Source of the DNA: Antedon mediterranea
Lineage: Eukaryota; Echinodermata; Crinoidea; Comatulida; Antedonidae
NCBI RefSeq assembly: GCF_964355755.1
Contig: NC_092679.1
Span: 560,001 to 624,000, forward strand
Reading direction: 5' to 3'
Length of the DNA: 64,000 nt
In this document: positions 1 through 64,000 of the stretch, one piece after another
Layout: the number at the start of each line of letters is the position of its first letter
How positions within the stretch are numbered: the first letter of the stretch is position 1
Notes under the pieces: model-generated
What the model was told of the DNA's origin: nothing
What the model saw: only the letters and a program-made list of their open reading frames with translations
Database searches by the model: none
Position numbers and translations under genes: made by a program

Positions 1-1250
1 AAAGCATGAAGATATTGATAATGGAAAGCATGAAGATATTGATAATGACAAATGTGGTGTTAATATAAAGAAGTTTGTAATAGAACAGATTGAGATACTG
101 ATGAAGGTGTTGATCATAGCAAAGGTGGTGGCAATGAAGATATTGATGAGAAAGATGAAGATATTGATAACAATACATTGTGTATTGGTTTGTCTTAGTA
201 TTTTAATGTTTTTATATATTTATTTTTTATTATAATCCTGTCAGACGCAAGGACAACTACCAAATACTTATGTTTATGTAGATCTTGTGTGTATGTTTAT
301 CCTGTGAACCTTTGAGGCATTGGATGCAATCACATGGTTATCGTTGGCAATGTGTCTAAATAATATTTTAATTTAATTTTAAGTAATGTATATGGAGCTT
401 TGTTCTATTTTCCTCTTTAATAATTTTGTAAATAATAATAATCTCAGACATACATAAATTAATCATAACGTACGCCAAAAATAACAAAATCGTTTATCAT
501 TTCTAAAAATAGAGAAAAATAAGAAAAATTTAAAAATTAAATAAATCACTGGCATAATTATTAGGATGAAATTATATGAAGTATATATGTAATGGTGTTT
601 TCTCAATATCAAGTTTGTTTTAACTTGTCTAATGTAAATAAATTGCTAAAAATGTTTATAGTGAGTTATGAAATTTAAGTAATTTAAAATTGTTAAATTT
701 GTTTACTGAATGATGTATTGTTTAAGGTCATTTCACTATTTGGTTCTTCGTAAAACTTTGATGTATGTAACGTTTTGAGGTCACACTGGAAAGCAATAAT
801 GTCACTGATCTGGGCTTCCCTCTTTGAAGAAGACTAATATTACGACTAAACAAATCAACGCCCGTACACTAATGGAAAAAATGCACAAAAGGAACAATTA
901 CATCAACATTTGTGGAAGACCATATCAAATGATTACTGGTTTCACTCAACATGCCTACAAACTACCACTTTTAAAATCCAGTAAATTAGTACTTTTGACT
1001 ATGGTACTTTGAATAGACCTACATGATTATACAATCGTGCCAGAATATGACGTCAGGTTTGTCATGACTCAGATGAGCTTCGAACCTTTATATTTTGCTA
1101 TTCAAAGTGGCGACACTAAATCACGATGTTATGTCAATTCGCACAGAAAGCGGAAATTCGACATTGCCCGACCTGTTTCGTCCTCACTGCCAAATATAAG
1201 GAAGAAGAACATGGGATAAAAGATTGCACGTCATCGTACGCTCGTGTGTT
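1..1250. other. Gene-poor flank with a short degenerate GAAGATATTGAT repeat
   Basis: Positions 2-175 contain several imperfect copies of GAAGATATTGATAA. Read forward they give short acidic stretches such as HEDIDN and NEDIDEKDEDIDNN, but the acidic frame is broken by a stop near 92, so this could be either a decayed coding tail or simply a low-complexity repeat. From 235 to 780 the DNA is AT-rich with no coding signal. Two short open frames at 824-1012 and 1037-1219 resemble no family I know and lie where the 3' flank of the minus-strand receptor gene would be. Confidence 0.35.
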
Positions 1251-1251
1251 A

Positions 1252-1257
1252 TTTATT
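1252..1257 (-). terminator. Candidate polyadenylation signal of the receptor gene
   Basis: On the minus strand AATAAA is read here, inside ATAAATAAAT, about 85 bases after the receptor stop codon. The hexamer is canonical and the distance is reasonable for a short 3' UTR. AATAAA is frequent by chance in AT-rich DNA, so this is only a candidate. Confidence 0.4.
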
Positions 1258-1340
1258 TATACAAAATGGATTTCGATTTTTAGTTGTGAGGCGTGATGTC
1301 ATTCTCATTGTGTTCAGCTGTGTCCATAAAACATTTGACA

Positions 1341-2651
1341 TTACGTTAGACATGGCTTACATGTTAACAACTTTTTGAAAGTGTTTCGGAAGAGCTCGTT
1401 TGCTAGGGCATAACAAATCGGGTTAATTGTTGAATTAATGTAACACAACCAATAACTTAAATGAAATATTGAATTAGGAATCGCTTCATTGTTCCATGAC
1501 ATAATGATCACAACAGTACAATATGGACTCCATGTTAAGAAAAAAGCACCAAGAATAAACGAGAGAGTCCGAGTGGCTTTGCGTTCGCTCTTACTTTGCC
1601 GATCACCACCCGAACGTTTCTTTTTAGACTGTCGTTTGGTGTGCTCAGTCTGTTTTTTTAGTAAACTTTGTTTCTTCTCATCTTCTGTCTTTTTACGTCT
1701 TGATGTGGGTAATTTACTTTCCAATTTCTTATCAGACGATGAAGTATCATCATCAACGTCTGTTTCTGCCTGACGACTTTCTTGCGCGTCACACTCATAA
1801 CGCGTCGTTGTTGACGCGCCATTCAATGGTAGTGCCGAATACTTTGTTGTTTTTCCATTTCCCGACGAATGAAACGCTGAGTCTGCATTACTTGTATTGT
1901 CAATTGTCGCGAGTTGTGCGCCTTGCTCCGTTACAACTGTAGCCGTGGTTGCAGCAGTGTTACTACGTGCAGTCGCATTTATCTGTTGTTTTGTGCGTTT
2001 CTTTCGCGTCAATCCTCGAATAATGTAGTATATATACGAATACATTATTACCATGCTTGCCAACGGTATCCAAAACACACAAATAGTTGAAATAGTCATG
2101 AATAATGGCGATTCGTACATAAATGGGATGTAACACTCATTCCATGGCCTGTCATTTGCACTGTCAGGGAAAAAATAGGGCCAGCCTATAATAGATGTGA
2201 AGTATAAAAGAATTGGGCAAACCCATGTTGGTATTATCATGACTATGGCACGCTTAATTGTCATATTGTTTCGATATGATGTCGGACTACTCACAGACCA
2301 AACTCGATCAATGCTAATCATAATTAAATTCAAAACAGACGCTTCTGATACAGCAAAATCAACTGCGGACCAGAAATCGCACATGAACGCACTAAACGGC
2401 CAACACTCAAGTATAATATACACAGCATATATAGGCATTGAAAATACACCGATGATGACGTCAGCGCAGGCAAGACTTAACAAAAAATAGTTGCTAGGGC
2501 GATGTAGTCGACGTTCAATCTTGAATGACATCATTACCATGATGTTACCAGCTATCGTTATGATCATTCCAATAAAAACGCTTATCGATATCAAAGCAAC
2601 CACCAAACTGGATTTTTGTATCTCTTCATATAGACAGGTATTATTCGACAT
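1341..2651 (-). CDS. Muscarinic acetylcholine receptor-like GPCR (class A), complete coding exon
   Basis: A seven-transmembrane, G-protein-coupled receptor of the plasma membrane, 436 residues from the chosen ATG. Landmarks: N36 in TM1, D64 in TM2 (LACAD), the C91-C173 disulfide pair, amine-anchor D98 in TM3, DRV (115-117) in place of DRY, W143 in TM4, P196 in TM5, FFLTWSPY in TM6 (W374, P376) and NSTINPICY in TM7 (407-414). The third intracellular loop is about 145 residues, basic and Ser/Thr-rich, as in muscarinic receptors. VSEASVLNLIMISIDR, SYWLCYINSTINPICYAL and FRNTFKKLL resemble muscarinic receptors more than other amine receptors. The pocket is altered: Y3.33 is F99, N6.52 is C378 and W4.57 is Y150, while Y377, Y400 and Y404 are kept. 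NNT at 3-5 is a likely glycosylation site. The longer frame starting at 2687 is rejected because its first 12 codons overlap a 3' splice site. Ligand and G protein cannot be read from the sequence. Confidence 0.93.
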   Translation of the reverse strand: MSNNTCLYEEIQKSSLVVALISISVFIGMIITIAGNIMVMMSFKIERRLHRPSNYFLLSLACADVIIGVFSMPIYAVYIILECWPFSAFMCDFWSAVDFAVSEASVLNLIMISIDRVWSVSSPTSYRNNMTIKRAIVMIIPTWVCPILLYFTSIIGWPYFFPDSANDRPWNECYIPFMYESPLFMTISTICVFWIPLASMVIMYSYIYYIIRGLTRKKRTKQQINATARSNTAATTATVVTEQGAQLATIDNTSNADSAFHSSGNGKTTKYSALPLNGASTTTRYECDAQESRQAETDVDDDTSSSDKKLESKLPTSRRKKTEDEKKQSLLKKQTEHTKRQSKKKRSGGDRQSKSERKATRTLSFILGAFFLTWSPYCTVVIIMSWNNEAIPNSIFHLSYWLCYINSTINPICYALANELFRNTFKKLLTCKPCLT

Positions 2652-2656
2652 CTTTG

Positions 2657-2676
2657 CTGAGAATAAAAACAACATA
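2657..2676 (-). promoter_or_regulatory. 3' splice site just upstream of the receptor ATG
   Basis: On the minus strand a pyrimidine-rich stretch, TTGTTTTTATTCTCAG, ends at 2657. It is followed by CAAAG and then the ATG at 2651. This matches an intron end closely and explains why the frame appears to extend upstream through hydrophobic codons: those codons are the polypyrimidine tract. The 5' UTR is therefore spliced from at least one upstream exon at higher coordinates. Confidence 0.7.
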
Positions 2677-2844
2677 ATAATTAACATTAATTATGTACAG
2701 CATGCAACAGATTCTGCGCACGCTCAGAAACATTAAGCGTGCGTAGCATTATTGTATTCTCAATCTGCGCAGCGCGTTCGCTGTGAAAGCCAATGATCCT
2801 AATGTTTACAAATGCAAATGAAGTTAAAGTTAGATGAAAGTTAC

Positions 2845-2915
2845 ATCGGTAGAGGGCGGCAATGAAAACATGTAATTGGGTGTTGCTGCCACCTATCGAC
2901 AGAACGTGAATTGGA
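2845..2915. repeat. Imperfect inverted repeat sharing a motif with the foldback element
   Basis: The arms TCGGTAGAGGGCGGCAA and TTGCTGCCACCTATCGAC are roughly complementary. The right arm CCACCTATCGACA recurs in both arms of the 1 kb foldback element at 59393-60399. This may be a remnant of the same family, but the shared stretch is short. Confidence 0.3.
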
Positions 2916-2965
2916 AATTTGCACCTACATCAATTTAGTCTGGGTTCCAGACGGAGTTTTGTCTT

Positions 2966-3028
2966 AATATTAGTAAAAAGATAAATATTTTGGCACATAT
3001 GACGTTTCATACGTATACTACTTGAATT
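2966..3028 (+). repeat. Dispersed repeat, partner of 32267-32328 (inverted)
   Basis: About 60 bases containing AAAAAGATAAATATT, TGGCACA and CGTTTCATACGTATA are found again on the opposite strand at 32267-32328 with few differences. No terminal repeat or coding potential is visible, so the repeat class is unknown. Confidence 0.55.
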
Positions 3029-5735
3029 GGATGTATTTTCAGACAAAAATCGCGGTCGAAATAAAAACAAATAAAAAAAAAAAAAAGATAATACAGTCTT
3101 GGGGCAAGTCTAACATCAATTACGATTCTTTTACATTAAATGAATTTTCGTTCAAACACTGCTCTGATTTAGAATGAATTTGATTCCAGTGATCTATAAC
3201 AGACGTGCATACCATCTTGTTTGACGAACAGTTCAAGCTCATAAATGTTAAAAAATGAGACAGATTGTACGACGCGCGCAAGGTTCGTGTTTATCGTGTT
3301 ACCCTTATGTGCTCATCAACGACTTCAACTAATCTTAATGATGTTTCCTATAATTATGTTAATTCAAAATATACAACATCACTCATTGGATGAGTTAAGT
3401 TAATGAATTTTTAATATCCATGTTTATATTCACACTCTTTAAGTCATTCATATCAAAACATTTTGTTCGCAATCTTCAAAACAAACACTTTATCGAACAC
3501 GCAAAGTTGTTTTTTCATTTAATGAAATTTGATGGTTCAATAAACAACAGATTATATTTAGTCTAAATATTATGCTGACATGACGTAATCATTTCATGCA
3601 CAAGCATGCCCATCAAGCTTTAACGGTACAATAATCAAGAAGTTATTGTTTGATCCACCACTACTAAAGACAATTTATTACGTATTGCGTTGGTGGTGGT
3701 AGCATCATATCAGTGCGTCTCGTCTCTCTCCTCCTCCTCCCCGGTCATCGCAAATCGTAAAACGCGCGCGTACCACCTAACATAACAGACGCGTACTATG
3801 GGCAAATCACACACTACGGACGCACGTTTAATACGCATCTGATGGCTCATTTAAAAGCCAAATCAAACACGTGCTTGTACATTTTAGGCCTGACTATAGT
3901 TTCTGAAAAGATTGTCTGGTTCAGTCGTTTACTTAGGTGGAATAATTACAACATGTTCAAATTTAAAAGACAATAATATGACAACAATGACATATAATAA
4001 TTCAGTTTCATAAGATTTTATTGTGAATACAATGTAATTTAAGCACATATTGTCCGCACACCCTCGATCTTCTGAAAGGTAAATAATGTACATTGTATAC
4101 GGAGACAAGATGCTACGTGTAGATGTAATTGTCGGCAGCATCAAGGAGTATTAACTATATTATTCTTTACATTCTAGGTTTGTGACCCGACCTATATAGC
4201 CGCTTTGTCAATATTCACATTATATATTTTATTAATACTGCAAATCATAATTTTACTAATCCATCGATCGTTATTTTAACAATAAAACCACCTTACTAAA
4301 CCAAACGTCATACAACTCATGAATACAATACTTTTTTTCTTTATTTTTTTTTTTATTTATTTCAACGAATTATTCTTATACACTGTTTTTAAATATCGGA
4401 AATATTTAAACATTTGAAATAACATTAATGTTTGAAATTATAAAATGGTTAAAGGCTACAGTTTAGAAAATCCTAGATTGCATTTGTTTTGTTAATGGAA
4501 AAAGCATTTACATACGTGAGTTAGCGTACCTTAGGAAAAAGGGTTTGCATGCATGCATGTTATTAAAATTCATTTTAAAACATTCCAAATGTTACACAGC
4601 AATTTACAACAATTCAACTAGTTAGGCTACATTATGGTGGTAGAAAAGAAAAGAACGTTTTAGCATGGGACTAGATATCCGAATTGTGCGTAATCACAGT
4701 TGTCAAATTTACAAATCAGACGATATTGGATGGAAACGAGCTGGAGCAGTGACAAGTCCAATTATAATCGGATCGACCCTCGTGTATTTCTCTCTGTCTC
4801 ATAGGAATAAAACAGCGTTCCATAGGCGGATCACGAAGGTACAAATTATCTATTGTGATTAGAAGATGAAGGAAAAAGTTATATAATTAAGTTGATGGGT
4901 GATCTTATTAAAGAAGGCAAAGATGTGTTGCCAGCAGATTGCAAATGAACTATTTAGCACGAAGCATACAAATCGTGTATTGATCCTAGTTTAGTTACGA
5001 ATAATTATAATCTCGAACTAACAAAAGTAGAATTTCAAACAATAGTTTAAGAGAACGTATAGAAACAGCGCTTGCGTTTAGGTACACAGGGAATGTGAGC
5101 TCAATTCAATCAAGTTGTTTCGGATCGATGAACAATGTACTAGATTCAAAAGTACCTGGTGCTAAGCCAGTCGACTAATTGGTGGGTGCTTTGATTTTAT
5201 ATTTTTATTCTACCCGAGTCTCATACATACAAACCTTTCTAGACACCATTTCATCATTATAATTTTTTTTTTTTAATAATACAGATATACTATTTTATTA
5301 TTTACTTGATTTGATTCCATGTTCGTATTTATAAAAATCAGTTTTAAAGAGGAGCAACATTTAAAGAATAAAACAATATAATAATAAGCCAATAAACTTA
5401 ATAAAGATTTAAAAATAGGTTACAATAACAGGGGGCTAAAACGAATCACGATTGTAATATATTGTTATGATGATATTTTAATGAAGTGCTTAGCTATGTT
5501 TATGAATATAAACGAGTTCACGTGGCAGCCTATTTTACAGTTAATTATGTGTTAAAGAGAATTGCTAGACAAAGGCGATCATTTTAAATTATTGCTTGGT
5601 ATTATTCTGCATAAAGGATATTTGCAGAATATGGTATTACTATTAGTAAATGTAAACGCACTTTAGTAGGTATTATTCATAATGAAATGCATCAACAGAC
5701 ACACGGTTGATATGAAATGATGTCACTCGCATAAA

Positions 5736-5852
5736 AACGCACGCGTAAAGCGTATAAACGCAGGCGTAAATAGTACAAACGCACGCATAATGCGTATAAA
5801 CGCACGCGTAAGGCGTATAAAGGCACGCGTAAAGCGTAAAAACGCACTTGTG
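5736..5852. repeat. Minisatellite, 21 bp unit, about 5 copies
   Basis: The unit is ACGCACGCGTAAAGCGTATA plus A, with several substitutions between copies. It is CpG-rich in AT-rich surroundings. Because the period is divisible by three, the minus strand reads as an open YACVYT-type peptide repeat, which I do not take as a gene. Confidence 0.85.
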
Positions 5853-8800
5853 TGACTGACGGTATGGTCTAGGGATACAAGTTAATATCAACATTAACAA
5901 GCAGGTGTATTTTTAAATCATATTTTTCAACCTATCGACACGTCGTATCGTAATACCTATTTTTATGACCATTTACATACAAATGGATACGACATCGAAA
6001 CAAACAAACGACCAAAAGTAACTTAGCATGTTAACATAATTATGAATGTTTTTAAATGTAGCAGCAGCAGCAATTTTTGCCGCTCAAAAACTGGTTCTCA
6101 TTCGCCATATTGAAATCCCAAGCCAATCGGTAATATCCACCGGGGAAACCTTTGTAATGCCGCAAATGTTACAACAGGTGTACTACTTTAAAGAGAACCG
6201 CTTGGTTGCTGTCTTCTTTTATCATTTCCAATGACGTCATTAACATTAGTTGAACGTTGACCCTTACGAGAATTATTTATCGGTCCCTTTGATCCATTAT
6301 TAGCGTTATTGTTTTATTATTGCCATTATTATTCTTTAAAAATTATCGAATCTGGGATGTTATTTGTGATATGTAATAGTACGAATCAAAGCATTACAAA
6401 CAAAAAAAAAGATTTATTGTATTACATTATAAATCTTAACTCTGAGTGGGCAAACAGGCCTCTTTTAACAACGGTCAAATTTGAGTATCTGTGATCACAC
6501 TCGACAGTGATCAAGAACCGAAAAATAGCAAGATGAAAATACAAAACATGATAGGCCTAGTTGATGTACTTAAGATATTGAAAGAGAGTAATAATAATTA
6601 ATTTGAACAGTTTAAAGATACCAACTAAAAGGCAAGTGCAAGCTTACTTAACGTTAAAAAAGGAAAAAATAAATAAATAATACATAGGCCTAATATTACA
6701 TTATTCTATATTTTTTTTAAATAATGAGAATTCAATTAAATGAAGACTTGTTGCTGAATTAGAAATTTAAAAAATATAGGAAAAAAAAGCATCGACGGTT
6801 TAGTGTACATACTTAGGATAGGTCTTGGTTGAGGAAAATATTACCACCTACCTACACATTGGTTGAACGCAGCTTGGAACCAATTAAAAGCAATAATATT
6901 CATAATTTGTTCAGGCACTCGATTAACCCATCACACGTGTAGGGGTCGAGTAATGTACAAAATACATTGTTCCCCCATATAGCGTCCAACAATTGACCTT
7001 GCGCGCCTACTAATTAATATCGCGTGTTTGCGCTTTCGCGTCACTAAGCAACATTAGCTAATCAGGTTGCAAGAACGATTGGTAATTTGTAAACAGGTAT
7101 TTGTCATTTAGGCCTACTACAATTCTCGCTTCTCAAAAAGTGTCCTAATGGCTTTAAACCTGAGGTTAAGATGCATTCTTAGGCCTCGGTAAGGAGGCGA
7201 ATATAAGCATATCATGGAAAACTTGAGTCTGGATTAAAATATCACAGAAAGTCTTAGTCAATAGATTAAATGACATCTTTGAAAAGTAGTAGTATACTAA
7301 AGTGAATTCTAGCGATAAAATATTTATCAAATTCAACCTAAGTGAATTATACATAGAATAATGTGTCAGAGGCTCCGATAAGGTTCCTAATGTTTAAGAT
7401 ATATGGTGTGAAAACGTAGAATTTTGATCAAAGTAAAGTAGATATGTACAAGAACTGACAACAGATATCTCGTACTAGTTTTCGGAATCGCCGGTTGAAT
7501 ACAAATTGCTGTAATAAATGGACTTGGATTTAAAACTACACGTTTACAGCGAGGATAACATCATGGTTAGAATGACAGATGAAGTGAAAATGGCGTTACA
7601 AACTCGACCTATTAAGTTACGACTATTCTTACTTAAGTACTTGCTTAATCTGATACAGAACGTGCATGTAACCATGTTCTATCTCGAGACATACACCGGG
7701 AAAAAATAAGTATGTGCCTACGGCTTCTTATTTTTATTGAAAAATTAAAAGTACCCAAAGTATCTACAACCCAACCTATTTCATGTATTATTAGCCATGG
7801 CCTTAAGTATACTTAGGGCTGTTTGTTGGTAGTAGGTTCCTAAAACATGGAAAGCTCTTTAACAGAATGTTTTAAAGCTGCTTTCACATCGCGCCGCCTA
7901 GATTGGGTCCGGTGCCCCTAAGAAACATATTATGGAAAATGGGTTTAGTGGTAAAGGATTAAGAAACTGGGATTCGCCTATATGAAATTCAACACAATAT
8001 GAAAGTACGAACCTCTCAATGTGCAATAGTATGTTATATATTTATAATTTAATTATTTAAAATTACAAACATACTTATGATAGAATTGATATTATAAAAT
8101 GTTTATAATTATTATAATAATGAATTCGGCATTAAACATGGATGTTATTTAATCCTCTGATAGCTCTGCATAAGTATCATCCATTGCCAATCTGGGTTGG
8201 GTAAAAATTGTTAGTTTACCTATGGAACGCTTTCAACGCCTCTGGGCTAGATTTCAACGACTTCTGATTGTCTGTCAGTCAATGAATAAATTTGAATAAT
8301 ATAATTTGTCCCATAAGCGGTTTAGCATTAACTGATATCTAACGTATAGTAACGTTTTTAAATAACGACAACGTACCAAGAATTATGTATTAGGGTGCAC
8401 CTATATTTAGCAGCATTCTAGTTAGACGAGTTAGCGCCGTAAGTTTTGGTTTTGGCTAAGTACGCGACATATACGCACATGCGTAACAAGAAGAGACCAG
8501 GGAAAATTCCTTCAAAACCTGTTTTCATTAGGCAAATTTAGGCGTATGGGAAAGTGCGCATGCGTATTAGTATTTTCTTAATTTTTTTAATGTGAAAAAT
8601 TGTGAAGGGTTGTTCGTTCGCGCGATTTGGAAGTTGGAAACATGAATACGCACGCGTATAAGTTAAGATTATGCTTTTGATTCGCCTAGTGGAAAATACA
8701 TGTGGAACATTGTTGTTGGGTACCGAATGTGTCTACTTGATAGAGTTCTCTGTATTATATTATAATAATATTTTTTATAATAACGATCTACAAAATAGCA

Positions 8801-9425
8801 ATGTCGATAATGATGATAAGTACGACACATCTTCCAAAGTACAACGGTGTTTTATACCAAATAATAGTAAGCACTTACGCAATGACGTCACCAGTACCAT
8901 TCCTTTTAATTTCGTTTATCTTCGCTTATTTTGGCAAGTATCGTCTTTCACGTCAGACAAACCAATTAAATTAACGAAATTTTAAACACATTTTATAGCA
9001 ATTATACATACAGTGTTTCAAATCATCAAAGCGGTTTCACGAACAATATTAGTTAATATTAATTGCTTTCGAACGTTATGATTATAATCTTTTAAGAAAC
9101 GTAGCATAATTAAAAGCTCTCGATTAGATACACAATGAAATGAAATGCTACGCAACCTTTGGTGGAATTGCAAAAGTGCAAACGTACACATATACATCAT
9201 CAGATATGATGCTTAGCCTAGCAATGTGTACAGCACGCGGACGCTTCGCTTTACGCACGCGCGCCAACGCGCTGTGAGAATCAATCCAATCCCATTTACC
9301 CACACAAGGTTAAGCAGACAGAATATACCCTCTTGCTAATTCCAAGTATTAAAACCATTTATTTTCGTAACTTCACCGATTCTCTGAACTGAAACCATAA
9401 TTTGTTAAGAATCATAGGCAATAAA

Positions 9426-9450
9426 GCGTCACATGTATCATATGTGACGC
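9426..9450. repeat. Short perfect hairpin
   Basis: GCGTCACAT and ATGTGACGC form 9 bp arms around a short loop. The arms contain a CRE/ATF-like core (TGACG), but there is no other sign of a promoter here. Confidence 0.4.
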
Positions 9451-10140
9451 CTACTATATCATAGGCCAAGTCTAAAAGTCGAGTTTAAATTTTGTTACGT
9501 CCTGGTTTCGTGTAACTGATTTAAGTTGACGTATATTTAGGTATAGTCAGTCTAGTGTGATCCAACATTTTGTATTACCCGTTACAGAAGCGACGCGTTT
9601 TTTTCACCTGTCGAATGTGACTAGCCGTAACTAAGTTGAATGCATAGCAACGCAAATACTCAATGCACTAAATACATTTGTTATGATATCGTACGCGGTG
9701 TCATGCCAACTGTTGGTCAGCTTAGATATCGATATTTCATATTTTCAAGGCGTTTGCATTGTTATTCTATAGTTTTATTATGTAGTTTAGTTGGACAATA
9801 AAATATAATATTTACATAACGACAATAAAAATAAGTAATCAATCAAATAGTAGTACAGATGCAGATTGCGTAAATAAGCCTATATATTAAATACTATAGA
9901 GCAGTTCAGAAAACGTAGTGATTTAACGTGTTTGAAAACGCGCGCGTACCGGTACCGCGGCAGTAGTCATATTCACGCTCGACGAAAAACGCGTACTACG
10001 CCGGCAAACCATATCAAAACGCTCGACGAAAAACGCCTACATCAACTTTTTCAAGCTTGTTTCATTTGCACAATACAAACAAAGTGGTTTTTTGGCAATT
10101 TACAAAATGTGCAACAAAATTATGACCCCGCACCCCGCAA

Positions 10141-10222
10141 ATGAACTGTACATTACACAATAAACTGTACATTACACAATGAACTGTACATTACACAATG
10201 AACTGTAAATTACACAATGAAA
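10141..10222. repeat. Tandem repeat, 20 bp unit, 4 copies
   Basis: The unit is AACTGTACATTACACAATGA with only a couple of substitutions between copies. The array starts right after a C-rich stretch at 10126-10136. No coding or regulatory role is visible. Confidence 0.85.
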
Positions 10223-10290
10223 TTAAAATAACTATGCAATTCACAGTTCATTTTCACCCAAATAATATTTAAAAAAACAATAATGCTTAC

Positions 10291-10428
10291 CTATACTGAG
10301 CGGTTAAACGTCGAGTTTGGAGTTGTAACAATTGGGACGCCTTGAAATGTTTAGGCGTCAGATTCCGAGGAGTTCACGATAAATGCGTGGTAATCCAACG
10401 GATCCCGTCCTCGTCGTCTCAAAATCCC
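10291..10428 (-). other. Candidate non-coding internal exon, possibly receptor 5' UTR
   Basis: On the minus strand a pyrimidine-rich acceptor, TTGTCTTTACAG, precedes 10428, and a strong donor, TATAG then GTAAGC, follows 10291. The 138 bases between are richer in C and G than the flanks, contain no ATG, and have stop codons in all three frames. That fits a 5' UTR exon rather than a coding one. The only gene known downstream on this strand is the muscarinic-like receptor, whose coding exon begins with a splice acceptor, so I infer a shared transcript. It could instead belong to a long non-coding RNA or be a chance match. Confidence 0.4.
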
Positions 10429-11756
10429 CTGTAAAGACAATTGTTGGCGGCTCATATTATTAATATGAAACACTCGGCTTGAGATTGTCAGTGTTATATT
10501 TGCACAGTTGGCATGACAAGCAAATTGATATATCCCTGTATCTATTCTAAGGACATGGACAACGACGTTCGTGGTTCAGTTAAAATAATTAATGAGAGAT
10601 TTAATGACAGGATTGCTTTAGCCCTCCCCTCGGCACCTCATTAAGCGTACGTGCAGAACGCGCTGAGCACCCGCACTCGATTAACCAGTTCTGCAACGTC
10701 TCAAACCTTGACGGTACCTTATATAATGCTGCTGCATACTTCATCTAACTTGAGAGGTATTCGTGATCACCGCAGAAACAACATTGACAATAAATAAGCA
10801 TTTGCTGGACACATAGGGTATTATGACTGAGATCATTCCTCTACTCATCACTTGATGAAACTCAAATGCGCTCCATTTATCATCACCCAACTTTAATATT
10901 CATTTCCTCCGCGGACATACTACGTCACACATCAGCGCACCTCATTATCTTGTAGCACCACAAGATTGGATATTTTAAAGCAATTTTCTTTAAATCTAAC
11001 ATGCTATTGGGAATAAAAAAAACTATGTACGAACAGATGATCAGATTTGGAAGCCAAAAATAAAGTGATTTAAGAGGTCATGTTAAGTGGGTTATGAATG
11101 TAAGTTTTAGGTAAGAAGCTGAAGATTGAGACGTTTAAAGATTTGTAGAAGACCGACAAACATTAATGTTGATATTGAAACCCATAAATAACGCGTTCAA
11201 TTGTCATTCTAGCGTGTATTTTTAAACGTTATATTTAAATAATTAGGTTGATATACTTGAGGGGATGTTTAACGTTCGCGACGACACTGTGGCGATTCCA
11301 TCGTACGTGAAAGAAAATTCTACAAATAATTAACTGCAATATATCATATTAATTAAAAATATTATTAAATCGCTTAGTACTAGTAAACATCGGCATACCA
11401 TACCTGTACTTTAGCTATATCACAGCTGCCAACTATGTGTATTATTAGCGGTTTAATAATAAATGTGCCGTACACATCTCAAAAGCGCCCTCATTGGTAG
11501 GCATTTGTTGTACACTATCTTCATACCAGACATGAAAATCGTAAATTTTAAATGTTACTTTGTCATATTATGTATCTCCTTTTATTTTGTTACTATGTCA
11601 TTGAAAGTAAATAAATGTTTAAATGCAAATTACATACCTATACAAAGGTAAAACAAAAAGTGTATTCTTTGAGAAAACTATGGTTTTTTTTTAAGTTTAG
11701 GTAATTTAAAATTATAGTATACAAAAAAACGCAATGGAACATAGCATATAATACAT
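10429..11756. other. No gene seen; intron-like DNA
   Basis: TTATATAA at 10720-10727 is a TATA-like element readable on both strands, inside a somewhat GC-richer patch at 10615-10740. There is no further promoter evidence. The remainder is AT-rich with no coding signal. Confidence 0.3.
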
Positions 11757-11902
11757 TAAGCTTGGTTCCCAATAGGACATAAAGCAACGACGTAAGAATT
11801 TAACCAATCACAAGCGATGGATTACCCGCATTTTCGCTTGTAATTGGTCAACTCGCTTGCGTTGCGCTTACGTCCTTGCGTTGCATTGGGAACCAAGCTT
11901 TA
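11757..11902. mobile_element. MITE-1 copy, near full-length palindromic element
   Basis: The ends AGCTTGGTTCCCA and TGGGAACCAAGCT are inverted and flanked by TA on both sides. The interior arms (CCAATCACAAGCGATGG / TCGCTTGTAATTGG, and GCAACG...ACGTAAG versus its complement) make nearly the whole element fold on itself. It has no coding capacity. This copy is the simplest reference for the family. TA target duplications suggest mobilisation by a Tc1/mariner-like transposase, which is inference. Confidence 0.8.
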
Positions 11903-12390
11903 ATGATACCATAGATTATAAGTTGATTTGTAATGCGTGAGCAAAGGAGAGGTCGAATAATGCGTAATCAGTTCATCTTAAATCAGCTTAGACAATAATT
12001 TGATTACATATCTGTGTGTATTTAGTAGTTGTCCAGTAATTATGCATTAATATGGGTACTGATCAATAATTTACTCAATCAAGTGTTGGTGAAGCGGAGT
12101 TGGTCACCCCACGGTCATCATAATTGAACATAATTTTGATATTAACTCGCTAAGATTAGCAATGCGTGCGAGGAAGACACTGGATAATCCACACTATATT
12201 ATGCTTACTATTATATTATTATTCCTGCAGTCTATTTAATACAAATAATGTTCATCCACCATTCCATACTAAAAAAGTCACGACATCGCAAACTAACTAC
12301 CAGGAAGACTTCGAAACTATGCCAATATTATAGAAACGTACTAACCGTGGAACCACCTAGACAATCGAGGAAAGATTCCAACCCATATAA

Positions 12391-13238
12391 GAACTAAACT
12401 ATGCTAGGCCTTGTAACCAGAAAAAAACAAAACGCACGGCCTAAACGAACTAAACTATGCTAGGCCTTGTAACCAGAAAAACAAAACGCACGGCCTAAAC
12501 GAACTAAACTATGCTAGGCCTTGTAACCAGAAAAACAAAACGCACGACCTAAACGAACTAAACTATGCTAGGCCTTGTAACCAGAAAAACAAAACGCACG
12601 GCCTAAACGAACTAAACTATGCTAGGCCTTGTAACCAGAAAAACAAAACGCACGGCCTACACGAACTAAACTATGCTAGTAATAATTAATAACGATTGTA
12701 TTGAAAATGTTCAAAAGAGGGCTTGCCGTATAATGTTAGGCAATGATTACTTTTCTTACTCTGGTGCCCTTGAATTTCTTAAATTAGAGACTTTGGCTCA
12801 AAGAAGGGTGGAGCATTGTCGCAAGTTCGCTGAGTATCTCCCCAAAATTAAACAAACAGCTGATTTAATCCCACCGACAAGACATAGCTGTCATGGTAGG
12901 AATTTAAGAAATAAAAACAAAATTACCCAGCTAGCGTCTAAAACATCCAGATTTACCAATAGCCCTATACCCTACTTCATCAAATTACTGAATTCTTAAT
13001 TTTCTCCCCTGCTAGTTTGCGACTGCTCTCCCCTTCTTTGTTGTTTTTTTTTTTTTTTTTCATATTTTTTATATATATTTATATTTTTGATATGACATGT
13101 ATTTTACACGCAATTTGGCTCTTAGCCACGAGTTGTAATTTTGGTCAATTTTTTGATATTTGAAATAAAAGTGAATAATAATAGTAGGCCTTGTAACCAG
13201 AAAAACAAAACGCACGGCCTAAACGAACTAAACTATGG
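12391..13238. repeat. Minisatellite, 54 bp unit, interrupted by a LINE insertion
   Basis: Five nearly identical units (starts at 12391, 12447, 12501, 12555, 12609) begin GAACTAAACTATGCTAGGCC and contain TTGTAACCAG and ACGCACGGCCTAAAC. The sixth starts at 12663, breaks off at 12679 and resumes at 13185, finishing near 13238. The array was thus present before the LINE at 12680-13184 inserted. Confidence 0.92.
12680..13184 (+). pseudogene. 5'-truncated CR1-group LINE: reverse transcriptase C-terminus and 3' UTR
   Basis: The frame to the stop at 12997-12999 encodes about 105 residues with ENVQKRACRIMLG, YSGALEFLKLETLAQRR and CRKFAEYLPK, the region after the reverse transcriptase domain in CR1/Jockey-group non-LTR retrotransposons. 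The 3' UTR follows: a T-rich stretch, a TTGGCTCTTAGCCACGAG hairpin, then GAAATAAAAGTGAATAATAATAG as a tail of simple repeats. There is no amino-terminal part, as expected for incomplete target-primed reverse transcription. The insertion lies inside a 54 bp minisatellite unit. TAG before (12677-12679) and after (13185-13187) may be a 3 bp target duplication. The open frame upstream of 12680 belongs to the minisatellite, not the element. Confidence 0.85.
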
Positions 13239-13599
13239 TATACTATTTAACAATGTAAAAGTTCGAACAACCCATATTAACGAACTATAAACTATGGTAC
13301 GAACCAACAATATACAAGCTTCGAATCCATGCCATCCATAACCGATCGTTCTTAGCAGCCTTCTCTTATAATATTATTTTAAAAAATGATTGAAACACTA
13401 ATATGCATGTTGTATGCATGTATTAAGTATTCTATAATTGACTGCTCACTGTGTGGTAATATGTATCATTAGACACATTGACTAAATCATTACCAAACAT
13501 ATGCTGTAAACAGTATTATCATTCCAACAAAGTATTTGTATATTAATAACTTTTACATGTGATTATCGCAGATTGTTATCAATTTCCATAAGGTTGTTG

Positions 13600-14085
13600 T
13601 ACATTTAGAAAACACGTCTTGTTTGATTATTGAATTATTCATCATATATGACGCGCATCATGATGATAAAGACATTAAGAAACGCAAATAAGATATATAT
13701 TCAACACAGTAGACTAGAAATTAATAAAAGATCAATGTTCATTGAAGGACCAACTTACTGGAATAAACTCCAGTCTACTCTAGAACAAAATCACATGATC
13801 TCGCTCCCTATGCTAAAGTACAATATTAAAAAGATGATATTTGAAACATATTGCTAGCTACTATTGCTACTGCAAAATTGGGGTTGTAAATATTTTGCTT
13901 AATCTCACTTTGTTTTTTTTTCTTTTTCTGTCTCAAAATGTCATTTTTTGTTAATGTAATGCGTCCGTATATGTTTTATGTTTATGCTTAGGACTACAAA
14001 GACAAGCCACTTGGCTTCTGTGTATATCTTAACCCATAAACTATGTAAACTGTTGAATATTGAATAAATGTTTGTGTTTGGATTG
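13600..14085 (+). pseudogene. Second 5'-truncated LINE: reverse transcriptase C-terminus and 3' UTR
   Basis: Positions 13630-13857 encode 75 residues ending in a stop, with TLRNANKIYIQHSRLEINKR, FIEGPTYWNKL and SLPMLKYNIKKMIFETYC. This is the typical last segment of CR1-like LINE reverse transcriptases (a GPxxWN motif followed by an amphipathic tail). The 3' UTR has a hairpin, GACAAGCCACTTGGCTTCTG, near 14000, and the end is TGAATATTGAATAAATG. It differs from the LINE at 12680, so two families or subfamilies lie side by side. The 5' break point is not sharp by eye. Confidence 0.75.
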
Positions 14086-14754
14086 CTTCATAAAACATAA
14101 ACCAGCTATTGGTGCGCGCTATACGTCGGATAACAACGTAGCTGTTGATGGAAGTGTATAGTTGCAGTCTTTATCCTTGCCTGTAACTCAAATGGTACCC
14201 GTTCGTTCTTTTGTGATTTTTTAACAGAAACATACACTTTATTATTTCGTTACTGTAATTACTTAATTTGATATATGTATTTCCTGCTCTTCTGAGAGAG
14301 GTCATTACAAAAACCTAGCTAATTAAAACCTATAATTTTAGTACATTATAAATTTATTTGACTTATATGAATGACGTCATAACCTTAATTAGTTTCATAG
14401 TGGTCTATGGATTGGAGTGCAGAGAACTGGCCGTTGCTAGGCAGACCGTATCTACATTCCAAATTGCAGTCGCTCCCTCTCATTTGAGCTATTTTTCTCC
14501 TCCAATATTAATTGAATGCCCATTGTGGTAGCTATGCTAATAATCAGAAACAAAGTAAGGACCGTTTGTAAATATCGGTTGTAAAATTGTACAAATTTAA
14601 AATTAATTTAGTATCAAACGAAATGTTAAGTAACTACTTGTCTGTATTGCAAACAAGACAGGCTTAGCCAACACGACGTAACAAAAGTGTGCCGTAATTA
14701 AAAAGTTAATATTAGAGACCCGCATGATATACGTTTAATTACCATTCCTATTTG

Positions 14755-15026
14755 AGCTTGGTTCCCACTAGGGCGCAACGCAACAAGGTAAGCGTAACGC
14801 GCGCAAAAGAGAGTTGACTAATGACAGCGAATACACCATCGCTTGTGATTGGTACGTCAAATTACTTGCGTTGCGCTAAACGTCATTGCAAGGACGTCAT
14901 TACTAAGGACGCAACGCAAGCATGTAAGCGCAACGCAGGGGAGTTGACTAATGACAGCGAATAATCCATCGCTTGTGATTGGTCAAATTACTTCATTGCG
15001 CTGCGTCCTAGTGGGAACGAAGCTTT
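14755..15026. mobile_element. MITE-1, tandem double copy
   Basis: One outer pair of ends (GAGCTTGGTTCCCACTAGG; GTGGGAACGAAGCTTTA) encloses two internal palindromic bodies, 14770-14905 and 14906-15010. Each contains a GAGTTGACTAATGACAGCGAAT arm and CATCGCTTGTGATTGGT. The duplicated interior suggests copying within the element or insertion of one copy into another. Confidence 0.75.
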
Positions 15027-15628
15027 ATGTAGTCTACTTCAGTTCCTCTGACAACTATATCCAAATATCAGAATAATCAACACTAATTTGTTCCTATGAG
15101 CGAAACACTCGATTCGGATTTTGTGAACAATTTGTTTTTAACGGTTGCCTAATGATTCCACATACCAAGCAAATAAGTATGTATAAAATGTATTTAAACA
15201 TTCAATATAATGTAATACTTTTTATGAGCATAATCACGGATTTTATCGCACATTTTGATATCACATTATCGTATTGCACATTACATTAAGGTTAACGACG
15301 ATCAGAGGCATTAAAAATCATTGCTTGAACTTTCTAAAATGGATACCTTAGGCGATTTGAAACAAGTCAGTTGATATAGCGAAAGAGACCTAATGCATAC
15401 ACAATTTTAATCAAATCTTAGCATTTATCATATTACTCAAATATATCTTACTTTAGTTCGTGACATTTTACATCTTCAGTAATCCATTCGTTAGAATGCG
15501 TTTTTATGCGTTCGTTCTTTCTACTTTATTTAGATCATCTACAGTATCTTGATCCTTGTATAAGTGGATTTCAATTATTCAAATGCTCAACTCTGTATAC
15601 TTCTCTCAAAATTCGTCGCTCCTATTTC

Positions 15629-15757
15629 GACTTGGCAACGTGAAGGCGCACGCGCAACGCAAGTAATCTGACCGATCACAAGAATGGATCATCAGAAGTG
15701 TCGATTGGTCAACTTGTTGCATTGCGCTTACGCCTTTGCGTTCAAATGGGAACCAAT
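15629..15757. mobile_element. MITE-1 copy, diverged
   Basis: The left end is decayed (CTTGGCAACG). CGCGCAACGCAAGTAATCTGACCGATCACAAG is followed by the complementary arm GATTGGTCAACTTGTTGCATTGCGCTTACGCC and the end GGGAACCAA. Palindromic layout is retained. Confidence 0.65.
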
Positions 15758-16094
15758 CAGATTTCTTTTCACATTATTATTATACATATTAACATTATAT
15801 GTAAATTACATTCGATATGAATTACCATAATCATTAACAACTTGCGTCAACACTCTAGCTTAAGAGTTTCCTTCATAGTACTGACGGAATAGGCTATTTT
15901 CAGACTGTGCTTCGGAAAATCTTCTTGCTATATTAGCAATGCTCCAAACCCTATGTTGATGCTCTCAATAAAGCTCCCACTGGGTAACATTCCAATTAAT
16001 AACCATCAAAACAATAAATATCTAAGCACGCCACCAAACAACAATAACAAGAAAAAAAACAATCTCAAACAATTTTAGATTGAGGGCAGGCATG

Positions 16095-16248
16095 TCTTAC
16101 CACTGAACGCAAGGATGTAAGCCTACCGTAAGTAATTTTGACCAATAAGACGAGGCGATGGATCATCCGAACTATCGCTTGTGATTGGCCAACTCACTTT
16201 CGTTGCACATACGCCCGTGTGCTGCGTCAAAGTGTGAACCCAAGCTTA
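16095..16248. mobile_element. MITE-1 copy, diverged
   Basis: GAACGCAAGGATGTAAGC lies on the left; CTATCGCTTGTGATTGGCCAACTCACTTTCGTTGCAC and a final GTGAACCCAAGCTTA lie on the right. The left terminus is lost. Flanking DNA from 15027 to 17164 outside the MITE copies shows no genes. Confidence 0.65.
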
Positions 16249-17164
16249 TTTCAAAAAACGTGCGTAATTTTTATTTTCACCTGCGTTTCAAAATAATAAC
16301 AATTCACTCGTATATTTAACTTTAGATTAATTTGATGTTTTTATAATCAACAATTTAATTTCAATGTAGATAATTCGCTATCTGACAAATGTTTCAATAA
16401 AATCACGTAGCAGGCCTGCAGATAATATCAAATTAAAGTGTACAATACTATAAAACTGTTTGCGTGTTTAAAATGGTTAGACAACTAGGTTTGTCCGTAA
16501 TTACGTTATACCTCTTATATTTATTGAGTTCATCAGAGTTTACGCCATTCTCTGCCTAAAATGATGTCACCAGTGGATATAAAGCGCCGGGTTATCGACG
16601 ATATATAGGTCGGCTATCTACTGGGCATGTTTTCATGTGTAACATTGGCCCCAAGGATGCTTACATGCTAGCTATCTCTCCTTTGTAACATTTCTAGCAA
16701 GGCCAATTATACATCCTTTTACATTTATGTCGACAATTAATGTATTTGTACGTTTGACCTTTTCATAATTAGCGTTGATTTTTCACATTGAATTACGTGA
16801 ATTCATATAGACAATTTTAACCAAGTCCAATTCAAGCATTATTACCAATAATTCGGCTTATAAAGTTACAAGTTACCCTGGAAACCAAGGTAGATATAAG
16901 CCGCTACCGATGGAATCATTATTATAGTTATGACTATTAATTTAGCATGTGACGTCACTGAATGTTACGCGGTATAACAACAGTTGATTTACTGAGCGAG
17001 ATTTCAGTACTTCATGTAAAGTAATTTTATGTTTAAATGACGATAGCAGAAGTATTGAACAAATCGTTGAACGTGTGATATATTCCATTGTTATCAAAGT
17101 GCGATGGAATTGAAAAAAAAAACCTGGGTGAAAGACAAACTTTTCTTTTGTCCTGTCCCTCTAT

Positions 17165-17336
17165 AGCTTGGTTTCCACTAGGACGCACGCACGCAAGTGA
17201 GTTGACCAATCATAATCTTGCGTTGTTGCTTCTACAACATCAACCTAGTTTGACAAAAAAAATGTGTCCGTCCATGTATGGTAGTGATATGATCATATTT
17301 TTTGTCACATAAACTTTGATAGTGTAGACAGAGCTT
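17165..17336. mobile_element. Chimera of MITE-1 left half and MITE-2 body
   Basis: 17165-17217 is a MITE-1 left arm (TAGCTTGGTTTCCACTAGGACGC, GAGTTGACCAATCA). At about 17220 it joins a MITE-2 copy that lacks its first bases (CTACAACATCAACCTAGTTTGAC) but runs to the intact MITE-2 end GATAGTGTAGACAGAGCTTAA. The two families therefore share one locus with a clean switch between them. Confidence 0.7.
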
Positions 17337-18770
17337 AAGGAACTTGTAAATAATAATAATTGAAATATTAAACAATAATTTTGTTTCCATTCATAAATAA
17401 TGTAATGGTGTTTTTTTTTACGAATTTAATACTGATAATTTTGTTGTCACATCAAGTTTGATAATAAGTAAAATGTTAAATAATTTTTTTTTATCCATAA
17501 ATAACGAAATGTTTTTTTTAGCGAATTTAATATACTGAATAGTGATTACTCTAATTATATCCTTACATCATCAGTGTGCAAATTTTGTTATTATAGTGTG
17601 TGTATTCTGTTGTATTATGGACCAATACACATTACATGATGGCCGGCTGTAAACTTACTACAACATGTCAGTATGATATATTAACTAACGATTCAAATTA
17701 ATAAGTTATTATACTATCCAATGTGAGATGAGTGTTGAGAAGGTCCTGCTCTAGGCTCTACCATTAAGATATTGATATAACACTAACACAATGTTTATCT
17801 TTAGGCAAATAATGAACTTCTCCAACTGAGAAATTGATATATCGAGTGTTCAGGAATAAATATTAGGGGTCGTGACAAGTCGATTTTATTTTGCAGGGTT
17901 GTTTTCATAATGAATTATTTTTAGATAATATTCAGAGTAGGGGGCCATGATACAGTAAGTGATCTTAAACGGTGATTCACATTGAATTATTTAAAATATA
18001 ATTCAGAGTAGGGGGCCATGATAAGTCGATTTTATTTCACAGGATGATTCACGATGCATTGTAAATTGTGTGTTTTTACATAATTTCTTACAAAAATCAG
18101 ATGTATATGATAAAATATTTACAAAAAAAGTATAACATGAAATTGTAACAGTAAATATTTAAATACACAACCATAAAGAATAGGAAGACATTAATGTAAA
18201 GACGAGCCTGCTAAAACTCTTGAGTAAGATGACCCACGGGGTTGTAATCTATCCGTAGTGTACCCTGGCCTATATATTTACAATGTTAATGCGGAGTACT
18301 GCAACGCAAGTCAAAATAGCCGAGACGAGCAATGACTCCCCATGGATCTACGTACTCGAATATTTAAACGATTTGAAATTTAGAAATAATGCTATATACT
18401 ACACATGAAATTAAGGTTTTAATATTTTTATTGACGAATACAATAAGTTTTATTGAGCAGTTATAGCATTTAAGGGACATGCGCAATAAACAAATGTACT
18501 CGTAATTCATATCCGTTGCTATGGTAAAAATCAATTGCCATTTATGCGAGTAGATTTGAGAGAATCTTCATGTCACGTGGTATAACGTTCGATTACTTGC
18601 TTCGTGTGTCTATCGATTGGTTTAGAATAGAAGCATATTTTAGGGTTTAATCACTATACAATTATTCTGAACTCATTCGTTACGCTAGCGTTAAACAACA
18701 TGTTTAATAATCCATAGAATAAAAGTTTTTTTTCACAAAAAATTCTAAACATCTTTTATTTGTTTTATGT
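17337..18770. other. No gene seen; one imperfect duplication
   Basis: AT-rich DNA. Positions 17930-17950 and 18000-18022 share TTCAGAGTAGGGGGCCATGAT with flanking AAGTCGATTTTATTT copies (17878 and 18024), an imperfect duplication of about 75 to 145 bp. Nothing else is recognisable. Confidence 0.5.
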
Positions 18771-19011
18771 TATAGTACAACTACATCAAGTTAAGAGTAC
18801 AACAAAGTTTGTTCGCAACAATTTCACATTACTAAAAAGATCTAACAGTCTTCTGGTGATCATGAGGCGTTAATTGGTCAGAAGTTTGCTCTACTAACTA
18901 TGACGTAATTTTACTTTATTCAGTAGAGTCAGTTGTGACTCATTCTCAGGGGGTGAGACTCGAACCCACGATCTAGCGTTCATACCTTTAGACCACTGAG
19001 CTTGCGCTGAT
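18770..19011 (-). mobile_element. tRNA-derived SINE, minus strand
   Basis: Reading down from 19011 the minus strand gives an A-box-like AGCTCAGTGG and, about 28 bases later, a B-box GGTTCGAGTCTC with a plausible T-arm (GTGGG/CTCAC). The acceptor stem does not pair and the anticodon loop is not canonical, so this is a SINE head rather than a tRNA gene. The body continues to about 18770, where the sequence turns A-rich on this strand (AACATAAAACAAATAAAAG). The body end is approximate. Confidence 0.55.
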
Positions 19012-19554
19012 GATGGATAGATCTAATTGTGTACGATTAAAACAAACTGATTACAATAATAGGAATATAAATATTATGCATCATGTGTACAAAGTTAAGT
19101 ACATCTCAACGTTTGGTTTATTACAAAATAATTTAGCCTCCCTCACTAGAACATTGTGGAAACACCTAATAAGACCCAATAATAAACATGTAATCATAGC
19201 AAACGACATTATATATTCAATATGACAATCTATCGATATGTAAACGATTGGCGCCTCGATCTTAAAACGACCTTTCGGATTTCCAACAGACAATCTAGTA
19301 TCATCCAATCGTTGTTTTCATCAACGGCTGAATATTAAATTAATTATATTCCGACTATATAACAATAATAGGCGTACTGTAGACAGAACGGTTACATCTT
19401 CAAAACATTATATTACTAAAACTATACTGTTTTATGATATTATATTTTGTTGTTCAATCGAGATTGCTGGGATGGCGAATAAACACTAAAGTAAAATAAG
19501 ACACCACGTGAAAAAAAAAGTGTTACATAAGCATCTTCTGTATAAACTGATTGC

Positions 19555-19681
19555 CGCTATCGCAACGCAACTAATCTGACCAATGACGCACATGAATCGT
19601 CAAAAAGGTCGCATGTAATTGGTCAATTCACTTGCGTTGCGCGTACGGATTTGCGTTGCGTCCAAGTCATCTAAACTTTAG
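19555..19681. mobile_element. MITE-1 copy, termini decayed
   Basis: CGCAACGCAACTAATCTGACCAATGACGCACATG is followed by its complement-like arm GTAATTGGTCAATTCACTTGCGTTGCGCGTACGGATTTGCGTTGCGTCCAAG. The AAGCTTGG ends are not intact. Confidence 0.65.
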
Positions 19682-19810
19682 CATTACAAAAGACTACAGA
19701 ACAACCGAAACATCGAGGCAATTAACTTATTCCCTCTTTAAAAATCAAAATGGTGATTTGAGACTAAGATGCGTAATAAGATGTGTAATGTGAACATTTC
19801 GGAAAAACAT

Positions 19811-19995
19811 CAAGTTCAAGTTCAAATGTATTCACATAATGCAAACATATACAAAATATAAAAGATACAAGTGGTTGGAAATTAAGTAAATAATAGTTGC
19901 ATTATGCCTGGAGAATACCATTTAAACCCCAAGGGGCTTTAAGCCTGGATCCACCAGAAAGACATTAATGTGTCAATGTCTAGTAATTCTAACAA
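19811..19995 (-). mobile_element. LINE 3' end, minus strand
   Basis: On the minus strand the sequence reads CCTTGGGGTTTAAATGGTATTCTCCAGGCATAATGC and ends in ATTTGAACTTGAACTTGATG. Decayed non-LTR elements commonly end in a short direct-repeat tail such as GAACTT preceded by such a 3' UTR. No reverse transcriptase frame remains, so the family is uncertain. Confidence 0.5.
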
Positions 19996-21179
19996 CAAAC
20001 CAAGTCAAATTTTTCGCAATCATTTTGCATTTTTTTCTGCAAGATGGGCAAATTGTTTTATTCGCTTGATAGTCATATTATTATTACTATTTATCATCGG
20101 TAATATGATATGGTCAAACACTAAGTTTAGAAACATGCGCAGTTAAGGATGTGATGACCAGAATGGGTCATGGGAGACAATTTGACCTGGTTTGACCTCA
20201 TATTTATTCCGCGCATCAATTCGTTGGCATTTTCATAATAACGTCATTTTTCATAGTCAGATTCCCTAATGTACGTTATGTAATTTTTTATGGGCGAGAA
20301 CTGCTTCTTTTTTAAAATTAATACTATATTCAATAATGAATTTGACTCTCTCATAATTCTCCTAACATCCACACTACTGTATTATTATTATTCTTGTGTC
20401 TATATTCATGGTGATATAATCGTGTCTGCGGTAATATAGGCCTATAGGTAATATAGGCCTATAGGTAATATAGGCCTATTTTGCAGGTAAATCGTTTTGC
20501 AAATATTCAAACTAAGCAAACAACCAATAAATATTATTACAATTTATACCATCAATTATTTACATTAATTTTATGATTAAAGGGTAGTTCCGGATGAAAT
20601 TATTATCAGATATTGCCTGCCAAGAGGTGTGATATAACAATTAAGATTCTTCGAAGGAAATTATATTTTCTCGAATTTCGGTAGTCATGTGATGCCATTT
20701 TGACGAATCACGATCTCGTATTTACATGTGATATGTAATATAACTTAATATTGTTTTAATTTACATTATCGTAATTTGTTTTAGTAGAATGCTGTAGCCA
20801 ATCACATGTCGAAATGTCAGCTCGAATAGGTTATATTTGTTTAGTTTCTCTAATAATATTTATACAATAAACAGCGTTAATTTTACATATCCGTTGCAAC
20901 CGCCTCTAGCATTACCTGTGCATAATGTATCAACCTGTCAGTTACATAGATGTACATACAGTTTTTTTTTTATATTTCTTGTAATGTAATTTCCGGAATT
21001 ATCATTGGAAAACCGCTGACGAGTATAATAAAGGTAGATAGAAAACCGGTAATTTTTTCCCGGGGTGTACTTCATTCAAAAATAAAAAATAGCAAATCAA
21101 AAAATCGGCCAGCAACGAAAAAAGGTAAAATGTTTTATATGGCTATGATACCTATTGAATAAAAAAACGACGCGTTGAA
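19996..21179. other. No gene seen; short 18 bp repeat at 20434-20480
   Basis: ATATAGGCCTATAGGTAA occurs in about 2.5 tandem copies. The open frame at 20950-21162 is Lys/Ile-rich, lacks any family motif and overlaps no splice signals that convince me. Confidence 0.5.
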
Positions 21180-21336
21180 TAATGTTTTGTTCCCAATTAG
21201 ACGGGACACTGACGCAAGGACGAGGAGACGCAACGCAAGTGCGTGACGCGCCGAAAGTAATTTTACCATAATGATGCCAATGGATCATCCGAACTATCGT
21301 TTGTGATTGGTCAACGTAAGTGAGAACCAAGCTATA
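21180..21336. mobile_element. MITE-1 copy, diverged
   Basis: The left end is GTTTTGTTCCCAATTAGACG, the interior contains GACGCAACGCAAGTGCGTGACGCG and CTATCGTTTGTGATTGGTCAACG, and the right end is GAGAACCAAGCTATA. A TA is visible at the right border. Confidence 0.65.
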
Positions 21337-22645
21337 TATTGTATTATCTTTGATAGTAACTATACGCAGTGCGCAGGCGCATATAACTTAAGTACTGGGC
21401 GAACACACGAGCGTTGATCGAGTGACATCAAGTCATTTAATCGCCATCGTGGGGATATACGTTCATGACTATCGTGGGGACACACATTAACATGTCCCCA
21501 TGTACAGCAACAGCTGTTTCCACAGCCACCAGACATAAAAGCACTATTCGAATATCTATAACACAATAACGATTTTATTATAAAAATTAAAGATTATTGT
21601 GGCTTTCGTATTAAAATCTAAACAGTTGTGTTCATAGAAGAGTTAAAGATGTATTTTTCCCCAAAAAAACATGAAAAATTAAGATTAATTACATCAGACT
21701 TTGAATAGGTTATTTTGTAGTTTTAATCAAGTTAATCAATTGCGTAGAAAAAAACGAACATTATGTTTTCACTAAAATAAAATGGTTAAATTCAACCAAA
21801 AAACAATTGGCTGGCAACCAATTTGACTATTTTTTGCTTTAAATAAAATTTGTTCAGGTAAAAACTTTTCGATCCAAGTTTGATCAAATATATAATATTA
21901 AAATGGCATAATCAACAAAAAACATGTACAATTTTTTTTTTCAGGGGGACAATACATCTTTAAGTAACTATTAAAAAATAAAATTTGTGCATGGTGTAGT
22001 TTGTACAAAAACCATTAAATGCTATTTACATGCGTTTGTGTTTATACAAGCCCGTTAAATGCTATGTACATGCGTTTGTATCAGTGAATACTTTTTAATT
22101 TTTTTTTAAAGCTCAGCTCAATGGATTGTTATTTTGCTTCAGTGACTATCACAATGTCTTTGGTGACGATATGTTTATTTCATAATTGTTAAATGTTGTG
22201 TCGATTTTACAGCCTACGCATCATCGGTCACGTGTTATTATTATGAGTTTCTTGGTGGTTAAAATCAGGACATTACGACAGTGTCCTCATTATACTCCAA
22301 TACGCTTTTAAAATGTCACATTGTCAGACGTTTGAGTTCAATAGTTAATTATGAAGCAGATTAGGCGTGCTTCAGAAACTGGAACTTTTAACTTATTATT
22401 ATGTGTAAACGCAACCCACAAGCGATTGGGTACATTTCGTGAATTTGGGTACTACAATTCTAACTAACATAAATAATACTACGGTCACGTGAAGTGAGGA
22501 GGATCGATCGGTTGATGTCTTTATGTATTACTCTCACGCAAGAAGAATCTTTATTAATAAAAATGATAGTAATACTAATTTAGGTCCATTGTACTGTAAG
22601 TACGGGGCGCCGTCCGACACACTAACTATTCTATCCTATACATAC
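21337..22645. other. No gene seen
   Basis: The minus-strand open frame at 21360-21566 is cysteine-rich (GGCGNSCCCTWG) and GC-richer than its flanks, but it matches no family I know. It contains an internal inverted repeat (GGGGACATGTTAATGTGTGTCCCC), so it is more likely non-coding. The rest is AT-rich. Confidence 0.35.
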
Positions 22646-23123
22646 CATGGTCTGATAAAGACAAACCATGGTCTGATAAAGACAAACCATGGTCTGATAA
22701 AGACAAACCATGGTCTGATAAAGACAAACCATGGTTTGTAAAGGTAAACCATGGTTTGTAAAGGTAAACCATGGTTCGCTAAAGACAACCGATGGTTCGC
22801 TAAAGACAACTGATGGTTTGCTAAAGACAACCGATGGTTCGCTAAACACAACCGATGGTTTGCTAAAGACAACCGATGGTTCGCTAAACACAACCGATGG
22901 TTCGCTAAACACAACCGATGGTTCGCTAAAGACAACCGATGGTTCGCTAAAGACAACCGATGGTTCGCGAAAGACAACTGATGGTTCGCTAAAGACAACC
23001 GATGGTTCGCTAAAGAAACCGATGGTTTGCTAAAGACAACCGATGGTTTGCTAAAGACAACTGATGGTTTGCTAAAGACAACCGATGGTTTGCTAAAGAC
23101 AACCGATGGTTTGCTAAAGACAG
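22646..23123. repeat. Minisatellite, 21 bp unit, about 22 copies in three variants
   Basis: The left block repeats CCATGGTCTGATAAAGACAA; two copies read GGTTTGTAAAGGTAAACCAT; the right block repeats GATGGTTCGCTAAAGACAAC with single-base variants (CTAAACACAACC, TTTGCTAAAG). Period 21 keeps frames open on both strands, producing apparent peptides such as SLANHRL that I reject as genes. The array abuts the inner part of a MITE-1 copy. Confidence 0.92.
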
Positions 23124-23214
23124 ACCAATCACAAGCTACACTTCGGATGACCCATCGCGTAATGTTGCATTCGATTCCGCTTCGTACTGTTGCGTTCTAG
23201 TGGGAACCAAGCAA
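23124..23214 (+). mobile_element. MITE-1 right half, 5' part replaced by minisatellite
   Basis: Starting with GACCAATCACAAGC, the inner arm motif of MITE-1, and ending GCGTTCTAGTGGGAACCAAGC. The matching left half is absent, and the 21 bp array directly precedes it. Confidence 0.65.
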
Positions 23215-23532
23215 AATCAGTAACGCCTAAGTCATCGTACTTCAACGTAATTAAACATCACAGTGGTGTTTTATTCAGCCTAATAATCTATCATCACCTC
23301 CCTTCGTTATCGCCAATTTCACTAATCAAGTAAATAATTAAGTATTGAAAAGGTAAAATATTGTTGGATGCTATTAACCAAAAATTTAGTTAGTGCTAAC
23401 CGTTCGATAGTCAAACAATAGGCACAAAATTACTTGATATCAATCGTTTATTAGATCATTGTAATAAGCTGCGAACAAGCAACAAACAGTGCCCAAGACG
23501 TTTGTAAATTTGCATGAAGCTACTGTATACAT

Positions 23533-23612
23533 TAAGCCTTGCCTACGCTATCAAACTTAATGTAACAAAATGTGTGTGTCATATCACTACCATATTTGAC
23601 CATATTACTATA
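23533..23612. mobile_element. MITE-2 left half
   Basis: AAGCCTTGCCTACGCTATCAAACTTAATGTAACAAAATGTGTGTGTCATATCACTACCATATTTG matches the MITE-2 left arm. The right arm is missing. Confidence 0.6.
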
Positions 23613-25735
23613 TATATTTGTGGGATGTGAATTAGTGTTTTGTGACGTCATGTCATTTTATCGCAGTTTAGTTAATATAAATTTCAATTTTGCTGAGAAA
23701 GTGTAACGCGTAAACCGTTTGCCTCTTGCAATGTCAACGCATCAATCAATGTCATGGATGCCATCGAAGTAAACATCAAATATAATCCATTTTGATTTGC
23801 ATTAGTATTTTAACTTCATATTTCGGTAAAAAGGGTTTATGTATGTTTTACTAGCTTCGGGGGATCTACAGCAAAGTCACGCGCACGTAAATCTATCACG
23901 TGACTGGTTTGGAGATTGATTGATTATCATTCGCATGCAAGTTCACTTTTAGTATCTGGGATGGCACATACGTGATGATGATCACGTGATAGTATACTGT
24001 CAGACATACAAAAATGTGCCTTTAGTATTTTAAACGCGAATACATTCGCACCTATGACGCTTTACGTTCAGAAGATAGATTGTTACCACTTTAACATTGG
24101 ACACGGAGAGGAGGCTGACAAGGCGTTTCAATACTTTCTTTTCCTTCCCTACAATTTAAACGAGAGTTTGTAAAACAACATTAGGCCTAAATTATATATA
24201 GTACGGATTATCATTATTACACGTGGTGTTTAACGAATATAGTCCTTAATGTATAATGCTGTGAGCTGTTTAGAGCGCTTTATAAATGCTGTTTTTATTA
24301 TTACTGTATTAACGCGTAAAACTCGTTTGAACGCGTTTAAACGAGTAACGCGTTACGGATATTCATGTATAAAATTTCTCCTTAATAACAAAACAAAGCT
24401 GTAATTAAGGTCATGTGTTAAGGTCCAATGAACGCTCAATAGCATCAACAAGTGTTAATGAAATTTAATAGTTTTTCCAAGATAGATTTGGAATGATAAT
24501 ACTAAAACAAACATCATTTTGTTAATAATAACGACGTTACAATGACGGCGATATTGAATCTGCAGCGTTCCATTCTACCCCATTGTACGTGTATAATGTA
24601 CTATTTGAATAGGAACCTATACAACTATATATAAACACTACACAGACTAAGTAATTAATTCACGTTTTAATATATTACTACTCGACTCAATAAACACACA
24701 TCAATAATGTTCTGCCCCCCGCGGGAGTTTATATCTTATGAATGCAGTACTACAGTATACAGCTATAGAAATCATTGCGTTGTAATCAACGCATTGTAAT
24801 ACACGACCGCAGGTAACATGTACTCATTATGGACACAAACTTTATAGAAGGTTTGGCCTTGACCGGTTGGTCAAAACTTTTAGCCAATCAGAGGATTTCT
24901 CTGGTAAGGATAGTCGACGGAACGATGACTAATATAGTTTTTGATTATATTTTTATTATTAATAATTATTTCTTCAAATAATAATTTATATATATTAGCA
25001 AATTTTATATAATTCTACTAAATTGCAAAGGATTATATATACAGTAAGTAGTAAATCGATACAACTTCTTTCCGCTATAAAAAAAAATATTAAAGAAATC
25101 GCTCGAGGAATAAATATATTACGTGCCAGGAAATTATTAGCGTCAGTTGAAACATGGCAATACTCTATTATAAGTAAGAATTGAATCTGCTATGTTAAAA
25201 CAACGTAAGATACAGAAGCAAACGAGGAATCGTTAAAAATGAATAAAGAATCAAATTCAACTAGCTGCAATTTGTGTTTGCTACAGAGCACTGTTATGTA
25301 CATTTAGTACAACATATGAGATGTGAATCCATTATCAGCATGGTATTAGCCACACCGACGACCTGAATAGCAGATTCGATCATGCAATGTACGCACCAAC
25401 ATTATATTAATGAATTATATGTTTTTCATCAGCTGCAGGCACGCCAAAACAAAACTATTGGTAAACATTGCAAAATATACCCACAGAATTATTGCATTAC
25501 AATGATTGATTCTAATTGGAGGTAAAAACTGCGAAAATCTGGTTTGCATGAGGGCTTGAGTTATACATATTCACCACCTTAAAGTCATATTCAAATCTCG
25601 TTACGGTTCGCACTGCTTTGCAATAAAGAACATACCTTAAACTCTCAAGTCGTAACCATAAGTCATATACATTCAAGTCTATGCTTAGAGCCTTTTAGCC
25701 CAAGTGCAGTGGCAACATATTTAAGAACGCATTCT
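23613..25735. other. No gene seen; possible LINE tail near 24255-24295
   Basis: GAGCTGTTTAGAGCGCTTTATAAATGCTGTTTTTATTATTAC near 24260 resembles the 3' ends of animal non-LTR elements, but no coding part remains. GCGTTTAAACGAGTAACGCG near 24330 is a short CpG-rich imperfect palindrome. The remainder is AT-rich. Confidence 0.35.
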
Positions 25736-26275
25736 CGTCGCGTGTCTCAACTCTGCCATGGTTTACCACATTCTAAGCATAGCTTTAAGTCCTTACCATA
25801 AGCACATAACCAGATTTCAGAACACATTCTCGTCGTGTGTCTCAACTCTGCCATGGTTTACCAAATTCTAAGCATAGCTTTAAGCCCTTACCCTAAGCAC
25901 ATAACCAGATTTCAGAACACATTCTCGTCGCGTGTCTCAACTCTGCCATGGTTTACCACATTCTAAGCATAGCTTTAAGCCCTTACCCTAAGCACATAAC
26001 CAGATTTCAGAAACACATTCTCGTCGTGTGTCTTAACTCTGCCATGGTTGACCACATTCTAAGCATAGGTTTAAGTCCTTACCCTAAGCACATAACCAGA
26101 TTTCAGAACACAATCTCGTCGTGTCTCAACCCTGTCATGGTTTTGCACAAGTCGTTAGCCTAAGCAAATAAAATATTCAAGAACACACTCTCGCCATGTC
26201 TCAACTCTGCCACGGTTTTGCACAAGGCGTTAGCCTAAGCACACAACATATTTAACACCACACCCTAGTCGTATA
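25736..26275. repeat. Satellite-like tandem repeat, 95 bp unit
   Basis: CGTCG plus CGTGTCTCAACTCTGCCATGG recurs at 25736, 25831, 25926 and 26022 (spacings 95, 95, 96), each followed by TTTACCACATTCTAAGCATAGC and AAGCACATAACCAGATTTCAG. After 26117 two shorter, diverged units of roughly 78 bp follow (GGTTTTGCACAAGTCGTTAGCC). The 5' border is diffuse. Confidence 0.9.
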
Positions 26276-26603
26276 TTCAAACATAGGTTATCAATTCTGC
26301 CTCAAAACATTATTAATATAAACCGCGTGAAAGGCACATGAAATAATAAAGGTCTGTTTACACGGTTAAATTTGCTTGGTTGCAATGAAATTGATTGCAT
26401 TTTACATTTATTAGGCTTATTCAAACATAGTGTAGAGAATGCTCTGATCAATTTCAATAAAACGCTTCTTCTGAACTGAGTATCCATTAATGAAACTGAC
26501 ATTCTAAAGGCCGTTAGGACACGAATGCCTTAATATAGTAAAAATAATGTAATTACTGTATGGTATACTGAGTATCTATTCCCTCATATAAAGTCTTTCC
26601 ATT

Positions 26604-26660
26604 GTACGATGATGTATAGAAACATATACTATGATGATGTATAGAAACATATACTATGAC
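26604..26660. repeat. Direct duplication of 25 bp
   Basis: ATGATGTATAGAAACATATACTATG occurs twice in tandem, immediately before the Penelope-like fragment. It may be a partial copy of the element's start. Confidence 0.7.
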
Positions 26661-26860
26661 GTTATCCAAATTCCTTCACTTGCACTGATGAAGGGCTAGT
26701 TTTGCCCGAAAGCTCTGCTAACTTTTCTGGCTGTTTTACTTTATCGTTTTGATTTAGCTTTTTCACTTTTTTGTTGTATCTCCATTGAGATCCAGCCACT
26801 GATACCCACAGCATTGTCATTTTTTCAGTAATTTGCCTTTGGATTTATATATATATCAAA
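26650..26860 (+). mobile_element. Penelope-like element fragment, copy 1
   Basis: This stretch is repeated in inverted orientation at 34983-35222 with high similarity, from TACTATGACGTTAT through CACTGATGAAGGGCTAG, GCCCGAAAGCTCTGC, GAGATCCAGCCACTGAT and ATTTGCCTTTGGATTTATATATA. Penelope-like retroelements of animals are known to carry hammerhead ribozyme motifs, and this fragment has such a core at 26680-26719. No reverse transcriptase or GIY-YIG frame is present, so the class assignment rests on the ribozyme-like core and is tentative. Confidence 0.5.
26680..26719 (+). ncRNA. Hammerhead-like ribozyme core, minimal form
   Basis: CTGATGA (26685-26691) is followed by a GGGC/GCCC stem II (26693-26696 with 26704-26707) and GAAA (26708-26711). 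After a 2-base loop come TC and TGC (26714-26718). TTGCA at 26680-26684 can pair with TGC by three base pairs as a short stem I. An alternative folding gives stem III AGC/GCT but then no stem I. Core bases match the hammerhead consensus; activity is doubtful with such short stems. Confidence 0.5.
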
Positions 26861-27384
26861 CAAGTGGAGTTCTTAAAATAAAAACAGTTGAAAAAAACAA
26901 TGACAGTGTCGGGAGTATTTTTGGAAGCCATTTTTTTTTCGAGGCTTTGTATGTTCCGACGACAAAATCGTTTCATAAATATTAAAATATTGGAAACATT
27001 TTTCAAATAGTATAAAATGGTATTTCTTCTCTATTGACTAAACCAGCATTTGCTGTAAATGTAAAACACATGACACCGCACCACGTGACCAAGATCATAT
27101 CTGCAAACTTGTCGCGCGCAAAGCCGCGTATAATGTAATATCAGTTTTAACTTCCGTTCACATGATGCTTTTGGGTCCTTATATTGCACCCCTGGTTGAC
27201 ATAAACAAACAAATGTGAATTCAAAATTCGACAACCGTGCACATTTGATTACATCAATGAGTAACGTAGAGATTACGAGCGTTTAGTCACTTCTCTATTA
27301 TAGCATAAATATGGCTGATGGGGTTATGTGTGAGGTTGATGGTACGATAGAGAGGGATACAGTTTTGAGAACTGATTTACTTAC

Positions 27385-27462
27385 CGAATGTGGCGAGTAG
27401 CAGCACGGGTGAAGGCCGCAGCGGCGCACCTACAGCCACAACTAGCAAGCGGACATAAACCC
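27385..27462 (-). other. Candidate internal exon with strong splice borders
   Basis: On the minus strand the acceptor ATTTTGTTCTTGTAG ends at 27463, and the donor CATTCG then GTAAGTAAAT begins at 27384. The 78 bases between are 62% G+C by count, in AT-rich surroundings. Two frames are open: one reads VYVRLLVVAVGAPLRPSPV, the other GLCPLASCGCRCAAAAF. The third has ATG followed four codons later by TAG. I recognise neither peptide. Splicing to the exon at 10291-10428 would meet a stop in every frame, so if both belong to one transcript this is also 5' UTR, probably of the receptor gene. It could also be a coding exon of an unseen gene. Confidence 0.45.
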
Positions 27463-27764
27463 CTACAAGAACAAAATGGTAAAATAATATTATGATCATA
27501 TTCGTTATATATAATGCGTTACGACGATTACTTCGGTGTGTGTGTCTCAACACACCTTAATTTTACAATAAATACATAGACATACTAGTGAATTTGTCTG
27601 TTGTATGAATTCAGCCTTATTTTTCCCAACGTGTTAAGGCAGAATAATGCATGAATATAATAAGATTACCTTAACATTTTCTTAATATACTATAAAATAA
27701 TAGACCAACGCCATCGATGGATTTCAAATTCTCTATAAGGTATTAATTATGCCATAACTACATA

Positions 27765-27935
27765 CTAATCCATCGCTTGTGATTGGACAATTACTTACGT
27801 CACGTTCACGTCTCGCGTATCCAACACAACGACGATGTGGGCGTAACGTAAGTGATTTGACCAATCACAGATGATTGTTCGCGGATTCATCTCATCGTGA
27901 TTGGTCAATAATTGCGTGAACGTTGAATCAAGCGT
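27765..27935. mobile_element. MITE-1-related copy, rearranged
   Basis: TCCATCGCTTGTGATTGGACAATTACTTACG, GGGCGTAACGTAAGTGATTTGACCAATCACAG and TCGTGATTGGTCAATAATTGCGTG are three arm fragments in alternating orientation. The terminal AAGCTTGG motifs are lost. Confidence 0.55.
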
Positions 27936-28730
27936 TTACAAGTCGGAGAAAAAATGATGCGTCCGTCCACGCACGCACGCATGGGTTTCCTTTGAATTAA
28001 ATAAGTCAATAACACGCACGACACAAAAAGCATGAAATGCTTTCACTAGGAAGAACTAGCATTGTAGCGAATAATAAATATTTAAATTACATAGATACGT
28101 GCTGCATCTTTACTTGACATTTACATGGAAATAATGTATTTTACTGTCACTTACGTTTACTTATTTGGTCGAAAAATTAACGTTCAAGAAAAACTAATGA
28201 ATGATCACTGCGCGTCATGACGTCACATTCTAGATTTGTTCATTCCTGTCTTGACTGAAACGGAAGAAACTAGGATGTGTCGAACGATACAAGTTATCTA
28301 ATTGAAATAGTTTTAATAGAGATTAGTTTCAAAGTCTTTATACTGTTTTGTGTATACCTGAAGTTCATTATAACACTATTATTTTTATATACTGAATTTT
28401 GGTATTACAATTACGTTTTACGATGTTTTATATGTTTTAAATCTAGGTGTGAGATTTCCAATTCACAAGGAAGCTAGATTGATCAGCGTAACAATTTTAC
28501 TTGGATACGTGTCTAACTTGATTGAAACTCTCTCAGAGCGTCAGTGACAAATTTGACATGGAAATGGCATGACTTTTACGCGTCCGTCTAACTTTATTGA
28601 AATTTTAGCGACAGTGACAATTTGACATGAAAAATGACTTGACATATAAAAACTTGATTTTTACGCGCGTTTCTAACTTGTTTGAAACTCTCTCAGAGTG
28701 TCACCGATTGTATGCATGTTTTAGTAAGTT
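27936..28730. other. No gene seen; two related blocks at 28500-28700
   Basis: TCTAACTTGATTGAAACTCTCTCAGAG (28511), TCTAACTTTATTGAAATTTTAGCG (28586) and TCTAACTTGTTTGAAACTCTCTCAGAG (28672) with shared GTGACAATTTGACATG form a degenerate tandem repeat of roughly 75 to 85 bp. No coding signal is present. Confidence 0.5.
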
Positions 28731-29480
28731 TGATGCATGGATGCTTGGTATGGTGCGTGGCAGACGCTTGGTGCATGGCAGTCGCTTGGTGCGGTGTGGC
28801 GGACGCTTTGAAGTATACGCTTAGCGTTTTATGCTGCATGGCAGTAAGCATGTTGCATGGTAGTACGATTGGTGCATCATGGCAGACGTTTGGTGCATGG
28901 GTAGTACGCGTGGTGCATGGTAGTACGCGTGGTGCATGACAATATGCGTGGTGCATGGCAGTACGCGTGGTGCAAGGCAGTACGCTTGGTGCATGGCAGT
29001 ACGCGTGGTGCATGGTAGTATGCTTGGTGCATGGCAGTACGCGTGGTGCATGGTAGTATGCTTGGTGCATGGCAGTACGCGTGGTGCATGGTAGTATGCT
29101 TGGTGCATGGCAGTACGCGTGGTGCATGGTAGTATGCTTGGTGCATGGCAGTACGCGTGGTGCATGGTAGTATGCTTGGTGCATGGCAGTACGCGTGGTG
29201 CATGGTAGTATGCTTGGTGCATGGCAGTACGCGTGGTGCATGGTAGTATGCTTGGTGCATGGCAGTACGCGTGGTGCATGGTATTATACTTGGTGCATGA
29301 CAGTACGCTTGGCCCATGGCAGTACGCTTGGCGCATGACAGTACGACGCGTCATATGTCGTCACGCGCTGTTTATAGCCGATGCATGCTGCTACGCCTGT
29401 CGCGTGGTACGCATGTCGTGTTGTACGCCTGTCGCGTGGTACGCCTGTCGTGTGGTACGCCTGTAGCTGCTGTGTGACGT
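28731..29480. repeat. Minisatellite, 19 bp unit arranged as a 38 bp dimer
   Basis: Between about 28980 and 29280 two 19 bp variants alternate strictly: GTGCATGGCAGTACGCGTG and GTGCATGGTAGTATGCTTG. Outside that core the variants mix and decay into TACGCCTGTCGCGTGG towards 29470. The minus strand is open in all three frames simply because the unit lacks stops; these frames (MHHAYCHAPS and similar) are rejected as genes. Confidence 0.92.
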
Positions 29481-30896
29481 GAACATCAAATAAAGTCACT
29501 GGCCGGAAGTGCTACTCATTATCAATGGCTGACCGGCTTTACACGTCCACTTGATTCTAATCAAGTACAGCAATTAACAAACAAGTGTTTCCAAACATTT
29601 ACGGTATTTCAACATTTATACGAAAATTATCGATAAGGTTATTAAGTGTGATGATAAATATTGTAGATAAATGTAATAAGAACTGTCGCGTATAAGTAAT
29701 GTCCACTGCCATGGTGAATTACATTTTATATAAATTTAATATACTGTAGTAAATACAAGTGTCTCGATCGGCCAGATATTTTTCTCATATTTAAAACACA
29801 AAACTCTCCGAACGCTGGGTGGTGGAAAACAGTGTGGGTACCTTCTGAACTACTATATAACAAATATCTCTACAGCATATCGGTATCGGTACCGTACCCG
29901 ATAACGTATTATTAGAACGTTTATGTATACACTTGAGAGAAACTGGAAAAAATGGAATAGGATAAAATCAAATATGATTCATTGTGTTCATGTTATAATA
30001 ATATATACCGGTACATCTTTCCAAGATGGTTTTAACTTCTCCTATCCTACAGTTATGACGTCAGAATTTAGCCGAAACTATGTCGCATTAATAACTCGCC
30101 GTTGATCGATACTTGTACGGCAGAACATTCAATTAACACTTTGTCAGCAGTCACAAGAATACTGTTTGATGACGTAACAGCAATTGTATCTTCAACAAAT
30201 ATTATTTTTTAAACGTAAGACCTTTTAAAACTTGGTATTTAATATTAAATTAGACTTTTTGCATTGTTTTTTTATTACATACAGTTTACATTAGGCCTAT
30301 TTTCAATCAATCAATGTTCCAATTTTATAGCGCCATTCTAACGATCATTGCGCTATAACATATGTAAATGCAAATTAGGATAAACTAACGACCAATCACA
30401 AAGCTTAAGCACAAAACATTTAAGAATCGAATAGGATTACAAATGATAGGCTCAAACTATATTAGACACTTGAGAAATGTAATTTGAACTTAAATAGTTA
30501 AGTATGCCGTTTATGAAAACAACAATGAAGAAACAAAATCCACCCAATTAATATTTCGACACATTATTTGGTTATCGTGTAATTGTAGTATGAATTTCTG
30601 TATTGTACTATTGTTTAGTTTTACGATACGTCAGAGTGTAATTTCATAGACACGCGCTGTTCTATATTTAATATCCATCTTTATACAAGCATTGTTACAC
30701 TATTAATGTTTGGTTACCATGGTAAATCAATAAATTTATTATTACATGATCGCATTTATAAACAAGAGACTAAATCAAACACAATTAAAAGGGGGTCAAT
30801 TGTCTAACGTTCTGTTAAAGACAAGATTTGTTGAATCACAGATTATTGGAGCGCAGCTTTGAATTGGCACTAAAACTGTTTCTATATTAAAACAGT
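29481..30896. other. No gene seen; LINE-like 3' end at 30302-30356 on the minus strand
   Basis: Minus strand 30356-30302 reads AATGGCGCTATAAAATTGGAACATTGATTGATTG, closely resembling the LINE end at 52735-52784 (AATGGCGCTATATAAATC...GATTGATTGATT). No coding part remains. The rest shows nothing recognisable. Confidence 0.5.
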
Positions 30897-31052
30897 AAGC
30901 GTGGTTCCCATGCACTATAGATGCAACGCAAAGACGTACGCGCAACGCAAGCGAGTTGACCAATGACAAGCCGCTGTTCGAATAATCCATTGATTGCGAT
31001 TGGTTAAATCACTTACGTTGCATTGCATCGCTATAGTTTCAGGTGCATTAAG
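30897..31052. mobile_element. MITE-1 copy
   Basis: The left end TAAGCGTGGTTCCCATGCACTATAG is of the AAGCG-TGG subtype. The interior has GCAACGCAAGCGAGTTGACCAATGACAAG and a complementary right arm GCGATTGGTTAAATCACTTACGTTGC. The right terminus is decayed. Confidence 0.7.
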
Positions 31053-31328
31053 ACGCTCTAAAAATAAAAACATATTTTGCTCAAACGAAAACCAAACAAT
31101 AATTTAGTAACAAAACATTATTAGAAGCGGATTTATTTTTTATCAGTTTTACGATTAATGATATAATGCTGCAAAGATTAAAGTTATTTACATAAAACGG
31201 ATTGTAATGATCTGATTTTTCGTTAATTTATTTGCACACATCAGAAGATATAAGATGATGCGAGTAGGAATCGAGAATAATATCTTAAAATGACATAATA
31301 CTTAGCCATCATACAAAGCATATGAACG

Positions 31329-31470
31329 TTTGGTAACATTACAGTTGCCAACCTATTTAGTGGACACCCAATCACAAGAAAACAGTGTAGATAGTTCTTG
31401 TTTACGATTGGTCCATTGCCATGCCCTATGTTACGTGTACAGTATGCGTCCTAGTGGGAATCAAGCTTTA
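31329..31470. mobile_element. MITE-1 copy, diverged left arm
   Basis: CACCCAATCACAAG and GATTGGTCCATTGCC mark the inner arms, and the right end GCGTCCTAGTGGGAATCAAGCTTTA is nearly canonical with TA at the border. Confidence 0.6.
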
Positions 31471-31481
31471 GGAGCAGGCTG

Positions 31482-31516
31482 CAAGTATACATACATACAT
31501 ACATACATACATACAA
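31482..31516. repeat. (TACA)n microsatellite
   Basis: About eight TACA units lie next to the right end of a MITE-1 copy. Confidence 0.95.
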
Positions 31517-33794
31517 ATATACAAATGTTTAATTGAACCAACATTGAGGTCGAATTGGCAGATAGGTCAGCATCTTTTATGTACATGAACCCGTTACAAA
31601 ACACATAACACACAATTTCATAACAATTTCAGTGTACAATATATAGGTTTGCCATTGACTAATAAATGTGAACACAAAATGAAATTATTGTTTATTGAAG
31701 TTATGCAAGAGAACTGAAAATACAGCAATTGTGATTGACAAATATTACTATAAAGCGGGGTAAAATATTCAATAATGTATTGAATATTATACACCATACT
31801 ACTGGATAAATTACAGAATACGAACATCGCATACAGTTTACGGCAAGGATATGCACGTATATTGTGTACTATCGATTTTTATTAATTAAATATTTTGTAG
31901 AATTGACTGAAAGATTTTGGTATCCATTTCTTTATTTCAAATTAGATTGGATTTAATGATGAGATCTTTCCGTTGTTAATGAAGAATATCGTATAATAAT
32001 TTCCGACATAAACCAATTCGGGGTAGCGTGTACTGAGCTAGCTGGTGTATTGTAGTGTAGTGACCAGCACCTAAAGTATGTCGTGTTTCTCATTACGCAT
32101 GTAATTACAATTATATATATTTAATAAGTAATCATTGCAGTAGTTCATCTGTTCAACTAGGCCGCAACATCAAAGAATAAATTAGTAGTGAGATATTTAA
32201 TGTTTCCCAAAACATGAACAAAAAAAGTTATTAATTTTCGGCGTTTCGATGATGTTTATCTGTTCCAAGCATTATACGTATGAAACGCTATGTGTGCCAA
32301 AAATATTTATCTTTTTAACAATATTAAGTGAATCGCCGTCTTATAGTCGGATAGATATCACCGTAGTACATTAGGATGTCCTTATACAGTGATTCCCAGT
32401 CACTGTAATCAATTACATCACTGGTAGTCATAATACAAACGGTCTATCAAACAGTTTTGTATGTATGCATACCGCACGTCACTGAAAATGCGTTTCATAG
32501 GATTATAATATTACGTTAATTTCTAGTTCATTATGCGTGTGTGCTATTTACATACATTGACTTGACAAACTCCGCTCGGCTTGCTTTTAACATCATTTTT
32601 ATGGCTTATTTTATACTCTGACTTATACGTTACAATCCATTGAATAAGAAGTTACTCCCGAATAATCAATTTTAGATGTTTTTAAATAAAACGCACGCGA
32701 TGTAAATATAAATTCAGATTGTTGTGATATGGAGAACAACGCCAACGGCATTATTATTTATTCTACTGCGTAGAACCAGACCACTAACTATCTTTTAATG
32801 TAAAAATTACAACTGTTAATATGTATTGCAAGCTGCTGTCACTTTATTTCTTCTCTTTTCTTTGCTACTTATTGTTAATTTTTTTATTACTAAATTTGGA
32901 CAGCAATGTCTGATAGGCTAGCAACATAACGAAGAAATGAAGCGCGTATATTAGTGATCCATAAAATGATACATGGACGCGCTAGCGCTACCGTTGACAA
33001 GGCGATAGTTGATCACGTGTTATTAAATTATTAAATGTCAATTGTATCATTTATAACTAATTATCTAGCATTTATATTTAAAACAACATTACAATACATT
33101 TAAAAGTCATTCATTCTGAAACATGTTCAAACATTCGACTGAATGCAAGTTTAATTGATTATGTGTTACTCATTTGTTCACAACAGCATCATAAAATAAA
33201 TCAATCCTACACAACTTAAAAAAATGTTTTTAAAACATTAAATTCTATTCTATTTCATAACTCAATTATTCTGTTTAATCTACTAAAAAATCTTAAACCG
33301 CGCCAGCATACTCTACGTGCCTATCGAATAAAGTTATTCTGCGCATGTCATGCTGAGTATGCGCGCACAATTGCCTATGTTACTCGATACGCGCGACGCG
33401 GTGATGTTTCGTGAAAACGAAAATTTGAAATTGGGAGAATGAGATGGATATTAAAATTGGCTAATCATACCATCCACCGTATAATTATTTAAATCACATA
33501 AAACATTGTATGACCTATATGACCGTTAGTTCACACTACTCGAATAATAACGGCATAGATGATGTTATGTTTTTGCTTACGATACATATATAATGCCACA
33601 TCACAATCATATGACAAGTTGACATTGATGTGATGTAGGATGTAATCCCATAATGCATTGCTGCAAATCTCTCGCAAATCTCGATAATGCTAACTGTAAC
33701 ACTTTCAAAGATAACGCATAACAAACAGAAAATGGCAACTGAAATATGAAAGTGGGCCTATTATACGGATAGGAATGACCGTAAGTTTGGTTCC
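31517..33794. other. No gene seen apart from the dispersed repeat at 32267-32328
   Basis: AT-rich intron-like DNA. 32267-32328 is the inverted partner of 2966-3028. A CpG-containing patch at 33297-33400 (GCGCGACGCGGTGATG) has no further promoter features. Minus-strand open frames at 33536-33918 overlap MITE sequence at their start and are not convincing. Confidence 0.4.
32267..32328 (-). repeat. Dispersed repeat, partner of 2966-3028
   Basis: On the minus strand it reads TTAAAAAGATAAATATTTTTGGCACACATAGCGTTTCATACGTATAA, close to the plus-strand copy at 2966-3028. Similarity fades on both sides, with GACGG...CTTAATATT shared a little further upstream. Confidence 0.55.
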
Positions 33795-34142
33795 AATTAT
33801 GATTGGTTCCCACTAGCGACGCAACACAAGAACGTAACGCAACGTAAAGCGTGGTTCCCACTAGCGACGCAACGCAAGGACGTAACGCAACGCAAGTGAA
33901 TTGACCAATCACAAGCAATGGCTTATTCGCTTGTGATTGCTAACTGTCTATAACTTCGCTTGTCATTGGTTAAAACGCTTGCGTTGCGTTTACGTCCTTG
34001 CGTTACGTTCAAGTGGGAACCAAGCTTTAGTGAGTTGACCAACCACAAGCGATTAGATGGATTATTCGAACAGTGGCTTGTCATTGGTTAACTCGCTTGC
34101 GTTGCCCGTACGTACTTGCGTTGGTGGGAACCACGCTTTAGG
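33795..34142. mobile_element. Composite MITE-1 cluster (nested and half copies)
   Basis: A partial left end (33803-33837) is followed by a subtype A left arm, AAGCGTGGTTCCCACTAGCGACGC, from 33838. It switches at about 33940 to a subtype B right arm beginning CTAACTGTCTATAACTTCGC and ending AAGTGGGAACCAAGCTTTA at 34029. A further half element ends GTGGGAACCACGCTTTA at 34140. The A-to-B switch point is the same as one in the cluster at 47262-47618. Confidence 0.75.
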
Positions 34143-34290
34143 CCTAGGACGTACCACCCAATTTACTGTATCGAGAATCACAATTAGAGACAGTTGTCCT
34201 TGGTTAAAACTTACGTTTCGCGTACACACGCACGTCCTGCACTGGTTCCAGCTCCGGCCCGGTTCCGGAAAATAAAATCGCGTCTCAATG
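34143..34290. mobile_element. Degenerate MITE-1 right half
   Basis: CTTGGTTAAAACTTACGTTTCGCGTACACACGCACGTCCTGCACTGGTTCCA follows the order of a MITE-1 right arm with many changes. The patch is GC-richer than its surroundings. The minus-strand open frame here is a by-product. Confidence 0.4.
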
Positions 34291-34672
34291 TTGTTTTCGC
34301 GACGTGACCCACGGCTCGCGTGGCCCGTATCGTGAAATTGAAAAATATGAACATTCATTAATTATATCTTGCTATGACCTCGTACACAAACTATGAAATT
34401 AAATAAGAGATTGTGATGACGCGGTTAGGTTTCATTATTGAGGTTTCATTTCTATCGAATTCGTTACATATTGCGTTATAGTGTTACATATTGCGTTACA
34501 TATTTCGTTACAAAGCAACATCTTTATCTATATATTACATTACGTGGTAACGAATATCGTATCACATGATTTATATAATAGTACTTATTATTGATAACCG
34601 AGTAACCCTAGAAATGATTGCATAGGCCTCCATTTTATCGAGATAAACGTAATAATGTATTACTATGAGTGT

Positions 34673-34981
34673 TAAGATCGAAACAGTACTGTCTGCAGAT
34701 TGGATATTATGCTCCTCTACTTTCTGCTATATACTATAGTATGTTGTTTTGTAGAGCACTCTTCAGTTCGAAACGGTTCATTTTGTTGTGAATACTATTA
34801 GCATTTTGCAAAGCACGCTCGTTGAGCTTGTGCACTCTTTGTGTTCATAATCAGTGTACCATGTCCCGCAGACCTGGCTCAGCCTATATATTGTGCTAGT
34901 TCTGCGGTACATTTCATTTCGAAACCTGAGTTGCACTGACGAGATCTAATAAGATCGAAACAGTACTGTCTGCAGATTGGA
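34673..34981 (+). mobile_element. Retrozyme-like element: 277 bp unit between hammerhead sequences
   Basis: Identical 32-base direct repeats lie at 34673-34704 and 34950-34981, containing GATCGAAACAGTACTGTC and TGCAGATTGGA. The distance between the two predicted cleavage points (after 34693 and 34970) is 277 bases. The right-hand copy has the complete hammerhead ribozyme; the left-hand copy keeps the 3' half only. After the second cleavage site the next unit begins (TGCAGATTGGA) and then breaks into a TA repeat. Animal retrozymes are non-coding retroelements of a few hundred bases, often in tandem, whose hammerheads free unit-length RNAs that circularise. The layout fits one full unit plus part of the ribozyme on each side. 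Alternatively it is a relic of a Penelope-like element's partial terminal repeats. There is no coding frame. Confidence 0.7.
34931..34975 (+). ncRNA. Hammerhead ribozyme, complete core and three stems
   Basis: Stem I: TTGCA (34931-34935) pairs with TGCAG (34971-34975), four Watson-Crick pairs plus one G-U. Core: CTGACGA (34936-34942), matching CUGANGA. Stem II: GATC/GATC (34943-34946 with 34953-34956) around TAATAA. Then GAAA (34957-34960). Stem III: ACAG/CTGT (34960-34963 with 34966-34969) closed by TA. Cleavage site GTC with C at 34970. Every conserved hammerhead position that I can check is filled. The order makes it a type I hammerhead (open at stem I). Stem III is a palindrome (ACAGTACTGT), so two copies in one RNA could also pair as a dimer, as described for short-stem-III hammerheads. 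Self-cleavage is a prediction. Confidence 0.85.
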
Positions 34982-34982
34982 G

Positions 34983-35431
34983 ATATATATATATATATAT
35001 ATAATTATATATATATAAATCCAAAGGCAAATTACTGAAAAAAATGACAATGCTGTGGGTATCATCAGTGGCTGGATCTCAATGGAGATATGATACCAAA
35101 AAAAAGCGAAAAAGCTAAATCAAAACGATAAGTAAAACAGCCAGAAAAGTTAGCAGAGCTTTCGGGCAACACTAGCCCTTCATCAGTGCAAGTGAAGGAA
35201 TTTGAATAACGTCATAGTATAAGAATTGGCAAGTGCTGCCTGGGTGGACAGGAATAAAAGAAATACAACAAAAGGAGACAGGGTGGAGTCTGAATAAGAG
35301 TAGAAAACAACAAAAGGAGACAGGGTGGAGTCTGAATAAGAGTAGAAAACAAAGAAGGTAGCTTGGTAAAGATATAAACAATTTAGAATGAAACTAAAAA
35401 ACAGCTTATATATATATATATATATATATAC
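34983..35431 (-). mobile_element. Penelope-like element fragment, copy 2, bounded by TA repeats
   Basis: 34983-35222 matches 26650-26860 in inverted orientation. It continues to about 35405 with extra sequence, including a 45 bp tandem duplication at 35264-35353 (CAACAAAAGGAGACAGGGTG). TA microsatellites flank both sides (34983-35020 and 35407-35431). The fragment begins immediately after the retrozyme-like element. No transposition enzyme frame is present. Confidence 0.5.
35153..35192 (-). ncRNA. Hammerhead-like ribozyme core, second copy
   Basis: On the minus strand CTGATGA (35186-35180) is followed by GGGC and GCCC as stem II, GAAA (35163-35160), and TCTGC (35157-35153). It is the same as the motif at 26680-26719 apart from one loop base. 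Conservation of core, stem II and the TTGCA/TGC ends in both copies supports a common functional ancestor. Confidence 0.5.
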
Positions 35432-35721
35432 AATAAATAAAATTATCCAATCTATAAAATTACGTGTTCATTATAAAATCTTTCTCTAAGTGTTCCGATG
35501 CGTGGAAATGATCTTACACATTCCAAGGAGAAACATAGCTGTGGACATTGGACTTTCCCATGTGTTGGACCTAGAATCTGACTTTATACATTAGAAATAC
35601 GTCATCTTTGGACAGTTTTAAGCCACTTCTAACAAGTGTTTTTTTTTTCCTTTTTTGAAACAAAAGACATATCATATAAACATGAGAGAAGTCATTTTTA
35701 ACATACTATGTATGCATGGTA

Positions 35722-35888
35722 TAAGGCTCTGTCTACAATATCAACCTAGTTTGACAAAAAAAAATGTGATGTGTCCAAATATGGTAGTGATATGCCCCAA
35801 TATGGTAGTGATATGAGATCCTCATGTCCATATATGGGCACATTACATTTTGTTTTCACATAAAGTTTGATAGTGTATATAGAGCTTT
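35722..35888. mobile_element. MITE-2 copy, near full-length
   Basis: The left arm is TAAGGCTCTGTCTACAATATC, then AAAATGTGATGTGTCCAAATATGG; the right arm is CATATATGGGCACATTACATTTTG and GTTTGATAGTGTATATAGAGCTTTA. An inner 22-base segment, CCAATATGGTAGTGATATG, is duplicated (about 35776-35812). Confidence 0.75.
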
Positions 35889-36325
35889 ACGCGTTGTATT
35901 CAGCAAGAAAGGAAGGCCAAATGCCTAAAATGGCCAAAATACATACACATGAATCTTATATACATTTATTGGGAAATGTAGTATTTTAATTACAAAGTAT
36001 TATTCTGGTGATTTTACTGATGAATATCGTAATCTTTGCAATCATGCACATCATTTCAGTTACCGTTAGCTTTTAAACACATTCTATTTCGAATTCTACC
36101 CGACCTATATATTCGCCATCCTCATATTTTGTTACTACAGGAAAAACAAAATGAAACAATGCTTAATTTGTTACGCAGAAAAGTTAGAAAATTCTTCAAA
36201 GTCAATTGCAAAACAACTTACTTAACTTGAATGACATAATGTAAGTGAATACTTACGAGTAAGCTTACATTTAAAATGTCCTATGGAAAGGCATCGATGG
36301 CAAAATATATTCTTATAGACCACAT
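35889..36325. other. No gene seen
   Basis: AT-rich. The open frame at 36036-36230 has no recognisable motif. Confidence 0.4.
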
Positions 36326-36745
36326 AAATTGAGTTGAAAGTGACAACGCCCAGAGTGTGCTAGTTGAAAGTGACAACGCCCGGAGTGCGCGAGTTGAAAA
36401 TGAAAACACCCGGGAGTGCGTGCGTGGAATATGACACCGCCCGGAGTGCGCGAATTGAAAGTGACAACGCCCAGAGTGTGCGAGTTAAAAGTGACAACGC
36501 CCTGAATCACGAGTGTGCGAGTGGAATGTGACAACGCCTGGAGTGCGCGAGTTGAATGTGACAACGCCCGGAGTGCGCGAGTGGAATGTGACAACGCCCG
36601 GAGTGCGCGAGGTGAAAGGTAACAATACCCGGAAGTGCGCGAGTGAAAGGTAACAACACCCGGGAGTGCGCGAGTAAAACGTGATAACGCCCGGAGTGCG
36701 CGAGTTGAACCTCATAACATCCGGAATCACGAGTGTGCGAGTCGC
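36326..36745. repeat. Minisatellite, 30 bp unit, about 13 copies
   Basis: The consensus contains GAGTTGAAAGTGACAACGCC and CGGAGTGCGC. Copies vary in one half (GGAATGTGACA, GAAAGGTAACAA). Two copies carry the insert AATCACGAGTGTGCGAG (36504 and 36724), suggesting a larger duplicated block. Minus-strand open frames are by-products of the period. Confidence 0.9.
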
Positions 36746-38984
36746 AAACGATGAAAAAAAGACATGTATCTCAGGAACGGTTACACAAACCATCGAGCAA
36801 CATGCATTCTTTTTAATTACGAACAAATTGCCATGACTCTGCCTCCCTATTACAAATAACAAACTCTGAAATCTTGTAAGTAGACTAAACTATTAGTATT
36901 CGTAAATTAGAATAGCGTTTATGATTTGTTCGGGTACAATTTCAGCAATATCTTGCTATTCAACCTCATGCCACTTGCAATTACACATTTCTCTGACAAT
37001 AGTAAATTAAAAACGCTGGAAGCAAAATTGGAGTAGGCGAAGGTTTGGTTAGAATTTGACATTGATTCCTGCTAATGGTTCGTGTTCAGACGATGGCCTA
37101 TAATCAGACGACATTTCTAATGGTTCGTGTTCAGACGATGGCCTATAATCAGACGACATTTCTAATCGTTCGTGTTCAGACGATGGCCTATAATCAGACG
37201 ACATTTCTGTACATACAGGCGTGAATATTCAATTAATATTATTTCATCTACATAGCAATTAACAGAATAATTTAATGATGCTAATTATCCACTTGGTTAA
37301 TAATAGAATTGGTTATTTAACCCATAACAAAGTTCAAATGACTTTACAGTATCATACATCTCGTATTATCGTGTGTGCTGACGTGCGACGGCAAGAGGCC
37401 AAGTACCATAGCACCAAACTTAACCTGAATAATCTGTCGATCTATATGAAAAAAACCAAACGATCAGATTAGGATTCGAACCAAGCTGAAGTAAGCAATC
37501 AACCGAACAGCTGGCAGAAAAGCGACATAACGCTTTTGAAGAAGAGTCTTCCGAGTGTCAGGATAGACTATATAGTATCCCACATGGGACGACGATTGCT
37601 GCCAGCAGACACGATACCGCACTGTGTCTATTGTCGCTATACTTGATACCACTCGTGTATCGGGTGAAACTCTACGAACTTACGGCATAATTGTGAATAA
37701 CACAATTACTATACATTGGATGTTTATGAAAGATTATTTTTTATGCGCATAATTTGCGCATAACGGAATGACTATATCCAATGTTATAAATTGCAGCTCT
37801 ATATAATGTAAAACAGCAATTACCATCAACATTCGAATGAATTAGATTTATTTTGCATATAGACTGAGATTCGTTAATTTAATCGTGCGAATTGACAGCG
37901 TATAACGCTTCTGATGACGGATGCATATGTGCTTTGAATACGATTCACAACAATTTATTATTTAAACAAAGCTTATTCCATCAATACACAGGTTAGGCGA
38001 TACGTTAATTGAAAAGTAAGGTAATTTTGTTAAGCACCCAATTGTAGTGCTGTATCTCCACATATGGCAATATTTCGCCAGTATCATAGACACATTCCGT
38101 AATACAGTCTCCCACGTGTTTCATATGTGACGTCTGTAACCTGTGAGGTTATTAGGTTAAGGGGTCTGGAACTAACCACATGAAAATATATAACATAAAA
38201 ACTTTGTCTTTCTTAATCATACGACAATGATCTAGAACTAACAAATGTACACAAGATAGACACGTAATACGTATCGCGCAGTGAACAACCGTGCGTTCAC
38301 AAACTGTTATACATTCGGAATGATTGCTTGTCATGTTGTTATATATGGTCTTGTACAAATGTAATGTACTTTAATGTATAAAGTGGCCTGTGGTAAAATA
38401 AACTTCGTTTTCTGTCTTCAGCTAATGTGTTTTCATACGTGTTATGTTTATCTTATTTTGTCTATTGATATTTCGATTTATTTGAATTATTTTTCAAATG
38501 AAAAACGATGATAAATTGGTTGATTATTCATAGTGATGGTATGGCGACAAGATGTCGGTTTAGCAAGTACTTTGTAAGCCTACCACTACCGAACGAGTTG
38601 CACTGCAATTATGAAAAAACATTTGAATATTGATGCGTGGTATAACTAACTTCTGCAAAAAGATGGTTGGACGAACTACTCTTAGTACAAGTACTCAAGT
38701 ACGATATCAAACGAATATAAATGTATAAGCTTGGAAAAAATTTGCAAGGCCAATATAGATTATATTAAAGACATGACCAACATGCACATGCTAGTGAATA
38801 ATGGAACTCTTCCATAATAATCTTTAAACACAAGACTGACAGAATTAAGTCCATTTGTTAGATGAAAATGCCAACTAAGTGGAGCGAAAAACATTCCAAA
38901 TGTCGTCAACACATCCAAGTGAAACGCATTCTTAAAACATTTTTCACAGTCACTTCTTTGCTGTCACAGAACTTAACAACAAAC
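36746..38984. other. No gene seen; 45 bp tandem triplication at 37072-37206
   Basis: CTAATGGTTCGTGTTCAGAC followed by GATGGCCTATAATCAGACGACATTT occurs three times almost without change. At 37465-37520 the minus strand has a B-box-like GGTTCGAATCC, but no A-box at the right distance, so a SINE is not claimed. The rest is AT-rich. Confidence 0.5.
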
Positions 38985-40150
38985 TATTGCAAAGTCGTTA
39001 TAAATAGAAGTTGGAATTGTAAGTGTTTAAATGTATTCATTGAACCGTATAAACATACTTGGAATGTTTCTTTCAAACAGAAGTTTGGAATTGGAACTGT
39101 TTAAATGTATTCATTGAACTGCAGCAACTACTTGCAGAGTTTAAATTGGAACTGTTTTTCTTGAACTGTAACTTGGAAAGTTTCTTTTAAACAGAAGTTA
39201 GGAATTGAAACTTCTTTTTGTTTTAAAGTGTAACAACTTGGTAAGTTTCTTTTAAAACAGAAGTTTGCAATTGGAACTGGTTTTTGTTTTAAAGTGTAAC
39301 AACTTGGTAAGTTTCTTTTAAAACAGAAGTTTGCAATTGGAACTGGTTTTTGTTTTAAACTGTAACAACTTGGTAAGTTTCTTTTAAATAGAAGTTTGGA
39401 ATTGAAACTGCTTTTCCCTAAACTGTAACAACTTGGAAAGTTTCTTTTAAACAGAAGTTTGGAATTGAAACTGCTTTTCCCTAAACTGTAACAACTTGGT
39501 AAGTTTCTTTTGAATAGAAGTTTGGAATTGAAACTGCTTTTCCCTAAACTGTAACAACTTGGAAAGTTTCTTTTAAACAGAAGTTTGGAATTGAAACTGC
39601 TTTTCCCTAAACTGTATCAACTTGGTAAGTTTATTTTGAATATAAGTTTGGAATTGAAACTGCCTTTCCCTAAACTGTAACAACTTGGTAAGTTTATTTT
39701 AAACAGAAGTTTGGAATTGAAACTGCTTTTCCCTAAACTGTAACAACTTGGTAAGTTTATTTTAAACAGAAGTTTGGAATTGAAACTGCTTTTTCCTAAA
39801 CTGTAACAACTTTGAAAGTTTCTTTTAAAACCGAAGTTTGGAATTGGAACTGCTTTTTGTTTTAAACTGTAACAACTTGGTAAGTTTCTTTTGAATAAGT
39901 TGGAATTGTAACTGTTTTTCCTGAACTGTAGACACTTTCTGGAATTTCTTTGAAATAGAAGTTAAAATTGTAAATGTTATTCTTGAGAAACTATTTGGAA
40001 AATTTGTTTTTAAATAGAAGTTGGAATTGGATTTACTGAACTATAGACACTTTTTTTTCGGAATTTCTTTTAATTAGAACTTAAAATTGGAACTGTGAAA
40101 TGTAGAAACTATTTTGAAATTTTTTAAATAGAAGTTGGAATTGGAACGTC
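38985..40150. repeat. Satellite-like array, 63 bp unit, about 18 copies
   Basis: GGAATTGAAACTGC occurs at 39461, 39524 and 39587 (63 bp spacing). The unit includes TAACAACTTGGTAAGTTTCT and AACAGAAGTTTGGAATTG. Central copies (39350-39830) are nearly identical, and both edges decay into shorter variants, the pattern expected of unequal exchange with homogenised centre. The embedded TTGGTAAGTTT resembles a 5' splice site in every copy. Confidence 0.9.
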
Positions 40151-41282
40151 GCGTTAGTAGGCCTATCACATGTTTGTTCGCGTCAACCCATATAGATCAT
40201 TCACAATTGATACACTCATTTCATGTTGTATGATTGATGTATATCTGACAATCCTCTTTGTCAATAAAATATTCACAACTTATTTGTTATAATCTCGTGA
40301 GATGAGTAATTACGTGTTAAAGTTCAATGAAATTAAGATTTTAAAGCGTCATTGGTTTGTGTTTGAAACGCGTTTCCTTGATTCACAATCTTTGTTATAA
40401 ATAGGATAAACGAAAACAATTGCAATAGTTTATGACCATTGCTATTAGCAAGATGAGTCTAAATATGTATTCTTTTAAGTATATTTTGAATTAAAAGGTG
40501 AATGCATTTGTTTGATTTGCTTAGTAACATAAAACGCGTCGGTTACTACTTCCCTCTCTACTTAATGTTGATTAAATCGTGTCTAATGGTTGCTATGGGC
40601 TTCTCAAATATCAATTACACTACAACATTACTTAAACAGACGTGTCATACATCTTAATTTTAAAAGGCAAAAACAAACTATATCTACTCAAGGTTAAGGA
40701 TGTCTGATTTGACTACAAATCAGTTTATTATACTAAAGTAAGGTATGAAACGCCAAATTGGTCAAATTACTAGTAATCGAATTGTCTTATACAGATTTGG
40801 CACTTCATTAACAAGTAACACTCACGGCAGCAGCCTATATTAGTATGTATGTTCATTGTAGACCGACCAGCTTAAGCCTACATCAAAATGATAAATGTCT
40901 CGAATTATAAGCGACTAGATTAATTGTACACATGGGAATGTATATTTCATTACATAGATACTTTACTGATATGTCATTAATTCAATACCCTGGGAATATG
41001 AACGTCTCAAAAGGGCATCATGGGAATTTACAATTTCAACCAAAGAAAGAATATTCGTCTTTACATCGATACCCTGGGAATAATAGTCTTTACATCATGA
41101 TAGGTATATTTACACGTCATAGGTGCAATGGTCGTTTTATGGCTATCCCTGGGAATTTATGTAACTAAAAGATGACCTGAGAATGTATACGTCATTAAAT
41201 AAAATTAACATGGAAAATACATATTATACCTCTCTATATATACGCCAAAGTATACTGGTGATGTAACAAAATCAAAGTACAC
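40151..41282. other. No gene seen
   Basis: AT-rich. CCCTGGGAATATGAACGTCTC and related phrases (40988, 41071, 41149) are loosely repeated and resemble the CTGGGAATATAACG variant of the next array, so they may be its decayed edge. The open frame at 40932-41168 runs through them. Confidence 0.4.
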
Positions 41283-42035
41283 AGGAACGAAATGGCAGTA
41301 CACTGGGGATATAACGGAATGACAGGACACTGGGGATATAACGGAATGACAGGACACTGGGGATATAACGAAATGACAGTACACTGGAGATATAACGGAA
41401 TGACAGGACACTGGGGATATAACGGAATGACAGGACACTGGGGATATAACGAAATGATAGTACACTGGGAATATAACGAAATGACAGTACACTGGGGATA
41501 TAACGGAATGACAATACATTGAGGATATAACGGAATGACAATACACTGGGGATATAACGGAATGAGAGTACACTGGGGATATAACGGAATGACAATACAT
41601 TGAGGATATAACAAAATGAGAGTACACTGGGGATATAACGAATTGACAGTACACTGGGAATATAACGAAATGACAGTACACTGGGGATATAACGGAATGA
41701 TAGTACACTTTCGGATATAATGAAATGACAGTACATTGGAGATATAACGAAATGACAGGACACTGGGGATGTAACAAAATGACAGTACACTGGGGATATA
41801 ACGAAATAACAGTACACTGGGGATATAACGAATTGATAGTACACTGGGGATATAATGAAATGACAGTACACTGGAGATATAACGAATTGACAGTAAAATG
41901 AGGATATAACGAAATGACAGTACACTGGGAATATAACAAAATTATTACAGTACACTGGAGATATAACAAAATTACACTACACTGGAGATATAACGAAATA
42001 ACAGTACACTGGGGATATAACGGCATTTCAGTACA
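41283..42035. repeat. Minisatellite, 27 bp unit, about 28 copies
   Basis: The unit is GGATATAACGGAATGACAGT plus ACACTGG, with variants in several positions. One copy at 41700-41720 is diverged (CACTTTCGGATATAATG). Period 27 gives open frames of up to 273 codons on the minus strand (PVYCHFVIS-type nonapeptide repeats), which I do not take as coding. Confidence 0.93.
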
Positions 42036-43355
42036 CTGTCAGCTTGTTCCATAATTTGTAAATATTATAGGCCTACCTAATGGATACACTACACGCAAAG
42101 TAACAATTACAGATTAACTAAAAATAATTTCCTTTCTGGTTTAATATTAGTGGTCGATTATTCTATGAAAATAACATGCGTCTTATATAGACCCGAAACA
42201 TTAGAACGTCATGTGAACACTCTATATTGTATTTACACACAATGTATGTAGACCTATACATTGTACGGACTTCATTATGCTCACTTCTTTCCCTTAAACT
42301 GTTCTCTATAACAAAAATCAGTGAAAATTGATTGCCGTGTATCAATTGCGTTGTACTAGTCGTTAACATTAGCAATCCGGATTACCTGCGAAATGCCAAT
42401 ATTGTGGCTTAACTAAATTTTATTTAGCAATAGTATGTCAGAAAAAAGTCTATTAATTTAGAACACGTACGTCACGATAAATCAATATTGAAATTCATAT
42501 ACAAATTGTAATTAAATCTATTGTTCTCAACAATCAATAAAAATTGGTTTGTAAAGCAAAAAAAAAGCGAAGTAAAATTTGCATACCAATATACATGGAG
42601 TCAAATTTGCATATCAAAACACGTGAAGTAAAACGTGTATCAGTTTGAAATAGCCATTCATTTTGCAGGGTCTCAAATTTGCATATTTTGCACACGTGTA
42701 ATGAAATTTGTATATATATATAACACTGTTTGAATAAATTATGGAGGAATTAAGACTAAGTCTTTTATATCTGTTTTCATTGTGTAACTTTATCTGGTAA
42801 CTAATCAGAAAAACTAGGCCTATGTCCGCCGCCGCCGCGCGCGTACGTTTTTATATTTCTTTTATTTCACCGCTTGTTTTACTACATTTCGTACAGTAAA
42901 CACACACACACATAATATATATACAGTATATATATATATTATATGTTCATGTATCAATGAGAATAAGAAAGCAATTTGTAAGTAATAATTATAACCGGCT
43001 GAAAACAGCAAAGCAGAATAATAATGTAATTTTTGTTCTACTTTCTAATTCCTGAATGTACAATAATGAATAAAAAACAAACAAAAAATGAACATTTTGT
43101 AACAAAAAATAATAATAAAAATACCGATTCAAGACCCAGAAAGATACTGTAGTAGTAATCAGGGGAAAAATAAACAACCGTCAACCAGAAGAGTAAAAGA
43201 ATTCGGATTTCAACGGAGAAGAGAAGAGGAAATTAGATGGGCCATGCGAAATATATACTTATGAATTGTTTTTAGCTTATTAGAATACGATTATTTGTTA
43301 TTATAAAATATACTAGTTTTTGCATGAAAGTATAACATTACATTTATTTTGGGGC
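42036..43355. other. No gene seen; microsatellites at 42829-42945
   Basis: CCGCCGCCGCCGCGCGCG at 42828-42844 is the most GC-rich short run nearby. (CA)n and (TA)n runs follow at 42900-42945. AAATTTGCATA phrases repeat loosely at 42577-42700. No coding signal. Confidence 0.45.
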
Positions 43356-43575
43356 ATTTTTGTGAATCAGTCCACCGGGGTCCCATACTCATCTAAATGA
43401 TGAACTGAGTTCTTAAAAGTGCACACAGGCAAACCGTATTTTGTACACTGGGCCTACGGATTTTCATCCGAGAAGACTTGTTCCACCACCACCAGAACTA
43501 CGTAGGAGCGAGTGAGCATCGAACCCATGCCGATATTGTTGGCTATTTAGGTACGGTAAACGACACCCTACCTTA
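43356..43575 (-). mobile_element. tRNA-derived SINE (same family as 62355-62640), minus strand
   Basis: Minus strand: a B-box-like GGTTCGATGCTC near 43510, then GGTGGTGGAACAAGTCTTCTC, CCCAGTGTACA, TGTGCACTTTTAAGAACTCAGTTCATC and GAGTATGGGACCCCGG. The last four phrases match the plus-strand SINE near 62400-62580 in order and spacing. The tRNA head upstream of the B-box is too decayed to define. Confidence 0.65.
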
Positions 43576-45120
43576 CTACTACATACTACCCACACGGCCA
43601 TTTGATATTATACGCTGTGATGCAAAAGTACTCGCATTTGGCGTAAACGCTCCATATTTTACGTTTATCTCATTCTACAACATTCTTTTCAATCATTTAC
43701 CTATACATACATGTTATATTTATACTTTAGCATCAGAAAATAGCGTGCAGGCATTATTCCATTCCTTTACATTAATTTAGTTTAAACACATCATCATCAT
43801 CTTACATTACTGTGCAGAACCTGGTGTGAATCGCACAATAAACTACATTAAAACATACAAACAAAACATACAGAAGTATAAGCTGATTACCTGTATGCTG
43901 GATATCGTATACAGCAAAATGTTGTAGACTATATAATTCAGTCACTAAACCGTATTACAATTATTTCAGGAGTCCATGTGAGTGACGTTAGCAGTGATTT
44001 CGAGTAATAATATGAGTGCTCTTCAGTCTAACGATTAAGTACCACACTACGGGTAGAGGGCTTAATCATTGTGAGCAAACATTTTCCCATTAACAGTGTT
44101 AAATTAAGCAATGCTAAGCTGAATTTTATTATACGTTTCACACTAATAATAATCACCAAAATATCTCAATTGTATACTTCGATGTACTTAGCAGCAAGTG
44201 AACCGCGAATGCTCACTTTTGCAAACGATTCGAGTAATCACTTTCTGCTGACAATGTTGTATATTGCATTTAATTATTTTTAGTATTTTATAGCATTAAA
44301 TCGGTCCCGTGTTATTTATATGATTAAGACTTAAGTCACCACGTAGGATTTATAGCTTTCATCTCACTTCAAATCAGTACTATTGGGAATCGAAGCTTGA
44401 TTTCGGTTACTTTCGACCAACAACCTCAGAAAACACAATGAATTATGAAACTGTACACACGCGCTTAACCAGACAGATGCGCGTTAGACAGACGCGCTGC
44501 GTCACCAAATTTTACGAAGAAATCATTGCGTTATGTTTACGTACATAAAAGTCACGGTACGCATGTTTTAATTTCATAACGAATGAATACTAAAATTGTT
44601 TTCATAAATATAGGCCTACCGAATACAATGCCTTAACGTATTAGAAATAAATATTGTTACACTTACTATATTTTCTGTAGGTAACTGTCCATCACCAAAC
44701 ATTGTAATACGCTACAAGTGGCTATAGATCCGAGACGATGCACCGTTATTGGCCCGACCACAACTTATCATATGCTACGCGTAAACTGTTTTTATATACG
44801 TCGCACGCGACATTTTATACTCATTTTCTGGCCTAGTGCATTTATTCGATAGGGGTGTCAGGTAGTGATATTCATTTGATTCACTTGTACGACGGAAACT
44901 GAAGCACGTAGAGGAATTGGGTATGTGACGTATTGCAAGTGACATGATCCTGGCTGAGTAGTTAGAGGAGAATGATTATTTTTCTTCGTTACGATGACTA
45001 GTAAGGCACACAGTGTTTGATAACCGTGCAAAACGTGGAGAAGGCGGCGGTAAAACGCGTTACCGCAGAAACTTGGGCACAGAAATATTCCTATAACAAG
45101 GTGAATGTAGGCATTTCGCA
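43576..45120. other. No gene seen
   Basis: AT-rich. The short open frames at 44071 and 45017 contain no recognised motif. The 44990-45110 patch is somewhat GC-richer (GAGAAGGCGGCGGTAAAACGCG), but splice borders are weak. Confidence 0.35.
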
Positions 45121-45127
45121 AAGGGAT

Positions 45128-45325
45128 GGGAAGAGTGTGTATGGGAAGGGGAGGGGGGGGGAAAGGGGTATTTATGTATGTACTTATGGATTTACAAAAC
45201 GAACATTTTTTTGTATAACAACGATGCAGTATTAGTGATATAATATACAAACCATTATGGGGGGGGGGGGATGATTTCTGACACCGTTATGGAGGGGGGG
45301 GGGGCGATGATTTCTGACACCGTTT
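45128..45325 (+). repeat. G-run cluster with a duplicated block
   Basis: GGGAAGGGGAGGGGGGGGGAAAGGGG at 45147-45166, then two copies of a block with 10 to 12 G followed by ATGATTTCTGACACCG (45258-45323). The four-run arrangement can form a G-quadruplex on the plus strand; this is a prediction. Confidence 0.7.
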
Positions 45326-45777
45326 GATATAATATTTGATATAATGATATCGCTTTATTCGGTCTTTATTAAATTCTAAAATCAATAATAAACCGAAAGT
45401 GATTATAATTCATGTTAATTCTCTAGTAGACGAGTCTCTTTGATAGGCCCCTCTAAACGAAAGTTATTCATTATAAACACACACAGATTAAATATAGAAT
45501 TAAACTTCAAAGATTAAGCGTATAACCAATTTAATTTTAAACTGCTAAATCAAAGCGTGTATGTGGTCGGTTACCGGCTGACCTAATTCTTAATCCATAA
45601 ATTCTATTGATCCGTCTTATCATTTCAACGGAACCGGACAATGGTCGCCGCCGGACAATGGTCGCCGGACAAGTGACAAGGAGGATGTGCAAACTGTTAT
45701 TTATTAATAATGTAAATACAGTAGTGAATTATTCCTACGCTCACGATTTGCAATTGTTTCTATCTGAACATCCGGTT

Positions 45778-46450
45778 GTTTGGTTCTCACTGGGACTGTA
45801 CACATAAAGCTTGGTTCACACTGCACTTGGACACATAAAGCTTGGTTCTCACTGGGACTGGACACATAAAGCTTGGTTCCCACTGCACTTGGACACATAA
45901 AGCTTGGTTCCCATCTGCACTTGGACACACAAAGCTTGGTTTCCACTGCGCCTGGACACATAAAGCTTGGTTCCCACTGCACTTGGACACACAAAGCTTG
46001 GTTCCCACTGCACTTGGACACATAAAGCTTGGTTCCCATCTGCACTTGAACACACAAAGCTTGGTTCCCACTGCGCCTGGACACATAAAGCTTGGTTCCC
46101 ACTGCACTTGGACACACAAAGCTTGGTTCCCACTGCGCCTGGACACATAAAGCTTGGTTCCCACTGCACTTGGACACATAAAGCTTGGTTCCCACTGCAC
46201 TTGGACAAACAAAGCTTGGTTCCCACTGCGCCTGGACAAAGAAAGCTTGGTTCCCACTGCACTTGGACACACAAAGCTTGGTTTCCACTGCACGTGGACA
46301 CACAAAGCTTGGTTCCCACTGCGCTTGGACACATAAAGCTTGGTTCCCACTGCGCCTGGACACATAATTAGCTTGGTCCCCACTGCACTTGGACACGTAA
46401 AGCTTGGTTCCCACTGCACTTGGACATAAAGCTTGGTTCCCACTGCAGCG
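45778..46450. repeat. Minisatellite, 31 bp unit derived from the MITE-1 terminus
   Basis: About 21 copies of AAAGCTTGGTTCCCACTGCA plus CTTGGACACAT. The first 18 bases equal the MITE-1 end (AAAGCTTGGTTCCCACT). Two main variants, GCACTTGG and GCGCCTGG, are mixed. A few copies have a one-base insert (CCATCTGCAC). Sequence resembling the inner part of MITE-1 follows at once (46450-46535). Several long open frames on both strands are by-products of the unit lacking stops. Confidence 0.92.
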
Positions 46451-46565
46451 TAGTAACACGTAACAGATCATACGACCCATCGTGTCGTGATTGGTCAAAT
46501 CGTTGCGTCTAAAAAAAACTTATCTTGTGATTGGTCAGATTTATACATTTACGTTCCCACGTACG
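46451..46565. mobile_element. MITE-1 inner part following the 31 bp array
   Basis: GCGTAGTAACACGTAACAGATCATACGACCCATCGTGTCGTGATTGGTCAAATCGTTGCGTC and CTTGTGATTGGTCAGATT match MITE-1 arm order, but the right terminal AACCAAGCTT is absent (only ACGTTCCCACGTACG remains). Confidence 0.55.
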
Positions 46566-47261
46566 CGCGCACATAACCTGTTTTTTTACTTGAGTTGTAC
46601 TACTGTATCTGATACAATGATGATTTTAACGACACGATTGTGACATAATGAAAACTAGGATGGCTATAATTATTAATTATTTGAATTAAGTGATCATCAT
46701 TAATACATTTTGTCCTCCTTCATTGCATCCTACAATATCCTTGCTGTTTGTTTGTTCCACGGAGTATCCTAATTTCATCATAAATAATTAAGTTCCACAT
46801 TCTGTAGTTTATTTAGTCTACGTATCTTACTGAACCGGTAAATTTTAATAACATTTCACATCCCTTTAGCCCAGACGATGAAATTTGAGCCGTGGATGAT
46901 AATCAAGAATTTTCCGTAGTGAGTTAAAGCCAGCATGATTCGGTCGATTTGAAGCGATTCCGATGCTACTATATCAAGTACCTAAATTTGAATTTAATAC
47001 CTTAAACAACTGTAAAGCTACACATAGGGATATACATTATATATTATTACGAGATCTAGTTTGTATATGTAATCTAATAAGGTTTTAATGTATGCAGATA
47101 ACAAAATAAAAAATTGGAAATAAATATATTGGTTGTAGGGTAGAACTAACTCCTGATATTGTAAATGATGGGGTCGCTCACAATGAATATTATTGGAACC
47201 CCATCGAATATTGAATGAGAGAAATGTTGAAGTCCTGTACTTGAAGTAGTCGTACGCATGA
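46566..47261. other. No gene seen
   Basis: AT-rich. Short open frame 47018-47326 on the minus strand runs into MITE sequence and has no family motif. Confidence 0.4.
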
Positions 47262-47618
47262 AGCGTGGTTCCCACTAGCGACGCAACATAAGGACGTAAT
47301 GCAACGCAAGTGAATTGACCAATCACAAGCGATGGCTTATTCGCTTGTGATTGCTAAAGCTTGGTTCCCACTAGAACGTAACGCAAAGACGTAAACGCAA
47401 CGCAAGTTTTTTAACCAATGACAAGCGAAGTTATAGACAGTTAGCAATCACAAGCGAATAACATCGCTTGTGATTGGTCAATTCACTTACGTTGCGTTAC
47501 GTCCCTGCGTTGCGTCGCTAGTGGGAACTAACTGTCTATAACTTCGCTTGTCATTGGTTAAAACGCTTGCGTTGCGTTTACGTCCTTGCGTTACGTTCTA
47601 GTGGGAAACAAGCTTTAT
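47262..47618. mobile_element. Composite MITE-1: interlocked subtype A and subtype B arms
   Basis: Order of arms: A left (AAGCGTGGTTCCCACTAGCG, 47264-47354), B left (AAAGCTTGGTTCCCACTAGA, 47356-47440), A right (complement of A left, to GCGTCGCTAGTGGGAAC, 47441-47530), B right (CTAACTGTCTATAACTTCGC to AACAAGCTTTA, 47528-47618). So A and B palindromes are interleaved rather than nested. TA is present at the B left start and at the outer right end. The B arms include TATAGACAGTTAG and its complement. Confidence 0.8.
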
Positions 47619-48126
47619 GGAGACCAGACTAGAAAGACTAACCAATTATGTCTACATACAGAGTTTGGCTTATAAATTACATCGCCTAAGGACAAGAACC
47701 AACATGATGATTATACAACGATTGTCCTTTTGTTGCTGCTTGTTATAGTAGTAATTACTAGTATTTGTCATTATCCTCTAGTCTACAAACAATGTTATTT
47801 TAGTACTCAATATAGATTGAAGATAAAATTGGTATACGACGCACAGTGCCTGTACTACTTAATATGTTATAATATAATATAATTGATCAAGTCTCTACGA
47901 TAGATTTATTGTATTATAATAAATGATGTTTTTACTGCAAAGCACGTCAGATGTTTGTTTGGTTTTATGAATAATATATTTAATTTGGAAGATAGTACTA
48001 CTAAAAAAACGTGTGTGTCTAATTCTCAAGGTTTAGTTTTCATTAATTATTATTCCGTCTTTATTTGTATCAGCGATGCTTCAATATGCTGTTATTTTTT
48101 GTGTGTGTTATTTTTCAATTCATTTT
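47619..48126. other. No gene seen
   Basis: AT-rich, no coding or repeat signal beyond a short open frame at 47955-48173 that overlaps MITE-2. Confidence 0.4.
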
Positions 48127-48266
48127 ATAAAGCTGTCTACACTATCAAACTGTATGCGACAAAAAAAATGTGATGTGCCCAAATATGGACATGATGATGT
48201 CATAATGTATTTGGGAACATAACACTCTTTTTTGTCAAACTAGTTTATAGTGTAAACAGAGCTTTA
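48127..48266. mobile_element. MITE-2 copy, full-length
   Basis: TATAAAGCTGTCTACACTATCAAAC at the left, AGTTTATAGTGTAAACAGAGCTTTA at the right, flanked by TA. Inner arms are AAAATGTGATGTGCCCAAATATGG and the partly diverged complement. Confidence 0.75.
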
Positions 48267-48282
48267 TAGTGCTGAAATTTGG

Positions 48283-48422
48283 TTAGTTCCCACTACGACA
48301 CAATACGCGCGCAACGAGTTAACCATCACAAGTTTGGATGATCCATCGCGTCGTTTTGGCCAAATTGTTTGCAGTGCGCTTACGTCATCGTTGTGCTGTG
48401 TGTCCAACGTACATAGCTTTAA
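48283..48422. mobile_element. MITE-1 copy, diverged
   Basis: TTGGTTAGTTCCCACTACGACAC is the left end; GCGCAACGAGTTAACCATCACAAG, then GCAGTGCGCTTACGTCATCG and a decayed right end ACATAGCTTTA. It lies 17 bp from a MITE-2 copy. Confidence 0.6.
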
Positions 48423-48663
48423 TCAGTCTATTGACTATAATGATGTAGTTCCGTATTTTATTGGGTCCTTTAATATTACCCGTTGTTTTTATTTAATATA
48501 GTACCATGATATGTTGACGATGTGTAGATACGTGTTTTTATTTTGTTCCTATAATGCGACCATATATTTTGTTAGGTTTTCATTTCATATTATTATTTTA
48601 TTACTATTATTATTCTATAATTCTATTGTAAACATTTTGTCATAAATTTCCATAAATCAATAT

Positions 48664-48931
48664 TATATATATCATATATAACCTAGATACTATTGTTATA
48701 TATATCATATATAACCTAGATACTATTGTTATATATATCATATATAACCTAGATACTATTGTTATATATATCATATATAACCTAGATACTATTGTTATAT
48801 ATATCATATATAACCTAGATACTATTGTTATATATATCATATATAACCTAGATACTATTGTTATATATATCATATATAACCTAGATACTATTGTTATATA
48901 TATCATATATAACCTAGATACTATTGTTATC
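48664..48931. repeat. Minisatellite, 33 bp unit, 8 identical copies
   Basis: CCTAGATAC occurs at 48682 and every 33 bases to 48913. The unit contains the near-palindrome TATATATATCATATATA, and I see no substitution between copies. Such uniformity indicates recent amplification. The minus-strand frame (MIYITIVSRLY repeats) is a by-product of the period. Confidence 0.95.
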
Positions 48932-49189
48932 TTACATATCAGTATTGTGGGCTTTCATCAGTAGGATCTCTAAAATTTTCTGCGCATACTTTATATAGTA
49001 CACGCCACCGGATAGACGCTCATAGGATTGGCACGGACATTATCAGAAAGACAGTTTATTTATACATATTACGTAAACATATTTGAATAAGTAATTTATC
49101 TATTATATGCCATATAACCGAATGAAAATCGAAAACTAAAAGTATATTTACGAACAACCATTAATCGCTCGCGCCAACACTGCGGTAAG

Positions 49190-49395
49190 GTCTCTTCACA
49201 TTGGTATTAATATCAAACGTTAGTCATTCGTCGTGAAGCTATTCTATGACTCTGTTCACATTAATAACAAACATCATTCAAAACAGAACTCTTCTGAGTA
49301 TTTGTCATTGCACGTTGTTCACATCAAACATTAGTTATTCTTCCTAAAGCCATTGTAACACCCTGTTCACATTCATTTCAAACATCAATCATGCA
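49190..49395. repeat. Degenerate tandem repeat, about 65-70 bp
   Basis: TTCACATT with CAAACNTTAGTNATTC recurs near 49197, 49255, 49318 and 49367, separated by similar AAGCCATT/AAGCTATT phrases. The copies are strongly diverged. Confidence 0.5.
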
Positions 49396-49493
49396 ACTTA
49401 AGACATCTCTGTCAGAAATCAGAACAGAGATACATTTGTATAATAATGTTGATCGCAAATAGCTTGATTTCGCGAGGAACGTCATTGCACAAT

Positions 49494-49601
49494 GCATGAT
49501 GGGAAGAGTTTGGGAGCAAACGTGTCACGACGCGTACGTACAAACAATAAATCACGTACGTGCGCGTCGTGACGTTTGCTCCCAAATACTTCCCATTATG
49601 C
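49494..49601. mobile_element. Palindromic element of a third MITE-like type
   Basis: Left arm GCATGATGGGAAGAG, TTTGGGAGCAAACGT, GTCACGACGCGTACGTAC; right arm is its complement with few mismatches (GTACGTGCGCGTCGTGACG, TTTGCTCCCAAA, CCCATTATGC). The loop is about 11 bases. It shares no terminus with MITE-1 or MITE-2. Only one copy is present here. Confidence 0.75.
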
Positions 49602-49689
49602 GTCGCACACGCTATTTTTAAGAGAGCACTGAGTGAAATCGACAGAATGTACGGTAACGTTAAAACAGACAAAATGGACGCATGGATGA

Positions 49690-49765
49690 ATCAATCAGAA
49701 GCGACAGATCCCACTCGTCGTGATTGGTCAATTTTCGGTGCAGTCACGTCCTTGTAAGCGTTAAA
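49690..49765. mobile_element. MITE-1-like right half, decayed
   Basis: CCACTCGTCGTGATTGGTCAATTTTCGGTGCAGTCACGTCCTTG follows MITE-1 arm order without a terminus. Confidence 0.4.
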
Positions 49766-49962
49766 ACGGACAAACATTTGTTTCAACGGACTTAGATGTT
49801 ACGCTTACTTTTACGTTGTTGAGGTAATGTATGTAATTACATTCATCTATTTCGTCTACGTTTCGTTCATTTTTTGACGCGCATTCAAATTAACTAATCG
49901 TTTTTCAATAGTTATACTTAAAATAACAGATTGTGCTGTCGTGGAAAATGGCAATAACAACA

Positions 49963-50150
49963 TCCACATAACTACTACAGCGTGGCAATACCTATCGAAA
50001 TAAATACTTAGTTCACATAACTACTACAGCGTGGCAATACCTATCGAAATAAATACAACTACTACAGCGTGGCAATACCTATCGAAATAAATACTTAGTT
50101 CACATAACTACTACAGCGTGGCAATACCTATCGAAATAAATACTTAGTTC
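49963..50150. repeat. Tandem repeat, 49 bp unit, 4 copies
   Basis: The unit is CATAACTACTACAGCGTGGC followed by AATACCTATCGAAATAAATA and CTTAGTTCA. The third copy lacks a segment at the unit border (CTTAGTTCACATA). Copies are otherwise identical. Confidence 0.92.
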
Positions 50151-52324
50151 TAAAGACGTGTTATTTTGTACACTGTAATAGTTTTGAGAGCGCCATCAAC
50201 CGTTCATTTAAAGTTGTGAAGTGTCGTTTAAAACTTTCGATTATGCATGGCGCAAAAAACAGGGCAACACTGTAAATTAAAAACAACGAAATTTGACCGT
50301 TCATTATTGTATATACAATTTAGGCGTGAATATACAGACTATACAGTGTTTCACACTTCGTATTAATTTGCAAACGAAATAAATAGTTTGGAGTTCTGTT
50401 TCATCCAATAAGTGTATCCAATAAAATGTATCGGTTGCAATTACTTTAAAATTATCATTAGAATTAATGCGATGATGCGTTATGACCATCACTGACCGTT
50501 CAATTGACCATATTGACCAGCGGATTTCAAAGCTAGTATGATTAAAGGTTCATATAAGTATTTCAATTACGTGAGGATTGTAAGGTTCAGCAACTGTCGG
50601 TTTACTGGCATTTCTTTAGAGTACTCCGGAAATAAAAACAATAATATAGAAAACAGTAAAAGTAATTATTTGACTTTTGAGTTATTATTTTAGTTAATAT
50701 CATTTTCTCGAAGTGAAAAAAAAACACAAAATGATTGATTTAAGTTTGAAGAATAAAAAAGAACCAAGAAAAAATAATAAATTATTTCTTATACTGTACG
50801 TCGATTAAAATGTTAGCCTTATAAAAACTTGTATAAATAATCATAGTTAAATAAAACAAATGTTAATATGATACTATTTAAAGCAAGCGGCGACTATGCA
50901 TTAGTCAATGCTAGCTAGTGATGACAATTGTCCATCACTTATGTAATACTGTATAGTCCATTGATCTTAAAATAAGATTAGTAATAATTGCATTCCGGGT
51001 ATTTAACAGATAAAACATGAATTTAGGCCCCTAGATGTCCGTCACTTCACATCACCACAGTGACTTACTACCGCCTAGCTCACTGTCGTCATTCAGCCGC
51101 TGATCATTTTAATTTAGCCGTCGGTGAGCCTACAACTAATGGATAAAAATGCACTACGTAGATTTAAACTAAGCACCCAGTATCGTACTAACATTTCATC
51201 AGTTAATCATAAGTCACTTAAAATGAACGAAAACCCACTGAGAATTATATCTCCAACGTGTACAAGAAAAGGCATCGTGCACGCAGCAGCTATGACGTCA
51301 TCGCTTTATCGTTTTCATTAATCGTCTTTGGTATGTGTTATGGATTCAACGATCTGACGTATGGTTTTATTTCAATTGGTTGGAATAAAATTGTTCTTTA
51401 TTACTTTAAAACCAATTTATACGGCGACCCGACGCTTATACGTAGCTATCAGGGAATTTCACTCTTCCCTGGTAGCTGTTGCGTCTCACGGTCATTCTAC
51501 ACAGAAGCATTGCTTCTGAGAGGGTGCGTAGAATTACTTTTCCATTCGCTAAGTTGACGCGTAGCACGCGTGCCAATAGCCCGTATAATCACCATGGAGA
51601 ACAATTTTCCTCCATGGTGGTATCAACATACGCCAGACGGTAATATATCAACTTTTTGACGCTATTTGTCTTATCATCTTGCAATGATTCGCAAGAAATA
51701 ATTAAGGCATTAACGTGGTTATTTTTAATTCCACTTTTTAAAATATGAAATGCTAATTGGTATAGTAAAAACCTCTCAAAGGCAATTTTTACATCATATT
51801 TTGGCCTATAAACACGTGATAAACAAAAAAACTGATGGCTTAATATTTAAAACTACATTACGCGTGAGTGAATATAATAAGGTAGAATAATTACATTTTT
51901 GTTTCCAATTTAGTTTAATTTTCATTAATTTATTATTCATTGTGTCGATCTTGGTGGAACGAGAATGCCATGTTGATACGCGTGTGAACACGTGTCACTT
52001 CTTAATTAAAGTATTGCAATGCAAATAACACTGACATTCAACTAGATATCCCTGGTAGGTGAAAACTATATTTCTGGGACCAAATTGAATAAAATTACTT
52101 TATAGGACTCCTCCTATGTGACACCGCTATTCAAGGGAGGAAATAGAACATGTTTTAACTAACAGACTACAGTTGCGTCTATTTTTGCCTTAATAGGGGT
52201 TCGATTGTACTTTAGGACCAACATATTATTTTAGAGTGATTATCTGAACTCAAATTAGAAATAGACAATAATCAAATTTTGTTTTAAAGAGAAGTACCTA
52301 ACCGCAGAAAATACACACATCCCA
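50151..52324. other. No gene recognised; hairpin-rich patch at 51437-51620
   Basis: AGCTATCAGGGAA and TTCCCTGGTAGCT (51444-51479) pair over 13 bp with one mismatch. ATTCTAC/GTAGAAT with inner GAAGCA/TGCTTC follow at 51494-51538, and CACCATGGAG/CTCCATGGTG at 51590-51618. Open frames 51124-51321 and 51258-51557 overlap this patch and match nothing I know. The stretch may be a decayed palindromic element or a structured RNA; I cannot decide. Confidence 0.35.
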
Positions 52325-52474
52325 AACTTTATGTGACAACAAAATGTGATGTGCCCATATAATAATGGACATGATGATGTCATATCACTACTATATTTGG
52401 GCATATCACTACTATATTTGAGCACAGCACACTTTTTTTGTCAAACTAGTTTCATAGTGTAGACAGAGCTTAAG
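52325..52474. mobile_element. MITE-2 copy, left end shortened
   Basis: AACTTTATGTGACAACAAAATGTGATGTGCCCATAT on the left, a duplicated inner CATATCACTACTATATTTGGG segment, and GTTTCATAGTGTAGACAGAGCTTAA at the right. Confidence 0.7.
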
Positions 52475-52559
52475 ATGGCTATCACATCAAACATAACATT
52501 CGAAAGGATTACATTTACATGGATTTCGGACGAAATCAAACAAGAATAAATTATGAGTC

Positions 52560-52784
52560 TATTATGTTGCCACTTAACGGAGGTAAAATAAAATTAAATA
52601 GAGCAACATAAGTCAATAGTGTTGCTGGACCTAGGCTCTGGAACCACCTACCCTTGAACATTAAACACACATCATTATTGAGTCACTTTAAGTCACTACT
52701 CAAAACTCACCTTTTCTGATTCTACAGCGCCATGAGAAATGAATGTTGGAATGGCGCTATATAAATCGAACGATTGATTGATTT
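52560..52784 (+). pseudogene. LINE relic: reverse transcriptase C-terminus and 3' tail
   Basis: From 52618 to the TGA at 52717-52719 the frame reads SVAGPRLWNHLPLNIKHTS and LLSHFKSLLKTHLF, the standard final motif of many CR1/L2-group LINE reverse transcriptases. A stop (TAA at 52609) breaks the frame just upstream, so it is dead. The 3' tail includes GCGCCATGAG, TGGCGCTATATAAATC and GATTGATTGATT. The same tail type occurs at 30302-30356 on the other strand. Confidence 0.8.
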
Positions 52785-52815
52785 ACAGTACGGTATTCAA
52801 TATAAAATGCCTACC

Positions 52816-52965
52816 AGCTTCATTCATTCATTCATTCAAATTTATTAGTAATATTATCATTATAAAGAGTACATTTAAATTTAAATTAATTCAATTTATA
52901 TATTTCGTGAAGCACTTTCGTGGCTCCAGAAATGTCTTGCTTATCACGTACAAATAAAAGTACTA
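52816..52965 (-). mobile_element. LINE 3' end, minus strand, (TGAA)n tail
   Basis: On the minus strand CAAGACATTTCTGGAGCCACGAAAGTGCTTCACG leads to AATAAATTTGAATGAATGAATGAATGAA. A LINE-type 3' UTR with a simple-repeat tail; no coding part remains. It sits only about 30 bp from the tail of the plus-strand LINE relic. Confidence 0.6.
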
Positions 52966-54775
52966 CTACTCCTCTTACTACTACTAAAAAAAAACAATTA
53001 CATAGGCCTATATAAAATATGATAATTGGGGGTGAAAGAGATATACTATCTTTAATCCTAACTCAAACTTCGGAACAGTGGGAGAATCCACATGCTTAGG
53101 ATAGAATAGAACTAAGGATTGCACCAGCAAACGACGCCTTATATTATATTAAGCCATGATTTGTTATAAAAGCCAGTGGGATTTGATGTAAGCTGGCCAA
53201 TAGTAGTAACATATCACACAATTGTCTGTATGCAATTCACCACTAATTAAACTAATCTACTACAAACACGCAATGCGATTAATACACATTGTTTATTAGG
53301 TGCATGTATAAATAAGTATCAACAGAAAAGGGAGATGCTAGAATATTTGTTATTCTCTCTCTCTCTCTCTCCCCTATATGAACAATAGGAACATAGGATG
53401 CTGTATCATGGAACTTCGTTAAATACACTGTTAGTCTTACATGTTACATTGTTTTTATCCTCAGAATATCTAGGCCTATACAAACATACGACGGTGTATC
53501 ATGGAATTTCGTTAATACAAGTCGCATGTGACATTGTTTCAACTATATAAATATTTTTAATTAAATTAAACTTGGTTACAGAAGAAGAAATTAAAACGCT
53601 TTCACGATAGAGCGCAGCAGCCTTTATGGAAACTCTTTATGATTGTAACATAGAAGGCACCCTCTGAAACTAATTGACGAAAGCACAGAATGATGATATT
53701 AACAGTACACCGTGGAATATACACGCCACTGAATTTTTGAAAAAAAGCATGGGATATCTTAATAATGGCAACATTTCAATATTACACAATATTTTGGATG
53801 GAAAACAAATAAAAAATTACAAACAAGATTGTTGTCTTCAAATGAATATTAAATATGATAGATTACAACAGGATATCATTCACAGTCTATTGGCAGTGTT
53901 TCAGAAATTGAACGCGCGCGTTAAAAAAAAGTTGCGAATATTAAACATTTAACAGTGAAAATAGACAAAAATGTTGTCGTTGTTTGTAGGTCATTAGGGG
54001 TCAAAATTAATAATTTACATTTTATCAATAGATATTTCCTTTAATGTATTATTCAATCGACCATTCGTCTAATATTACTCATCTGTGGCTGGTTCGAGAT
54101 TAACATGGTTGTAAAAATACTATAAATTTTTGTCTGAAACAAACGTGTTTAATTAACTTTAATCAATAATCAAGAACATATAAATATAGTTGTATTTTAT
54201 CTAAGTGTATACAATATTTAGAAATTATTATTACTAAAATTCACTGTACAATAATATCACAGCCAAACTAATCTTTTAGTCGTTTTTGGCACGGTATCAC
54301 GTCTATAGCCAATAAACTGCGGGGCTGTTTCATTATCAACCTACGGTAACATTTATTTAAAATATTTTATCAAACAGAATGCAAAAGCTGTTAAAAAAAG
54401 AAAACATTTAATAACGATTTTGTCGGTATAGGGAAGGTACGATAAACATATTAATCTCAACAGATCACTAAATTAGGTAGATACAACGTATTGATATATA
54501 GCAAGAACTGTAGACGAATATAACGACCTGTTCAAATGGTTATATGACGACGAAGGTTGAAATGAGCCGCAACATAAATATTTGGTTTAATTATGTGTGC
54601 GTGAGATTTAATGTTTACTCTTCGTAATAAGTTTTCGTTTATCGAATCTCGACCGGTACAGTATCGGTGGTTTTACTAACGTATTGCGATTTGCGTCAAA
54701 ATAATGACCAAAAAAAACGTGCAAAAGAGCATAAAATAACCATTTAAGCGGGAAACGTGCAAGCGCGCGTTAGAC
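52966..54775. other. No gene recognised; (CT)n at 53354-53373
   Basis: The frame at 53674-53952 (about 92 codons from a TTG, first ATG 25 codons in) has plausible protein-like composition with LLAVFQKLNARVKKKLRIL near its end. However, I see no family motif or splice borders. The rest is AT-rich. Confidence 0.35.
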
Positions 54776-54895
54776 CTTAGTTCCCATGACGTAAAGCAAG
54801 GACGGACGTAAGCGCGCCGCAAGTAATTCTAAACTCTCTCATTTTGATTGGTCAACTCACTTCCGTTGTATCTACGTGATTGATGTGTCCAACTG
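54776..54895. mobile_element. MITE-1 copy, diverged
   Basis: CTTAGTTCCCATGACGTAAAGCAAGGACGGACGTAAGCGCGCCGCAAGTAATTC is the left arm and TTTGATTGGTCAACTCACTTCCGTTGTATCTACG the right. The right end is decayed (GTGTCCAACTGGTCTCAC). Confidence 0.6.
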
Positions 54896-55090
54896 GTCTC
54901 ACAGTTTTCACACACACCCTGACAAACGTTTTTTCACGACCATCAAAACCAGGACAACAAGATCGTTCCATTTGACTTCCAAACATCCAAATACCATCAT
55001 CAATACTCTTATTCATTAGTGGGCCTTTTCTAGATATGCGTTTATTTGACCCAAAGTTCTCGTAAAATTGCTGTTTATACAAACCGATGC
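54867..55090 (-). pseudogene. Possible relic of an IS1016/Merlin-type DDE transposase
   Basis: The minus-strand frame includes YENFGSNKRISRKGP, DDGIWMFGSQMERS and REKTFVRVCVKTVRP. In Merlin/ISXO2-like transposases the second catalytic region has a basic FGxRK stretch, then a (Q)WVFGG(I/V)ER motif, then a hydrophobic strand ending near DR; the order and spacing here look like a decayed version. The first Asp motif upstream and the last catalytic part are not visible. The frame runs into MITE-1 sequence at its 3' end. Alternatively this is a coding exon of an unknown host gene: an acceptor-like TTTGTATAAACAG precedes CAATTTTACG. Confidence 0.3.
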
Positions 55091-55321
55091 GTGTAAGTGT
55101 GTGTTGTGAGTGTAATGACCACATATCTATCTAATGTGAAAATGGTGTATACATTATAATAAAGAATAACCAAGTCAAAAGTGGCAATGTCATTAAATAA
55201 AATCACATATAATAAATTAAATGAATGAAATAATAGTCGGATATTATCAAGGACAAAAAACAAAGTACACATTAAATTGTATTTTAATGTCGATAAATAT
55301 TGCTAGTCACGTGAGAAGGTC

Positions 55322-55605
55322 CAGTGGCGGTTGCAACACGAGGAGAAGTGGTGGCAACACAATGAGAGGCGGTGGGAACACGAGGCGAAGCGGTGGCAAC
55401 ACGAAGCGAAGCGGTGGCAACACGAAGTGAAGCGGTGGCAACACGAGGCGAAGCGGTGGCAACACGACGAATAAAGGCGGTGGCAACACGATGGAAGGCG
55501 GTGGCAACACGAGGCGAAGCGGTGGCAACACGAGGCGAAGCGGTGGCAACACGAGCAGAGGCGGTGGCAACACGAGCAGAGGCGGTGGCAACACGACGAG
55601 AAGTA
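55322..55605. repeat. Minisatellite, 21 bp unit, about 13 copies
   Basis: The unit is GGTGGCAACACGAGGCGAAG plus C, with variants (AAGTGAAGC, AGCAGAGGC, ATGGAAGGC). It is GC-rich in AT-rich flanks. Period 21 leaves frames open on both strands (ATRGEAV, LPPPL-type repeats); rejected as genes. Confidence 0.92.
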
Positions 55606-55689
55606 TAATACAACCGTTAAACTCTTATATTCACGACCGAATTGTTTTAGGTCCGAAAATTTACTTACTGCAGAATTCTAATTCTTACA

Positions 55690-55875
55690 ATTTTTGAGTG
55701 GCTATGAAGAAGGCCCGACGGCTTAACATCCAAAATGAAGTATGATGCAAATCTAACGCAAAACAGGCTTAGCACATAAGATATTTTCAAGTGCCTATGA
55801 AGAAGGTCCGACGGCTTAACGTCCAAGATAGAGCACGTTGCAGATCTGAAGAAAAACAAGCTCTGAGCACATAGC
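55690..55875. repeat. Direct duplication of about 92 bp
   Basis: Two diverged copies start GTGGCTATGAAGAAGGCCCGACGGCTTAACATCC (55697) and GTGCCTATGAAGAAGGTCCGACGGCTTAACGTCC (55792); both end near CTTAGCACATA / CTGAGCACATA. On the minus strand both keep an ILDVKPS-LLH phrase, so the pair may descend from a coding or LINE 3' sequence. I do not recognise it. Confidence 0.7.
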
Positions 55876-57039
55876 AACAGCAGCAACATTTTTCCTCTAC
55901 TGGCTTTCGATACAGAACATTAGTATTCTGTAAACACTTCTTAAAATAAATTAAGAATATTAAACTAAATGAACCTATTAGATTAAAGGCAATTTAATTA
56001 ACAGTAAACAATATGCGTGTCATTAGGTTGACGGCATGACAACACACAATTAGCACCTTGTCCAAATTGACTACAGAAACCAACCAACGCTAACAGACGT
56101 TTGTCAAAAGTATGTCATTGAAAGAGTGAAACAATAAAAACATTCCGAAATATTAATTAAAAACAGTGCTGTTATGTTATAAAGGTGATTACAGTGATAT
56201 TATATAACAGATGACATTTTTAAATGGCAAAAAAAAAAAAAAAAGAAACGTAAAAAAGTTCGTGTGAGACTGACAATTGTTTTTTTTATTCCTTAATATG
56301 GGATAGAATTTAATTGCAAAATAAATATACTAATATATTTTATTGTAATGTACTTTACGACTTATATCTTACATTTTCACTTAACTTAACCAGGATAAAT
56401 TAAGTCATGCTGAATCAATATAATTATTTGTTATCATAAAGACGAGTTATTTTGAATTAATAAAAGCATAACGGGAAACCAAACCAAAGTGTTTTGTTTT
56501 TATTTCTTTTTCCTAAATTAATCTACTTATTTATTTACTTATCAAAAACAAAAGGAACAAAAACAACCAACAAAGACTATTAGAATGCAATTCTAAAAAT
56601 ATTTAAATTTAGTTATTTTTAGATTCCATTATCTACCAGTTAAAATTCACAAATTAGTTAGAATCCTCATGAACTATTAATAATTCTGTGTTTGTTCTAG
56701 ATTACTTTTACAGTTAACACTGTTGCATTAACCTAATTTGATATTTATTTAAATTCATTTTTAAAAACAGGTGAATGAAAACTGAATTAACTGCTTATAC
56801 AACTAGTTCTGTTAAGCGTCCAGATGGTTGTTATATCATACTGTACACAATTACCAGTTACAAATACTAGTTACCAATACCAATTACCAATACCAGTTAC
56901 CAGCAACAAGCTACCAGTTACTAGGTACCAGTTAAAATAAATGCCAGTGGTGCTTAGTATCTTCCATTTTAGGCAGAGATGTTTTAGTTTGTGATTGTTA
57001 GAAAATAGGAAGTGATAATACTATTAGTGTTAAAACTAA
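55876..57039. other. Region just 3' of NDUFAF5; TACCAGTTAC-rich patch
   Basis: 56848-56930 holds degenerate ACCAGTTACCAATAC repeats. AAATAAA on the minus strand at 56740-56746 could serve as poly(A) signal for NDUFAF5, about 420 bases after its stop. No coding signal. Confidence 0.4.
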
Positions 57040-57115
57040 AACAGTGGTGCAGCTGGATGTTGCCATCTCTTAACTATGATTATCTTGGTTCAAATCCATG
57101 TGCTCAGCCCATGTT
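57040..57115 (+). mobile_element. tRNA-derived SINE head, in the NDUFAF5 3' flank
   Basis: GTGGTGCAGCTGGATG (A-box-like) and, about 40 bases on, TTGGTTCAAATCCATGTGCTCAG (B-box GGTTCAAATCC) match a degenerate tRNA head. The body and tail are not defined. Confidence 0.4.
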
Positions 57116-57160
57116 CTTGTACATGATACATTCATTTATGTTTTATACATTCACTTACAT

Positions 57161-57229
57161 TCATGTTGTTTCTTTTTTACCAATATCTTTCAAAGACAAC
57201 TTTCCGGATCCTCTTTGTAATGGTTGAGC
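57161..57229 (-). CDS. NDUFAF5: NDUFAF5, last coding exon
   Basis: On the minus strand a TTTTTTTTTGCAG acceptor is followed at 57229 by 22 codons and TGA: AQPLQRGSGKLSLKDIGKKE and TT. Family members end with a short segment after the conserved IGWKxxxSQ stretch, containing an RGSxxxSxxELG-like motif, and this peptide fits it (RGSGKLSLKDIGK). The upstream exon at 62223-62305 ends in phase 0 after SQ, which joins correctly to AQPLQ. The intron between them is 4993 bases long and contains the foldback element, a MITE-2 and minisatellites. Too small for ordinary gene finding; recognition rests on splice borders, phase and the two-exon match. Confidence 0.82.
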   Translation of the reverse strand, partial: AQPLQRGSGKLSLKDIGKKETT

Positions 57230-59237
57230 CTGCAAAAAAAAATGAATGCGATGAATTGTAGTTTTACCAATACATTATTTATAATTACATTACATCACAT
57301 GTATAAACTTAATTAGACTTGCCCTAAGTCTATAGTTGTTGTACTATTGTATGTTTAGTCCAACAGCCAGCTTTTTAATTCTTTCCAGAAAACTCAAGTG
57401 TTATATGAAATATATAACCTTAATATAATTTCATTTGGATCTTAATATCATACTAATATTTAGTACTTTCGATCTATTAAAAAAAAGACAAAAAAAATTT
57501 CTTCTGAAATATAGCCTATAATGTATGATAAATATAATATAATATGTGTGCCTTAAAGGAAAGATTTTGATTTTGATAAAACATTTTTACCGTTGTTTTT
57601 AAACATAATATTGGTGTTATTTGACCTCTGTAAAACTACAGTGTAATATGAAATATTTATTATTTTATATTTGAATCTTATAAAGTAAATTATAATTTGC
57701 ACAGGATGTTGGCAGATCCTTGCGACTAAATCATCATTTAAATCGTTCTTAAAAGATGCTGCTTATTACAAATTGACTTAATTTCTATCACATACTTAAA
57801 CATTTGTACACTAATGCCTTGGTGTCTATTTTCACATTACACAGATTTCTGTGAGTACAGATTCTGCTGCACAGATCCTTTGATACTGAACACGGACGAT
57901 TTGGTTACAAACAACTTGCAGAATTACATAATATGTATATGGACGAAATAATGATTCTTGAAAAGACCTACTCAAATATTGAGACGTGAGAACTCAGCAT
58001 TTTGCAATTAATACAAAAATATTGATAAACGGATGAATTTAATAAGATGAATGATGTATATTTGAATATTAAATAAGACATAATACCATATTCAGCTCAT
58101 GTTATTAAGCATGAGACATAGTAAAATAAATACCATATTCAGCTCATAAGTATGTGGCATATAGTAAAACAATACAATATGCAGCTCATGTTATTAGGCA
58201 TGAAACTTATACAGTGTTTAGAAATCAATTCTGGACAATTAAGCACGATACCAACTCTATGATGAATCTAATCTACCGGTATTCATTAATATAAATAAAT
58301 AAATGTCCTACAGTATGTTTTACCTTTATCAATCCAGATAGCCTGTCATTACTATTGTTAACATTTGATGGCTATACCACTATTAGACAGGATTTTATTT
58401 TAACATTTTTGTTTAAATCCTGGTTGGAGGCAATTTTTTCCAGTTAAAGTTGATGGGGGGGGGGGGGGGGGTAAATCGGGATGGAGGTAAATCTTGATGG
58501 CAAAACTAGCTTCGATAAAAACATTGATAGTAAAAAAAGTACCACATATTCAGATTATGTAATGTACAGTATATGAATCAATCATCAATAGCAAAGGAAA
58601 GGCACTACTCTCTAAGACAATAATCCAGTTTAAACTTATTCTCTCTTTTTTAACTTATTATATAAATGTTATCTAAGTTCATTTTAACCAGTATTTTCAT
58701 TTAAAAAAACCTATGCGATAGCTTTAGTTTAATGATGTATTGAGATAGCTTAGTTTAATGATGTATGACTACATTCATTATGTTTGTTAACTTGCCTGAT
58801 AAATTATTTAATAATACTAATAAAAGCAGTATTATTTTATAGATGTAATTATATTTAAACTGTGGTTTACGAGTCTTGTAACGAATAAATTTATTTATAA
58901 ACATATTGCTATTGGATGACAATATCAACATTGTCCCACAAAGGGGACATTGTTGTTTTTCAAAAGGTCCAGCATAAAAGCTAACAACATACATGATTAT
59001 ATAATACATCGTTTCTTAAAAATAGTAAAAAATGTTAAAATTAAATAGTCTAAAATAATACTAAAATGTGAAAACCATACATTAAAAATATACAAAATTA
59101 TGATTAAAAATCCAAGTCAACAAAGATGTTCATAAAATTATATAATAAATAATGTTAACTGAAATCTTAGCATTTCTCAATAGATATTTAGTTTTGATTT
59201 TAGTTTTGTGTTAATTATTGTACAGTCAAGTAAACCA
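57230..59237 (-). other. NDUFAF5 intron, 3' part; short repeats and an 18-G run
   Basis: 58080-58205 holds three loose copies of ATACCATATTCAGCTCATG. 58455-58472 is an uninterrupted run of about 18 G. The minus-strand frame at 58755-59009 has no homolog I recognise and no good splice borders. Otherwise AT-rich. Confidence 0.55.
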
Positions 59238-59239
59238 GT

Positions 59240-59371
59240 GGTTAACATATTGGCGCTACATAATATCGGTACAGGTTAACATATTGGCACTGCATAATAT
59301 CGGTACAGGTTAACATATTGGCGCTGCATAATATCGGTACAGGTTAACATATTGGCACTGCATAATATCGA
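59240..59371. repeat. Tandem repeat, 34 bp unit, 4 copies
   Basis: The unit is GGTTAACATATTGGCGCTGC followed by ATAATATCGGTACA. It lies about 20 bp outside the left end of the foldback element. Confidence 0.92.
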
Positions 59372-59392
59372 ATTAAATTTTAGAAAGAGTAG

Positions 59393-60399
59393 GGGGTAAC
59401 CTATGGAACGCCTCCTCTGCCTTCAGTTCACATTTATCATGCATTACACACCAATCGTCATGCAGTACACACCAATGGTCATGCAGTACACACCAATGGT
59501 CATGCAGTACACACCAATCGTCATGCAGTACACACCAAACGTCATGCAGTACACACCAATCGTCATGCAGTACACACCAATCGTCATGCAGTACACACCA
59601 AACGTCATGCAGTACACACCAATCGTCATGCAGTACACACCAATCGTCATGCAGTACACACCAATCGTCATGCAGTACACACCAATCGTCATGCAGTACA
59701 CACCAAACATCATGCAGTACACACCAATCGTCATGCAGTACACACCAAACGTCATGCACTACACACCAATCGTCATGCAGTACACACCAATCGTCATGCA
59801 GTACACACCAATCGTCATGCAGTACACACCAAACATCATGCAGTACACACCAAACGTCATGCAGTACACACCAATCGTCATGCAGTACACACCAATCGTC
59901 ATGCAGTACACACCAATCGTCATGCAGTACACACCAATCGTCATGCAGTCAAATATTGCATAATCTATACCGCCACCTATCGACAAAATCGAATATCAGG
60001 TGACGTTTATTAGACGGCTGTAAAACTAAGGCTATACAAATGTTATACTACAGCAACTCACGCTGTCTACTACTACACCGCACATGCTTTACGTCCTATA
60101 GATTCCAAGATTTCTTTAATAGTTTTTTCAAGCCATTTTAGTTATAAAGCACGTGCGGTGTAGTAGTAGACATCGAGTTGCTGTAGTATAATGTTTGAAT
60201 AGCCTTAGTTTTACAGCCGTCTAATAAACGTCACGTGATATTCGATTTTGTCGATAGGTGGCGGTATAAATTACGCAATATTTGACTGCATGACGATTGG
60301 TGTGTACTGCATGACGATTGGTGTGTACTGCATGACGATTGGTGTGTACTGCATGATAAATGTGAACTGAAGGCAGAGGAGGCGTTCCATAGTAACCCC
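59393..60399. mobile_element. Foldback (long inverted repeat) element, about 1 kb
   Basis: The two ends are inverted copies: GGGGTAACCTATGGAACGCC and CCTCTGCCTTCAGTTCACA on the left; the complement to TATAGTAACCCC on the right. Inner arms 59947-60093 and 60143-60290 are again complementary, for example CCGCCACCTATCGACAAAATCGA, TTTATTAGACGGCTGTAAAACTAAGGCTAT and CTACTACTACACCGCAC. About 50 bases form the central loop (60093-60143). A 21 bp minisatellite lies within each arm at the same place, with about 24 copies on the left and 3 on the right. There is no coding frame. The RNA of this region would form a long hairpin inside the NDUFAF5 intron. Confidence 0.9.
59437..59951. repeat. Minisatellite, 21 bp unit, about 24 copies, inside the foldback left arm
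   Basis: The unit is CATGCAGTACACACCAATCG plus T, with ACG and ATC/GGT variants. The right arm of the same element (60286-60353) holds three inverted copies. Frames on both strands are open because of the period (QYTPIVM and GVYCMTI peptides); rejected as genes. Confidence 0.95.
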
Positions 60400-60886
60400 A
60401 TTGTCTAAGACCATGACTAATAATTACGGAAACTACTATGTACGAAACAAGATTAAATTAAATTAAATTAATATGTACAAGACAGTTCAATAAACTCAAT
60501 ATATAAAAAAAATGAAAAATAGAAACATGAGGCCTTGGCCTGGTATAGATGATAGCACACAGCAGCAACAATTCATCTGGGTAAAATAATAATATGGACT
60601 GTTGTCTATATGACTTGATTGATAGAATTCATAACATGTATACATAGTAATTACATAAGATCAAGTATTTACTTCTATATCATTAAATATTAATAACTAT
60701 AAATGTACTCTAACACAACGTCGTCAGTAAAAATTACTTTATTGGTGCCGATTCACACTCATGGGATTAACAACAAAACAAATACAAACATATTCCATTG
60801 AAACTCAAGCTTGGAGAGGATAACATGCTTCTCCCAAATTTAACAACATCTTTTCAAATTGAGTTCACGACATGACTCTAAAGATG
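60400..60886. other. No gene seen
   Basis: AT-rich NDUFAF5 intron without recognisable features. Confidence 0.5.
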
Positions 60887-61022
60887 TCTACACTATAAAA
60901 TCTTATGTGACAAAAAAGTGTGATATGCCCAAATATGGTAGTGATGTGACATCATCATGTCCATATATGGGCACATCACATTTTATTGTCACATAAAGTT
61001 TGATAGTGTAAACAGAGCTTAA
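60887..61022. mobile_element. MITE-2 copy, nearly intact palindrome
   Basis: GATGTCTACACTATAAAATCTTATGTGACAAAAAAGTGTGATATGCCCAAATATGG on the left and CCATATATGGGCACATCACATTTTATTGTCACATAAAGTTTGATAGTGTAAACAGAGCTTAA on the right. It is the best example of the family's inner palindrome. Confidence 0.8.
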
Positions 61023-62222
61023 GTGATTATTTAAAAATGATTCTACTAAAGTTTAATGTCAAGCCTATAGCCTCAAGCAGATGTGATGCTAAAGAGGTCT
61101 AACCATTTAGAACTAACTGGTCTAGCCTTATAATTCTGTTTTGCCCATTTTGTGGACAAACAAACCCCAAACTGTAAAACTGGCTACGGGCTCGATTGTA
61201 TCATTTGTAATCTAGTTGAATTAATTAATAAACGAAACAAAATAAAAAACAAATTATGACAAAAGCTTCTAGAAAAGCTTTTTAAAAGCTGAACAGACAG
61301 CAGACAGTAATGGTAGACAAACAGCAACCAAGAACCGGATGCAAATTAATACAGCATTCATTGAATGACTTGGCCTAGATTAATATATATTGTTTCTCCT
61401 TATGAATATTTTATAATTTTCTTAAGACTGATTGCATGTTTACAAATTAACATGTAATCCAAAATTAAATGTTGATTTGGAATGGCATCTAGTGTGGGGT
61501 GATTGCATAACAAAAAGAAAATGGCAGACATGTTTTTTAAATACTTTTAATTCTATATGCAATTTCATTAGTTTTAATTAGTGTAATAACCGTACCAAAA
61601 TTCACATTTCAATTAACATAAGAAATTGAATACCCTATTGTTATTTTAAAAAGATCTTTTAATATTTGCATTTTCATAATTAAATGTCAACTAACTTATG
61701 TCAATATAATAACAACTAAATTGGGATTTCATATTGAGTTGAATGCATATTAGAAATGGAAAAATATATGAATTGGCTCATTTTAAAAACAATTCAAACG
61801 TGTGACTCAGGTATACTAATACACCATATATGGTGGAGTAGCTCTAGGCTAATAATGCTAAATAATGATTTTATTAGAATAATGACAATTTCATGTTTTC
61901 TATTGTCTGTATAATGTATGCATTTCATCAGCCTTTGGCTGGCTCTCCTATGACTTAAATACATCTTAAATTATTATGATATTAATAAATAAATGTTTAA
62001 CTGTTGCTATGAATAGAGGTGAATTGCCTAAGCTTAGAGACCCGACAAATTCTCTATTTAAAAAAAACCTTATAAGCAGCAACATGGCTGGCAACAACTT
62101 TGCTCCTGAGCCGCTATAACTAATAACTGAATTTCAATTTTAGATTTAATATTAAACAGGTAATGATACTTTGTGAATACTATAAGATGGTATGATATAT
62201 ACCGTACTATGTCAATACTTAC
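61023..62222 (-). other. NDUFAF5 intron, 5' part; no other features
   Basis: AT-rich, without coding or repeat signals that I recognise. The intron starts with the donor GTAAGTATTG on the minus strand at 62222. Confidence 0.6.
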
Positions 62223-62305
62223 TTGTGATTTGTCAGGCTTCCAACCAATCATAAAATAGAGTTCAAATGTAGCGGGAACTGTACCATCTTCATTTCCATA
62301 CATGT
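62223..62305 (-). CDS. NDUFAF5: NDUFAF5, penultimate coding exon
   Basis: NDUFAF5 is a mitochondrial methyltransferase-fold protein that acts in early assembly of respiratory complex I by hydroxylating an arginine of the NDUFS7 subunit. This 83-base exon is bounded by CTTTTCTTAG (acceptor) and CACAA then GTAAGT (donor). It encodes, after two bases that finish a split codon (probably GAC), MYGNEDGTVPATFELYFMIG and WKPDKSQ. YxNEDGxVPATxxxxxMIGWK is the signature of the NDUFAF5 C-terminal region. The exon begins in phase 2 and ends in phase 0; the next exon is at 57161-57229. Upstream exons with the methyltransferase domain are not in the window, so the gene continues past the right edge. The open frame extending beyond the exon on both sides is intron. 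Confidence 0.88.
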
Positions 62306-62354
62306 CTAAGAAAAGGAAAGTCACTAGTTTTAAACTCTGAAAAGTAATAACGGT

Positions 62355-62640
62355 ATCAAATGGCTGAGCGGTTTAGGCAGGGGCGTCGCAAATGAGACAC
62401 TCCTCAACAATTGATCTGGTGGTAGAACAAGTCTTCTAAACTGCATGACCAGTGTACACATCTTGCTCATGTGCACTTAAAGAACCCAGTGCATCCTTCA
62501 GAAGAGTATGGGGTCAATGCTCATGTGCACTTAAAGAACCCAGTGCATCCTTCAGAAGAGTATGGGGTCACCATGGTTTTATATTCCATCTCAGTCCATG
62601 TCATTCATGCTACAGTCGGTGTTGCACTGACGCTGCAATG
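62355..62640 (+). mobile_element. tRNA-derived SINE with internal duplication
   Basis: ATGGCTGAGCGGTTTAGGC is a tRNA-Leu-like A-box. A canonical B-box is not visible. The body has TGGTGGTAGAACAAGTCTTCT, CCAGTGTACACA, and then a 53 bp segment given twice (GCTCATGTGCACTTAAAGAA...GAGTATGGGGTC at 62466 and 62519). The body phrases match the minus-strand SINE at 43356-43575. The end GGGTCTGTAGATCCTAATC runs directly into the 23 bp satellite. Confidence 0.65.
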
Positions 62641-62647
62641 GGTCTGT

Positions 62648-63384
62648 AGATCCTAATCTTATCATAATGAAGATCCTAATCTTATCATAATGAAGATCCT
62701 AATCTTATCATAATGAAGATCCTAATCTTATCATAAATGAGATCCTAATCTTATCATAATCAAGATCCTAATCTTATCATAATCAAGATCCTAATCTTAT
62801 CATAATCAAGATTCTAATCTTATCATAATCAAGATCCTAATCTTATCATAATCAAGATCCTAATCTTATCATAATCAAGATCCTAATCTTATCATAATCA
62901 AGATTCTAATCTTATCATAATCAAGATCCTTCTCTTATCATAATCAAGATCCTAATCTTATCATAATCAAGATCCTAATCTTATCATAATCAAGATCCTA
63001 ATCTTATCATAATCAAGATCCTAATCTTATCATAATCAAGATCCTAATCTTATCATAATCAAGATCCTAATCTTATCATAATCAAGATTCTAATCTTATC
63101 ATAATCAAGATCCTTCTCTTATCATAATCAAGATCCTAATCTTATCATAATCAAGATCCTAATCTTACCATAATCAAGATCCTAATCTTATCATAATCAA
63201 GATCCTAATCTTATCATAATCAAGATCCTAATCTTATCATAATCAAGATCCTAATCTTATCATAATCAAGATTCTAATCTTATCATAATCAAGATCCTTC
63301 TCTTATCATAATCAAGATCCTAATCTTATCATAATCAAGATCCTAATCTTACCATAATCAAGATCCTAATCTTATCATAATCAA
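62648..63384. repeat. Satellite, 23 bp unit, about 32 copies, with a 184 bp higher-order period
   Basis: The unit is AGATCCTAATCTTATCATAA plus TCA. Variant units recur at fixed distance: AGATTCTAATC at 62901, 63085 and 63269; GATCCTTCTCTTA one unit after each; CTTACCATAA near 63165 and 63349. All spacings are 184 = 8 x 23, so blocks of eight units were amplified together. The left edge uses an older variant (ATAATGAAG). Confidence 0.95.
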
Positions 63385-64000
63385 TGTATATGACTATATA
63401 ACACCCACTCCAATCCAGCTTAAGCAATATAAAACAACTACCTAGGGAACCTAATACAACCATTAGACAACATCACTAACAGGATCTACTCAAGGCCTTC
63501 TGGGATAGATATCCTCCACATGGAATCAGCCATTAATTAAACCAGACGTGTGGATTCACTCGAACCCAATCTAATCTTTAGGGCTCTACTGGTGAGATTG
63601 TGTGAATGTCAAACCATGCTAAGTTATTCTTAATGTGATTTTATGTGGGTTCTATAAATAAACTACTTTAGCCAAACAATACATGTGATTGATCAACTGA
63701 TGAAGAAGTATTCCACATGATGATATGTGACACTGTATTATAGAATTTGCCTATGAAACACTGGACATAATGGTATGAGGAGATACAATAGAGAGAATAA
63801 ACTTTGATATAATACTGGCATAACATGTGATATATGTGACACTCTTATTACAGAATTTGCCTATGACACAGGACATATCATGAGGAGATACAGTACAGAG
63901 AATCCGGTAAATCATGGACTAAATACTTCCTTCACATATAAAATACAGAATAAAATTACAATTTGTTATAACATAACATCAAATGATATAAACATTTGTA
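63385..64000. other. Right edge; about 120 bp duplication, inside NDUFAF5 upstream intron
   Basis: GATATGTGACACT...AGAATTTGCCTATGA...GACAT...GAGGAGATACA occurs at 63722-63788 and again at 63831-63894, with related flanks. No exon of NDUFAF5 preceding 62305 is recognisable here, so the intron probably continues past the window. Confidence 0.5.

Follow-up and report, generated by a model that had tools for sequence, protein, structure and literature searches.

A predicted non-LTR retrozyme family in the crinoid Antedon mediterranea with an insertion scar resembling that of a Penelope-like element

A hammerhead ribozyme motif lies at the end of a short repeated unit in a 64,000-nucleotide stretch of the genome of the crinoid Antedon mediterranea (the window, by which we mean the whole of this stretch). 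Does this locus carry a retrozyme and, if so, which enzyme inserts its copies? Metazoan non-LTR retrozymes from coral, mussel, and axolotl are described by Cervera and de la Pena (2020) in passages of PMC7229834, with units of 150-450 bp and a GC content below 50%. Animal retrozymes are without an established mobilising partner, and the published passages leave the question open. According to a passage of a 2020 review, conserved motifs that would give a clue to the mobiliser were absent (PMC7761336), and a Penelope-like partner has been proposed mainly on the basis of type I hammerheads, tandem occurrence, and presence in the same genomes (excerpts of PMC7229834 and PMC7761336). We consider it probable that the locus is a non-autonomous metazoan non-LTR retrozyme insertion, for which we propose a cycle with a Penelope-like reverse transcriptase (RT)/endonuclease.

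Both strands of the 64-kb window were scanned for a hammerhead core flanked by stems I, II, and III of at least 4, 3, and 3 bp, respectively. A single type I site was found, compared with 2 sites in 200 dinucleotide shuffles; this result and the many genomic copies described below rule out a chance motif. The core motifs CTGACGA (34936-34942) and GAAA (34957-34960) and the cleavage site GTC (34968-34970) were found where the first-pass annotation had placed them, together with a stem I of 5 bp, including one U.G pair, and a stem II of 4 bp, or 5 bp when the closing U-A is counted. The same annotation had described stem III as a palindromic stem of 4 bp. The palindrome was confirmed but the strength was not: as a hairpin, the stem has three pairs (A-U, C-G, and A-U) with a GUAC loop and is unstable alone (+1.3 kcal/mol). 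Between two copies, the palindrome ACAGUACUGU is predicted to form a 10-bp duplex of -13.4 kcal/mol. In its weak palindromic helix III, the ribozyme is like those of axolotl retrozymes, and the amphibian ones cut as pairs (passages of PMC7229834).

A covariance-model check had been suggested for this site, with a score below threshold counting against the reading, and the score does fall below threshold. No match was obtained in the window at the Rfam gathering cut-offs; under relaxed conditions HH9 (RF02275) was detected at 34919-34989, scoring 25.6 bits where 52 are required, with an E of 3.4e-4 in a search of 461 bases. HH9 was also matched in 10 of 10 other genomic copies, picked for an intact core among the 40 loci described below (14 matches, 23.3-33.5 bits, E 3e-5 to 0.06). 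Since the scores of the window and the ten chosen copies were all below the gathering score of 52, and hence outside the Rfam hammerhead clan (CL00010), the term "type I hammerhead" is used here for a structure and not for an Rfam member. A Penelope-like ribozyme in place of a retrozyme at this site was ruled out by the full stems and by the non-coding nature of the unit. A hammerhead pattern scan of viral contigs returned at least 120 stretches, which are unrelated to the animal element.

A direct repeat precedes the ribozyme (Table 1). The first-pass annotation had reported a 32-base repeat carrying the 3' half of the ribozyme 277 bp upstream; the repeat is indeed exact over these 32 bases, and it extends to 35 nt at 97% identity (34673-34707 versus 34950-34984, spacing 277). 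The accompanying description of one monomer between two hammerheads holds for the downstream ribozyme, which is complete, but not for the upstream one, which is only half a ribozyme in an insertion of 1.1 units. The upstream copy begins within the stem II loop and would be unable to cut alone because neither CUGANGA nor the 5' strand of stem I is present; at most, it could be a substrate of the downstream core if the two formed a double hammerhead. The unit is not overlapped by any frame that measures 110 or more amino acids from stop to stop, and no long direct repeat that might represent LTRs was found in 34300-35500 apart from the unit overlap. When folded as a circle, the 277-nt plus strand reached -76.5 kcal/mol, compared with -58.9 ± 4.6 kcal/mol for shuffled sequences (z -3.8, 1 of 200 as low), and 64% of it was paired. 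The minus-strand circle was weaker (z -1.9, 6 of 200 shuffles as low). The hammerhead is not the minimum-energy fold, either in the circle (-68.9 kcal/mol when constrained versus -76.5) or in the 56-nt motif (-6.8 versus -11.3 kcal/mol). Elsewhere in the window lies a single-exon muscarinic acetylcholine receptor frame (1341-2687, minus strand). Its counterpart in the crinoid Anneissia japonica matches it at 87% identity and, among the best 120 of 299 matches, those of other named echinoderms at 45-48%, which agrees with a crinoid host other than A. japonica. The window also holds many minisatellite arrays (52 rows; e.g., 62648-63384, 41286-42038, 45780-46447, 39170-39930, and 59437-59949).

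Table 1. Features of the retrozyme locus and of the Penelope-like sequences in the window
Feature	Position	Strand	Remarks
Retrozyme insertion, ~1.12 units, 5'-truncated inside the ribozyme stem II loop	34673-34981	+	Direct repeat, family copies
Incomplete upstream ribozyme with stem II (3' part), GAAA, stem III, GTC, and stem I (3' strand), but without CUGANGA	34673-34704	+	
277-nt unit between two equivalent cleavage positions	34694-34970	+	GC 40.4%
Complete type I hammerhead (by structure)	34931-34975	+	Predicted cleavage after 34970
Palindrome ACAGTACTGT, helix III, suited to pairing between two ribozymes	34960-34969	+	
3' junction, phase 11-14 past the cleavage site, running into (AT)n	34981-35017	+	
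Penelope-like 3' end, 5'-truncated, (TA)n at both edges	35018-35406	-	Aligned 35010-35411
(TA)n flanking the Penelope-like fragment on its 5' side	35407-35430		
Second copy of the Penelope-like 3' end	26650-26856	+	93% identical to 35007-35221

The 309-bp insertion was used as a query against the 354-Mb assembly of 18 contigs, in which the window lies on contig C10. The search gave 325 first-look candidates, of which the best 40 were scored, so that all counts are lower bounds. At least 60 matches with 85-100% identity were found on 11 of the 18 contigs. We read 43 loci (L numbers), comprising the 40 best-scoring ones, with the window among them as L168, and three obtained with a query from the middle of the unit. 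The main segments measured 0.74-2.05 units in the 40 loci and 0.69-0.79 units in the three later ones, and no long tandem arrays were present among the loci read. There were 62 ribozyme hits, 52 of them long enough to be judged, and the whole core was intact in 37 of these 52 (38 of 40 loci, duplicates included). Six of the 40 loci (L129, L131, L133, L135, L136, and L155) contained two intact cores. The first-pass annotation had called the unit retrozyme-like and had made other genomic copies one of the points to look for; both the name and the expectation were borne out by a dispersed multi-copy family in the same genome, with copies of up to 2.05 units. As judged by its sequence, this is a real family, and it is a metazoan non-LTR retrozyme in a crinoid genome. 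The flanks of four copies on C10 at 13.75-14.02 Mb (L140, L143, L144, and L146), which lie 77-98 kb apart, are closely similar and probably reflect a segmental duplication.

Relative to the majority sequence, copies of the family show ~3% divergence per site; in the window copy, 5 of 277 sites depart from it. The conservation of the ribozyme was compared with that of the rest of the unit in 40 segments, from which L168 and four duplicates had been omitted. The mean minority fraction was 0.0305 in the ribozyme, 0.0333 in the rest of the unit, and 0.0368 in the core, and the ribozyme ranked 149th among 277 windows of the unit. Because the ribozyme is not better conserved, no selection is visible on the inserted copies, as would be expected if they decay neutrally.

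The family agrees with the metazoan retrozymes described in passages of PMC7229834 in its type I hammerhead per unit, 277-bp length, GC content of 40%, dimers and partial multimers, and non-coding nature, as well as in the strongly self-paired circle that is predicted and the Penelope-like elements in the same genome. It also resembles plant LTR retrozymes in being non-autonomous and in its hammerhead-processed circles, which are here predicted from sequence (passages of PMC4918200), but the plant elements have type III hammerheads, LTRs, and units of ~700 nt (excerpts of PMC7229834 and PMC7761336). In contrast to the metazoan retrozymes in the published passages, the present family has a crinoid host and a common 3' end beside the cleavage site, often in (TA)n. 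The words "echinoderm," "crinoid," and "sea urchin" are absent from the main texts of PMC7229834 and PMC7761336, and no paper combining "retrozyme" and "crinoid" was found among the open-licence papers searched. Passages of two papers on ribozymes in the sea urchin (Strongylocentrotus) concern HDV-like ones.

To describe the ends of the copies, the unit was treated as a circle of 277 positions, with phase 1 as the first base past the cleavage site. The 3' end fell at phase 5-18 in 39 of 45 segments, at exactly phase 14 in 25 of them; with the duplicate loci L143, L144, L146, and L152 dropped, the proportion was 36 of 41. Five segments end elsewhere: L131, L151, L164, and one piece each of L156 (the first) and L167 (the second, which is small). 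L156 is interrupted, and its second piece ends at phase 13. A query taken only from the middle of the unit, which is blind to the 3' end, retrieved 40 loci; 37 were already known, and phase 14 is the end point in each of the three new loci, so that a preference of the first query for the 3' end is not the cause. Combined without duplicates, 39 of 44 segments share the 3' end, compared with ~2 expected for evenly spread ends. Within 20 bp around this end, (AT)4 or longer was present in 23 of 41 segments as counted by script and in two of the three new loci as judged by eye (25 of 44, where the ATAT of the element may itself supply up to four of the eight letters), and was missing in 19 of 44. 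Background frequencies were 0.6% for the window and 2.0% for the remaining sequence of these loci. The 5' ends were scattered round the unit; TA was found at 15 of 41 of them, and a start at phase 8-13, corresponding to approximately one lap, was seen in 8 of 45 segments.

Target-site duplications were not consistent: in 36 copies, the mean longest word shared by the flanks was 7.6 versus 6.8 (5.8-8.1) in a mismatched-pair control, and L132 has one likely duplication of 16 bp. In metazoan retrozymes, such duplications, when present, are longer than 4 bp (passages of PMC7229834). Because the usual 3' end lies ~14 nt beyond the cleavage site, RNAs that terminate at the cut did not serve as templates; a circle and an uncut multimer fit this position alike. 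Some loci have a more complex structure. L155 contains three retrozyme pieces head to tail, two of them from phase 125, as if the template had been jumped repeatedly. In L131, L136, and L164, pieces start or end at phase 170-177, where they abut a common flanking sequence, ..TTATGTACGAAAAAAAAAATCGC; this looks like the capture and transport of a retrozyme by a larger repeat.

In the window, the (AT)n beyond the retrozyme leads into a Penelope-like fragment, which is a 3' end only. The family to which it belongs is abundant, with 2334 first-look candidates, of which 40 were scored. In L198 and L199, which are different places, a GIY-YIG frame ends 198 bp before the 3' piece, and the two loci have 1036 bp in common at 98.9% identity, spanning both the frame and the 3' end. 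A match to PF01541 (GIY-YIG) was obtained in L186:1368-1805, the same place as L199, with 25.3 bits against a cut-off of 22.6, and the L198 frame scored 21.6 bits, just under this cut-off. Relatives of the frame include GIY-YIG proteins annotated in Apostichopus and Holothuria. The fetched copies of the L198 family are 5'-truncated, and the GIY-YIG frame was seen without RT in the same frame.

Homology among L198-family copies stops at TTTGGATTT, after which TA follows. This terminus was reached by 30 of 52 segments from 20 fetched loci and two window stretches, a share that is biased because the query contained the terminus; what follows the terminus is unbiased. An alternating TA run of at least 8 followed in 24 of the 30, and one of at least 12 in 13. 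A count of 31 of 33 with TA arose partly by construction, the query itself having ended in TATATATA, and 24 of 30 is the cleaner figure. The 5' ends vary, with TA at 21 of 53 5' edges, in which L186 and L199 are one place and L183 is the query copy. The 3' ends of the two elements are alike, reading ..ATTGGATAT(AT)n in the retrozyme and ..TTTGGATTTATAT(AT)n in the GIY-YIG element. Other Penelope-like families in the genome carry RT and GIY-YIG in one frame (L201:3461-4891 and L202:3380-4828). Both domains score above cut-off in L201, as does RVT_1 in L202, where GIY-YIG has 21.6 bits of the 22.6 required. The L201 family ends in TTTATATTGAAA in three of three compared copies, without a TA tract or the TTGGAT-(TA)n terminus. 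As a separate observation, a portion of the Penelope-like 3' end has been amplified in tandem in L179:553-1837 (minus-strand coordinates), giving an array with units of ~68 bp.

In 7 of the 43 loci (L129, L149, L153, L163, L165, L168 in the window, and L203), the retrozyme has the Penelope-like element of the L198 family no more than 31 bp away. Adjacency alone does not prove a common enzyme because 4 of the 27 TA tracts in the window, 8 of which belong to one minisatellite, are Penelope-linked anyway; nor does this proportion support the idea that Penelope tails are favoured over TA tracts of other kinds. In L203, the retrozyme copy sits between two pieces of the Penelope-like 3' end. A hammerhead-like string, CTGATGA..GGGC..GCCCGAAA, occurs within the Penelope-like 3' end at 35160-35186 (minus strand) and 26685-26711 (plus strand), possibly as a degenerate minimal ribozyme. 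It was rejected as a ribozyme on account of an extra unpaired A, the absence of stem I, and the lack of an Rfam hit, no hammerhead having been found in 35020-35400 at E up to 10.

These results define what is new here, an insertion scar with a phase-locked TA junction that resembles the scar of a Penelope-like element. The common 3' end, the (AT)n beside it, and the like scar of the Penelope-like family support, without proving, that the retrozyme would be mobilised by such an element via internally started reverse transcription. The main reason for doubt about the partner is that the common (TA)n may mean a common target only.

The copies could have been moved, for instance, by a LINE (non-LTR retrotransposon) with a TA-rich 3' tail, in which case the (AT)n would be a slippage tail and the Penelope-like neighbour would merely like TA too. 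A fixed 3' end with variable 5' truncation is the classic scar of LINEs and SINEs as well, and near one Penelope-like locus there is a partial RVT_1 match (L183:2225-3082) with 29.0 bits against a cut-off of 29.6. However, a like 3' scar with TA at many 5' edges is present in a family that is itself Penelope-like, and the final bases before the tract are similar in the retrozyme and the Penelope-like element; we judge a LINE to be an unlikely mobiliser. Still more doubtful is a dead satellite-like repeat, with the hammerhead as a relic, that recombination or short microhomology joins at (TA)n had dispersed, for example through the capture of DNA circles at breaks. One-lap copies that start and end near the same ATAT (8 of 45) could be such circles and the ribozyme decays like the remainder of the unit, but many different starts with one common 3' end in most copies point to RNA copying, and ~3% divergence with most cores intact (37 of 52) suggests fairly recent activity.

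Under the preferred reading, a retrozyme copied by a Penelope-like enzyme, the cycle would begin with the transcription of copies with more than one unit. The hammerheads would cut the transcript, probably as pairs via the palindromic helix III, as the motif and its energies suggest, and in ribozymes paired in this manner the intact downstream core of the window could also cut the upstream half site. The 277-nt RNA would be closed into a circle by a host ligase, as proposed from published retrozymes. A Penelope-like RT/endonuclease would then open (TA)n and start RNA copying internally at AUAU, 11-14 nt downstream of the cleavage site, a start that we infer because most copies have a common 3' end with (AT)n beside it. 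Copying would run for ~0.7-2 laps and stop at variable points, often again at TA, in keeping with the 5' ends observed. We tentatively suggest, as a possible form of this step, that a (TA)n end freed by nicking pairs with the AUAU past the ligation point of the circular RNA and that the Penelope-like enzyme then runs for 0.7-2 laps.

A precedent for such a start is provided by the Poseidon Penelope-like protein of Anolis, which, according to passages of PMC11167929, cuts AT-rich DNA, starts at a fixed internal site of the RNA, and leaves a fixed "tail." We propose the present Penelope-like family, or one alike, as the copier at TA tracts because of this fixed internal start in Anolis and because AUAU can pair with a (TA)n end. 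AT-rich targets and a fixed internal start downstream of the hammerhead are features that the crinoid retrozyme shares with Poseidon in those passages. The two differ in that Poseidon encodes RT and GIY-YIG whereas the retrozyme codes for nothing, and in that the Anolis start site is not homologous to the cut DNA whereas in the crinoid retrozyme AUAU meets (TA)n (parts of PMC11167929). In Anolis, the hammerhead is dispensable for insertion in vitro (a passage of the same paper).

Insertions of the retrozyme agree with those of a specific GIY-YIG element in their 3' end and target, and the terminal bases are similar, which makes the Penelope proposal for animal retrozymes testable. If the annealing of (TA)n to the circular RNA is true, priming would need no RNA 3' end and the hammerhead would make an endless template. 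The fixed, TA-primed start would then explain the phase-locked insertions of the family.
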